Shown here: piece after piece, positions 1 to 41,758 of the stretch | Position numbering within the stretch: position 1 is the stretch's first letter | Layout of the letters: each line of letters opens with the position of its first letter | Origin: Oscillospiraceae bacterium | Lineage (GTDB): Bacteria; Bacillota; Clostridia; Oscillospirales; Oscillospiraceae | Length of the DNA: 41,758 bases | Reading direction: 5' to 3' | Assembly: GCA_017624715.1 (NCBI GenBank) | Contig: JAGAMN010000011.1 | Location: forward strand, 1 to 41,758 | The notes under the pieces: model-generated | What the model was told of the DNA's origin: nothing | The model's database searches: none | The model's input: the letters and a program-made list of their open reading frames with translations, nothing else | Program-made: the position numbers and the translations under genes

Positions 1-1
1 G

Positions 2-106
2 AGAGCCACTATTGAACAAGCAATCTATTATTTCAATAACGAACGACCGGTTCGCAAGCTAAAAGGAAAACCACCAGTCCTGTACAGAACAGAACTGGTG
101 GCATAA
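2..106 (+). CDS. IS3-family transposase, C-terminal fragment (cut by window edge)
   Basis: The frame opening at base 2 reads 34 codons to a TAA stop and enters from outside the window, so only the C-terminus is visible. It carries the end of the DDE integrase core seen in IS3/IS150-type OrfB proteins: a YYFNNERP motif, a K-L-K-G-K-PP stretch and the terminal YRTEL. The IS end follows within about 30 bases. The partial IS at the right edge encodes a similar but not identical C-terminus, so these are two different elements. Family assignment rests on the C-terminal motif only. Confidence 0.8.
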   Translation, partial: RATIEQAIYYFNNERPVRKLKGKPPVLYRTELVA

Positions 107-134
107 GAAATTTTGTGTCTACTAACTATTGACT
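107..134 (+). mobile_element. Right end of the left-edge IS3-family element
   Basis: Read on the minus strand, the sequence inward from about 134 (AGTCAA, then AGTAGACAC) resembles the end of the right-edge element (TGTCAA, then AGTAGACAC). The shared AGTAGACAC and TCAA blocks are the basis for calling this the terminal inverted repeat. The exact last base is uncertain by a few positions. Confidence 0.6.
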
Positions 135-149
135 ACTTCACGGCCATTA

Positions 150-168
150 GGTCGGCGGCTGTTTTTTT
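150..168 (+). terminator. 3' half of a broken terminator next to the IS
   Basis: GGTCGGCGGCTG followed by seven T residues is the 3' arm and U-tract of a rho-independent terminator. An intact hairpin with the same 3' arm lies at 13473-13500. Only about four bases of a matching 5' arm remain (GGCC at 142-145). The rest is missing next to the IS end, which suggests the insertion removed the arm and the plus-strand gene it served. The stretch 169-251 holds nothing else I recognise. Confidence 0.5.
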
Positions 169-251
169 GTCACGTTGGGGCAAAATGCGGTGACTTTGAA
201 AAACAGTATGCCGGTAGTACAAATGGCATAAACCCGTTGCAAAGGCTGGTG

Positions 252-1592
252 TTATTTTCCAAACAGCTGATCTGCCACTTCTTCCAGGCAGCCCAGGTCC
301 CACAGCAGCCGGGTGCCAACGTACTTATCCCGGATGTCCTTGGCGGTGAGGAATGCACCGCGGACTTCTTCGTCACGGATACCGATTTCGCTGGGCAGCG
401 TAGGCGCATCCACTGCGATCAGGGCATTCAAAACGAAGTCAAGGGCAGGAATCTCCTGGTCAATGATTTGGAGAATATCCTCCCATTTTTCGATAATCAA
501 ATCCAGCCGAGCGGCGTGTTTTGCCTTATCGTACTTGCCCTCTTTGCGTTCATTTTGGATCATTGCTTCGGCACCGCCGCCCAGGAACTGCCGCAGAGTA
601 TCGTTCCAGGCTTCGGCATCGAAAGCGTTGACATAGGCAAGGGCCTTTTCCTTGTTGGGAGTAAGTTTGCGAATCTGCTCGTAAGTGCGAATGCCCATCA
701 GGGTGCCGATACCGCACTGGATGCCGTGGGTGTCGACGGCTGTCCCGAAGGCCAGTCCCCGCATATCCCAGATATGGGAGAAATAATGCTCCATTCCGGA
801 AGCGGGGCGGGACATGCCGGCATAGCTCATGGCAATTCCGGTGATGACCAGGCCTTCCATCACGGCGGCAACAGCTTCCGGCTCCCGGCGCATCAGGCCG
901 TCTGCGTTAGTCACGCATTTATGCACAGCATCGCGTACCATTTGAGCAATGGTAGGACAGTATTCTTCGCCAATCAGCAGATTGGCAATGCGCCACTCGC
1001 AGATGGAAACATATTTGGCAACCATATCGCCCAAACCGGATTGAAGCATTTTAACCGGGGCGGCGCAGAGCACATCCAGATCACCGATAATCACCGCAGG
1101 ACAGCAGGAGTTCAGAGAAACCTTCAGGCCGCTGCGGGCCATGGAGCTGGTAGCAGAGGCATAGCCGTCCATGCTGGGGGCGGTGGCGGCGATCATATAG
1201 GTTTTGCCGGTGAGATTTGCCAAAATCTTGCCGATATCGTTAATTACACCGGAACCGACACCCAAAATCAGATCGCAGGTGGGGTCAAAATGCATCACCG
1301 CCGCACCCACCGCCAATTCATCTGGCTCCAAATGCTCCTGATGGAAGGTGTAGCAGGAAAAAGGAATGCCGGATTTCTGCAGCAGGTCGCACACTGCCGC
1401 ACCTGCGGCAGCGCGGGTGTTCATATCCGATAGTACGAACACTTTATGACCCCCATATTCTTTCACCAGCTGGGGAATGCGGTTTAAGGCACCTTTTTCA
1501 ACAATCAGTTCTTTTAAGGTGCTGCTGTGAGTCTTGCCGCAATCGCAGGTAAAACTTCCGGCTTGAATGTAATCGTAAATGGTATTGGCCAT
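252..1592 (-). CDS. araM: sn-glycerol-1-phosphate dehydrogenase (AraM/EgsA type)
   Basis: A 446-residue protein of the AraM branch of the iron-containing ADH/glycerol dehydrogenase superfamily. Members reduce dihydroxyacetone phosphate to sn-glycerol-1-phosphate with NAD(P)H and a bound divalent metal. Visible hallmarks are the dinucleotide-binding GVGSGVINDIGK at about residues 110-121, the family segment AATAPSMDGYASATS at about 133-147, and candidate metal histidines in HYFSHIWDM and DTHGIQCG (roughly 265-285). The N-terminal CDCGKTH is also typical of AraM-like proteins. The start has a strong AGGAGG site 9 bases upstream. It is the last gene of the minus-strand carbohydrate operon, 17 bases after the rhamnosidase. 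Its role there is unclear, because G1P is better known as the archaeal lipid backbone or, in Bacillus, as a precursor of heptaprenylglyceryl lipids. Confidence 0.82.
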   Translation of the reverse strand: MANTIYDYIQAGSFTCDCGKTHSSTLKELIVEKGALNRIPQLVKEYGGHKVFVLSDMNTRAAAGAAVCDLLQKSGIPFSCYTFHQEHLEPDELAVGAAVMHFDPTCDLILGVGSGVINDIGKILANLTGKTYMIAATAPSMDGYASATSSMARSGLKVSLNSCCPAVIIGDLDVLCAAPVKMLQSGLGDMVAKYVSICEWRIANLLIGEEYCPTIAQMVRDAVHKCVTNADGLMRREPEAVAAVMEGLVITGIAMSYAGMSRPASGMEHYFSHIWDMRGLAFGTAVDTHGIQCGIGTLMGIRTYEQIRKLTPNKEKALAYVNAFDAEAWNDTLRQFLGGGAEAMIQNERKEGKYDKAKHAARLDLIIEKWEDILQIIDQEIPALDFVLNALIAVDAPTLPSEIGIRDEEVRGAFLTAKDIRDKYVGTRLLWDLGCLEEVADQLFGK

Positions 1593-1609
1593 AAGCCTTT
1601 CCTCCTTTT

Positions 1610-3856
1610 TTATTCCGCAAAATGATAGATGCCGCCGGTAAGTGTCTCGGTGTAGCCGGAGGGTAGCCGCAGGTGGGCGGTAACGCCCTGAGGAATATCG
1701 AACTCGTAGTAGACCGTATCACCCTTATAGTACCAGTAGGAACGGATAAAACCGTGGCGGGACTCGATGGAGTTGTCCACAAAACCCAGGCACTTGTTGG
1801 GATGGGGTTCCAGAGCGATCTCCTTGTAGCCGGGGGCAGAAGCCACAGGCTTAATGCCGGAGACAACACCGAAAATCCAGTCAAACACGCAGCCGTAGGC
1901 ATAGTGGTTGAAGGAGTTCATGCTGGTGTGCCAGAAAGAGCCATCCTCCCGGATGCTGTTCCAGTGCTCCCAGATGGTGGTGGCTCCATGGTTGACCGAG
2001 TACAGCCAGGAGGGGTACGCTTCCTGCATCAGGAGTTTATAAGCCAAGTCGATTTGGCCGTTATTGGACAGAACGTGCAGGATAATAGGGGTTCCCAGGA
2101 AGCCCGTGGACATCCGGTCACAGTGAGCATGGATCAGCTCTACCAGTTTGCCGATGATGGCGGGGCGCTCGTCCTCGTGGCATAGGTCGAAGTGCAGGAT
2201 CATCAGCAGGGCGGTCTGAGTCATGCCTCTGCGGATGGTGTCTACGGCGGATGATCCTGGGCCACAGATTTCAGTGTAGGGAAATTCTGCCTTAGGCATA
2301 CCGTTTTCCATAAAGTAATCCCGGAAGGCTTCCTTGATATTGCCGTGGAGATGGCGATACTCGCTCATATCATAGCCCAGAACTTCACCGGCCTTAATGA
2401 GCAGGCTGGTGGAGTAGGCAAAATAAGCGGTTGCAATCAAATCGTTGGCGGTCGCTCCCTGCGTGATTTCTCCGCCAGCATCGGTGGCACACCAGTCACC
2501 ATAATGACGGCCGGTAAGCCAGAGGTATTCGTTGGGGCCGGTGTGACGAATATACTCAACCCACTTTTTCATCATTGGAAAACACTTCTTCAGCTCGTTT
2601 TTATTGCCATAAGCCAAATACATCTCCCAGGGGATGATGCAGGCAGCGTCGCCCCACCCGCAAGAAATGCGGGATGAGTTGCCATACAGACAGTTGGGTA
2701 CGATGCCGCGAACAGCGCCATTCTTTTCCTGCTCCAGAGCTACATCCGTTAGCCATTTGTGGAAAAACTTTTCTACATCAAAGTTAATAGCACCGGTGCG
2801 GCAGAATACTTGAGCGTCGCCAGTCCAGCCGAGACGCTCATCGCGTTGGGGACAGTCAGTGGGAATGTCAAGGTAGTTACACTTTTGACCCCAAATCACG
2901 TTATGGTACAACTGATTGATCTTTTCGTTTCCGCAGACGAAACGGCCGGTACGTTTCATTTCGGAATGGACAACTACTGCCCGAAAACAGTTGAGATCCA
3001 CGGGCATGTCGGGGAACTCCGTTAGACGAATGTAGCGAAAACCCTGAAAGGAGAAGAGTGGCTTGAATGTATCTTCTTCACCGCTGAGAATATACGTCAT
3101 CTCGTTACGGGCACTGCGGTAGTTGGCATTGTAGAAGTTGCCTTCCTTATCCAGAACCTCGGCGTGGTGGATTACGATTTTGTCACCGCGCTTGCCCCGA
3201 ATTTTAATCTCCACATAACCTGTCATGTTTTGTCCAAAGTCCAAAACAGTTTCGCCTGCGGGAGTATAGATCAGTTGTATAGGCGCAAGACGCTCGTGCT
3301 CCGTGATCCACGCCCCATCCTGGGGGACCAGCTTGGTTTTGACGGTGGGATCGATGTCGGCTTTTGCGATCTTTTCAACGGGGGCGGTCAGATCCACCGT
3401 TTCGCCATGATAGATCTCAGAGAAAAGTATAGGAGACGACCAGACTTCCCATTCCGCATCCGTGATGATCTGCTCTGTAGTGCCATCGGCATAGACGATA
3501 TCCAGCCAGCCAATAACACTGGGGTGGTCTGCAAAATAACTGCGCGTATTGAGCCAGGTGGTGTCACCAACTGCCCAGCCCTGACCGACACAAAGCTCCA
3601 GCAGGTTTGTTTCTGCCAGCAGCATAGTAACATCGTATGTTTGATACTGGATGCGCTTCCGATAGCTGGTAAAGCCGGGGTTTAAGACGGAAGATGTGAC
3701 CTTTTGCCCGTTAAGTAGAGGATGATAAATGCCCATAGCGGAGGCGCTCAGCGTCGCCTTTTTAACCGGCTTTGTGACGTGAAAGCTACGACGATAAGTA
3801 ACCGCACCGAAACCGGGATTTTCGGGAGAGGTGATCCATTTTGCATTGATTCTCAT
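1610..3856 (-). CDS. Alpha-L-rhamnosidase (GH78)
   Basis: A 748-residue glycoside hydrolase of family 78, expected to release terminal alpha-L-rhamnose from plant glycosides, pectin side chains or bacterial polysaccharides. The N-terminus (WITSPENPG, RRSFHV, NGQKV) is the usual beta-sandwich domain. The (alpha/alpha)6 catalytic barrel carries DCPQRDERLGWTGD at about residues 331-344, which includes the acidic residues of the GH78 active site. TTIWEHWNS at about 625 contains the conserved Glu. A C-terminal beta domain ends in IYHFAE. No signal peptide is visible, so it is probably cytoplasmic and acts on imported oligosaccharides. The ribosome binding site AAGGAGAT precedes the start. No rhamnose catabolic genes (rhaA, rhaB, rhaD) are in the window. 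Confidence 0.9.
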   Translation of the reverse strand: MRINAKWITSPENPGFGAVTYRRSFHVTKPVKKATLSASAMGIYHPLLNGQKVTSSVLNPGFTSYRKRIQYQTYDVTMLLAETNLLELCVGQGWAVGDTTWLNTRSYFADHPSVIGWLDIVYADGTTEQIITDAEWEVWSSPILFSEIYHGETVDLTAPVEKIAKADIDPTVKTKLVPQDGAWITEHERLAPIQLIYTPAGETVLDFGQNMTGYVEIKIRGKRGDKIVIHHAEVLDKEGNFYNANYRSARNEMTYILSGEEDTFKPLFSFQGFRYIRLTEFPDMPVDLNCFRAVVVHSEMKRTGRFVCGNEKINQLYHNVIWGQKCNYLDIPTDCPQRDERLGWTGDAQVFCRTGAINFDVEKFFHKWLTDVALEQEKNGAVRGIVPNCLYGNSSRISCGWGDAACIIPWEMYLAYGNKNELKKCFPMMKKWVEYIRHTGPNEYLWLTGRHYGDWCATDAGGEITQGATANDLIATAYFAYSTSLLIKAGEVLGYDMSEYRHLHGNIKEAFRDYFMENGMPKAEFPYTEICGPGSSAVDTIRRGMTQTALLMILHFDLCHEDERPAIIGKLVELIHAHCDRMSTGFLGTPIILHVLSNNGQIDLAYKLLMQEAYPSWLYSVNHGATTIWEHWNSIREDGSFWHTSMNSFNHYAYGCVFDWIFGVVSGIKPVASAPGYKEIALEPHPNKCLGFVDNSIESRHGFIRSYWYYKGDTVYYEFDIPQGVTAHLRLPSGYTETLTGGIYHFAE

Positions 3857-3921
3857 AAGACATATCTCCTTGTATAAATTGATAGCATTCTATAAAAACC
3901 ATAGTCAGAGCGACCGTGTTC

Positions 3922-4551
3922 CTAAAGCATCTGGAACTGTGACAGTGAATGGATTGTCATATCCGCCCCCATCAGGATGCCGGCCTTGTCTACAGCGATT
4001 GCCAGACAGCCGGCAGCTTTCGCTGCGTCAATGCCGGCCTGGGCATCCTCAAATACGCAGCATTCCTCCGGCTTCAGTGCTAGCAGTTGGACGGCTGTCA
4101 AAAAAACCTCCGGGTCCGGCTTGGCACGGCTGACCATATTACCATCCACCACAGCATCGAAAAGATCGCGGATCTCCAGCTTTTCCAAAATAAACGGCGC
4201 ATTCTTGCTGGCAGAACCCAGAGAGATTTTCACGCCCTTCTGCCGCAGTTGCAGGATACAGGCTTCTGCTCCCTCCAAAAGATCTGCCTTGGTAAGCGCT
4301 TGCAGCATCTGTACATAGCGGCGGTTTTTTCTATCCGCCAGCTCCAACTTTTGCGCTTCCGTCATGGAAATCTTGCCGATCTGTAGCAATAGCTCCAGCG
4401 AACGCATCCGGCTGACACCTTTTAGCTGCTCATTATCCTTTTCGGTAAAGTCAAAGCCAAGCTCCAGTGCAAGCTCCTTCCAGGCGAGATAATGATATTT
4501 CGCAGTATCCACCAGAACGCCGTCCAGATCAAATATTGCACCTTTTACCAT
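3922..4551 (-). CDS. pgmB: Beta-phosphoglucomutase (HAD superfamily)
   Basis: A 209-residue HAD phosphatase-fold enzyme. Motif I is FDLDGVLVD, with the nucleophile Asp8 and the acid/base Asp10. The cap contains LKGVSRMRSLE, the hallmark of beta-phosphoglucomutases as opposed to plain phosphatases. Motif II is GSASKN, motif III is in AKPDPEVF, and motif IV is VFEDAQAG. The enzyme interconverts beta-D-glucose 1-phosphate and glucose 6-phosphate. Beta-Glc-1-P normally comes from a glycoside phosphorylase, yet no GH65 partner is present. The gene instead overlaps the end of the upstream GH3 gene by 7 bases, suggesting translational coupling and linked function. The ribosome binding site (AAAGGA) lies inside the GH3 coding end. 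Confidence 0.9.
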   Translation of the reverse strand: MVKGAIFDLDGVLVDTAKYHYLAWKELALELGFDFTEKDNEQLKGVSRMRSLELLLQIGKISMTEAQKLELADRKNRRYVQMLQALTKADLLEGAEACILQLRQKGVKISLGSASKNAPFILEKLEIRDLFDAVVDGNMVSRAKPDPEVFLTAVQLLALKPEECCVFEDAQAGIDAAKAAGCLAIAVDKAGILMGADMTIHSLSQFQML

Positions 4552-6209
4552 TTTAAGTATTCCTTTCCGCAGAAGGGATCCACGGGATTTTTACCTATGA
4601 ATGCCGATTTGCCCGTCAGTTTGTCTACCACTGCATCGATTATGATATCATGATCAGAATATGTATTGATATAGGTTTTTACCATTGGCACATCCAGCAG
4701 GTGGTACGGATTTTGCATGGAAATAAAGATCGTCGGAATCACTTCTGTGAACCAAGGGGCATTCATTCCCACATCCACCGGCGTTGTCCAGTTCAGCCGA
4801 TTGGTAGTCTTGTTGGATTGGGGTGCAATATTTCCCACCCAGATAACTAGGTCATACTGCTTACGCCATTGTTCCACTTTTTCCGCTTTTTGTGCCATGT
4901 CCGGTGTCCAGACAGTAACCTGAAAACCTGCCGCTTCCAATTTCCTGGCATAACGATTGGTGAGCCGTTCCCATTGGTTGCGATTTTCGGTTATGCCCAG
5001 AAGTACGCGCCGATGCTTGTCCGGGCAAATCGGTAGCAGCTGCTGGGTATCTTTTACCAGTGTTACCGCTTCGTCGGCACACTCCGCAACCCACCGCTTA
5101 TGTTCTTCACAGCAGATCGCTTCCGGCGTAAACAGCTTACCTTCCTTGTGCAGACCGATGGCTGCCTTTGTTGCCAGAATCCGGGTCACCGCTTCTTCCA
5201 ACCGCTGACGGGACAGAATTCCCTGTGCCAATCCGTTTGTCATGAAAGCCAGATCCTCTTCGTAGTTCTTGTTGAACAGGAGCATATCACAACCGGCTTC
5301 AATGCAGTACGGTACCGCCTGAGCCCGGTCCATGGCACTGTGGAAGCCAAGCATTCTGCTGGAATCTGTAATGATCATACCGTTAAAGCCCAGTTTGCCG
5401 CGCAGCAATCCACCAAGCAACTCCGGAGAAAGCGTGGCAGGAACAAGTTTGTCCGGAAAATCAGGATTTATCTTGCGCTGATAAGCCGGCATAGCAATAT
5501 GTCCGGCCATTATGGTCAAAATGCAGGCATCGATCAGCGCCTGATAGACATGTCCATAGGTTTCATCCCATGCCTCGCAGGACAAGCTGTTGACGCTGGT
5601 CAGAATGTGCTGATCCACCTCGTCCACACCATCGCCGGGGAAATGCTTCGCCGCCGTGACCATGCCGCTCTTTCTTGCCGCTTCCACATAAGCGCAGGTG
5701 CATGCTTTCACAGTCTGCGGATCAGATCCGAATGTACGCACATTGGTAATGGGATTATGATAATTTATGTCGATATCCGCTACCGGGGCAAAGGAATAGT
5801 TGCACCCTACTGCCTTGGCTTCCCTGCAGGATACCAAAGCCAGACGATATGCCTGCAACTGTGGATCTTTTGCTGCCGCAGCCTGCATGGGATTGGCAAA
5901 AAAAGTGCCGTCGGATATAACGCCGTTGCCGCCGTTTTCCAGGTTGGCTGCGATGAGCAGCGGAATTTTGGAATGGGACTGCAACCATGTATTTGCGCTG
6001 CGCAATGCCTCGGACTTTTTTGGACGGAACAGCACACCGCCGGGGTTGTGCTGCAAAAGCGCCTGCAGAGCATCCTCGTCCGTAGTTTCTGCCAACGGGA
6101 AAAATAGCTGCTGCAGCATTTCTTCTTCCGTCATTGACTTTTTCGTTGCTTCCACCCAAGCAATATCAGCATCGGACAGATAAAAAGGTTTTGCCTTCAG
6201 ATCAACCAT
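4545..6209 (-). CDS. GH3 glycosidase or phosphorylase with NagZ-type Asp-His dyad
   Basis: A 554-residue GH3 protein. I place the start at 6209, where AAGGGGATACGT precedes the ATG; an in-frame ATG at 6269 lacks a good site. The (beta/alpha)8 domain has KHFPGDGVDEVDQH at about residues 186-200, with the D-x-H acid/base dyad of NagZ-type enzymes. VPATLSPELLGGLLRGKLGFNG leads into IITDSS at about 276, holding the nucleophile Asp. A second, Rossmann-like domain follows (VTLVKDTQQLLPI onward). No signal peptide is visible, so it is probably cytoplasmic. GH3 members with the His dyad include N-acetylglucosaminidases and enzymes reported to use phosphate as acceptor. Overlap with beta-phosphoglucomutase makes a beta-glucoside phosphorylase plausible; simple beta-glucosidase or hexosaminidase activity is the alternative. 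First gene of the operon. Confidence 0.85.
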   Translation of the reverse strand: MVDLKAKPFYLSDADIAWVEATKKSMTEEEMLQQLFFPLAETTDEDALQALLQHNPGGVLFRPKKSEALRSANTWLQSHSKIPLLIAANLENGGNGVISDGTFFANPMQAAAAKDPQLQAYRLALVSCREAKAVGCNYSFAPVADIDINYHNPITNVRTFGSDPQTVKACTCAYVEAARKSGMVTAAKHFPGDGVDEVDQHILTSVNSLSCEAWDETYGHVYQALIDACILTIMAGHIAMPAYQRKINPDFPDKLVPATLSPELLGGLLRGKLGFNGMIITDSSRMLGFHSAMDRAQAVPYCIEAGCDMLLFNKNYEEDLAFMTNGLAQGILSRQRLEEAVTRILATKAAIGLHKEGKLFTPEAICCEEHKRWVAECADEAVTLVKDTQQLLPICPDKHRRVLLGITENRNQWERLTNRYARKLEAAGFQVTVWTPDMAQKAEKVEQWRKQYDLVIWVGNIAPQSNKTTNRLNWTTPVDVGMNAPWFTEVIPTIFISMQNPYHLLDVPMVKTYINTYSDHDIIIDAVVDKLTGKSAFIGKNPVDPFCGKEYLKW

Positions 6210-6238
6210 ACGTATCCCCTTATTTTGTATTGCTATTT

Positions 6239-6260
6239 GTATTTTATTTTGATAAAATAC
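6239..6260. promoter_or_regulatory. AT-rich perfect inverted repeat between divergent genes
   Basis: Nine-base arms GTATTTTAT and ATAAAATAC are separated by TTTG, midway between the GH3 operon start (6209, minus) and the AraC regulator start (6315, plus). The position fits an operator or overlapping divergent promoters. I could not assign confident -35/-10 pairs on either strand. Confidence 0.4.
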
Positions 6261-6314
6261 ATATAACAATGGATAAAACCACTATTAATTTATACTTTCT
6301 TATTGGAGCGTGCT

Positions 6315-7076
6315 ATGGAAGCTGGATATTTGGGTATTCATAAATCTCATGCGCCCGGCTTTTTTTGCCGCCGGGTAGTCGGTGAAGAGTTTTTCTTCGG
6401 CTATTTTGAAACGGACTTTCTCTATGAGCGTGACGGTCAGCTTGTTCAGGGATACCCGGGAGACATGCTGGTGATCCCTCCGGGCAAGCCAGTATATCTG
6501 GGAACTACCGCTGATGCCCCGGCTGGATATACCAATGACTGGATCTATCTCAGCGGCAAGGAGGTGGAGGGATTACTGACCCGTTATCCGATTCCTCTGG
6601 GTGTTGCCTTTCCTCTGGGAACCCCCGCTATTTTGCGACCCTATATTGAAAATGTGATCCGGGAGGACTCTGTCCGGATGCCTGGTCATCCGGATCAGCT
6701 TCTTTTCATGACCGGGCAGCTAATCATTACGCTGCACAGAACCTGTGGACGGGAAACCGCGCAAGAGCACAGTTCCGTGGAAAAGGCTCGGGAAGTAATT
6801 ATGCGCGCTCCGGAAAAGCTTTGGACGCTGGAGCAAATGGCACAGCTGTGTAGCTATTCCCCAAGCCGTTTTTCTGCTCTGTACAAGGAACGGTTCGGTG
6901 TTTCGCCCAAACAGGATTTGCTGGAAGTCCGAGTGGAGATGGCATCGCGGATGCTTCGGTATACAGATCTGCCTGTTACAGAAATTGCAAATCTTTGCGG
7001 CTTTCGTAATATTTACTATTTTTCAAAATACTTCAAGATTGCGCAGGGGCAAACACCTACCCAATACCGTAAATAA
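6315..7076 (+). CDS. AraC-family transcriptional regulator
   Basis: A 253-residue regulator. The N-terminal half (GEEFFFGYF, PGDMLVIPPGKPVYLG, NDWIYLSG) is a cupin-type sugar-sensing domain. The C-terminal 100 residues form the double helix-turn-helix of AraC/XylS proteins: LEQMAQLCSYSPSRFSALYK, then LPVTEIANLCGF and YYFSKYFKIAQGQTPTQYR. I chose the ATG at 6315 because GGAG lies six bases upstream; a TTG at 6303 is in frame but poorly placed. It is divergent from the GH3-pgmB-rhamnosidase-araM operon with about 105 bases between, so it is the likely regulator of that operon, responding to a sugar. Confidence 0.9.
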   Translation: MEAGYLGIHKSHAPGFFCRRVVGEEFFFGYFETDFLYERDGQLVQGYPGDMLVIPPGKPVYLGTTADAPAGYTNDWIYLSGKEVEGLLTRYPIPLGVAFPLGTPAILRPYIENVIREDSVRMPGHPDQLLFMTGQLIITLHRTCGRETAQEHSSVEKAREVIMRAPEKLWTLEQMAQLCSYSPSRFSALYKERFGVSPKQDLLEVRVEMASRMLRYTDLPVTEIANLCGFRNIYYFSKYFKIAQGQTPTQYRK

Positions 7077-7087
7077 ATATAGTTAAA

Positions 7088-7127
7088 GCCCCAGTTTATG
7101 CGATCCGCACAAACTGGGGCAGTTTTT
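7088..7127 (+). terminator. Rho-independent terminator after the AraC gene
   Basis: A 10-bp stem (GCCCCAGTTT / AAACTGGGGC) with a 13-base loop is followed by a T-run at 7122-7126. It ends 19 bases before the convergent PHP gene and may work in both directions. Confidence 0.85.
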
Positions 7128-7145
7128 AATAAGATGCAGGGCCGT

Positions 7146-7901
7146 TTAATCCTCAAACGCCAGTTTGATTCCTAAGTCGGTCAGCTTTTTGCAGCAATCT
7201 GCGATTCGCTCGGGAGCATAATCCTCCACCCGATGTCCGTCAAAGCCCACGCTGAGCCGCACCCCGGATTCCCTTACGATTTGCTGCTGGGTCTCGCTCT
7301 CGAAAAAATGCTTCACATAAGCGTGTTCCCGATACCTATGTATGCTGTCGTAGTTGACATTCAACTCCCAAAAAATATTATTTTCGGCCATTTTCCGGAG
7401 ATAGTCCAGCGGTTTTTCTCCACGCGCTTCCAAAAAGGCAAATAGATCCGTGTGGGCAATGCCAACAGCGGCGCAGCCGCATCGTTTTGCGTAAGTAAAC
7501 AAATCGCCGTCAGTAACAGAACTTTCGTGATCCAGATGCTCAATCAGGCAGTAGTCAAAGAAGGAAATGTCTGCACTGTCCGGCAGGATCACCTTGCCGC
7601 CGGCATTGTCGGTAAAACGGTTTGTGGCAACCTCAATACCCCGGAGGATTTGGATCCGGTCAGCATATTTCTCCTTAACCTGGCTTATGCGATCATAATA
7701 GCCTTGCAGGGCATCTGGGGCATAGACATTGGGTATCTGTGAATCCCGAAAGGGTGCCCGGTCACCGTAACCGACACCATAGTTGTGGTCACAGATGCCA
7801 AAAAGCTCCACGCCACCGGCAATGGCTGCCTCTACGATTGCCTCCGGGCTGTCCTTACCGCAAAAGGAATAGTAGGTGTGAGAATGTAAATCCTGGATCA
7901 T
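7146..7901 (-). CDS. PHP-domain metal-dependent hydrolase
   Basis: A 251-residue PHP (polymerase and histidinol phosphatase) domain protein. Metal-binding motifs are visible in order: DLHSHTYYSFCG near the N-terminus, ICDHNYG, RGIEV, EHLDHES, AHTDLF and, near the C-terminus, SVGFDGHR. These are the His/Asp/Glu ligands of a trinuclear metal site. The substrate is unknown; histidinol phosphatase and nucleotide or phosphoester phosphatases are the common roles. I prefer the ATG at 7901, with GGAG ten bases upstream and the motif right at the N-terminus. An in-frame ATG at 7961 would add 20 residues and lacks a clear ribosome binding site. It is monocistronic and convergent with the AraC gene. 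Confidence 0.8.
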   Translation of the reverse strand: MIQDLHSHTYYSFCGKDSPEAIVEAAIAGGVELFGICDHNYGVGYGDRAPFRDSQIPNVYAPDALQGYYDRISQVKEKYADRIQILRGIEVATNRFTDNAGGKVILPDSADISFFDYCLIEHLDHESSVTDGDLFTYAKRCGCAAVGIAHTDLFAFLEARGEKPLDYLRKMAENNIFWELNVNYDSIHRYREHAYVKHFFESETQQQIVRESGVRLSVGFDGHRVEDYAPERIADCCKKLTDLGIKLAFED

Positions 7902-8002
7902 ATTAAAGTCGCTCCAATCGTATGTCGTATTCGTCTGAACGCCTTTGGGTTGCCAAATCATCCATTATTAAATTGGCAGCGCGTGACTTCCCGGCTATCG
8001 AT

Positions 8003-8032
8003 AGTGTAGCATTATCATCCCCGGTGCGTCAA
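8003..8032 (-). promoter_or_regulatory. Promoter of the PHP-domain gene
   Basis: On the minus strand, TTGACG (8027-8032) and TACACT (8003-8008) are 18 bases apart. The predicted start point near 7995 lies upstream of both candidate start codons. Confidence 0.5.
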
Positions 8033-8069
8033 CTTTCATTTTTTATTTTGAAGTTTTTATCCAACATTT

Positions 8070-8092
8070 GTGGCAGACAAACAAAAAGCAGT
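8070..8092 (+). repeat. 23-base direct repeat, copy 1
   Basis: The 23 bases from GTGGCAGACAAAC to AAAAGCAGT are identical to 11879-11901. Flanking sequence does not match. This copy includes the minus-strand U-tract of the orphan hairpin. Confidence 0.7.
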
Positions 8093-8132
8093 CCCCAATA
8101 AGGCGTTTTAAGGCCTCGTAGGGACTGTTTTT
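8083..8132. terminator. Orphan bidirectional terminator-like hairpin
   Basis: CAGTCCC (8089-8095) pairs with GGGACTG (8121-8127). A T-run follows on the plus strand (8128-8132) and on the minus strand (A-run 8083-8087). It sits between two divergent genes, where no transcript needs ending, so it may be left from a lost gene. Its left flank (8070-8092) is duplicated at 11879-11901. The rest of 7902-8180 holds only the PHP promoter. Confidence 0.55.
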
Positions 8133-8181
8133 GGCTCTTTGGTAGTTTTATCTTAGGTTTACTTATAGAGGAACGTTCGAA

Positions 8182-8200
8182 ATGTGATAGTTGCAACACA
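8182..8200 (+). promoter_or_regulatory. Operator A, Crp/Fnr type, overlapping a -35 box
   Basis: ATGTGATAGTTGCAACACA shares 16 of 17 leading bases with operator B at 8921 and has the TGTGA half-site of Crp/Fnr regulators. It overlaps the -35 box (TTGCAA, 8191-8196) of the regulator gene's own promoter, which suggests negative autoregulation. The binding protein is inferred. Confidence 0.6.
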
Positions 8201-8219
8201 GCTTTCTTTGTTGTACAAT
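8191..8219 (+). promoter_or_regulatory. Promoter of the Crp/Fnr regulator gene
   Basis: TTGCAA (8191-8196) and TACAAT (8214-8219) are 17 bases apart. Predicted start is near 8226, ahead of the GGAGGG ribosome binding site and the ATG at 8241. Confidence 0.7.
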
Positions 8220-8240
8220 ACTCCCGTGGAGGGATGTATT

Positions 8241-8897
8241 ATGCATGATTTTATGAACGAAGTGAAATCTCCGCTGTTCGACGGAATCCGCCCCGAAGAC
8301 CGAAAAACGATACTCGGATGCCTCGGCTACCATATCGGCACATTTCGCAAGGGTGATGTTGTCGCCATTGAAGAGGAAACCATCAAACACATCGGCATCA
8401 TTCTTTCCGGTGCTGTGGATATGGTTAAGGAAGACATCTGGGGCAACAAGACCGTGTTGGTGCGAATGCGCAAGGATGAAATGTTTGGAGAAACCTTTGC
8501 CTGCGGCAGTGACAATACTTCTCTTGTGACATTTCTTGTTTCCGAAGACGCGGAAATTATGTTCGTCCCCTTTGCACGGGTGATGCGCAGCTGCACCATG
8601 GCCTGCGCATTTCACCATCAGTTAATTGAGAATATGGTGCGCATTATTGCGGCAAAGAACCGGGATTTAATGCGCAAGGTAGAAGTGGTTTCCAAGCGGA
8701 CCATTCGGGAGAAATTACTTACATATCTGTCAATACAAGCACAGGTGCAAGACTCTCGCTATTTCGAAATTCCTCTCAGCAGAGTAGAACTGGCAGACTA
8801 CCTTTGCGTCGACCGCAGTGCCTTAACCCGAGAAATGGTAAAAATGAAGGAAGAAGGACTGATCGATTACGACAGAAATTGCTTCCGTGTCTGTTGA
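8241..8897 (+). CDS. Crp/Fnr-family regulator, HcpR-like
   Basis: A 218-residue Crp/Fnr protein. The cyclic-nucleotide-binding-like beta-roll covers about residues 20-130 (FRKGDVVAIEEE, IGIILSGAVDMVKED, GETFACG). A long dimer helix (MRKVEVVSKRTIREKLLTYL) and a C-terminal winged helix follow, with recognition segment SRVELADYLCVDRSALTREM. The start at 8241 has GGAGGG seven bases upstream. It stands directly before the Cys-rich protein, ferredoxin-like protein and hcp, the usual setting of HcpR, which in Clostridia and Desulfovibrio controls hcp in response to nitric oxide or nitrite. Cysteines (in GETFACG, MRSCTMAC) could take part in sensing, but no classic Fnr N-terminal Cys cluster is seen. 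Ligand unknown. Confidence 0.85.
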   Translation: MHDFMNEVKSPLFDGIRPEDRKTILGCLGYHIGTFRKGDVVAIEEETIKHIGIILSGAVDMVKEDIWGNKTVLVRMRKDEMFGETFACGSDNTSLVTFLVSEDAEIMFVPFARVMRSCTMACAFHHQLIENMVRIIAAKNRDLMRKVEVVSKRTIREKLLTYLSIQAQVQDSRYFEIPLSRVELADYLCVDRSALTREMVKMKEEGLIDYDRNCFRVC

Positions 8898-8914
8898 TTA
8901 TTGTTTATAAAGTG

Positions 8915-8954
8915 CCGGGGATGTGATATTTGCAACATCACCCGGCGTTTTTTT
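8915..8954 (+). terminator. Terminator of the regulator gene, containing operator B
   Basis: GCCGGGGATG (8915-8924) pairs with CATC-A-CCCGGC (one bulged A) around the loop TGATATTTGCAA, followed by G and seven T residues. It is a good rho-independent terminator 18 bases after the regulator's stop. The same bases contain operator B, so the element works potentially as both RNA and DNA signal. Confidence 0.75.
8921..8941 (+). promoter_or_regulatory. Operator B upstream of the hcp operon
   Basis: The site begins ATGTGATATTTGCAACATCA and has inverted GTGAT/ATCAC ends. It is near-identical to operator A. The best downstream -10 candidate is TATGAT (8959-8964), with no recognisable -35 at the normal distance. 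The site centre lies about 40 bases before the predicted start point, the place used by class II Fnr/Crp activators. The predicted start point leaves a very short leader, so the promoter position is tentative. Confidence 0.55.
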
Positions 8955-8984
8955 GCTTTATGATAGACGCAAGGAGGGATGATT

Positions 8985-9254
8985 ATGCTGGATGGATGTC
9001 AGGGGAAGCCTCGAACCCCAACCATTATCGAAAAGGTCTGTCCCCAATGCGGACACCTGATCGAACTGTTTTCCATCGATACGCAGATGCCTTGCGAAAA
9101 CTGCGGCTTTGTGGCCTACAATGATACCTTAAGCTGTGTCCAGTGGTGCCAGTATGCCAGAAAATGCGTAGGCGATGAAATGTACGAACGGATGATGGAA
9201 ATCTCCGAAACACAGAAACGTGAAAATCAGAAGAGGAGGAAAGCATATGATTAG
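8985..9254 (+). CDS. Small Cys-rich zinc-ribbon-like protein of the hcp locus
   Basis: An 89-residue protein with two CxxC pairs (CPQCG at about residue 19, CENCG at about 37) forming a probable zinc ribbon. A further Cys cluster follows, CVQWCQYARKCVG, and then a charged helical tail (ETQKRENQKRRK). The ATG at 8985 lies seven bases after AAGGAGG; an ATG at 8979 is too close to that site. I recall similar short proteins beside clostridial hcp and iron-sulfur genes but know no proven function. The coding end overlaps the next start by 8 bases, so it is translated with the ferredoxin-like protein. It could bind zinc or an iron-sulfur cluster. Confidence 0.8.
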   Translation: MLDGCQGKPRTPTIIEKVCPQCGHLIELFSIDTQMPCENCGFVAYNDTLSCVQWCQYARKCVGDEMYERMMEISETQKRENQKRRKAYD

Positions 9255-9933
9255 AAGAATCATTACCATTGACGAAGAAAGATGCAACGGCTGCGGTCTG
9301 TGCGCCGATGCCTGCCACGAGGGCGCCATCGGCATCGTGGACGGCAAGGCAAAGCTGCTCCGGGAGGACTACTGCGACGGCTTGGGCGATTGTCTGCCTG
9401 CTTGCCCTATGAATGCCATCTCTTTCGAAGAGCGGGAAGCACCGGCCTACAATGAAGCGGCTGTGCTGGCTGCCAAGAAGACGAAGGAAGCACCTTTGCC
9501 CTGCGGTTGTCCCGGTTCTGCCTGTCAGAGCATTCAGCATTCTGCTCCTGCCAAGGATGTATATGTCCCCAGCAAACTGACCAACTTCCCGGTGCAGATC
9601 AAGCTGCTGCCACCCAATGCCCCCTATTTTGATGGCGCTGACCTGCTGATTGCTGCGGACTGCACGGCCTATTCCTACGGCAACTTCCACCACGATTTCA
9701 TGCAGGATAAGGTGACCATGATCGGCTGTCCCAAGCTGGATGCGGTGGACTATTCCGAAAAACTGACGCAGATTTTTATGCACAACGATATTCGCTCCAT
9801 CACGGTCACCCGGATGACTGTGCCCTGCTGTGGTGGCCTGAGCCATGCGGTGCAAACCGCCATCGAAAACAGCGGTAAAGACATTCCGCTCCAAATCGTA
9901 ACCATTAGCCCCGATGGACGAATCATCAAGTAA
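9247..9933 (+). CDS. 4Fe-4S ferredoxin-domain protein of the hcp operon
   Basis: A 228-residue protein. The N-terminal 60 residues hold a ferredoxin domain: CNGCGLCADACHEGA is a full C-x2-C-x2-C-x3-C motif, followed by CDGLGDCLPACPMNA as a second, modified cluster motif. More cysteines follow (CGCPGSAC at about residue 89), then a C-terminal domain of unknown role with PYFDGADLLIAADC and a CCGG motif. Proteins of this layout commonly lie beside hcp in anaerobes and are thought to pass electrons to it. The ATG at 9247 follows AGAGGAGGAAAG. It overlaps the Cys-rich gene by 8 bases and lies 14 bases before hcp. Confidence 0.88.
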   Translation: MIRRIITIDEERCNGCGLCADACHEGAIGIVDGKAKLLREDYCDGLGDCLPACPMNAISFEEREAPAYNEAAVLAAKKTKEAPLPCGCPGSACQSIQHSAPAKDVYVPSKLTNFPVQIKLLPPNAPYFDGADLLIAADCTAYSYGNFHHDFMQDKVTMIGCPKLDAVDYSEKLTQIFMHNDIRSITVTRMTVPCCGGLSHAVQTAIENSGKDIPLQIVTISPDGRIIK

Positions 9934-9947
9934 AAGGAGATTTGACT

Positions 9948-11537
9948 ATGTTTTGTTTTCAATGTGAGCAGACCGCCGGTTGCAAGGCCTGTGCGGGTAA
10001 TGTGGGTGTCTGTGGTAAAAAGGCTGATACAGCGGAACTTCAAGACAAGCTGACCGGGGCGCTGATCGGTCTGGCAAGAGCAACTGAAGGCAACGGGGAT
10101 ATCGTAAGCGATTCCACCGCTGCGGTAATCGTGGAAGGATTGTTTGCTACCCTGACCAATGTGAATTTCGATAACGACGCATTGCTGGCCATTATGGACC
10201 GGGTGGATATTGAAAAGCGGAAGCTGGTACCGGAGTGCTACAAGTGCGCATCTGCCTGCGGTCGCAACAATGACTATTGTTTGCAGAAACTTTGGAATGC
10301 TGACGAGGATATCCGAAGCCTTAAGTCCCTGATCCTGTTTGGCATTCGCGGTGTTGCTGCCTATGCCTATCACGCAGCGGTGCTGGGTTACAAGGATGAA
10401 ACGATCCATAAATTCCTGTATAAAGCCCTGTTTGCCATCGGCATGGATGACTGGGGTATGGAAGAACTGCTGCCCATTGTGCTGGAAGTGGGCGACGTCA
10501 ATCTCAAGTGCATGGCAATGCTGGACAAAGCCAACACCGAAACCTTCGGTCATCCGGCGCCTACTCAGGTGAGCCTTACTGTGGAAAAGGGTCCCTTCAT
10601 CGTCATCACCGGCCACGATCTGTATGATCTGAAGCTGCTGCTGGAGCAGACGGAAGGCAAGGGCATCAATGTCTACACCCACGGCGAAATGCTACCCGCC
10701 CATGCCTATCCCGAACTGAAGAAATACCCCCATCTGAAGGGTAACTTCGGCACCGCGTGGCAGAACCAGCAGAAGGAGTTTGCTATTCTGCCCGCTCCCA
10801 TCCTGTTCACCACCAATTGCCTGATGCCTCCCAAGGAAAGCTATGCTGACCGGGTATTCACCACCGAGGTTGTCGGCTATCCCGATATGCGGCACATCGG
10901 CCCGGACAAGGATTTCACCCCCATCATTGAAAAGGCCTTGGAACTGGGCGGCTTCGATAAGGATACCACCTTCCCCGGCATCAACGGCGGCGTAGCCGTG
11001 ATGACTGGCTTTGCAAGAAACACGGTTATGTCCGTTGCAGGTACCGTAATCGATGCGGTCAAATCCGGTGCCATTAAGCATTTCTTCCTGGTTGCCGGTT
11101 GCGACGGTGCAAGACCCGGGCGGAACTACTACACCGAGTTTGTCAAGCAGACTCCTGCAGATACTGTGGTGCTGACCCTGGCCTGCGGCAAGTACCGCTT
11201 CAACGATCTGGATCTTGGTACCATCGGTGGTCTGCCCCGTCTGATGGACATCGGTCAGTGCAACGATGCCTACTCCGCCATTCAGATCGCGGTAGCCCTG
11301 GCAGAAGCCTTCGGCTGCGGAGTCAATGACCTGCCCCTTTCCATGGTACTTAGCTGGTACGAGCAGAAGGCTGTCTGTATCCTGCTGACCCTGTTGCATT
11401 TGGGAATCAAGAACATCCGCCTCGGCCCTACGCTACCTGCTTTCGTTTCTCCCAATGTGCTGAACTTCCTGGTGGAGAAGTTCAATATTGCTCCCATCAC
11501 CACTCCCGAAGAAGATCTGAAGACAATTCTCGGTTAA
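9948..11537 (+). CDS. hcp: Hydroxylamine reductase (hybrid cluster protein)
   Basis: A 529-residue hybrid cluster protein. The N-terminus MFCFQCEQTAGCKACAG carries cysteines for the cubane cluster (Cys3, Cys6, then Cys12/15 and Cys22). Hybrid-cluster ligands lie in GHDLYD, in TNCLMP, in VAGCDGARPGRNYY and in LACGKYRFND, all family signatures. Hcp reduces hydroxylamine to ammonia in vitro and acts as a nitric oxide reductase or S-nitrosylation partner in vivo, protecting anaerobes from nitrosative stress. I start it at the ATG at 9948, eight bases after AAGGAG; a TTG at 9942 is in frame but less likely. It is the last gene of the operon and the electron donor is probably the preceding 4Fe-4S protein. 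Confidence 0.96.
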   Translation: MFCFQCEQTAGCKACAGNVGVCGKKADTAELQDKLTGALIGLARATEGNGDIVSDSTAAVIVEGLFATLTNVNFDNDALLAIMDRVDIEKRKLVPECYKCASACGRNNDYCLQKLWNADEDIRSLKSLILFGIRGVAAYAYHAAVLGYKDETIHKFLYKALFAIGMDDWGMEELLPIVLEVGDVNLKCMAMLDKANTETFGHPAPTQVSLTVEKGPFIVITGHDLYDLKLLLEQTEGKGINVYTHGEMLPAHAYPELKKYPHLKGNFGTAWQNQQKEFAILPAPILFTTNCLMPPKESYADRVFTTEVVGYPDMRHIGPDKDFTPIIEKALELGGFDKDTTFPGINGGVAVMTGFARNTVMSVAGTVIDAVKSGAIKHFFLVAGCDGARPGRNYYTEFVKQTPADTVVLTLACGKYRFNDLDLGTIGGLPRLMDIGQCNDAYSAIQIAVALAEAFGCGVNDLPLSMVLSWYEQKAVCILLTLLHLGIKNIRLGPTLPAFVSPNVLNFLVEKFNIAPITTPEEDLKTILG

Positions 11538-11551
11538 TCGTCCACGCAAAC

Positions 11552-11594
11552 ACACCTGGCCGGAGGAGCCCCTCTCTGGTCAGGTGTTTATTCT
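11552..11594 (+). terminator. Terminator after hcp
   Basis: ACACCTG (11552-11558) pairs with CAGGTGT (11581-11587), extended inward by GCC/GGT. A T-rich stretch follows (TTTATTCTTTT). Confidence 0.75.
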
Positions 11595-11671
11595 TTTCCT
11601 CTGCGATAAAAGCACCGACAAGGAAATACTTACTGAAAAATTGTGCGTCTATCAGCAGAAAAATTCAATAA

Positions 11672-11692
11672 ATGTGTGCGCAAATTTCACAT
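11672..11692 (-). promoter_or_regulatory. Operator C, related to operators A and B
   Basis: On the minus strand it begins ATGTGAAATTTGCGCACACA, matching operator B at ATGTGA-n-ATTTGC and beyond. It is itself an ATGTG/CACAT inverted repeat. It lies 35 bases before the XRE promoter's -10 box, so the XRE gene may belong to the same regulon. Confidence 0.4.
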
Positions 11693-11703
11693 CTGCCGGG
11701 GTG

Positions 11704-11732
11704 TTGGTTGGAACAGTCGCGCGTAGTATACT
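11704..11732 (+). promoter_or_regulatory. Candidate promoter of the XRE-TPR regulator
   Basis: TTGGTT (11704-11709) and TATACT (11727-11732) are 17 bases apart. The predicted leader is about 170 bases long and contains a TGAAC/GTTCA inverted repeat (about 11779-11797). The 11538-11912 gap holds no gene I can support. Confidence 0.45.
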
Positions 11733-11878
11733 TCTTTCAGTAAATAATACTTAACTGTTATACTTATTGATAGGTCACAGTGAACCATACCATAGTTCAT
11801 TTTCCAAAGATGAACCATCCCCAACTGCGGTGAAGGATTATGCTTCGCTGTGTGTCCCTTTTTTGCTTTGAAAAGCCC

Positions 11879-11901
11879 GTGGCAGACAAACAAAAAGCAG
11901 T
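11879..11901 (+). repeat. 23-base direct repeat, copy 2
   Basis: This copy is identical to 8070-8092 and lies just upstream of the XRE gene's ribosome binding site. No hairpin accompanies it. Confidence 0.7.
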
Positions 11902-11912
11902 TCAAGGTTGCT

Positions 11913-12536
11913 ATGTTGTATTTATCGGAAAATCTAAGGAAGTATCGCATTTTGAAAAACCTAACGCAAGAGGATGTGGCCGAGTATTTGGGAATTACTC
12001 CGCAGAGCGTTTCAAAATGGGAACGTGGAGAATCCTACCCAGATATAACCCTTCTCCCCACACTGGCAAACATTTTTGAAACAAGTATTGATTTACTTGT
12101 GGGAATGGATGCGATTCGTGCAGAATCAACGCAGCATAATATTCATAAAACAGCGGTAGAGCACCAAAGAGTGGGAAATTATGCTGCTGCCGAAAAAATA
12201 TATCGAGATGCGTTGCTGATTTATCCAAACAATCCAGGTATGGTTTTGGGACTGGCAAGCACTCTTGCGTTAAAGGGGGATGCAAATGAAGCAATCGAAT
12301 TGATAGAGCGAGGCTTGCCCCTCTCCATCAACGAAAAGCACAAGGCCACTATGCGTGCGACCCTGTGTTTCCTCTATTTGAAGGCAGGATTTGAGAATAA
12401 GGCCAATAAATTGGCTTCGGAACTTCCGCTCACAAGAGAAAGCCGTGAAATAATCCAACCGATAATTCGGCAGGGTTTAACCGACAGTGAAATCAACGAA
12501 AACATTATGGCCATTTTGCTTGGGGATGGAAAATAA
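11913..12536 (+). CDS. XRE-family regulator with C-terminal TPR-like region
   Basis: A 207-residue protein. Residues about 5-60 form a Cro/cI-type helix-turn-helix (LRKYRILKNLTQEDVAEYLG, ITPQSVSKWERGESYPDI, LPTLANIFETSIDLLVG), the layout common in clostridial XRE regulators. The remainder is helical with two or three tetratricopeptide-like units (RVGNYAAAEKIYRDALLIYP, NEAIELIERGLPL), likely for protein contacts. I use the ATG at 11913, after AAGG; the upstream in-frame ATG at 11850 would add a non-conserved leader. Target genes are unknown. A strong hairpin follows the gene. Confidence 0.85.
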   Translation: MLYLSENLRKYRILKNLTQEDVAEYLGITPQSVSKWERGESYPDITLLPTLANIFETSIDLLVGMDAIRAESTQHNIHKTAVEHQRVGNYAAAEKIYRDALLIYPNNPGMVLGLASTLALKGDANEAIELIERGLPLSINEKHKATMRATLCFLYLKAGFENKANKLASELPLTRESREIIQPIIRQGLTDSEINENIMAILLGDGK

Positions 12537-12566
12537 ATAGCATAGCATAATCCTATCTTGGCAAAC

Positions 12567-12602
12567 AGCCCAGCCGCTGGCCGAATGGCCGGCGGCTGGG
12601 CT
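12567..12602 (+). terminator. Strong GC hairpin after the XRE gene, without U-tract
   Basis: AGCCCAGCCGC-T-GGCC pairs with GGCC-G-GCGGCTGGGCT around GAAT. No T-run follows, so it may stabilise the mRNA 3' end or be a weak terminator. Confidence 0.5.
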
Positions 12603-12640
12603 ATTCGTGCCCTTTCTATCCAGGGAAGATATAGAATTAG

Positions 12641-12669
12641 TTGCATTCTTTTCTGTTTTTACATATAAT
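12641..12669 (+). promoter_or_regulatory. Promoter of the AIM24-like gene
   Basis: TTGCAT (12641-12646) and a consensus TATAAT (12664-12669) are 17 bases apart. The start is predicted near 12676, with a short CGCCC/GGGCG hairpin in the leader. Confidence 0.75.
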
Positions 12670-12735
12670 GGAATTGCGAACGCAAGCCACCGCCCCGGTT
12701 GGGCGGGTGAGTTCAGAGAGAAAGGATTTGTGAAT

Positions 12736-13461
12736 ATGATCAAATATGAAATTGAAGGCGGCAATCTGCCGGTTGTCATCTGCTATCCCGAAGCGGGTCA
12801 GACCCTCTGCACCGAAAGCGGCAGCATGAGCTGGATGTCCCCCAATATGCAAATGAACACCAATACCGGCGGTGGCCTGAAGAAAATGTTCGGCAGAATG
12901 TTTTCCGGCGAATCTCTCTTTATGAACGAATACACTGCTCAGGGCGGCAGGGGTATGATCGCCTTTGCGTCCTCTTTCCCCGGCAGTATCATTCCCTACG
13001 AGGTAACCCCGGGTAACGGCATCATCGTGCAGAAGCGCGGCTTCCTGGCCATGGAAAAGGGTTTGGAGCTGTCCGTTTATCTCCAAAGAAAACTGGGATC
13101 GGGCTTCTTTGGCGGCGAGGGTTTTATTATGCAGAAGATCACCGGTAACGGCCTGGTATTCCTGGAAATCGACGGTCATTGCAAGGCCTATGATCTTGCG
13201 CCGGGACAGAGCATCATAGTGGACACCGGTTATTTGGCTGCCATGAGCGAGAGCTGTACGATGGATCTGGAAACTGTCAAAGGTGCGAAAAATATCTTTC
13301 TGGGCGGCGAAGGCCTGTTCCATACCCGTATCACTGGCCCCGGCAGAGTGTATATTCAGTCCATGCCGGTCATCAATACCGCTGAGCGCTTGACCCCCTA
13401 CATCCACATTAAAAGTAATGACTCCAATAGCGGCGGAATCAATATCCGCCTGGGGGAATAA
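12736..13461 (+). CDS. AIM24 / TIGR00266-family protein
   Basis: A 241-residue protein of the AIM24 (DUF124, TIGR00266) family, which folds as a trimeric beta-helix-like barrel. Typical features are the opening IKYEIEGGNLPVV, MSWMSPNMQMNT, GGLKKMFGRMFSGESLFMNEY and repeated glycine-rich beta segments (GEGFIMQKITGNGLVFLE, GEGLFHTRITGPGRVYIQS). The bacterial function is unknown; the yeast homologue is mitochondrial. The ATG at 12736 follows AAAGGA. It has its own promoter and terminator, so it is monocistronic. Confidence 0.9.
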   Translation: MIKYEIEGGNLPVVICYPEAGQTLCTESGSMSWMSPNMQMNTNTGGGLKKMFGRMFSGESLFMNEYTAQGGRGMIAFASSFPGSIIPYEVTPGNGIIVQKRGFLAMEKGLELSVYLQRKLGSGFFGGEGFIMQKITGNGLVFLEIDGHCKAYDLAPGQSIIVDTGYLAAMSESCTMDLETVKGAKNIFLGGEGLFHTRITGPGRVYIQSMPVINTAERLTPYIHIKSNDSNSGGINIRLGE

Positions 13462-13472
13462 CAAAACAGAAC

Positions 13473-13508
13473 CAGCCGCCGACCATCAGGTCGGCGGCTG
13501 TACTTTTA
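13473..13508 (+). terminator. Terminator after the AIM24-like gene
   Basis: A 12-bp stem CAGCCGCCGACC / GGTCGGCGGCTG with loop ATCA is followed by TACTTTTAT. Its 3' arm equals the broken terminator at 150-161. Confidence 0.8.
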
Positions 13509-13511
13509 TAA

Positions 13512-13526
13512 ATGTGATATTGTCAC
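13512..13526 (+). promoter_or_regulatory. Operator D, possible further site of the Crp/Fnr regulator
   Basis: ATGTGATATTGTCAC begins with the same ten bases as operator B and forms a GTGA/TCAC inverted repeat. Like operator A it overlaps the -35 box (TTGTCA at 13520) of a promoter. Only the first half matches the other sites, so this is tentative. Confidence 0.4.
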
Positions 13527-13549
13527 GGAAGATTCCAGCGGAATAGGAT
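13520..13549 (+). promoter_or_regulatory. Candidate promoter of the SDR gene
   Basis: TTGTCA (13520-13525) and TAGGAT (13544-13549) are 18 bases apart. Confidence 0.5.
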
Positions 13550-13584
13550 ATGCTATGAGTACAAAACACAAGGAGGTACTCGTT

Positions 13585-14331
13585 ATGAGATTACAAAATA
13601 AAGTTGCCATCATCACCGGCGGAAGCCGTGGCATCGGCTATGCCACCGCAGAAAAATTCCTGCAGGAAGGCGCTACGGTGGTTATCACCGCCAGCTCCAA
13701 AGAAACGGCGGAAAAGGCCGCCAACAAGCTTATTGCCGCCTATCCCCAGGCCAGAATCTCCGGTATCAGCCCGGACCTAAGTAATTTGGAATCCGTCCGC
13801 ACCGCGTTCCAGGAGGTGGCCCAAACCTACGGTACCATCGATATTTTGGTAAACAATGCCGGTGTTTCCGAAAGCACGCCTTTGGGCGCTTACACCGAAG
13901 AATTGTTTGACAAGGTCATGGACCTGAATGTCAAGGGCGTTTTCAATGCCACCCGTGCTGCTGTGGAATATATGGAAAAGCAGGGTAGCGGTGTAGTTCT
14001 GTCCACCTCTTCCATGGTCAGCCGCGACGGGCAGCCTGCGGGCTTTGCCTATCCGGCCTCCAAATTTGCCGTCAACGGTATGACCCTTTCCTGGGCAAGA
14101 GAGTTGGGCCCCAAGGGCATCCGGGTCAATGCAGTGGCACCAGGCATCACCGAAACCGACATGATGAAAGCCGTACCCAAGGAGGTCATTGAACCTATGG
14201 TCCGTCAGATTCCCCTGCGCCGGATGGGTCAGCCAGAGGACATTGCCAATGCATTTGCCTTCCTTGCCTCCGATGAGGCGGCCTATATCACCGGTGTGGT
14301 GCTCCATGTGGACGGATTGGCAAGAACCTGA
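13585..14331 (+). CDS. Short-chain dehydrogenase/reductase, FabG-like
   Basis: A 248-residue classical SDR. The cofactor motif is TGGSRGIG at about residues 12-19. NNAG is at about 91, the catalytic Ser lies in STSSM at about 143, and YPASK holds the catalytic Tyr and Lys at about 157-161. It ends with the usual GVVLHVDG. Family members reduce 3-oxoacyl-ACP or oxidise and reduce sugars, steroids and other alcohols with NAD(P); the substrate cannot be told here. There are no fatty-acid genes nearby, so a dedicated FabG role is less likely. The ATG at 13585 has a perfect AAGGAGG upstream; an ATG at 13555 is in frame but poorly placed. Confidence 0.9.
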   Translation: MRLQNKVAIITGGSRGIGYATAEKFLQEGATVVITASSKETAEKAANKLIAAYPQARISGISPDLSNLESVRTAFQEVAQTYGTIDILVNNAGVSESTPLGAYTEELFDKVMDLNVKGVFNATRAAVEYMEKQGSGVVLSTSSMVSRDGQPAGFAYPASKFAVNGMTLSWARELGPKGIRVNAVAPGITETDMMKAVPKEVIEPMVRQIPLRRMGQPEDIANAFAFLASDEAAYITGVVLHVDGLART

Positions 14332-14365
14332 AAATTTTGAATAATTCTCCCACGGGTGGCAAACA

Positions 14366-14395
14366 ATACCTCCGAAGACCATATTTAGGAGGTAT
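14366..14395 (+). promoter_or_regulatory. Hairpin sequestering the SLH gene's ribosome binding site
   Basis: ATACCTCC (14366-14373) is the exact complement of GGAGGTAT (14388-14395), with a 14-base loop. The 3' arm contains the Shine-Dalgarno AGGAGG of the gene starting at 14400, so the folded RNA would hide it. This points to translational control or an RNA switch. Confidence 0.5.
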
Positions 14396-14399
14396 GACT

Positions 14400-15617
14400 A
14401 TGTTGTTCAAACGCGCAATTTGCCTGCTGGCGGCCTTGTGCTGCGCAGCAGGCCTTTGCATTGGCACATCTGCCCTGGAGGTGGATTGTGATCAGGTCTA
14501 TTGCTTCGGTACCGGCGATTTTGCGGAAGACGAAGTATCCGAAGAGCTGACCGGCATTTGCATTACCGGCCTGCCCGATGCCGATACTGGCACTGTAATG
14601 CTGGGCTGCCGGGTGCTCCGCAGCGGTGATATTCTCACTGCCGAGCAGGTTTCTCAGATGACCTTTTCCCCCTTGCAGACCGAGGAAGATCAGACCGCAG
14701 TGGTGACTTTCCTGCCCATTTATGAAAATCGGGTAGCCCCCGCAACCACCATGACCATTTCCATCCGGGGCAAAGAGGACAAAGCCCCCGTGGCAGAGGA
14801 TTTTGCCATGGAGACCTACAAAAATCTGTCCAATACCGGCACTTTGAAGGTAACCGATCCGGAAGGAAAGCCCCTGACCTATACGGTCACCCGGCAACCT
14901 AAGCGGGGCGAACTGACGGTTAATTCTGATGGCAGCTTCACCTATACACCCAAGAAAAATAAGGTAGGTGCCGATTCCTTCACCTACACCGCCACAGACC
15001 CTGCCGGCAATGTTTCCCGGGAGGCCACCGTCACAGTGCAGATTTTGAAGCCCACCAATTCTACCCAGTATACCGATACTGTGGGTTCTTCCTGCCGCTT
15101 TGCGGCAGAGTGGATGAAAAACACCGGCCTGTTTGTGGGGGAACAAATCGGTGGGGAATACTGTTTCCGGGAAGATAAGAGCGTCAGCCGTGGTGAATTC
15201 CTGGCTATGATGATCAAAACTCTGAATATCCCCATGGATGAAAAGAACACCTATGTTGGATATACCGATCAAATTCCCACCTGGCTCAAACCCTATCTGG
15301 CCGCCGCCCTGCGCTCCGGCTTGACTGCCGGCCTGCCTTCTTCCGAGTCCGGTATTTTCGGCGCAGAAGAACCGGTCACCGGCGGCGAGGTGGCAGTGAT
15401 GCTTCAAAACGCCATGGACTTTGCGGTGGTCACCTCCTCTATGGATGATGCCGCTGCAGGAGATCCGGAGTGGGCCGTGGCCGCGGTCAGTGCCATGAAC
15501 GAAAACGGCATTGCTCTGACAGCAACTCAGGTCATGACCCGTGGGGAAATGGCGGAGCTTTTGTACCAGATCAGCAAGATGGCCCAGGATGCCCCCGGCC
15601 TGCAAATGTATCGTTAA
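14400..15617 (+). CDS. Secreted S-layer-homology protein with cadherin/Ig-like domain
   Basis: A 405-residue exported protein. An N-terminal signal peptide (FKRAICLLAALCCAAGLCIG, cleavage probably near TSA-LE) is followed by a unique region. A bacterial Ig/cadherin-like tandem-type domain lies at about residues 133-220 (DPEGKPLTYTVTRQPKRGEL, DGSFTYTP, DSFTYTATDPAGN). The C-terminal part has SLH-like motifs (FREDKSVSRGEFLAMMIKTL, PYLAAALRSGL, MTRGEMAELLYQI), expected to bind cell-wall polymers. It is likely a cell-surface structural or adhesive protein. I use the ATG at 14400, seven bases after AGGAGG; the ATG at 14394 is too close. It follows the SDR gene by 68 bases and its ribosome binding site lies in a hairpin. 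Confidence 0.85.
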   Translation: MLFKRAICLLAALCCAAGLCIGTSALEVDCDQVYCFGTGDFAEDEVSEELTGICITGLPDADTGTVMLGCRVLRSGDILTAEQVSQMTFSPLQTEEDQTAVVTFLPIYENRVAPATTMTISIRGKEDKAPVAEDFAMETYKNLSNTGTLKVTDPEGKPLTYTVTRQPKRGELTVNSDGSFTYTPKKNKVGADSFTYTATDPAGNVSREATVTVQILKPTNSTQYTDTVGSSCRFAAEWMKNTGLFVGEQIGGEYCFREDKSVSRGEFLAMMIKTLNIPMDEKNTYVGYTDQIPTWLKPYLAAALRSGLTAGLPSSESGIFGAEEPVTGGEVAVMLQNAMDFAVVTSSMDDAAAGDPEWAVAAVSAMNENGIALTATQVMTRGEMAELLYQISKMAQDAPGLQMYR

Positions 15618-15619
15618 TG

Positions 15620-15654
15620 AATCCCGGTCTGCTGCCAGCAGACCGGGATTTTGT
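15620..15654 (+). terminator. Terminator after the SLH gene
   Basis: AATCCCGGTCTGC (15620-15632) pairs with GCAGACCGGGATT (15638-15650) around TGCCA, followed by TTGTT. Confidence 0.85.
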
Positions 15655-15670
15655 TATAAACTGTAAGGAG

Positions 15671-15783
15671 TGTCATTCTGAGCGAAGCGCAGCGAAGTCG
15701 AAGAATCCGTTTTTCTGCCGCCAAAGGCGGCGCGGTGCATAGCACCGCAAGGATGCGGATCCTTGGCTATGCTCAGGATGACA
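15671..15783. repeat. Intergenic hairpin repeat ('GTCATTCTGAG...GAAGAATCC' family)
   Basis: The outer arms TGTCATTCTGAGC and GCTCAGGATGACA are inverted, with GAAGAATCC and GGATCCTTGG inside and smaller hairpins (GCCGCC, GCGGTGC/GCACCGC) in the middle. This is a widespread intergenic repeat type in gut bacteria. A truncated inverted copy lies at 36744-36781. No gene is present in 15618-15905. Confidence 0.8.
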
Positions 15784-15846
15784 AGCGGGAGGGGCAGTTT
15801 TTGGTTTCATTACTCCATAAATTTACATACTATTTACAGAATGTAA

Positions 15847-15876
15847 TTGACCCTGCCCGCGTAGATGTCGTATAAT
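15847..15876 (+). promoter_or_regulatory. Promoter of the MoxR-DUF58-transglutaminase operon
   Basis: TTGACC (15847-15852) and a perfect TATAAT (15871-15876) are 18 bases apart. The predicted start near 15883 leaves a short leader before AGGAGG. Confidence 0.85.
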
Positions 15877-15905
15877 ATAGAAAATACCTATCAGGAGGAA
15901 TGTCT

Positions 15906-16859
15906 ATGGAAATCCAGGATAAAAAGGTAGCCGAAATCGCCCGTGAAATTGTGGGCCAGGTGCGCCGTGTGATTGTAGGTAAGGATCAGCAGCTGCTGTG
16001 GGTCATGGCATCCATGCTGTCCGGTGGTCACATCCTGCTGGAGGACATTCCCGGTGTTGGCAAGACCACCATGGCGGTGGCGTTTTCCAAGGTCATGGGC
16101 TTAAGCTGTAAGCGTGTGCAGTTTACACCGGACGTTCTGCCTTCCGATGTAACAGGCTATTCCGTACTGGATCAGTCCTCCGGCAAGATGGTCTATCAGC
16201 CCGGTGCCGTGCTTTGTAATCTGTTTTTGGCGGACGAGCTGAACCGTGCCACCTCCCGTACCCAGTCTGCTTTGCTGGAGGCCATGGAAGAGGGCCAGGT
16301 TACTGTGGACGGCGTGGTGCATAAGCTGCCCAGTCCTTTCATCGTTCTGGCAACCCAGAACCCCACCGGCGCCGCCGGTACCCAGCTGCTGCCGGATAGC
16401 CAGATGGACCGTTTCTCTATCCGTATGAGCCTTGGGTATCCGAATAAGGAAGACGAGGCAAAGATGGTCATTAGCCGTCAGGGCAAAAAGCCCATGGAAG
16501 AGCTGGAAACGCTGTTGGATGCAGATGCTTTGGCAAAGCTTCAGGAAACGGTAGCCAACACCTATGTGGGAGAACTGGTTATTAACTATGTGGTGTCCTT
16601 GATCGATGCCACCCGAAAAGATCCGCAGATCCTGCGGGGTGCCAGTCCCAGAGCCACCTTGGCTGTCACATCTATGGCCAAGGCTGTGGCGCAGCTTCGC
16701 GGAAGAGACTATGTGACCCCCAAGGATATCCAGGAAGTCTTCCTGCGTACCATTGCACATCGCCTGCTGCTGTCGCCTAAGGCTGAAGCTGCCGGTGTCA
16801 CCGCTTACCAGGCCCTCGGTGAGATACTGGAGCGTGTTCCGGCTCCCAAGACTGTCTGA
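15906..16859 (+). CDS. MoxR-family AAA+ ATPase
   Basis: A 317-residue MoxR-type AAA+ ATPase. Walker A is EDIPGVGKTT at about residues 46-55, Walker B is LFLADELNRA at about 107, and sensor 1 is VLATQNPTG at about 148. The family blocks FTPDVLPSDVTG and LLPDSQMDRFS are intact. MoxR proteins act as chaperones that assemble or activate membrane and metal-binding complexes, usually together with DUF58/VWA and transglutaminase partners as here. The ATG at 15906 lies seven bases after AGGAGG; an ATG at 15900 is too close. First gene of a three-gene operon. Confidence 0.93.
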   Translation: MEIQDKKVAEIAREIVGQVRRVIVGKDQQLLWVMASMLSGGHILLEDIPGVGKTTMAVAFSKVMGLSCKRVQFTPDVLPSDVTGYSVLDQSSGKMVYQPGAVLCNLFLADELNRATSRTQSALLEAMEEGQVTVDGVVHKLPSPFIVLATQNPTGAAGTQLLPDSQMDRFSIRMSLGYPNKEDEAKMVISRQGKKPMEELETLLDADALAKLQETVANTYVGELVINYVVSLIDATRKDPQILRGASPRATLAVTSMAKAVAQLRGRDYVTPKDIQEVFLRTIAHRLLLSPKAEAAGVTAYQALGEILERVPAPKTV

Positions 16860-16864
16860 CGCTT

Positions 16865-17788
16865 ATGGTAAGACGTTGGATTTTATACCTGCTGGCAGTT
16901 GTGCTGTGCATGGTATTCTATTTTGCATACCTGCAATGGTTTGCCTGGCTGCTGCTGGTAGGCGTTCTGTGCCTGCCTTTGGCTGGTTTACTGGTAAGCT
17001 TGCCTGCAATGCTAACCTTGCAGGTGGCGGCTTCCTGTGCTTTGCCTGTGGGCTTAGGGGAAGAAGAGCCGGCTTCTTTGCGGGTGGATTGCAAACTGCC
17101 TGCACCGCCGGTCCGTGGCCGGATCCGTGTCACAAGAACCAATACCGGCGAAAAATGGAAGCTGAAGCCCGGCCGGAATTTGCCCTCTGACCACTGCGGT
17201 GAGCTGGTTTGCCAGCCTGTGCAGATAAAAGTTTATGATTATCTAGGCCTGTTTTTTGTGCCGACCCAACGGAAAATAGCACTGTCAGTGCCGATTTTGC
17301 CGAAGGCGGAGCCCATTCGCCATCTGCCGGATATTGAGCGGATCCTGGCCCAGTCCTGGGTTCCCAAGCCCGGCGGCGGTTACGCGGAGAATCACGAATT
17401 GCGGCTGTACCGCCCTGGCGACAGCTTGAACCAAATCCATTGGAAAATGTCCGCCAAAACCGGAAAGTACATCATTCGTGAAGCCATGATCCCCAAAAAC
17501 AGCAGGATCATTCTGACTATGGAGCTGAAAGGTACAGCCGGGCAGCAGGATACTAAATTTGGCCAACTTGTATGGTTGAGTCAGTACCTGTTGGAAAAGG
17601 AACTGCGCCATGAATGGAGCGTTTTGACCGGTAACGGTCTTCGCAGTTTCCCTGTTGCCGATGAAGCTTCCCTGATGGTCGCTTTGAACCAGTTATTGGC
17701 AGAGCCGCCTGCAATGGACGATGCAACCTGGCCTTCCTTGAATGCCGGCTGGCATTATCGGATCGGAGGTGAGCAGGATGAAGCATGA
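16865..17788 (+). CDS. DUF58-domain membrane protein
   Basis: A 307-residue protein. Two N-terminal membrane segments (about 5-22 and 25-50) precede a beta-rich domain. The DUF58 signature follows at about residue 176: HELRLYRPGDSLNQIHWKMS then AKTGKYIIREA, matching the family pattern of RPGD, IHWK and RE. DUF58 proteins are a fixed partner of MoxR ATPases, and the domain is related to VWA folds. The start is the ATG five bases after the moxR stop; no clear ribosome binding site is seen, so translation probably depends on coupling. It overlaps the next gene by 11 bases. Confidence 0.87.
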   Translation: MVRRWILYLLAVVLCMVFYFAYLQWFAWLLLVGVLCLPLAGLLVSLPAMLTLQVAASCALPVGLGEEEPASLRVDCKLPAPPVRGRIRVTRTNTGEKWKLKPGRNLPSDHCGELVCQPVQIKVYDYLGLFFVPTQRKIALSVPILPKAEPIRHLPDIERILAQSWVPKPGGGYAENHELRLYRPGDSLNQIHWKMSAKTGKYIIREAMIPKNSRIILTMELKGTAGQQDTKFGQLVWLSQYLLEKELRHEWSVLTGNGLRSFPVADEASLMVALNQLLAEPPAMDDATWPSLNAGWHYRIGGEQDEA

Positions 17789-19877
17789 ACAATGGACATC
17801 CCGGCTCATCGCCCTGGCTATGGCCTTTTTTCTGGCCCTTGCCGGAGTAGGCTGTATTGTCACCGGTTTTGAACTGAATGTGGATATGGGCGCGGTAGGC
17901 TGGAATATCCTGATTGCTGCGATCCTCATCATCGTGGCCAACAGCTACCGCTGGGGAAATTGGGTCCTGGCGGTGGTGATTGCGCTGTTTGTTAACCACC
18001 TTTGGCATAGCCAAGACCTGGAAGAATCCATTGAGGGTCTGGTTTATTGGATCAGCGTCCGTTTCAATAACGCTTATCGTTGGGGTGTTGTATTCTGGAG
18101 TGCCCAACCGCCGGAATTGGCAGAGCTGGAAATGGCGTTGTCTGTGATGACCATTCCTGTGATTTGGATCGTGGTATGGACGATTCTGAAACGCAGACCT
18201 GCATTTTTTGCTGTACCGATAGCGGTGTTACTGCCTGCGGTCTGCTTTGTGATCACCAATACAGTTCCGGCTACCTGGTGCCTGTTCGTGCTGTGTGCCA
18301 CATTGCTGCTTTTGATTCTGACCCAAACTGTGCGCCGCAGGGAAGCAAAGGATGGCAACCGCCTGATGGCCATCCTTCTGATCCCGGCGCTGCTGTGCAC
18401 CAGTGTTCTGTTTTGGGCTGTACCCATGGAGGAGTATTCTCCCAGATTCGATACTCCCGAATGGTTTCTAAATTTATTTACAGGCAACGGCATCATCGTC
18501 GGCGGCACAGATCCCGGTGCTGCGGTGGATCTGAGTACGATAGGACCTAAATGGGAAGCCCGGACAGAGGTCATGCAAGTGAAATCGTCCCGGCCGGGTG
18601 TGATCTACCTTCGCGGACAGGCCTATGATCAGTATGAAGGCACGACCTGGTCGGTATCCAATGTGGATACCACAAAGGATCGCTACTGGCCTACGAAAAA
18701 TATGGCGTCCCAAGGGCAGATTACCATCACTACCCGTACGGAACAAAGATTGCGGTATGTGCCCTATTACATTCAAAACGGTGCCTATATGGATCAAGTT
18801 CGGTATGGCAGACTGGAAGGAACGGCAACCAAGGAATATTCCTTCCCCATTATGGACCGTATTAGCGGCGATAATTTGAATTCTGCTGTATTCCAGGATG
18901 AGCTTGTGGCGCAATGCCAACAACTGCCGGATTCCACATCTCAAAGGGCAAAACAGATTGCCAAGGAAATCGGCATTGGCCCCACCTACAGCGACCTGAA
19001 GAAAGCCCAGATCATTAGCGAATATGTAAGCAATCTGGTGAAGTACAATACGCAAACCGCTGCAATGCCCGGTGATCAAGAGGATTTTGCCATTTGGTTC
19101 CTGACAGAAGCGGAAAGCGGTTACTGTGTCCACTTCGCCACGGCAGCCACAATTCTTCTTCGTGCGTCCGGTGTTCCTGCCCGGTATGTCACCGGCTACA
19201 TGATCAATGTGGGCTCCGGTTTCGGAATTGTAGAGCAGCGCCATGCCCACGCCTGGGTGGAATACCTGGACGAGAATCGTGGTTGGGTGGTACTGGATCC
19301 TACGCCGGTGAGTGACGGACCGGATGTAACAGAGCCCACCGAGCCTAATCCCACCGAGCCCAGTGAATCTACCGAACCTACAACGCCGACGAGTCCTTTG
19401 GAATCTACAGAGCCCACTGAGTCCCAGCCCACGGAGCCCACCACCGAGACCGAGCCCAGTGAGAGTACCGTTCCCCAGGAGAGTCGACCTGTCCAAGGAC
19501 AGACGGTCACCGCAAGGAATTGGAGCTGGCTGTGGAATATACTGAAATATACGGCTTTGATTTTGGGACCCATTGCGCTGATTGCCGGTCAGTATTTCCT
19601 GCGGATTTCGGTGCGCAAGAGAAAGCGCCGAAAAGCTGCGAACAATGAAAAGGCACTTCTGGATTGGAAGGAAGTGAACCGACTCAGCCGGCTGATGAAG
19701 CAGCCCATTGCTGAGGAACTGGAGGAGCTGGCAGAAAAAGCCAAGTTCAGCCAGTACACCTTGACTGCTGCGGAAAGCGGCATATTCCGACACCGGATCA
19801 CCGAGCTGCGGAAAATGCTGCGAAGCAAGAATTGGTTCAGTCGATTTGTGTTGAAATTGGTATTCGCCATTGAATAA
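17778..19877 (+). CDS. Membrane transglutaminase-like protein (TgpA type)
   Basis: A 699-residue protein. About six membrane segments span the first 220 residues (ALAMAFFLALAGVGCIVTG, NILIAAILIIVAN, LAVVIALFVNHLW, VIWIVVWTIL and others). The extracytoplasmic transglutaminase core follows, with catalytic Cys in SGYCVHFATAATILLRASG (about 451), His in RHAHAWVEY (about 491) and Asp in VVLDPTP (about 510). A low-complexity Thr/Glu/Pro/Ser linker (about 517-575) leads to a further membrane helix (TALILGPIALIAGQYFL) and a basic cytoplasmic tail with a DUF4129-like end. Substrates are unknown; a role in cell-envelope protein processing or cross-linking is inferred. GGAGG lies eight bases before the ATG. 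Confidence 0.88.
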   Translation: MKHEQWTSRLIALAMAFFLALAGVGCIVTGFELNVDMGAVGWNILIAAILIIVANSYRWGNWVLAVVIALFVNHLWHSQDLEESIEGLVYWISVRFNNAYRWGVVFWSAQPPELAELEMALSVMTIPVIWIVVWTILKRRPAFFAVPIAVLLPAVCFVITNTVPATWCLFVLCATLLLLILTQTVRRREAKDGNRLMAILLIPALLCTSVLFWAVPMEEYSPRFDTPEWFLNLFTGNGIIVGGTDPGAAVDLSTIGPKWEARTEVMQVKSSRPGVIYLRGQAYDQYEGTTWSVSNVDTTKDRYWPTKNMASQGQITITTRTEQRLRYVPYYIQNGAYMDQVRYGRLEGTATKEYSFPIMDRISGDNLNSAVFQDELVAQCQQLPDSTSQRAKQIAKEIGIGPTYSDLKKAQIISEYVSNLVKYNTQTAAMPGDQEDFAIWFLTEAESGYCVHFATAATILLRASGVPARYVTGYMINVGSGFGIVEQRHAHAWVEYLDENRGWVVLDPTPVSDGPDVTEPTEPNPTEPSESTEPTTPTSPLESTEPTESQPTEPTTETEPSESTVPQESRPVQGQTVTARNWSWLWNILKYTALILGPIALIAGQYFLRISVRKRKRRKAANNEKALLDWKEVNRLSRLMKQPIAEELEELAEKAKFSQYTLTAAESGIFRHRITELRKMLRSKNWFSRFVLKLVFAIE

Positions 19878-19882
19878 CGTGC

Positions 19883-19914
19883 AACCCGGACGGTGAAAAC
19901 CGTCCGGGTTTTGC
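19883..19914 (+). terminator. Terminator of the MoxR operon
   Basis: AACCCGGACGG (19883-19893) pairs with CCGTCCGGGTT (19900-19910), followed by a short T-run and a later T-rich tract at 19917-19923. Confidence 0.85.
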
Positions 19915-19965
19915 GTATTTTTTCAAAAAACCGGGGCAAAATAAGGTCGAAAGAAGGGAATAAAA

Positions 19966-20064
19966 ATGAAGCAGGAAGAGAAAAAGCCTATCCCTTGGGA
20001 AGTCACCGATCCCAAACCCCCGGTGGTGCAGTCCGGGCATCTGGAAAACCAAAAACGAAATTAA
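19966..20064 (+). CDS. Possible 32-residue small protein
   Basis: An ATG with AAGAAGGG eight bases upstream opens a 32-codon frame, MKQEEKKPIPWEVTD onward, ending LENQKRN. It is charged and proline-rich with no hydrophobic segment. It lies after the MoxR terminator and before a strong terminator, so it would form its own short transcript. I see no promoter I trust. Function unknown; it could be spurious. Confidence 0.4.
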   Translation: MKQEEKKPIPWEVTDPKPPVVQSGHLENQKRN

Positions 20065-20087
20065 TTATGTAAACCTACAGAATAAAC

Positions 20088-20120
20088 AAACAGGGCAGGA
20101 AATCCTGCCCTGTTGTTTTT
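20088..20120. terminator. Bidirectional terminator
   Basis: ACAGGGCAGGA pairs with TCCTGCCCTGT (20090-20113). TTGTTTTT follows on the plus strand, and a T-rich tract follows on the minus strand. It serves both the small plus ORF and the convergent zinc-ribbon gene. Confidence 0.85.
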
Positions 20121-20128
20121 CGTTGCAA

Positions 20129-20407
20129 TTAGCCGTTGGCGCGCATCTGAGCGAAGCACTCGCTGCAGTACACGGGACGGTCGGACTTGGGCTCAAAGGG
20201 AACCTTGGCCTCGCCGCCGCAACGGGCGCAGGTAGCGGTGAAGAACTCACGGGGGCCACGGGTAGCGTTCTTGCGAGCGTCACGGCAGGCCTTGCAGCGC
20301 TGGGGCTCGTTCTGGAAGCCACGCTCAGCGTAGAACTCCTGCTCGCCGGCGGTGAACACGAACTCGTTGCCGCACTCTTTGCAAACTAAAGTCTTGTCTT
20401 CGTACAT
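20129..20407 (-). CDS. Zinc-ribbon protein with paired CxxC motifs
   Basis: A 92-residue protein with four CxxC motifs. CKECG and CKACR, around FVFTAGEQEFYAERGF, form the 'probable zinc-ribbon' domain common in Firmicutes. CARCG and CSEC then form a second ribbon at about residues 62-86. The start at 20407 is preceded by AGAGAGGT; the upstream ATG at 20452 lies in the leader and is less likely. Function is unknown, with nucleic-acid or protein binding expected. It has a perfect consensus promoter, so it is probably highly expressed. Confidence 0.85.
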   Translation of the reverse strand: MYEDKTLVCKECGNEFVFTAGEQEFYAERGFQNEPQRCKACRDARKNATRGPREFFTATCARCGGEAKVPFEPKSDRPVYCSECFAQMRANG

Positions 20408-20510
20408 TGGAAATACCTCTCTTCGGTTGTTTGCCCCGTGAAAGCTCACCAAACTGTCTGGTTGTAACGCGGAGTCAAAATGATAATGGTGTGGTCAGGC
20501 CACAAGATGG

Positions 20511-20539
20511 ATTATACACAAGCTGGATACAATTGTCAA
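20511..20539 (-). promoter_or_regulatory. Consensus promoter of the zinc-ribbon gene
   Basis: On the minus strand, TTGACA (20534-20539) and TATAAT (20511-20516) are 17 bases apart, a full consensus match. A GTGG/CCAC inverted repeat (about 20490-20502) lies just after the predicted start and could be an operator. The leader is about 95 bases. Confidence 0.9.
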
Positions 20540-20596
20540 TCCTATGTTTATAGAAATTTTACAAAAAAACGGTAAAAAACAGGTCAATCCCGGAAT

Positions 20597-21637
20597 TTAT
20601 AGGTCAAAATGTGTCTGTCCGTCAAAAGGAATATGCAAATGCTGGTAAGCCAGAGCGGTGACGCAGCGACCCCGGGGTGTCCGCGTCAGGAAGCCAAGCT
20701 GCATTAGGTAAGGTTCGTACACATCTTCCAAAGTAACCGCCTCTTCGCCGATGGTGGCGGCCAAAGTTTCCAGACCCACAGGTCCGCCGCTGTAGTTACG
20801 AATGATGGCGGTAAGCATCCGGCGGTCGATGGTATCCAAACCCAATTCGTCCACCTCCAGGCGACTTAAAGCCAGGTCGGCAGCTTCCTTGGTGATGGTG
20901 CCGTCGCCCATGATCTGGGCAAAATCCCGGACCCGGCGCAGGAACCGGTTGGCGATTCGGGGGGTACCGCGACTCCGGGAGGCGATCTCCATTGCGCCCT
21001 TGGGGTCGATATCCATACCCAAAATAGTGGCGCTTCTCGTTACGATTCGGGCCAATTCCTCCGCGGTGTACAGCTCCAGTCGCAGGGATACGCCGAAGCG
21101 ATCCCGCAAGGGGGCGGAAAGCTGACCGGCCCGGGTGGTAGCGCCTACCAGGGTGAATTTGGGCAGATCCAGCCGAATGGAGTTGGCGCTTGGACCCTTG
21201 CCCACGATGATATCGATGGCAAAATCTTCCATGGCCGGGTAGAGAATTTCCTCGACTACCCGGTTTAGGCGATGAATCTCGTCGATAAAGAGAATATCGC
21301 CGGGGTTTAAGTTGGTCAGTAGCGCCGCCAGATCGCCGGGCTTTTCAATGGCCGGGCCGGAAGTTATGCGGATATTGACGCCCATCTCATTGGCAATAAC
21401 GCCTGCCAGGGTGGTTTTGCCCAGGCCGGGAGGACCATAGAGCAGGGTGTGATCCAGGGGCTCATTTCTCCGACGGGCGGCTTCAATGTACACAGAAAGA
21501 TTTCCCTTGGCCTTTTCCTGGCCGGTGTAATCTGTCAGCAGTTTGGGACGCAGACCGATCTCACCGGCATCCTGGGGGGCAAAAGTGGGGGAAATGATGG
21601 GGGAAGTATCAAATTCCTGATTAAATTCCAAGCTCAT
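20597..21637 (-). CDS. ruvB: Holliday junction branch migration ATPase RuvB
   Basis: A 346-residue RuvB, full length for the family. Walker A is [12 protein letters not shown] at about residues 67-78, Walker B is [10 protein letters not shown] at about 117, sensor 1 is VGATTRAG at about 166, and the arginine/sensor-2 region is [14 protein letters not shown] at about 223. The winged-helix C-terminus ends [15 protein letters not shown]. It drives branch migration with RuvA during recombinational repair. The ribosome binding site (TAGGAG) is intact, but 21-44 bases upstream of the start lies a REP palindrome. An inserted segment separates the gene from ruvA, so its expression depends on read-through or a new promoter. 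Confidence 0.97.
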
Positions 21638-21657
21638 ATTAAAACTCCTAACAAAAT

Positions 21658-21681
21658 GTAGGGGCGAGCATTGCTCGTCCG
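21658..21681 (+). repeat. REP palindrome, left copy
   Basis: It starts with the tetranucleotide GTAG followed by the imperfect palindrome GGGGCGAGCATTGCTCGTCC. The 24 bases are the exact reverse complement of 22608-22631. GTAG plus palindrome is the known target format of RAYT enzymes. Confidence 0.85.
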
Positions 21682-21706
21682 TGCCAACTGGGGAATACGC
21701 ACTAAG

Positions 21707-22192
21707 TTACCCGATATAAAAACAATCATCTGTCCATTTGGCAGGATTATTTGCAATATATTCCCAGATTTTGGAATAATCCCTTTCCCCGCGGATCACA
21801 TGGTCGTGGAATAGTTTTTGCCACACACTATGCCCAATATATTTTGTGACAACACCCTTTAGTTGTTGCACTACAGTCGATATTGTAGGGACGACCATTG
21901 GTCGTCCGTATTCATCTGTATGAATTTGCAACAGCAAATGTACATGATTTGGCATTATAACATACTGATCGACAGAAATTGCGGGGTAATGAACGGATAT
22001 ATTACAGATTGCTTCCTCTACAATTGATCCATATTTCGATAATAGAGGCTTTTGCTGAGCATTGATGCTGGTTTCGGTATTTGCCCAGAATATGCATTTG
22101 TGGTCTTTGGTGCAAATGGTAATGAAATACGCACCGGGGGCGCTGTAATCAAAGTGAGAAAGTCTGGCTGGTTTGCGTCTGGGAAAATCCAT
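21707..22192 (-). CDS. REP-associated tyrosine transposase (RAYT, IS200/Y1-like)
   Basis: A 161-residue Y1/HUH nuclease of the TnpA-REP type. The N-terminus RRKPARLSHFDYSAPGAYF and then ITICT is diagnostic for RAYTs. The HUH motif is MPNHVHLLL at about residues 79-87. The catalytic Tyr is probably in GERDYSKIWEYI near residue 140, followed by NNPAKW. These single-strand nucleases recognise and cut GTAG-palindrome REP sequences and are thought to spread them. The gene is intact. Its ribosome binding site (AAGGAG) overlaps the end of the upstream gene, so the two are coupled. Unusually, a third REP palindrome lies within this coding sequence (21885-21908). Confidence 0.9.
   Translation of the reverse strand: MDFPRRKPARLSHFDYSAPGAYFITICTKDHKCIFWANTETSINAQQKPLLSKYGSIVEEAICNISVHYPAISVDQYVIMPNHVHLLLQIHTDEYGRPMVVPTISTVVQQLKGVVTKYIGHSVWQKLFHDHVIRGERDYSKIWEYIANNPAKWTDDCFYIG
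21885..21908 (+). repeat. REP palindrome inside the RAYT gene
   Basis: GTAG followed by GGACGACCATTGGTCGTCC, a perfect 9-bp stem with a one-base centre. It has the same length and format as the two border REPs, with compensating stem changes (CGAGCA to CGACCA, TGCTCG to TGGTCG). It encodes the GRPMVVPT part of the transposase. Confidence 0.8.
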
Positions 22193-22196
22193 GTAT

Positions 22197-22556
22197 TTAC
22201 TCCTTAAATACTATGTTGTTTTCCGTACACCACTGCCGTGCGATCTCGAAAACGGTCTTTTCATAAAATCTCCACCAACTGTTCCACTCATTGCACCTGT
22301 GCATTAATTCTTCAAAGCAAAATGTACTTTCGTAAAATTTTGACAATGCTCCTTTGCCCATAAACTGCTGAAGATATTGTTGCTGGATATATTCCTCATC
22401 AACCTGAGGGAGTGGAATATAGCGAATATAGGGGAGATTCTGGTGTTTTAGAGAATTGACAGCGCAAATTTTGTATGTTTTTCTGTCAAGATAATAATAA
22501 ACAGGATGGTTTGTGTATTGCCGATGGGCAAATAAATCCTGTAGTGAGATATGCAT
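22197..22556 (-). CDS. UPF0158-like hypothetical protein in the REP segment
   Basis: A 119-residue protein resembling the UPF0158 family. The features are an early YYYLDRKTYKI (the family's 'dL..G.v' region), IRYIPLPQVDEEY, a QQFMGKGALSKF segment and a C-terminal Trp/Tyr helix (NSWWRFYEKTVFEIARQWC). No catalytic motif or membrane segment is visible, and function is unknown. The start has GAGGAGGAT upstream, and the stop precedes the RAYT start by 4 bases. The pair therefore behaves as a two-gene unit within the REP borders. Confidence 0.65.
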   Translation of the reverse strand: MHISLQDLFAHRQYTNHPVYYYLDRKTYKICAVNSLKHQNLPYIRYIPLPQVDEEYIQQQYLQQFMGKGALSKFYESTFCFEELMHRCNEWNSWWRFYEKTVFEIARQWCTENNIVFKE

Positions 22557-22607
22557 AAGTTATCCTCCTCGTAGGATAGAGCACAGCTACGCTAATCAAA
22601 CCACTGG

Positions 22608-22631
22608 CGGACGAGCAATGCTCGCCCCTAC
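22608..22631 (-). repeat. REP palindrome, right copy
   Basis: Exact inverted copy of 21658-21681, with its GTAG toward ruvA. It begins 6 bases past the ruvA stop codon. Confidence 0.85.
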
Positions 22632-22637
22632 AAGATA

Positions 22638-23237
22638 TCAGCCTTTCATCACCATGGCGCGCAGGGCGTGGCGAACCATTTCCTCGGTGGTAGCCTTGGG
22701 ATCGACGCCCTTCAGGGCAGTGTGGATCTCAGCAGGGGAGTAGCCCAGCTCCTGCAGAGCTGCTTGGGCCAGGGCGGCATTGCCCTGATTTAGCGGAACA
22801 ACCGGTGCAGCGCCGGCAGAGAAGTCCAGTTCTACAGAACCACCGCCGATCTTATCCTTCAGCTCCAGGATGATCCGCTGGGCGATCTTCTTGCCGATGC
22901 CCTGGGCGGCGGTCAGAAGCTTTTCGTCCCCGGTCATTACCGCCAGAGTAAAGTTCTGGGGGCCTGCGGACAGAATGGAAATGGCGGCCTTGGGGCCCAC
23001 ACCGGTGACGGAGGTCAGCAGTTCATAGCAACGCTGTTCCTCCCGGGAAATGAAGCCGTAAAGATCAAAAGCGTCCTCACGGATAGACTCGGTGATATAG
23101 AGTTTTGCCGGCTGATTCAGTTTCAGCTGGGCAGCGGTATAGGCGGTTACCCGGCAGCCGTAGCCTACGCCGCCGCAGTCGATGACCGCAAGGCCGGGTT
23201 CCAAAACCGCCACAGGACCGGAAACGTAATATAGCAT
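22638..23237 (-). CDS. ruvA: Holliday junction branch migration protein RuvA
   Basis: A 199-residue RuvA. It has the N-terminal OB-fold (MLYYVSGPVAVLEPGLAVID, GVGYGCRVT), two helix-hairpin-helix motifs (LTSVTGVGPKAAISILS at about residues 71-87 and TAAQGIGKKIAQRIILELKD at about 108-127), and the C-terminal RuvB-binding domain (AALQELGYSPAEIHTALKGV). It holds the four-way junction as a tetramer and recruits RuvB. It starts 47 bases after the ruvC stop, in the usual clostridial order ruvC-ruvA-ruvB, and is full length. Confidence 0.97.
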   Translation of the reverse strand: MLYYVSGPVAVLEPGLAVIDCGGVGYGCRVTAYTAAQLKLNQPAKLYITESIREDAFDLYGFISREEQRCYELLTSVTGVGPKAAISILSAGPQNFTLAVMTGDEKLLTAAQGIGKKIAQRIILELKDKIGGGSVELDFSAGAAPVVPLNQGNAALAQAALQELGYSPAEIHTALKGVDPKATTEEMVRHALRAMVMKG

Positions 23238-23284
23238 GGAGATACCTCCGTTTAAATTGAAAATAAAATGTTAGACAATTTTCG

Positions 23285-23779
23285 TTACATATGCCTCTGT
23301 GCTAACAAAGATGTGGAGGAGCGGGCGTGGCACAGGGCGATGGCGATGGCGTCTGCCGCGTCATCTGGCTTGGGCATGGTTTCCAAATGCAAAATGCGCT
23401 TGGTCATGTCCTGCATCTGATGCTTGGAAGCGTTTCCGTAGCCAACCAGTGCCTGTTTGATTTGGGCAGGCTTATAGGCGGTGACCTCCAGACCTGCCTG
23501 ACGAATGGCCAATAAGATCACGCCCCGACTTTGAGCAACACCAATGCCGGTGGTGACATTCTGACCGAAAAACAGCTCTTCAATGGCTACCGCATCGGGC
23601 TTTGCCACTTCCAGCAGTTTTCGCATATCTTCATAGATGATCTCCAGCCTGGCGGAGAAATCCATACCGGCAGGGGTGGTGATAGCACCGCATTGCAATA
23701 ACCGGCTCTGCCCCTGGTGGGTTTCAATCAGACCGAAGCCGGTGATCCCGTAGCCGGGATCAATTCCCAGAATCCGCAT
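23285..23779 (-). CDS. ruvC: Holliday junction resolvase RuvC
   Basis: A 164-residue RuvC endonuclease. The N-terminus MRILGIDPGYGITGFG carries the first catalytic Asp. The second acid is in AIEELFFGQNVTTGIG at about residues 66-81, and the last two are in KPDDAADAIAIALCH at about 137-151. It cuts Holliday junctions symmetrically in the RuvABC complex. I start it at 23779, which overlaps the stop of the small membrane protein by one base (TGATG). The frame open to 23869 is that gene's shadow. Confidence 0.97.
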   Translation of the reverse strand: MRILGIDPGYGITGFGLIETHQGQSRLLQCGAITTPAGMDFSARLEIIYEDMRKLLEVAKPDAVAIEELFFGQNVTTGIGVAQSRGVILLAIRQAGLEVTAYKPAQIKQALVGYGNASKHQMQDMTKRILHLETMPKPDDAADAIAIALCHARSSTSLLAQRHM

Positions 23780-23952
23780 CAGATGCCACCGTTGGCGATT
23801 TGCCAGTAATACATAATAATGCTGGCGGCCATGATGGCCACACCGATCCAGGCCAGGACGATCTGCCACTTGGGACGGGGCGTGTAGGCAGGCTTCTCGT
23901 TTTCCTCTTCAATTGTTTCGATTTCGGGGTTGTCGATACGTTCTTCTTCCAT
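23779..23952 (-). CDS. Small membrane protein upstream of ruvC
   Basis: A 57-residue protein. An acidic cytoplasmic N-terminus (MEEERIDNPEIETIEEENEK) and a PAYTPRPKWQ linker lead to one membrane helix (IVLAWIGVAIMAASIIMYYW), ending QIANGGI. GAGGTG precedes the ATG, and the stop overlaps the ruvC start as TGATG, so the two are translationally coupled. I do not recognise a family. It may be a lineage-specific gene first in the ruv operon. The promoter is probably in the 23953-24000 stretch (TATGAT or TATACT on the minus strand), without a clear -35. Confidence 0.75.
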   Translation of the reverse strand: MEEERIDNPEIETIEEENEKPAYTPRPKWQIVLAWIGVAIMAASIIMYYWQIANGGI

Positions 23953-24088
23953 TTTCGTTCACCTCAAAGTATATCATAGCACATTTGTTTTCATTTGCCT
24001 AGTGACTTTTTTGGCAGAACACAAATTTTCATGGGCATACATGATTTACAGCCTTTGGGGAATACTGGATTTGAAAAGGCGGTGCGAC

Positions 24089-25171
24089 ATGAAGGATTTT
24101 TACAGTGGAACCCGGATCATTGCCGGCAGGGGAGCGGTAAAGGAACTGAAAAACTTGGGAATCAAACGACTGTTTTTGGTGACAGATCCCTTTTTTGCGG
24201 AAAATGGGGTGGCACAGCAGATCGCCACAGCGGCCCAGGCTCAGGCGGCGGAGATATTTCAGGATGTGCAGCCGGACCCCTCGGTTACTTTGGCAGCGGA
24301 GGGTACAGCCAGGGTGAAGGCCTTTGAGCCCGATGGGATCGTGGCGTTAGGCGGCGGCAGCGCCATGGACTGTGCCAAGGCCATGGCTTATTTCAGCGGC
24401 AGCAAGGCAAAACTGATCGCCATTCCTACCACCTCCGGCTCCGGTTCGGAGGTGACGGATTTTGCTATTTTGACCCATGAACAGGTAAAGCATCCGCTGG
24501 TAGATGCCCGTTTGCGGCCGGAAGTGGCGATTTTGGACGATGAATTGCTGCAAAAGCTGCCGCCGTCGCTGATTGCCGATGCAGGGTTTGATGTGCTTGC
24601 CCATGCGTTGGAGGCCTATGTTGCAAAAAATGCCGGGGCAATCACAGATGCCTTGGCACGGGATGCTTTTTGCAGTGCGTTTGCAGCCCTGCCGGCATCT
24701 TTTGCCGGAAACACCGCGGTTCGGCTGAAGGTTCATGTGGCAGCAACCATGGCAGGCATGGCCTTTACCCAGGCCGGGTTGGGGTTGTGTCACGCCATGG
24801 CACACAGTTTGGGAGGTATGTTCCATGTGCCCCATGGGCGGCTGAATGCCATTTTGCTGCCGGCTGTGGTGAGTTGCAATGCCCACAGGGCGGGGGAAAA
24901 GTATGCCGTCCTTGCCCGGTCAGCCGGGTTGGGCGGCAGTGCCGATACGGTGGCAGTACGGAATTTGAAAAACTGCCTGGTCCGGTTGCGGACGGAATTG
25001 AAGTTGCCCGGGACTCTGGCCCAGGCCGGTGTAGATCCCCGGCAGGTTTGGTACGGCATGGACAAAATTGTGGAAGCCACTCTTGCGGACCCCTGCTGCA
25101 ATACAAACCCCATTGCGGTGGAAGGTTTTATGGTGCGGCAGGTCTTGGAAGAGGTGATGGGGCGTGTCTGA
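24089..25171 (+). CDS. eutG: Iron-containing alcohol dehydrogenase, EutG-like
   Basis: A 360-residue group III alcohol dehydrogenase. It has the NAD-binding GIVALGGGSAMDCAKA at about residues 81-96, IPTTSGSGSEVTDFA at about 112-126, and the metal site in DAGFDVLAHALEAY plus LCHAMAHSLGG and HVPHG. In the eut compartment it reduces acetaldehyde to ethanol and regenerates NAD+ for EutE. The start at 24089 follows AAAAGGCGG. The longer open frame upstream overlaps the divergent ruv-operon leader and is not coding. It is the first gene of the operon. I could not find an ANTAR-type double hairpin or a B12 riboswitch in the 136-base leader. Confidence 0.88.
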   Translation: MKDFYSGTRIIAGRGAVKELKNLGIKRLFLVTDPFFAENGVAQQIATAAQAQAAEIFQDVQPDPSVTLAAEGTARVKAFEPDGIVALGGGSAMDCAKAMAYFSGSKAKLIAIPTTSGSGSEVTDFAILTHEQVKHPLVDARLRPEVAILDDELLQKLPPSLIADAGFDVLAHALEAYVAKNAGAITDALARDAFCSAFAALPASFAGNTAVRLKVHVAATMAGMAFTQAGLGLCHAMAHSLGGMFHVPHGRLNAILLPAVVSCNAHRAGEKYAVLARSAGLGGSADTVAVRNLKNCLVRLRTELKLPGTLAQAGVDPRQVWYGMDKIVEATLADPCCNTNPIAVEGFMVRQVLEEVMGRV

Positions 25172-26537
25172 AAAGCTTTGCAGTGTAGGTCTGGATGTGG
25201 GAACGACTACTACCCAGTTGGTGGTATCCGAGTTGGAGATCCAAAACCAGGCCGGCAGCTTTTCTGTGCCCCAAATGCAGATTACGGCCCGGAATATCCG
25301 CTACCAAAGTCCGGTGTATTTTACGCCGTTGGTCTCTCAGGATTTGGTGGATGGGCAGGCAATTCGGGACATTGTGCTTCGGGAATACGAAAAGGCCGGG
25401 ATTCGCAGGGAAGATGTGGATACCGGAGCGGTGATCATCACCGGGGAGACTTCCCGGAAGGAAAATGCAGCTTCCGTAGTCAGCGCATTGGCAGAGCTTG
25501 CCGGGGATTTTGTAGTGGCCACAGCCGGGCCGGACCTGGAAAGTGTGTTGGCAGCCAAGGGCGCCGGGGCTGTGGAGTATTCCAAAAGCTGCGATCTGCC
25601 GGTGCTGCATATGGACATCGGCGGCGGCACCAGCAATCTGGCGCTGATTCGGGAGGGGCAGATTTTTGCTACCGGATGTCTAAACGTAGGCGGACGGCTG
25701 GTGAAGTTTGATAAAGACCGGAAAATATACTATGTTTCTCCTGTGGCTGAGAAGTTATGTAAACTTAAAGTTGGAGACAGCATTACCAAAGAGCAGGCTG
25801 TGGCACTGGCAGAAAGCTTGGTACAAGCGCTGGAAATGGCTGCCGGGCAGCGGGAAAAAGGGCCGTTGCTGCAGGTATTGACCACCCAGGGAACGGCTAT
25901 GATACCCCCGGAAGAAAATGTGGTGGTGTCCTTTTCCGGTGGCGTGGCGGATTGCATCCGGGAGGAATTTACCTGGGACAGCTTTGGCGATATTGGGCCG
26001 GTTTTGGGGCAGCAGATCGCCAAAAGCAGGCTGTGCCAAGGGAATTTCCGTTTGGGGGAGCAGACCATCCGGGCTACGGTAATCGGAGCAGGCTGCCATA
26101 GTGCTCAACTTTCCGGTAGCACGGTGTTTTATAAAGCGGTGGATTTTCCGCTGAAAAACAGACCGGTGGTACAGCTGACGGATAGGGAGCAGGTTCTGCC
26201 GGAGGAGGAATTGGCCGAACGCATCTCAGAGAAGTTGGCTATGTTGGACACGGTCGGCGTGCTGTCTTTGCCGGGGTTTTCTGCACCGGATTATGAAAGA
26301 GTGAAGGCTTTGGGGCGGGCGATTGCCAGGGGCTTTGGAGAAAAACCGGTGTTGGTGGCGGTGGAGCAGGATATGGCGAAAGCCCTGGGACAAGCCATTG
26401 CGTTGCAGCTTCCGGAAGGGAGGAGCTGCCTTTGTATCGATCGGGTGCAGCTGCAATCGGGTAGCTTTCTGGATGTAGCGATGCCGGTGGGGCCTTGCCT
26501 TCCGGTGGTGGTAAAGACCCTTATTTTTGAGAAATAG
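25164..26537 (+). CDS. eutA: Ethanolamine ammonia-lyase reactivating factor EutA
   Basis: A 457-residue EutA of the actin/Hsp70-like ATPase fold. The phosphate-binding SVGLDVGTTTTQLVVSEL lies at the N-terminus, ITGETSRKENA at about residue 91, and HMDIGGGTSNLALI at about 150. It exchanges inactivated cobalamin in EutBC for fresh adenosylcobalamin using ATP. The start is a GTG (25164) after GAGGTGATGG, overlapping eutG by 8 bases. At this length it is a normal EutA. Confidence 0.93.
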   Translation: MSEKLCSVGLDVGTTTTQLVVSELEIQNQAGSFSVPQMQITARNIRYQSPVYFTPLVSQDLVDGQAIRDIVLREYEKAGIRREDVDTGAVIITGETSRKENAASVVSALAELAGDFVVATAGPDLESVLAAKGAGAVEYSKSCDLPVLHMDIGGGTSNLALIREGQIFATGCLNVGGRLVKFDKDRKIYYVSPVAEKLCKLKVGDSITKEQAVALAESLVQALEMAAGQREKGPLLQVLTTQGTAMIPPEENVVVSFSGGVADCIREEFTWDSFGDIGPVLGQQIAKSRLCQGNFRLGEQTIRATVIGAGCHSAQLSGSTVFYKAVDFPLKNRPVVQLTDREQVLPEEELAERISEKLAMLDTVGVLSLPGFSAPDYERVKALGRAIARGFGEKPVLVAVEQDMAKALGQAIALQLPEGRSCLCIDRVQLQSGSFLDVAMPVGPCLPVVVKTLIFEK

Positions 26538-26546
26538 GAGGGCGTT

Positions 26547-27155
26547 ATGGAGCAAAAGGATATGGAAACTCTGGTAAATGCGGTGCAAAAGGCCTTGTTT
26601 GTGGAGTTGGAGGCCTCCGGGCGGCATGTGCATGTAACGGCAGCGGAAGCACAGCGATTATTTGGTCACGGGCTGACACCGAAACGGGATCTGTCCCAGC
26701 CGGGGCAGTATCTTTGCAACGAGCGGGTGACGGTGATCGGTCCAAAGGGGCAATTTGAAAATGTGGCGGTGCTGGGGCCGGAGCGGAAAGAAGCCCAGGT
26801 AGAGATTTCTCTGACCGATGGCCGCAGCTTGGGAATCACACCACCCATTCGTCCCTCGGGGGATGTAACAGGAAGCCCCGGCGTGATTTTGCAGGGCCCC
26901 CGGGGAAGGGTGGAGCTGAAGCAGGGTGTGATTGCCGCCCAGCGGCATATTCACATGACACCTGGTGATGCGGCACGGATGGGAGTAAAAGACAAGCAGA
27001 TCGTAAAACTGCAGGTATATACCAAGCGGCCTTTGATTTTTGAAGAAGTGCAGATTCGGGTCAGTCCGGATTTTGCTACCTACGTCCATCTGGATTATGA
27101 CGAGGCCAATGCCTGCGGCTTTTGTCCGGGAGATTTGGGGAGGATACTGCCATGA
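26547..27155 (+). CDS. eutD: PduL-type phosphate acetyltransferase
   Basis: A 202-residue PduL-family phosphotransacylase, unrelated to classical Pta. It has two metal-binding His motifs, ASGRHVHVT at about residues 24-32 and IAAQRHIHMTPGDA at about 130-143, and the closing VHLDYDEANACG. It converts acetyl-CoA to acetyl phosphate inside the shell, recycling CoA and saving ATP via acetate kinase. The N-terminal amphipathic helix (MEQKDMETLVNAVQKALF) fits an encapsulation peptide. GGAGGGCG precedes the ATG, 9 bases after eutA. Confidence 0.92.
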   Translation: MEQKDMETLVNAVQKALFVELEASGRHVHVTAAEAQRLFGHGLTPKRDLSQPGQYLCNERVTVIGPKGQFENVAVLGPERKEAQVEISLTDGRSLGITPPIRPSGDVTGSPGVILQGPRGRVELKQGVIAAQRHIHMTPGDAARMGVKDKQIVKLQVYTKRPLIFEEVQIRVSPDFATYVHLDYDEANACGFCPGDLGRILP

Positions 27156-27550
27156 TGCGGGCTTTGTTGATTGGAAAATCGCCCCCGGCGGAGCTGGGGG
27201 TCAGCTATGTGACGGAAAAGCCCTACGATGGGGTGGTCATCGGATCGCTGGAACTGTCGCAGCTTTTGCGGTTCGGAGAACCGGCAGTATTGGAAGCCCT
27301 GGCGGAGGGAAAACCGGTGTATCTGTATACGCCGGGGTTGCCGGAATCACCCAAAAATCGGGCTTTATCTGCTTCTTTGGCTTCTGCACAACGGGAACTC
27401 AAAAACTGGGGTGTGATCTTTACGGACGGCGGTAGAAAGCGGCTGATTACGGCTCAGGAGGCCAAGATGCTGCGGCAGTCCGGACAAAAGCCCGGGCGTG
27501 ACGCAGTAATGACACCCCTGGCAAAGGAAATTTTGGAGGGATCGGATTGA
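27152..27550 (+). CDS. Unnamed ethanolamine utilization protein
   Basis: A 132-residue protein beginning MMRALLIGKSPP. The central LEALAEGKPVYLYTPGLPES and the C-terminal TDGGRKRLITAQEAKML are similar in layout to the unnamed eut protein family TIGR02536 as I remember it; I cannot confirm with a search. It overlaps the pduL stop (ATGA) and the eutN start by 4 bases, so it is a coupled member of the operon. The KRLITA tail resembles segments that fold against shell proteins or flavodoxin-like domains, but the function is unknown. Confidence 0.65.
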   Translation: MMRALLIGKSPPAELGVSYVTEKPYDGVVIGSLELSQLLRFGEPAVLEALAEGKPVYLYTPGLPESPKNRALSASLASAQRELKNWGVIFTDGGRKRLITAQEAKMLRQSGQKPGRDAVMTPLAKEILEGSD

Positions 27551-27783
27551 AAATCGGAACAGTGACCGGCTCGGTATGGGCCACGCGAAAAGCCGCCTGT
27601 CTGCAGGGGCAGACCTTTTTGGTGGTGAATGTGGAAGATGGCCCCATCGTGGCGGCGGATCAGGTAGGCGCCGGGGTAGGTGACCGGGTGTTGCTGGCTA
27701 CGGGTACGGTGGCATCCCGGTACTGTATGGATGCACCGGTGGATGCAGCTGTGGTGGCGATCCTGGATCCGGAGGGACGGTAA
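27547..27783 (+). CDS. eutN: BMC shell vertex protein EutN (CcmL/EutN family)
   Basis: A 78-residue BMC-P pentamer protein. It has the family opening MKIGTVTGSVWATRK, LVVNVEDGPIVAADQVGAG, the GDRVLLATGTVAS loop and the closing DAAVVAILD. Pentamers cap the vertices of the polyhedral shell. The start is a TTG at 27547 after GGAGGG, overlapping the previous gene by 4 bases. It is a little shorter than typical EutN, mainly at the C-terminus. Confidence 0.93.
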   Translation: MKIGTVTGSVWATRKAACLQGQTFLVVNVEDGPIVAADQVGAGVGDRVLLATGTVASRYCMDAPVDAAVVAILDPEGR

Positions 27784-28865
27784 TGTCTGCACATGAGATT
27801 TTGATCTATGTCATGGCGGCCTTTGCGGTTTTGGGTGCGGTGGATCGCATTTTGGGAAACCGCTTTGGCATCGGCCAGGAATTTGAAAACGGCATTTTGG
27901 CCATGGGGTCATTGGCTTTGGCGATGGTAGGTATCATTGCCCTTGCACCGGTGCTGGCAAATTTGCTGCGGCCGGTGGTAGTGCCGGTGTACAGCTTTTT
28001 GGGGGCAGATCCTGCCATGTTTGCCGGGACGATCTTGGCCTGTGACATGGGCGGCGGCTCTCTGGCACAGGAGCTTTCTTCTAATCCTGATGCGGCACTG
28101 CTGGGCGGTGTGCTGACAGGCTCTATGCTGGGCGCCACCATTGTATTTACCCTGCCGGTAGCCATGGGTATTTTACGGGAGGAAGACCGGCCTGCAATGG
28201 CAAAAGGTATCCTCTGCGGTATCGTGACCATTCCCGTGGGTGTGCTGGTTGGTGGTTTGGTGGCAGGATTTGACTTTGGCATGGTGCTGCGGAATCTGAT
28301 TCCCATTGTGATTATCGCTGCCCTCATCGCCCTGGGCCTGTGGAAAGCGGAAAAGTGGATGATCAAGGGCTTTGGCTGGTTCGGCAAGGGTGTGGTGGCG
28401 GTGATCACGATCGGTTTGGTGGCGGCCATTGTGGAGGCTTTGACCGGGTTCGTGATTATCCCCGGCATGGTGCCCATCGAAAACGGATTTCGGACGGTGG
28501 GGGAGATCGCCATTGTGCTGGCTGGTGCGTTTCCCCTGGTGTATGTGGTCACACTGCTGCTGAAAAAGCCCCTTTTGAAGCTGGGCGGTCTGCTGGGCAT
28601 CAATGACACAGCAGCGGCAGGTTTGGTTGCCAGTTTGGCAAATTCCATTGCTACTTTCAACTTGGTCAAGGACATGGACCGCCGGGGCAAGGTGGTCAAT
28701 ATCGCCTTTGCGGTGTCGGCGGCTTTCGTGTTTGGCGATCATTTGGGCTTTACCGCAGGGTTCGCACCGGAAATGCTGCCGGCGATGATTTTGGGAAAAC
28801 TGGCCGGTGGCATCAGCGCGGTGGCGGTAGCACTGTGGATCACCCGGCACTCTGCAAAGCAATAA
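27783..28865 (+). CDS. eutH: Ethanolamine permease EutH
   Basis: A 360-residue polytopic membrane protein with about 10-11 hydrophobic helices from the N-terminus (ILIYVMAAFAVLGAVDRILG) to the C-terminus. The conserved EutH block AGTILACDMGGGSLAQELS lies at about residues 81-99, and FGDHLGFTAGFAPEM at about 319-333. It brings ethanolamine into the cell when the free base does not diffuse fast enough (acidic or low-ethanolamine conditions). The start overlaps the eutN stop by one base (TAATG). Confidence 0.95.
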   Translation: MSAHEILIYVMAAFAVLGAVDRILGNRFGIGQEFENGILAMGSLALAMVGIIALAPVLANLLRPVVVPVYSFLGADPAMFAGTILACDMGGGSLAQELSSNPDAALLGGVLTGSMLGATIVFTLPVAMGILREEDRPAMAKGILCGIVTIPVGVLVGGLVAGFDFGMVLRNLIPIVIIAALIALGLWKAEKWMIKGFGWFGKGVVAVITIGLVAAIVEALTGFVIIPGMVPIENGFRTVGEIAIVLAGAFPLVYVVTLLLKKPLLKLGGLLGINDTAAAGLVASLANSIATFNLVKDMDRRGKVVNIAFAVSAAFVFGDHLGFTAGFAPEMLPAMILGKLAGGISAVAVALWITRHSAKQ

Positions 28866-28877
28866 AGGAGGGGTCTT

Positions 28878-30242
28878 ATGATACTGAAAACAGTGCTGTC
28901 CGGAAAAACATACGCCTTCCGGGATATTAAGGAAGTGTTGGCCAAGGCCAACGAGGAAAAGACCGGCGATAAGCTGGCTGGGTTGGCGGCGGAAACCGCT
29001 CAGGAGCGGATCGCAGCCAAAGTGGTGCTGTCTGCATTGACCTTAGGGGACTTGCGGGAAAACCCCGCTGTGCCCTATGAGCAGGACGAGGTTACCCGGA
29101 TCATTCAGGACGATGTAAACGAAAAGGTCTATGAAAAGATTCGCCGCTGGACGGTTGCTGAGTTCCGGGAATGGATCCTGTCGGAGGAAACCTCCGGGGC
29201 GGATATCCGGAAAATCAGCCGGGGTTTGACTTCGGAAATGGTGGCGGCGGTATGCAAGCTGATGAGCAATCTGGACCTGATTTATGCTGCTAACAAGATT
29301 ACGGTTACTGCCCATTGCAATACGACCATCGGATTGCCCGGGACGCTTTCCTGCCGATTACAGCCCAACCATACTACCGATGATCCCGAGGGCATCACCG
29401 CTTCGGTGCTGGAGGGCTTGAGCTTTGGCGCAGGCGATGCGGTGATCGGATTGAATCCTGTTACGGATTCTCCAGAGCAGGTAGGCAAGGTGCTGCGGCG
29501 GTTCCAGGAAATCAAGGAGCATTGGGAGATTCCAACCCAGATTTGTGTACTGGCGCACGTTACCGCCCAAATTAAGGCAGTGAAGCAGGGCGCGCCCTGC
29601 GATCTGATCTTCCAGTCCATCGCCGGTTCGGAAAAAGGTAATGCGGCCTTTGGCTTCAATGCACAGACCATTGCGGAAGCAAGGGAGCTTTTGCTCCGGG
29701 ATGGTACAGCGGAAGGGCCCAATGTGCTGTATTTTGAGACAGGGCAGGGGTCGGAATTGTCCTCTGAGGCACATTTTGGCACGGACCAGGTGACTATGGA
29801 AGCTCGCTGTTACGGATTCGCCAAGCATTTTCAGCCCTTTTTGGTCAACACGGTGGTGGGCTTTATCGGGCCGGAGTATTTGTACGATGCCCGGCAGGTG
29901 ACCAGAGCCGGTCTTGAGGATCACTTCATGGGCAAGCTCACCGGCATTTCCATGGGCTGTGACTGCTGCTATACCAACCACATGAAGGCGGATCAAAATG
30001 ATATTGAAAATCTGGCAGCGCTGCTGACCATGGCTGGGTGCAACTACTTCATGGGCATTCCCCATGGCGATGACATTATGCTCAACTATCAGACCACCGG
30101 TTTCCGGGAAACGGCGGCACTCCGGGAAATTACCGGCAAGACGGCCATTCCGGAGTTCCAGCTTTGGCTGGAGAAAATGGGCTTTATGGAAAACGGGAAG
30201 CTGACGAAAAAGGCCGGCGACGGCTCCAGCTTGCTGTTTTAA
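28878..30242 (+). CDS. eutB: Ethanolamine ammonia-lyase large subunit EutB
   Basis: A 454-residue catalytic subunit with the expected length. It opens MILKTVLSGKTYAFRDIKEV and has the TIM-barrel blocks CRLQPNHTTDDPEGI at about residues 156-170, GAGDAVIGLNPV at about 190, FETGQGSELSSEAHFG at about 288 and MGCDCCYTNHMKADQ at about 360. With EutC and adenosylcobalamin it cleaves ethanolamine to acetaldehyde and ammonia. AAAGGAGGGG precedes the ATG. It lies 12 bases after eutH and 15 before eutC. Confidence 0.98.
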   Translation: MILKTVLSGKTYAFRDIKEVLAKANEEKTGDKLAGLAAETAQERIAAKVVLSALTLGDLRENPAVPYEQDEVTRIIQDDVNEKVYEKIRRWTVAEFREWILSEETSGADIRKISRGLTSEMVAAVCKLMSNLDLIYAANKITVTAHCNTTIGLPGTLSCRLQPNHTTDDPEGITASVLEGLSFGAGDAVIGLNPVTDSPEQVGKVLRRFQEIKEHWEIPTQICVLAHVTAQIKAVKQGAPCDLIFQSIAGSEKGNAAFGFNAQTIAEARELLLRDGTAEGPNVLYFETGQGSELSSEAHFGTDQVTMEARCYGFAKHFQPFLVNTVVGFIGPEYLYDARQVTRAGLEDHFMGKLTGISMGCDCCYTNHMKADQNDIENLAALLTMAGCNYFMGIPHGDDIMLNYQTTGFRETAALREITGKTAIPEFQLWLEKMGFMENGKLTKKAGDGSSLLF

Positions 30243-30257
30243 AGGAGGGGTGACGGT

Positions 30258-31166
30258 GTGAATAAGCAGGAATTAAGTGCCATGATCGCGGAGATCCTGG
30301 GTCAGTTGGGAAAAGAGCCTATGGTCAAGGGTAGCGATTATAAGCCGTCCAATCCCGGCCCTCAGGCTCGGGATGCGGGCTATACGGATGGAGATTTTGT
30401 GCCGGATGTAACGGCGCTGGATCTGCGGAAGCTCTATTTGGTGGAAAATGCGGAAAACCCGGAAAAGTACAAGAAAATGAAGGAAAAGACCCCTGCCCGC
30501 TTGGGCAGCGGCAGAGCAGGCCCCCGGTACAAGACCTTGACGATGCTCCGTTTTCGGGCGGATCATGCGGCAGCCCAAGATGCGGTGTTTTCACAGGTTA
30601 GCGAGGATTTTGCCAAGGAAAACGGTCTGATTCCGGTGCAGACCTGCTGCAGCAGCAAGGATGAATATCTGACAAGACCCGACAAGGGGCGGATCTTCGA
30701 CGAAACCAATCAGAAGGTCATTAAAGGCACGATCCCCACAGCACCCAGAGTGCAGATCGTGATTGGCGATGGGCTTTCTTCTGCGGCCATTCAGGCCAAT
30801 GCCATGGACTGCCTGGCGGCTATGAAGGACGGCCTCAAGGCCCGGGGGATTGATGTGGGTACGGTGCTGTTTGTCCGCTACTGCCGGGTTGGTGCAGGCG
30901 ATGCGGTGGGCGATGTGACCGGTTGTGAGCTGGTGTGCATGCTGGTAGGGGAGCGGCCCGGTCTGGTGACGGACAAAAGTATGTCTGCCTATATCACCTA
31001 CAAGCCCCATACCGGAGTGCTGGAATCTTCCCGGACAGTGGTCAGTAATATCCACGCTCAGGGTACGCCGGCGGTGGAGGCTGGCGCTTATATTGCAGAA
31101 CTCATTGATACTATTTTGAAGAAGAAGGTTTCCGGCGTGGGACTGCACTTGGAGGCGGCGCAATGA
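30258..31166 (+). CDS. eutC: Ethanolamine ammonia-lyase small subunit EutC
   Basis: A 302-residue subunit that binds adenosylcobalamin with EutB. The first 18 residues (MNKQELSAMIAEILGQLG) form an amphipathic helix typical of encapsulation peptides, then a variable linker rich in Gly and Pro. The core blocks are ARLGSGRAGPRYKT, VQIVIGDGLSSAAIQAN, DAVGDVTGCELVCMLVGERP and NIHAQGTPAVEAGAYIAEL. The start is a GTG after AAAGGAGGGGTGACG. It overlaps eutL by 4 bases (ATGA). Confidence 0.97.
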   Translation: MNKQELSAMIAEILGQLGKEPMVKGSDYKPSNPGPQARDAGYTDGDFVPDVTALDLRKLYLVENAENPEKYKKMKEKTPARLGSGRAGPRYKTLTMLRFRADHAAAQDAVFSQVSEDFAKENGLIPVQTCCSSKDEYLTRPDKGRIFDETNQKVIKGTIPTAPRVQIVIGDGLSSAAIQANAMDCLAAMKDGLKARGIDVGTVLFVRYCRVGAGDAVGDVTGCELVCMLVGERPGLVTDKSMSAYITYKPHTGVLESSRTVVSNIHAQGTPAVEAGAYIAELIDTILKKKVSGVGLHLEAAQ

Positions 31167-31792
31167 TCCCGGTGAATATTTTGGCAATACGGTATCTTGC
31201 TAATGCAGAACCGGGTCTGGCCAGGGGCTTGGGCGCACCGGAGGGATATCCCAGCCTGGCGATGCTGACTACCGATTGCGATGATGCGACCTATATTGCA
31301 TTGGATGCGGCAACAAAGGCGGCGGATGTGAAGGTCTGCTATGCCCGGAGTTTCTATGCCGGTGCGGCCAACGCGTCCACGCCCAATGCCGGCGAGGTCA
31401 TCGGTATTTTGGCTGGGCCTACTCCCGGGGCAGTGCGCAGCGGCATGGATGCGGCAATCGCAGCATTGGGACGGTTGGGTTTTCAGGAAGCAGGGGAAGT
31501 GCCGTATTTGGCCCATACGGTCAGCAGTGTGGGTAGCTTTCTTGCCCAGGAGGCCGGAGTGCAAACCGGCAGCGCCATTGCCTATCTGATCGCACCGCCG
31601 TTGGAAGGGATGTATGCCCTGGATGCGGCGTTGAAGGCGGCAGACGTAAAGTTATGTAAACTATATACACCGCCCAGTGAGACGAATTTTGGTGGCGGCC
31701 TGCTCAGCGGCACCCAATCCGCCTGCGAAACTGCCAGTCAGGCCTTTGCCCGGGCGGTGGCGGAGGTGGCGGGAAGACCGGTTTTGGGGTAG
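31163..31792 (+). CDS. eutL: BMC shell protein EutL (tandem-domain trimer)
   Basis: A 209-residue BMC-T protein made of two circularly permuted BMC domains, the second beginning near residue 105. Signature segments are NAGEVIGILAGPTPGAVRSG, VSSVGSFLAQEAG and TNFGGGLLSGTQSACETA. Trimers form facets with a gated central pore for larger cofactors. The start overlaps the eutC stop (ATGA). It is followed by an 88-base gap with a hairpin repeat before eutE. Confidence 0.95.
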   Translation: MIPVNILAIRYLANAEPGLARGLGAPEGYPSLAMLTTDCDDATYIALDAATKAADVKVCYARSFYAGAANASTPNAGEVIGILAGPTPGAVRSGMDAAIAALGRLGFQEAGEVPYLAHTVSSVGSFLAQEAGVQTGSAIAYLIAPPLEGMYALDAALKAADVKLCKLYTPPSETNFGGGLLSGTQSACETASQAFARAVAEVAGRPVLG

Positions 31793-31807
31793 TGGGGATT
31801 TAACTCT

Positions 31808-31859
31808 CCCGGTCACCCCCTTGCGACGGCGACAGCCCCCTAAGAGAGGGGGCTGAGGA
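31808..31859. repeat. Intergenic hairpin repeat, copy 1 (between eutL and eutE)
   Basis: CTCCCGGTCACCCCC begins the unit, and AGCCCCCT-AAGAG-AGGGGGCT forms a perfect 8-bp hairpin at 31834-31854. Related units lie at 36784-36832 and 37779-37830. All share a CTCnnTCCGTC/CGGTC start and an end hairpin of the type CCnCC...GGnGG. No U-run follows, so it is not a usual terminator but may affect mRNA processing. Confidence 0.65.
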
Positions 31860-31880
31860 TTTGATGAAGGATGTGAAAGT

Positions 31881-33311
31881 ATGGAGATTGATAAGGACTT
31901 AGCGGCCAGGCAGGAGGCGCGAATTCTATGCAGGCAGGCGGCTGAGGCTCAAAAGCGGTTGGCCCAGATGAGTCAGCAGCAGCTTGATGCCATTGTGGAA
32001 GCCATGGCAAAGGCCTTTTCTGCCGCAGCGGTGGAGCTGGCAGATATGGCAGTCCGGGAAACGGGCTTCGGCAATGCCGAGGATAAAACTGTGAAAAATC
32101 GGTTTGCCTCGGAAACGGTGGCCAGCGCGATCCGGGGCATGAAAACAGTAGGAGTATTAAAGGAAGTGCCCGGGGAAAAACTATGGGAGATCGGTGTACC
32201 CGTGGGGCTCATCGCTGCCATTGTGCCCAGTACAAACCCCACGTCCACGGTGTGCTACAAGGCGCTGATCGCCATCAAAAGCGGTAATGCCATTGTGTTT
32301 TCCCCCCATCCCAAGGCGGTGGATTGCACATTGCGGGCGGCAAGGATCGTGGCGGCTGCGGCGGAAAAGGCTGGTGCGCCGGCTGGGTGCATCGGTTGCC
32401 TGAGCATGGCTTCCATGGCCGGTTGTCAGGAATTGATGGCAGTTCCGGAGGTGCGTTTGATTTTGGCTACCGGTGGTCCGGGAATGGTTCGGGCGGCCTA
32501 CTCCTCCGGCAAGCCTGCTATTGGCGTGGGTGCCGGTAACGGACCGGCGTATATTCATCACAGTGCGGATGTGAAGAAGGCGGTGGCGTGTATTGCACGG
32601 TCGAAAAGTTTTGACTATGGCACGGTATGCGCTTCCGAGCAGAGCATCATTGTGGAAAAGGACATGGAGCAGGCGGTCCGAGAAGAGGGCAAGCGCCAGG
32701 GGTTTTATTTCATGGATACCCAGGAGGCAGGACAGCTGGCAAAATTGCTGTTTAAGCCCAATGGGGCGCTGAATCCGGCAATCGTAGGCAGACCGGCTGC
32801 GGCTCTGGCGGAAATGGCCGGATTCCGGGTGCCAAACGGCACAAAGGTGTTGGTTGCCCGGGAACAGGAGGCAGGCCCAACACGGCCTTACTCTATGGAA
32901 AAGCTATGTCCGGTGCTGGCGTTTTTTGTGATGGACAGCGAGGATGCGGTGCTGCAAAAGGCAATCGAGGTTTTGGAGCACGAGGGCAGCGGACACACCT
33001 TTGCTATCCATGCGGAGGATGAAACAGTGGTGCGCAAATTTGCCCTGAAGATTCCCGTATCCCGTTTTCTGGTGAATACACCGGCGGCTTTGGGCGGCAT
33101 CGGTGCTACCACAAAGCTGTTCCCGGCGTTGACCCTGGGCTGTGGTGCGGTGGGAGGCAGCAGCTCGTCCAACAATATTTCGCCTCTGGATCTGATTAAT
33201 ATTCGCCGGGTGGCCTGGGGTCATGAGGAAAAGGTCAGCAAGGCCACGGTTAGCGTAGACAGCGATCTGGTAGAACTGCTGACGGCGAAAATTTTGGAGA
33301 GATTGCAGTAA
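31881..33311 (+). CDS. eutE: Acetaldehyde dehydrogenase (acylating) EutE
   Basis: A 476-residue CoA-acylating aldehyde dehydrogenase. It has VGLIAAIVPSTNPT at about residues 112-125, KSGNAIVFSPHP at about 133, ATGGPGMVRAAYSSGKPAIG at about 196-215 and the nucleophile Cys in DYGTVCASEQSII at about 252. The C-terminal blocks are NTPAALGGIG and ALTLGCGAVGGSSSSNNI. It oxidises acetaldehyde to acetyl-CoA with NAD+. The N-terminal amphipathic helix (KDLAARQEARILCRQAAEAQ) fits a shell-targeting peptide. The start follows GAAGGATG. Confidence 0.96.
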   Translation: MEIDKDLAARQEARILCRQAAEAQKRLAQMSQQQLDAIVEAMAKAFSAAAVELADMAVRETGFGNAEDKTVKNRFASETVASAIRGMKTVGVLKEVPGEKLWEIGVPVGLIAAIVPSTNPTSTVCYKALIAIKSGNAIVFSPHPKAVDCTLRAARIVAAAAEKAGAPAGCIGCLSMASMAGCQELMAVPEVRLILATGGPGMVRAAYSSGKPAIGVGAGNGPAYIHHSADVKKAVACIARSKSFDYGTVCASEQSIIVEKDMEQAVREEGKRQGFYFMDTQEAGQLAKLLFKPNGALNPAIVGRPAAALAEMAGFRVPNGTKVLVAREQEAGPTRPYSMEKLCPVLAFFVMDSEDAVLQKAIEVLEHEGSGHTFAIHAEDETVVRKFALKIPVSRFLVNTPAALGGIGATTKLFPALTLGCGAVGGSSSSNNISPLDLINIRRVAWGHEEKVSKATVSVDSDLVELLTAKILERLQ

Positions 33312-33447
33312 ATTGAAAATTGAAAGGTGAAAATTGAAAATTGCGGTATTTCCTTCGGAAATGGTATAAAATTATGTGCAAAGCACACACCTTAATTTGC
33401 ATCCAAGAGCGATAAACGGAAAATTGAAATATAAAGGAGTTAATAAT
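33312..33447. repeat. AT-rich repeat-containing spacer between eutE and eutM
   Basis: The spacer starts with near-repeats of AATTGAAAATTGAAA, then an ATTTCC-TTC-GGAAAT hairpin (33348-33362). Its base composition is far more AT-rich than the flanking genes. AAAATTGAAA recurs at its right end before the eutM ribosome binding site. It looks like an inserted repeat unit rather than original operon sequence. Confidence 0.55.
33341..33370 (+). promoter_or_regulatory. Possible internal promoter ahead of eutM
   Basis: TTGCGG (33341-33346) and TATAAA (33365-33370) are 18 bases apart within the AT-rich spacer. If active it would give extra expression of the main shell protein eutM and of eutT. Confidence 0.4.
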
Positions 33448-33750
33448 ATGGACACGAATTCTCTGGGTATGATCGAAACGAAGGGCCTCATCGGCGCAAT
33501 TGAAGCAGCCGATGCTATGGTCAAGTCTGCCAATGTGCAGCTGGTAGGCAAGGAGCAGGTTGGCGGCGGTCTGGTGACGGTGATGGTTCGCGGCGATGTG
33601 GGTGCTGTAAAGGCGGCCACCGATGCCGGCGCAGCTGCCGCGGAAAAGGTAGGCGAGCTGATTTCTGTGCATGTCATCGCCCGGCCTCACTCCGAGGTGG
33701 ACGCCATTCTGCCCAAGGATCGCAGAAGCGGCCCTGCACCTAAGGCCTGA
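33448..33750 (+). CDS. eutM: BMC shell hexamer protein EutM
   Basis: A 100-residue BMC-H protein, the main facet tile. It has the canonical [59 protein letters not shown] and [12 protein letters not shown]. The C-terminal [14 protein letters not shown] is a short tail. AAAGGAGTTAATAAT precedes the ATG at 33448; the longer frame from 33376 runs through the repeat spacer. It is the only BMC-H gene in this window; EutS and EutK are absent. Confidence 0.97.
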
Positions 33751-34436
33751 TGCTCTATACGGAGCAAAATGTCCGGGATAATATCCGTAACCGGGATGGA
33801 AAGCGGGTATTTTTCCTGGGCAAAAATGATCAGCTTACCTCCGGGGCAAGGGATTTTCTCCGCCGGGAACGGATCGAAATTCGCCCTGCGGAAACAGCAA
33901 AGATTGAAGTCTATCGCCTGCCCGATGGCAGTACGTTGACAGAAAAACCGGAGCATATGACCCACCTTTATGGGGATGTGCTGGTGCGAAAGACCCATCC
34001 CAGGATCGCGTTTCGGGGGAAAGTAGATCTGTTGGAAGCGGAAATGATGTTATGTCAACTAAATGTTCCGGAATTTCGGAAGGAATTAGGGGAAACGCTG
34101 ACGCTTGCACGGATGCTGATCCGCTGCGATGTGATGAATGAGCCGCTGCCGGAGAATAAGCTATGCGGTTTAACAGAGGCGGAAATTCGCAAGCAGAGTC
34201 ATTTTCCGCAAGAGTATTTTGGGCAGCCCCATTTTATGCCGGAATACACCGATGGACCGGAGATCCTGTACCTGAATCGCTGCCGTTGTGCAGCCAGGAG
34301 CGCAGAGCTAGCTGCCTGCCATGCATTTATTGATGCTGATGGTGTGCCGCTAAGACCGGATATATTACGGGCGATGAATCGGATCAGCAGCTTGCTGTAT
34401 ATTCTGATGATTCGGTACAAAAGCACCCGAAGGTAA
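33750..34436 (+). CDS. eutT: Corrinoid adenosyltransferase EutT
   Basis: A 228-residue ATP:cob(I)alamin adenosyltransferase of EutT type. It opens with an N-terminal extension containing LTSGARDFLRRERIEIRPAE. The catalytic stretch is LVRKTHPRIAFRGKVDLLEA at about residues 79-98. The C-terminal helix bundle carries LNRCRCAARSAELAACHAFI and MNRISSLLYILMIRYKS. It makes the adenosylcobalamin used by EutBC. Salmonella EutT has an H-x11-CC-x2-C metal motif that I do not see in the same form here; the CRC pair near residue 178 could be related. It overlaps the eutM stop by one base (TGATG). Confidence 0.85.
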   Translation: MLYTEQNVRDNIRNRDGKRVFFLGKNDQLTSGARDFLRRERIEIRPAETAKIEVYRLPDGSTLTEKPEHMTHLYGDVLVRKTHPRIAFRGKVDLLEAEMMLCQLNVPEFRKELGETLTLARMLIRCDVMNEPLPENKLCGLTEAEIRKQSHFPQEYFGQPHFMPEYTDGPEILYLNRCRCAARSAELAACHAFIDADGVPLRPDILRAMNRISSLLYILMIRYKSTRR

Positions 34437-34444
34437 AATTTGTA

Positions 34445-34474
34445 TTGACAAAATCCGTTGTGCTGGAATATAAT
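34445..34474 (+). promoter_or_regulatory. Promoter of the metG T-box transcript
   Basis: TTGACA (34445-34450) and TATAAT (34469-34474), both perfect, are 18 bases apart. It starts 8 bases after the eutT stop. The predicted start is near 34481. Confidence 0.92.
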
Positions 34475-34480
34475 AACCAA

Positions 34481-34713
34481 GATACAAAATGGCTTTGATG
34501 AGAAGAGTAAGCCGCCCAGCCCGTTCAGAGAGTCCCCGTTTGGGTGAGAGGGGATACGGAGGAAGCTGCCGAACATGGTCTCTGAGCCGGACTGTTGATA
34601 TGTAAGCAGTCCCGGGTGCGCCCGTTAATGCGCGATAAGGCAGGCTTTGCCTGCGAAGCAAGGTGGTACCGCGGATTTATTCGCCCTTGGGTTTCCCAGG
34701 GGCGTCTTTTTTA
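34481..34713 (+). ncRNA. T-box leader (methionine-type) of metG
   Basis: A 5' leader with T-box features in order: a Stem I region with an AGAG-type motif (GTTCAGAGAGTCC), the specifier loop GAAC-ATG-G with an ATG codon at 34575-34577, the conserved antiterminator bulge GGTGGTACCGCGG (34662-34674), and a terminator hairpin CGCCCTTGGG / CCCAGGGGCG (34682-34704) with a T-run. Uncharged initiator or elongator tRNA-Met should stabilise the antiterminator and allow metG transcription. The specifier matches the downstream gene. Confidence 0.93.
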
Positions 34714-34730
34714 TTTAGGAGGAAAGAAAT

Positions 34731-36692
34731 ATGAGCGAAAAGAAACCCTATTATATTTCTACGGCGATTGCGTATACCTCTGCCAAGCCCCACATTGGCA
34801 ATACTTACGAGATTGTCCTGGCTGACGCCATTGCCCGGTATAAGCGGATGGCAGGATACGATGTGTATTTCCAGACCGGCACCGATGAGCACGGTCAGAA
34901 GATCCAGCAGAAGGCAGAAGCTGCCGGCATCAGCCCCCAGGAATATGTGGACAACGTGGCAGGCCAGATCAAGCAGATCTGGGATTTGATGAACACTACC
35001 TATGACCGGTTTGTTCGGACTACTGATCCGGAGCATAAGTCCAAGGTGCAGAAGATCTTTAAGAGAATGTACGAAAAGGGCGACATTTACAAGGGCAAGT
35101 ATGTGGGTAAGTACTGCACGCCCTGTGAAAGCTTCTGGACCGAGAGCCAGCTGGTGGACGGCAAGTGCCCCGACTGCGGCCGTGAGTGCGTGGATGCTGA
35201 GGAAGAGGCATACTTCTTCAAAATGAGCAAGTACGCCGACCAGTTGATGAAGCATATCGAGGAGCATCCCGAGTTTATCCAGCCCGAGAGCCGGAAAAAT
35301 GAGATGGTCAACAATTTCCTGAAGCCCGGCCTGCAGGATCTGTGCGTTTCCCGCAGTAGCTTTACCTGGGGTGTGCCCCTGGATTTTGCTCCCGGCCACG
35401 TCAGCTATGTGTGGCTGGATGCTCTGAGCAACTATATCACCTTCTGTGGCTATGATCCCGACGGCAATCACGATGAGCACTACAAGAAGTTCTGGCCGGC
35501 AGATCTGCACCTGATCGGCAAGGATATCGTCCGTTTCCACACCATTTACTGGCCTATCTTCCTGATGAGCATGGGCGAGGAGCTGCCCAAGCAGGTCTTT
35601 GGTCATCCCTGGCTGCTGGTCAAGGGCGACAAGATGTCCAAGAGCCTGGGCAATGTGAAGTATGCCGACGATCTGGTAGAGCTGTTTGGCGTGGATGCGG
35701 TGCGCTACTTTGTGCTGCATGAGATCCCCTTTGCTGCTGATGGCGTGATGACCGACGAGCTGATGATCGAGCGGATCAACACCGATCTGGCCAATATCCT
35801 GGGCAACCTGGTGAACCGTACCGTTGCCATGGACAACAAGTACTTTGGCGGCAAGATCTGTGCGCCCAACTGCCCCGATGCTCTGGATGAGGAACTGAAG
35901 GCTGTGGCGCTGGCTATGCCCGGCAAGGTGGCAGAAAAGATGGACGAGTTGAAGGTGGCCGATGCCATCGACGAGATCTTCGTGCTGCTGCGCCGTGCCA
36001 ACAAGTATATCGACGAGACTGCACCCTGGGCGCTGGCTAAGGATGAGGCAAATCACGGCCGTCTGGGTACTGTGCTGTATAACCTCTTAGAGAGCATTCG
36101 TTTTGCAGCTATCGCACTGGAGCCTTTCCTGCCGGATACCTCCGCACGCATCCTGAAGCAGCTGAACACCGAAAATGGTGGTCTGGAGAGCCTGAACGCC
36201 TTTGGTGCTCTGGTTCCCGGCGGCAATGTGGGTCCCGGTGAGATTCTGTTCGCCCGTTTGGATATGGAGAAAAAGCTGGCTGAGATCAACGCTTTCAATG
36301 AAGCCAAGGCCAAGGAAAAGCTGCGGGCTTTGGAAATCGAGCCTTACGCTGAGGAGAATGTGGATTTCGACACCTTCTGCAAGAGCGATTTCCGTGCGGT
36401 GAAGGTCAAGGACTGCCAGCCGGTGAAGAAGAGCGACAAGCTGCTGCAGTTTACTTTGGACGACGGCACCGGTACTGACCGGCAGATCCTTTCCGGCATT
36501 GCCAAGTACTACAAGCCTGAGGAACTGATCGGCAAGACCCTGGTGGCCATCACCAATCTGCCTCCCCGGAAGATGATGGGTCGGGAGTCCTGCGGCATGC
36601 TGATGAGCGCAGTGCACACCGAAAAGGGTGAGGAGAAGCTGAATCTGATCATGATCAGCGACGATATCCCTGCAGGCGCAAAGCTGTGCTGA
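34731..36692 (+). CDS. metG: Methionyl-tRNA synthetase
   Basis: A 653-residue class I synthetase. It has the HIGH-type motif SAKPHIGNTYE at about residues 18-28, a zinc knuckle with KYCTPCESF and CPDCGREC at about 125-150, and KMSKSLGN at about 301. The anticodon-binding helical domain follows. The C-terminal tRNA-binding OB-fold (about 545-653) contains DFRAVKVKDCQPVKKSDKL and PPRKMMGRESCGMLMSA. The start has AGGAGGAAAGAAAT upstream. Regulation is by the T-box leader. Confidence 0.98.
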   Translation: MSEKKPYYISTAIAYTSAKPHIGNTYEIVLADAIARYKRMAGYDVYFQTGTDEHGQKIQQKAEAAGISPQEYVDNVAGQIKQIWDLMNTTYDRFVRTTDPEHKSKVQKIFKRMYEKGDIYKGKYVGKYCTPCESFWTESQLVDGKCPDCGRECVDAEEEAYFFKMSKYADQLMKHIEEHPEFIQPESRKNEMVNNFLKPGLQDLCVSRSSFTWGVPLDFAPGHVSYVWLDALSNYITFCGYDPDGNHDEHYKKFWPADLHLIGKDIVRFHTIYWPIFLMSMGEELPKQVFGHPWLLVKGDKMSKSLGNVKYADDLVELFGVDAVRYFVLHEIPFAADGVMTDELMIERINTDLANILGNLVNRTVAMDNKYFGGKICAPNCPDALDEELKAVALAMPGKVAEKMDELKVADAIDEIFVLLRRANKYIDETAPWALAKDEANHGRLGTVLYNLLESIRFAAIALEPFLPDTSARILKQLNTENGGLESLNAFGALVPGGNVGPGEILFARLDMEKKLAEINAFNEAKAKEKLRALEIEPYAEENVDFDTFCKSDFRAVKVKDCQPVKKSDKLLQFTLDDGTGTDRQILSGIAKYYKPEELIGKTLVAITNLPPRKMMGRESCGMLMSAVHTEKGEEKLNLIMISDDIPAGAKLC

Positions 36693-36701
36693 TAAGATGA
36701 T

Positions 36702-36735
36702 AAAAACGACCTGCCGGAAGGCAGGTCGTTTTTTG
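36702..36735 (+). terminator. Terminator after metG
   Basis: A stem AAAAACGACCTGCC / GGCAGGTCGTTTTT with loop GGAA, the 3' arm running into the T-tract. Confidence 0.92.
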
Positions 36736-36743
36736 ATGGGAAC

Positions 36744-36781
36744 GGATTCTTCAACTCTCCTTCGGGTCGCTCAGAATGACA
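36744..36781 (-). repeat. Truncated copy of the 'GTCATTCTGAG' intergenic repeat
   Basis: Read on the minus strand it is TGTCATTCTGAGCGACC followed by GAAGAATCC, matching the left arm of the 15671-15783 repeat. Only one arm is present. Confidence 0.75.
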
Positions 36782-36783
36782 GA

Positions 36784-36832
36784 CCCTCATCCGTCACAGC
36801 TTACGCTGTGCCACCTTTCCAGAGGGGAAAGC
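36784..36832. repeat. Intergenic hairpin repeat, copy 2
   Basis: CCCTCATCCGTCACAGC, ACGCTGTGCCACC, then CTTTCC-AGAGG-GGAAAG. It has the same plan as copies at 31808 and 37779 and abuts the truncated GTCATTCTGAG repeat. Confidence 0.65.
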
Positions 36833-36833
36833 T

Positions 36834-37682
36834 TTAGAATTTTTGTTGGATGATGGTTATACCGGGGGTGAGGAGGGAGTTGGTGTCTTCTCCTAGGAGG
36901 TCGGCAAGGAGTTGGTGTTCGGTGTCGGCGCTGTGGGGGACGGACCAGGCACCGGCATCGCTGCCGGGGGCGATCAAACCGCCCATTTGAGAGAATTTGC
37001 GGACATTTTCTGCGGCGGTTTCCCAGATGGCGGCAACGGCGGCTTCGTCAAAGCGGCCTTTGCCCCGGAGGTTGCCTACGGTAGAGAGGGTAGGAACCCA
37101 GACGGTACCGTTTTCTTTCATGGCACAAAGAGACTCTTCGTCCTGGTAAGCGCCGTGCTCCACGGAATCCACGCTGGCTGCTGCGGCGGCCTCTACGGTG
37201 CGGGCGCCGTTGGCGTGGGCCATGACGGAAAAGCCTTCCTCGTGGGCAATGTGGATCAGCTCCTTGATTTCGTTGGGAGAAAGGCCGTCTTCTGTAAGAA
37301 CACCGGCCCGGTCAAAGTCCATAAGGCCGGAGATCATAATTTTGATGAAATCTGCGCCGTTTTTCCTGTGTTGCTGCACAAGGGCGGCAAAATGGGGCAG
37401 AGTTTCCCAGGCTTCGCCAATGAATGCGCCGTAATGGCCGACTTTGCACAAAGGCGCGAGGGGTGTGCGGTAGGTGATGCCGTATTCCGGGGCGATTTCT
37501 CTGGCGGCCTTGCCCGCGCCCCAGCGGTCACCGCCGTCCCGGAGGTAAGCAAAGCCCTGGGCTTGATATTGGGACAGGATTTGGCGGATCCAGGGAATAT
37601 CCGGAGCATTGCTATGCCGGGCAATGGCGGAGCGCCATTCGTAGCCGTCCAGGATCATATGCATATGGCAGTCGGAACGCAT
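36834..37682 (-). CDS. Amidohydrolase-family metal-dependent hydrolase
   Basis: A 282-residue amidohydrolase superfamily member of the imidazolonepropionase/prolidase-like branch. Metal-site motifs in order are SDCHMHM at residues 3-9, the possible carboxylated or ligand Lys in DFIKIMISG at about 117, MAHANG at about 158, VEHGAY at about 178 and PGSDAGAW at about 242. It may hydrolyse a cyclic amide or a dipeptide; the substrate cannot be told. I use the ATG at 37682, after AAAGGAAG; the frame extends to 37757 through non-conserved sequence. It is monocistronic, convergent with metG. Confidence 0.82.
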   Translation of the reverse strand: MRSDCHMHMILDGYEWRSAIARHSNAPDIPWIRQILSQYQAQGFAYLRDGGDRWGAGKAAREIAPEYGITYRTPLAPLCKVGHYGAFIGEAWETLPHFAALVQQHRKNGADFIKIMISGLMDFDRAGVLTEDGLSPNEIKELIHIAHEEGFSVMAHANGARTVEAAAAASVDSVEHGAYQDEESLCAMKENGTVWVPTLSTVGNLRGKGRFDEAAVAAIWETAAENVRKFSQMGGLIAPGSDAGAWSVPHSADTEHQLLADLLGEDTNSLLTPGITIIQQKF

Positions 37683-37778
37683 GGAGTCACTTCCTTTCTT
37701 TGTGGGATAGTATAGCAGATTTTGGATTGTGGTGCAAGGGGGAGGGCTGTGTCGCAATACACAGGCTGGGGAGTTTCA

Positions 37779-37830
37779 CTCCCTCCGTCTCGCCTTGTGG
37801 TGATCCACCTCCCACAAAGAGGGAGGTAAG
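37779..37830. repeat. Intergenic hairpin repeat, copy 3
   Basis: CTCCCTCCGTCTCGCC, GGTGATCCACC, then ACCTCCC-ACAAAGA-GGGAGGT (37807-37827). The same family as the copies at 31808 and 36784. Confidence 0.65.
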
Positions 37831-37872
37831 GGTTTTGACAGGGGCTGAAAATGTAAACTTTTTTGTATACAC

Positions 37873-37901
37873 TTGCGTTTGGGTAATTACTGTGGTAAAA
37901 T
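37873..37901 (+). promoter_or_regulatory. Candidate promoter of the ABC exporter operon
   Basis: TTGCGT (37873-37878) and TAAAAT (37896-37901) are 17 bases apart. The predicted start near 37908 is ahead of AAGGAAGG. Confidence 0.65.
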
Positions 37902-37944
37902 TTTAGACTATATCATTATGAAATATCAGGAAGGAAGGTCTGCA

Positions 37945-39690
37945 ATGATCAGACGGTTAGCCCGGTGCATCCGGGAGTATAAATGGGCAACGCTTCTAAG
38001 CCCTCTGTGCATGATGGGCGAGGTTGCAATGGAAGTGCTGATCCCGCTGGTGATGGCACAGCTGTACGACTACGGCATCGAAATGGGAAATATGCAGGTG
38101 GTGGTCACAAAATCCATCCACCTGGTTCTGTGCGCCCTGGCATCGCTGTGCTTCGGTATGGGCTCAGCAATTTTTGCATCCAAGGCGGCTACCGGTTTTG
38201 CAAAAAATTTGCGCCACGATATGTTCTACCGGGTACAAAATTTCAGTTTTTCCAACATTGACAAGTTCTCCAGCGCTTCCATCGTGACCCGGTTGACCTC
38301 GGATGTTGCGCACCTGCAGATGACCTTCCAGATGATCATCCGGATGACCATCCGCTGCACCATGATGCTGGCTATGGCGCTGATCGCGGCACTGAATCTA
38401 TCCGCAAAGCTCAGCACAATTTACCTGCAGGTGATGCCGCTGCTAATCGTGGCTCTGGTGTGCCTGACACCTATGGTCTTCAAAATCTTCGATCGGGCCT
38501 TTAAACTGACGGATAGGCTGAATAATGTGGTGCAGGAAAATGTCCACGGCATTCGGGTTGTCAAGTCCTTTGTGCGGGAAGAAAAGGAAGCGGAGAAGTT
38601 TACCGATATTTCCGAAAAAATGGCGCAAAATTTCTCAAAGGCGGAAAAAATTCTGGCGCTAAACGGTCCGTTAATGCAGGCATGCATTTATATCTGTATG
38701 CTGACCATTTCCTGGGTGGGCGCCAATATGGTGGTAGGCTCCGGCAACAATCGGGAATTGGGTTTGACTACCGGTGAACTATCCTCCATGTTTACTTATA
38801 CAACCCAGATTCTGATGGGTTTGATGAATATGTCCCTGGTGTTCGTCATGATGACTATGAGCCGGACGCCTATGCACCGGTGCTATGAGATATTGCAGGA
38901 AGAGCCGGACTTGGTTTCTTCCCCCAATGCGCTGACGGAAGTGAAAGACGGTTCTATCGACTTTGAAAATGTGTCCTTCCGGTACAGCAAGGAAGCCCAG
39001 CATCGGGCACTGAAGGAAGTTACTTTGCATATTCCCTCCGGTGCGACGGTGGGAATTTTGGGTGGCACGGGTTCCAGTAAGTCCACCTTGGTGCAGCTGA
39101 TCCCCCGGCTGTATGATGTATCCGAGGGCAGTGTCAAGGTTGGCGGTCATGATGTCCGGGATTACGATCTGCAGGTGCTTCGTGACAATGTGGCCATGGT
39201 GCTGCAGAAGAATGTGCTGTTCTCCGGTTCTATCAAAGAGAATCTGCGTTGGGGCAATCCCAATGCTACCGACGAGGAACTGGAGCATGCCTGCCGCCTG
39301 GCTTGTGCCCATGACTTTATTACATCGTTCCCCGATGGGTATGATACCCACATTGAGCAGGGCGGCACCAATGTGTCCGGCGGTCAGAAGCAGCGGCTTT
39401 GCATTGCCCGGGCGCTTTTGAAGAAGCCGAAAATTCTGATCTTGGATGACTCCACCTCGGCGGTGGACACCCACACGGATGCTATGATCCGTAAGGCCTT
39501 CCGGGAGGAGATTCCGGGAACTACCAAGCTGATCATTGCCCAGCGCGTGGCTTCCGTTCAGGATGCGGATATGATCATCATTCTGGAAAACGGTCAGGTA
39601 GTTGCGGTGGGCAACCACGAGGAACTGATGCAGAGCTCTACCATTTACCAGGAAGTCTTTTATTCCCAGCAGAAGGGAGGAATTGAATAA
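37945..39690 (+). CDS. ABC exporter half-transporter with degenerate ATP site
   Basis: A 581-residue exporter subunit: six membrane helices (about residues 15-310) fused to a nucleotide-binding domain. Walker A is GGTGSSKSTLVQ at about 375, with Ser in place of the usual Gly before Lys. The signature is NVSGGQKQR at about 475. Walker B is ILILDDSTSAVD at about 497, where Asp replaces the catalytic Glu. The H-loop is IAQRVASVQDAD, with Gln in place of His. These changes mark the inactive-site partner of heterodimeric exporters of the TM287/288 or BmrCD type. The ATG at 37945 follows AAGGAAGG. It overlaps the partner gene by one base (TAATG). The substrate is unknown, perhaps drugs or lipids. 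Confidence 0.93.
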   Translation: MIRRLARCIREYKWATLLSPLCMMGEVAMEVLIPLVMAQLYDYGIEMGNMQVVVTKSIHLVLCALASLCFGMGSAIFASKAATGFAKNLRHDMFYRVQNFSFSNIDKFSSASIVTRLTSDVAHLQMTFQMIIRMTIRCTMMLAMALIAALNLSAKLSTIYLQVMPLLIVALVCLTPMVFKIFDRAFKLTDRLNNVVQENVHGIRVVKSFVREEKEAEKFTDISEKMAQNFSKAEKILALNGPLMQACIYICMLTISWVGANMVVGSGNNRELGLTTGELSSMFTYTTQILMGLMNMSLVFVMMTMSRTPMHRCYEILQEEPDLVSSPNALTEVKDGSIDFENVSFRYSKEAQHRALKEVTLHIPSGATVGILGGTGSSKSTLVQLIPRLYDVSEGSVKVGGHDVRDYDLQVLRDNVAMVLQKNVLFSGSIKENLRWGNPNATDEELEHACRLACAHDFITSFPDGYDTHIEQGGTNVSGGQKQRLCIARALLKKPKILILDDSTSAVDTHTDAMIRKAFREEIPGTTKLIIAQRVASVQDADMIIILENGQVVAVGNHEELMQSSTIYQEVFYSQQKGGIE

Positions 39691-41591
39691 TGCCTCCTGC
39701 AAGAATGCGCGGCGATGGCCGCAAGGCAAAAGACCCCAAAAAAACCTTGCTGCGACTGCTGAAATATCTGATGCAGTATAAGCTTACCCTGCTGATCGTG
39801 GTACTGTGTATTTTCGCAACAGCCTATGCCAGCACCAGAGGCTCTACCGCACTGGGTAAGCTGGTGGATGATTTCATTTTGCCGATGGTGAAAGAGGGTT
39901 CTACAGATTTTGCCCCGGTACAGGAATTCCTGATTAAACTGGCTTGTATTTTCCTGGTGGGTATGGTTGCGACCTTCTTCCAGAGCTACCTGATGGTTGG
40001 TGTGACCCAGGGTATCCAGAAAAAGGTCCGGGATGATATGTTCCGAAAGATGCAGACCCTGCCGCTTCGCTATTTCGATACCAATGTAGCGGGCAATATC
40101 ATGTCCCGGTACACCAGCGATATTGACACATTACGGCAGATGATCTCCCAATCTCTACCCCAAGCAGTATCGGCAGTTGTGACGCTGATCGTGGTATTTG
40201 TGACCATGCTGACCACTTCCTGGATCTTGACCATTGTAACTATGGTCACGGTGCTGGGTGTGGTATTTGTTACCAAGTTCCTGGCGGGAAAATCTGCCAA
40301 GTTCTTTATCGGTCAGCAGAAATCTTTGGGTGCTGTCAACGGCTACATTGAGGAAATGATCTCCGGTCAAAAGGTGGTCAAGGTTTTTAACCATGAAGAA
40401 GTGGCCAAGGATGAATTTGACAAGCTCAACGAGCAACTGCGGCAAAACGCCTTCTCTGCCGGTAAGTTTACCAACATCATGGGCCCCATCAACAACAACC
40501 TGGGCTATGTGCAGTATGCAATTTTGGCGATTGTAGGCGGCACGCTGTGCGTGATGTCTAACGGGGAAATGCCTTTGTTGACCCTGGGCAGCCTGATGGC
40601 CTTTATGACCTTGTCCCGGAACTTCAATATGCCCATCAATCAAATCTCCAACCAGATCAACTCTATTGTTATGGCTCTGGCTGGTGCGGAGCGAATCTTT
40701 GAACTGATGGATGAAGAGCCTGAGCCCGACAACGGCTATGTGACCCTGGTCAATGCCAATATCGGTGAGGATGGCAGCATTACCGAGTCTGCAGAGCGGA
40801 CCGGCCATTGGGCATGGAAGCATCCCCACGGCGACGGCACACTGACTTACACTGAGCTGAAGGGCGACATCGTGATGGATGGTGTGGATTTTGGCTATGT
40901 GGAAGATAAGCAGGTACTTTACGATGTGACCCTGTATGCCCATCCGGGTCAGAAGATCGCTTTCGTTGGTGCTACCGGTGCGGGCAAGACCACAATTACG
41001 AACCTGATTAACCGGTTCTATGATATTGCTGACGGCAAGATCCGTTACGATGGCATCAATATCAACAAGATCAAGAAAACCGATCTGCGGCGGTCTTTGG
41101 GCGTGGTGCTTCAGGAAACCAATCTGTTTACCGGCACGGTGATGGAGAACATCCGCTACGGTAATTTGGACGCGACCGATGAGGATTGCATCAAGGCAGC
41201 GAAGCTTGCCAATGCTCACGATTTTATCACCCGGTTGCCCAACGGTTATGATACGGAATTAACCGGAAACGGTGCAAGCCTTTCTCAGGGCCAGCGGCAG
41301 CTGATCGCCATTGCCCGGGCGGCAGTAGCCGATCCTCCGGTGATGATTCTGGACGAGGCAACTTCCTCTATCGATACCCGTACTGAGGCACTGGTACAGA
41401 AGGGTATGGATGCGCTGATGAAGGGAAGAACTACCTTTGTCATTGCACACCGGCTTAGCACGGTTATGAACTCCGACTGTATTATGGTTTTGGATCATGG
41501 TCGGATCATCGAACGGGGCAGCCATGAGGATCTAATCGCCGAAAAGGGCACATATTACAAGCTGTATACCGGCGTATTTGAACTGGAATAA
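39690..41591 (+). CDS. ABC exporter half-transporter with canonical ATP site
   Basis: A 633-residue exporter subunit: six membrane helices (about 25-330), a linker insertion of roughly 40 residues (GEDGSITESAERTGHWAWKH region, about 360-390) between the membrane and nucleotide domains, and a complete nucleotide-binding domain. Walker A is GATGAGKTTITNL at about 428, the signature is SLSQGQRQL at about 530, Walker B is VMILDEATSSID with the catalytic Glu, and the H-loop is VIAHRLSTV. It is the active-site partner of the preceding subunit, probably forming a 1:1 heterodimer. No substrate gene or regulator is adjacent. Confidence 0.94.
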   Translation: MPPARMRGDGRKAKDPKKTLLRLLKYLMQYKLTLLIVVLCIFATAYASTRGSTALGKLVDDFILPMVKEGSTDFAPVQEFLIKLACIFLVGMVATFFQSYLMVGVTQGIQKKVRDDMFRKMQTLPLRYFDTNVAGNIMSRYTSDIDTLRQMISQSLPQAVSAVVTLIVVFVTMLTTSWILTIVTMVTVLGVVFVTKFLAGKSAKFFIGQQKSLGAVNGYIEEMISGQKVVKVFNHEEVAKDEFDKLNEQLRQNAFSAGKFTNIMGPINNNLGYVQYAILAIVGGTLCVMSNGEMPLLTLGSLMAFMTLSRNFNMPINQISNQINSIVMALAGAERIFELMDEEPEPDNGYVTLVNANIGEDGSITESAERTGHWAWKHPHGDGTLTYTELKGDIVMDGVDFGYVEDKQVLYDVTLYAHPGQKIAFVGATGAGKTTITNLINRFYDIADGKIRYDGININKIKKTDLRRSLGVVLQETNLFTGTVMENIRYGNLDATDEDCIKAAKLANAHDFITRLPNGYDTELTGNGASLSQGQRQLIAIARAAVADPPVMILDEATSSIDTRTEALVQKGMDALMKGRTTFVIAHRLSTVMNSDCIMVLDHGRIIERGSHEDLIAEKGTYYKLYTGVFELE

Positions 41592-41624
41592 ATGAAAAAG
41601 CCTGCTGCAAATTTGCAGTGCATT

Positions 41625-41661
41625 TGTCAAGCAAAAGTAGACACTAAAAAACCCCATAATA
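41625..41661 (-). mobile_element. End of the right-edge IS3-family element
   Basis: TGTCAAGCAAAAGTAGACAC at 41625-41644 is the terminal inverted repeat of an IS3-type element, entering from the right. It resembles the left-edge element's end. A CTGCAAATTTGCAG palindrome (41605-41618) lies between the exporter stop and the IS. Confidence 0.7.
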
Positions 41662-41757
41662 TTAGAAGCCCAGTTCGGTCTTGTACTGAACTGGGCTTTT
41701 ATAGCCCAGAGCGGCCGCAGGCCGCCTGTTATTAAAGTAATATACATACTCGTCCAG
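41662..41757 (-). CDS. IS3-family transposase, C-terminal fragment (cut by window edge)
   Basis: Thirty-one codons and a TAA stop on the minus strand, entering from beyond the right edge. The motif YVYYFNNRRP and the ending YKSPVQYKTELGF are the C-terminal end of IS3/IS150-group OrfB DDE transposases. It differs from the left-edge fragment at many positions, so the two IS copies are not recent duplicates. Confidence 0.85.
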   Translation of the reverse strand: MDEYVYYFNNRRPAAALGYKSPVQYKTELGF

Positions 41758-41758
41758 C

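Follow-up and report, generated by a model that had tools for sequence, protein, structure and literature searches.

A RAYT with in-frame and bordering REPs, and an apparent passenger gene, between ruvA and ruvB of an Oscillospiraceae genome

RAYTs have been described as domesticated transposases, single-copy and vertically inherited, by which REP populations are maintained (PMC8049555), and characterised TnpAREPs cut single-stranded REPs beside GTAG hairpins, with a motif strictness that varies by group (PMC8266576). TnpAREP subclass 2.4 is marked by in-frame REPs between the HUH and Tyr motifs and by the motif set NH[IFV]H, WQ and YIxNNP (Quentin et al. 2018, PMC6006769). In Pseudomonas and Stenotrophomonas, a class change of the REPs that flank syntenic RAYTs has been termed an ‘orthoswitch’ (Nunvar et al. 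2013, PMC3686654), and intragenic GTAG/CGTC REPs and RPEs that are translated in frame have been reported, many of them within genes for DNA replication and repair (Di Nocera et al. 2013, PMC3733652). These accounts are limited to the accessible portions of the papers cited.

The locus analysed here lies in a stretch of 41,758 nucleotides (the window) from a draft genome of an Oscillospiraceae bacterium (G000; 2.27 Mb in 69 contigs, 86% complete), in which ruvC, ruvA, an insert and ruvB follow one another in this order, all on the minus strand. The features of the insert and its two neighbours are the following.

22638..23237, minus strand: ruvA, the upstream neighbour (ORF call; a match in 115 of the 136 genus genomes)
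22608..22632, minus strand: left border REP, its GTAG tip facing ruvA, a perfect inverted copy of the right border
22197..22556, minus strand: orfX, a UPF0158-like, apparent passenger gene of 119 aa with its own Shine-Dalgarno, GAGGAGG
21707..22192, minus strand: RAYT / TnpAREP of 161 aa, with the motifs NHVH, WQ and YIANNP
21886..21910, plus strand: internal REP in the RAYT frame, translated as GRPMVVPT and placed between HUH and Tyr
21657..21681, plus strand: right border REP, 25 nt 3' of the RAYT stop
20597..21637, minus strand: ruvB, the downstream neighbour, with a Shine-Dalgarno, AGGAG, between the right REP and the ruvB start

An earlier note on this DNA had described a two-gene unit bounded by perfect 24-bp inverted GTAG repeats and lying 6 bases after ruvA and 20 before ruvB. 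The borders are indeed perfect copies of one another, with outward-facing GTAG tips, and are one base longer than was stated (25 nt, at 21657-21681 and 22608-22632); the unit adjoins both genes, at a measured 5 nt from the ruvA stop and 19 nt from the ruvB start. The two open reading frames, a RAYT of 161 aa and orfX of 119 aa, were confirmed and are separated by 4 nt. They do not share a ribosome binding site, as had been proposed: orfX (GAGGAGG) and the RAYT (AAGGAG) each have a Shine-Dalgarno of their own, that of the RAYT sitting within the final orfX codons, 7 nt 5' of the ATG. The insert is AT-rich, with a GC content of 41.4% as compared with 59.3% for ruvA and 56.7% for ruvB, and one of 818 segments of 900 bp along the contig, which may be the insert itself, had a GC content at or below the 39.7% of positions 21700-22599.

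When searched against NCBIfam, the window RAYT scored 63.7 bits (E=1.6e-17) with NF047646, for which the curated cut-off is 80, and it also matched the ‘TnpArep’ of PDB 4ER8 (E=3.8e-4). In a 30-sequence RAYT alignment both His residues, the Q, the Tyr and the NP were invariant and the W nearly so. Judged by its sequence, the window RAYT is a TnpAREP relative. It has the NH[IFV]H, WQ and YIxNNP motifs and a REP in frame between HUH and Tyr, features by which it can be described as subclass 2.4-like. The several near-identical copies at different sites that define an IS200/IS605-type element were not seen, the 86% complete genome holding one RAYT match; nor were other copies with the same borders, for which the earlier note had suggested a search, found in this genome, whether of the RAYT, of orfX or of the bordered unit. 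Among 72,556 plasmid and 50,697 phage records, RAYT relatives were found in 4 and 1, respectively, all at less than 60% identity, and in viral contigs there were three, one of which, on an 18-kb IMG/VR contig (L367), is 53% identical to the window RAYT.

Across the genus, some RAYT match was present in 78 of 136 genomes. We examined 111 of the 115 genomes with a ruvA match (in the other 4, ruvA lies at or near a contig edge), which gave 113 ruvA loci (two each in G339 and G403) and, after setting aside 6 loci without ruvB, 107 readable junctions. A RAYT was found at 14 of these 107. In keeping with the earlier note, empty sites occur in close relatives: in the two nearest (RuvA 98% and 95%) the genes are 9 nt apart, which means that we are not dealing with an old arrangement fixed in all relatives. 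The gap between ruvA and ruvB measured 20 nt or less at 32 junctions, 21-200 nt at 50 and more at the remaining 25. That between ruvC and ruvA is variable as well (over 200 nt in 20 of 102), and no RAYT was detected there (102 gaps measured; those above 60 nt searched). The start of the RAYT lies -8 to +9 nt from the ruvA stop in 10 of the 14 carriers, and in the window, G030, G033 and G363 other DNA separates the two. The slot is also filled by other small co-oriented genes, which from a reading of their translations comprise zinc ribbons, four-helix proteins, membrane proteins and small lipoproteins. Zinc-ribbon-like genes occur in it with or without a RAYT (G030, L173/L209; G017, L003/L049; G010, L051; G339, L302), and the one in G345 (L194) appears to hold in-frame stops. 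Four-helix-bundle-like genes were seen in G359, G371 and G375 (L249, L301, L204), those of G359 and G375 being flanked by short AT-rich repeats.

To place these RAYTs, 106 of 142 matched RAYT stretches in the genus were analysed (hand count), the other 36 being second pieces of a place already counted, fragments and seven long low-scoring matches; a tree of 103 RAYTs was then built by a quick search with SH-aLRT support only, leaving out three places shorter than 130 aa. In this tree the 12 intact RAYTs from ruvA-ruvB fall into two pure clades, separated by well-supported branches, and the ruvA-ruvB label required 2 changes as compared with 11.6 when shuffled (0 of 500 shuffles as low). Clade I, to which the window RAYT belongs, comprises G000, G356, G017, G336, G363 and G030, with the decayed copies of G347 and G003 added on the basis of their 65% identity to the window RAYT, and clade II comprises G338, G394, G378, G352, G345 and G033. 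Among the 103 tree rows, the clade of the window RAYT was found at ruvA-ruvB and nowhere else. Two genomes, G008 and G361 (L004, L178), share DNA that is 100% identical over 2,992 nt; as one contig binned into both genomes is more likely than a recent RAYT transfer, the pair was not counted as evidence of transfer, and both copies were kept in the 103-row tree.

The border repeat is not a product of chance; its core recurs at 7 places in the genome at up to 3 mismatches, 3 of them within the insert, and a reversed-pattern control gave 0. The third repeat of the insert, which the earlier note had overlooked, is the internal REP at 21886-21910. It is identical to the border REP at 22 of 25 nt, with two of the three differences compensating in the stem, and in an alignment of the RAYT with 4ER8 a 7-residue gap spans TDEYGRP, where the peptide encoded by this REP begins. 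Genome-wide typing of REPs, performed with one pattern at up to 3 mismatches, found no other copy of the internal GACC type in the window genome, where the GAGC-type borders do recur, and found the types of the internal copies elsewhere in the genomes of G008 (GATC) and of G017 and G030 (GACC and GAGC). The window genome also holds a second REP family (the GTAGGGCGGGGG type, in inverted pairs; L027, L028), and no additional RAYT to go with it was found in the 86% complete assembly. The border REP also precedes ruvB in G356, where it follows the RAYT directly, and in G363 and G030 (one change in the latter), where a further small gene lies between RAYT and REP. All three genomes are without orfX here, so this REP is not peculiar to the two-gene unit. 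No left-type REP was found between ruvA and the RAYT in G356, G336, G017, G363 or G030.

In-frame REPs turned out to be common in RAYT genes. The best 80 of 498 named loci together with the 106 genus places yielded 179 ORFs that are distinct in their last 240 nt (stricter duplicate removal had reduced the set from 181, and the counts were repeated). In this set at least one GTAGGG-type palindrome was present in 128 of 179 ORFs, as compared with 2 of 3,620 codon-shuffled ORFs and 29 of 774 stop-to-stop frames of at least 160 codons in the flanks (named loci, the window and L003). An inverted in-frame pair brackets the HUH motif in 90 of the same 179, with one member mostly about 40-45 residues before HUH and the other about 10-20 residues after it. 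Pair members differ by a mean of 1.06 edits within a gene versus 7.99 between genes (0 of 5,000 permutations as low), and are identical in 37 of 90 within-gene versus 99 of 8,010 between-gene comparisons. Internal REPs likewise resemble the REPs flanking them at the same locus (1.78 versus 8.01 edits, 74 loci; 0 of 5,000 permutations as low), with identity in 31 of 74 same-locus versus 107 of 5,402 other comparisons. The reading frame of the REP varies at both in-frame places, which suggests repeated insertion or repair. The matched in-frame pair around HUH is apparently new: a literature search of titles and abstract starts found nothing on such pairs, and supplementary Figure S10 of PMC6006769 may picture one. 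The window RAYT is without the first in-frame REP, having the residues NTETSINAQQKP at that place, and the window has a REP upstream of orfX in place of this copy. In the ruvA-ruvB RAYT of G003 (L043/L012), the segment between the two internal-REP places is gone, HUH included, as if the deletion had been promoted by the inverted REP pair.

The second gene of the insert had been called UPF0158-like. The similarity holds up, since the C-terminal 62 aa of orfX match a PF03682 member from a relative (pairwise BLASTP, E=6e-6), with 24% identity when the two are aligned end to end; membership of the family does not, as no Pfam or NCBIfam match was obtained at E≤10. PHROG and PADLOC likewise assigned no family to orfX, and a PF03682 profile search of the whole genome G000 gave no match. 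We describe orfX as UPF0158-like on the strength of this resemblance and do not call it a family member. At E≤0.001 its only match in the 136 genus genomes was the window itself, with none in the 135 congeners (next best E 0.00119), and 400 genomes of the bacterial family searched at E≤0.01 gave three weak matches besides itself (best E 0.00106), which were not taken as homologues. It was absent from the plasmids, phages and viral contigs searched, and a phage or plasmid origin was rejected on this ground together with the lack of a PHROG or PADLOC family. The best hits of a PDB search, to antibody chains (E 0.15), were taken as chance.

The earlier note had proposed that UPF0158 genes might accompany RAYTs, and took a lack of linkage as telling against its reading. 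PF03682 was found in 1 of 136 genus genomes (G331, itself without a RAYT match) and in 2 of 295 genomes across the order. At 186 RAYT loci, made up of the best 80 of 498 named relatives and the 106 genus places (with some contigs in both sets), orfX was detected at one, the window itself, and a PF03682 member at none (tblastn, E≤1e-3; flanks of about 1-1.5 kb in the genus and up to 4 kb at the named loci). No linkage was thus detected at the other 185 loci, in a search of limited sensitivity: very divergent orfX relatives could be missed, because the single PF03682 query did not detect orfX itself. On present evidence we reject orfX as a RAYT partner, and the gene looks like an unrelated passenger at one locus.

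Taken together, these data are probably best explained by a resident REPtron, accompanied by a captured passenger (orfX), in an operon slot that has been filled repeatedly by two RAYT lineages and by small genes. The REPtron would consist of one RAYT (a TnpAREP, subclass 2.4-like) plus its cognate REPs, and orfX would be an unrelated passenger, placed like the left REP between ruvA and the RAYT. Translation of the RAYT would be coupled, on the transcript of the ruv operon, and, by analogy with characterised TnpAREPs, we infer that the enzyme has the same REP-cutting activity, its HUH and Tyr residues nicking single-stranded GTAG-hairpin REPs. The enzyme would copy or rearrange these small REPs and not its own gene, and the internal and flanking REPs would be its substrates, changing in step with it. 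Movement of the gene itself is not easily accounted for by REP cutting, because in the 10 carriers in which the RAYT abuts ruvA the ORF is without a ruvA-side REP. The RAYT and orfX may have reached this genome by a rare acquisition at the junction, or may have been retained while sister species lost both. Some observations sit less comfortably with the resident reading. The empty nearest junctions and the AT-rich insert are also compatible with the whole unit having been inserted recently; the two border REPs match perfectly, as expected of element ends; and the internal REP, of whose type no other copy was found in this genome, differs from the borders by two stem bases. Nor do the data positively show vertical residence, because in neither clade were RAYT distances correlated with those of ruvAB (Mantel Spearman -0.03 and -0.34; 6-7 members, hence low power).

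As for how the slot came to be occupied, we tentatively consider that the RAYTs could be old vertical residents, present here in the ancestor of the genus and since lost by most species, often cleanly. The most similar clade I pair (85%, over the open part of G347) is that of two host sisters, G356 and G347, decayed copies persist in G003 and G347, and neither clade contains near-identical RAYTs in distant hosts (58-85% aa identity, in hosts with 74-85% ruvAB DNA identity). Against this, carriers are scattered on the ruvA+ruvB tree of 107 and are not clearly more clustered than shuffled labels: the 8 clade I carriers require 7 changes on the host tree, compared with 7.8 when shuffled (86 of 500 as low), and the 6 clade II carriers require 6, a value reached by 500 of 500 shuffles. 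Two lineages at one site would moreover need a double ancestral occupant or a replacement, and no carrier with both was seen.

An exchange of slot content between species, by homologous recombination through the conserved ruvA and ruvB, is a doubtful explanation of this pattern. It would account for a supported trio in which the same downstream zinc-ribbon gene lies after a clade I RAYT (G017), after a clade II RAYT (G345) and, at the second ruvA locus of G339, after none; and a few single windows favour a carrier over a sister, as in G363, where the last 120 nt of ruvA are 85% identical to a carrier versus 73% to the named sister. However, in identity windows near the junction carriers were on average not more alike than non-carriers, and in G017 the last 120 nt of ruvA share 97% identity with the sister that has no RAYT, as compared with 69% for the best carrier of the same clade. 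With no mean signal in the windows, single ones of which vary, flank exchange was rejected as the cause of the scattered distribution.

The genus has further recurrent RAYT homes, with 12 RAYTs between rnhA and remB and 11 between prfA and tsaE (gene names from a reading of translations). It seems unlikely that genus RAYTs integrate preferentially just 3' of ruvA, rnhA and prfA. In favour of such site-directed arrival, these three junctions hold 37 of the 106 analysed RAYT places, and on the RAYT tree the rnhA home requires 10 changes, at least 4 of them forced by well-supported branches, with at least 2 for ruvA and 1 for prfA. On the other side, no target motif or duplication was identified, in several carriers what is present is an ORF that has little flank and REPs inside, an arrangement that REP cutting does not explain, and a persistence bias, with RAYTs surviving where they are harmless, gives the same picture. 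Among the best 80 of 498 named loci, a ruvA or ruvB match was found near 0, a prfA match near 1 and an rnhA match near 1 (L093), so that with the genus's own proteins as queries the ruvA home has so far not been seen outside the genus. Further RAYTs were noted 3' of dnaN and 3' of gyrB, each time in two congeners (L326/L337 and L009/L343; names again from translations), so several homes follow DNA-replication genes. A literature search of titles and abstract starts, with most subscription papers outside its scope, found no publication on RAYT homes in ruvAB. A broader proposal, which we likewise think improbable, is that the RAYTs of this lineage are site-homing and self-seeding, combining repeated arrival 3' of ruvA, rnhA and prfA with an in-frame REP pair of their own around HUH, such that enzyme and substrate are inherited together and the palindrome dictates paired amino-acid changes.

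The mobile two-gene transposon of the earlier note, in which the RAYT would cut the border REPs and move itself with orfX as cargo, is very unlikely: although the perfect inverted border repeats, the empty junctions of the nearest relatives and the low GC of the insert speak for it, the unit is single-copy in the genome, the RAYT clade is confined to ruvA-ruvB in the 103-row tree, the border REP occurs without orfX in G356, G363 and G030, no orfX or UPF0158 match lies near other RAYTs (186 loci, limited sensitivity), no DNA match to the unit was found in plasmids, searches of plasmids, phages and viral contigs did not find orfX, and RAYTs are reported, in the accessible part of PMC8049555, not to copy themselves.

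On the preferred reading, in which the REPtron is resident and its passenger captured, the UPF0158-like gene appears to be a passenger at a single locus and not a partner of the RAYT, which corrects the earlier note. The genus itself offers a natural experiment, with 136 genomes, three homes that RAYTs occupy recurrently, one junction used by two lineages, empty near relatives and concerted in-gene REP pairs, in which the origin of REP specificity and the arrival and loss of RAYTs become directly testable.

Set beside the described systems, as far as the accessible portions of the papers go, the locus resembles subclass 2.4 REPtrons (PMC6006769) in its motif set, in the GTAG REPs beside the gene and in the in-frame REP between HUH and Tyr. 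It is unlike them in its clostridial host, its REP-bounded partner gene and its slot within ruvAB, and its relatives, unlike subclass 2.4 as described there, commonly add a second in-frame REP before HUH that is matched to the first. orfX has the end-to-end pattern of one UPF0158 (PF03682) member, but is shorter (119 aa) and without a Pfam match. As in the intragenic REPs and RPEs of PMC3733652, the internal REP of the window is translated in frame; here, however, the repeat lies within a transposase gene, and ruvA and ruvB are uninterrupted. Finally, the shared-site RAYTs of the genus recall the orthoswitch orthogroups (PMC3686654), in which REPs switch class together, with the difference that here the REPs in the coding sequence change too and that different RAYT lineages occupy one site in a patchy set of hosts.
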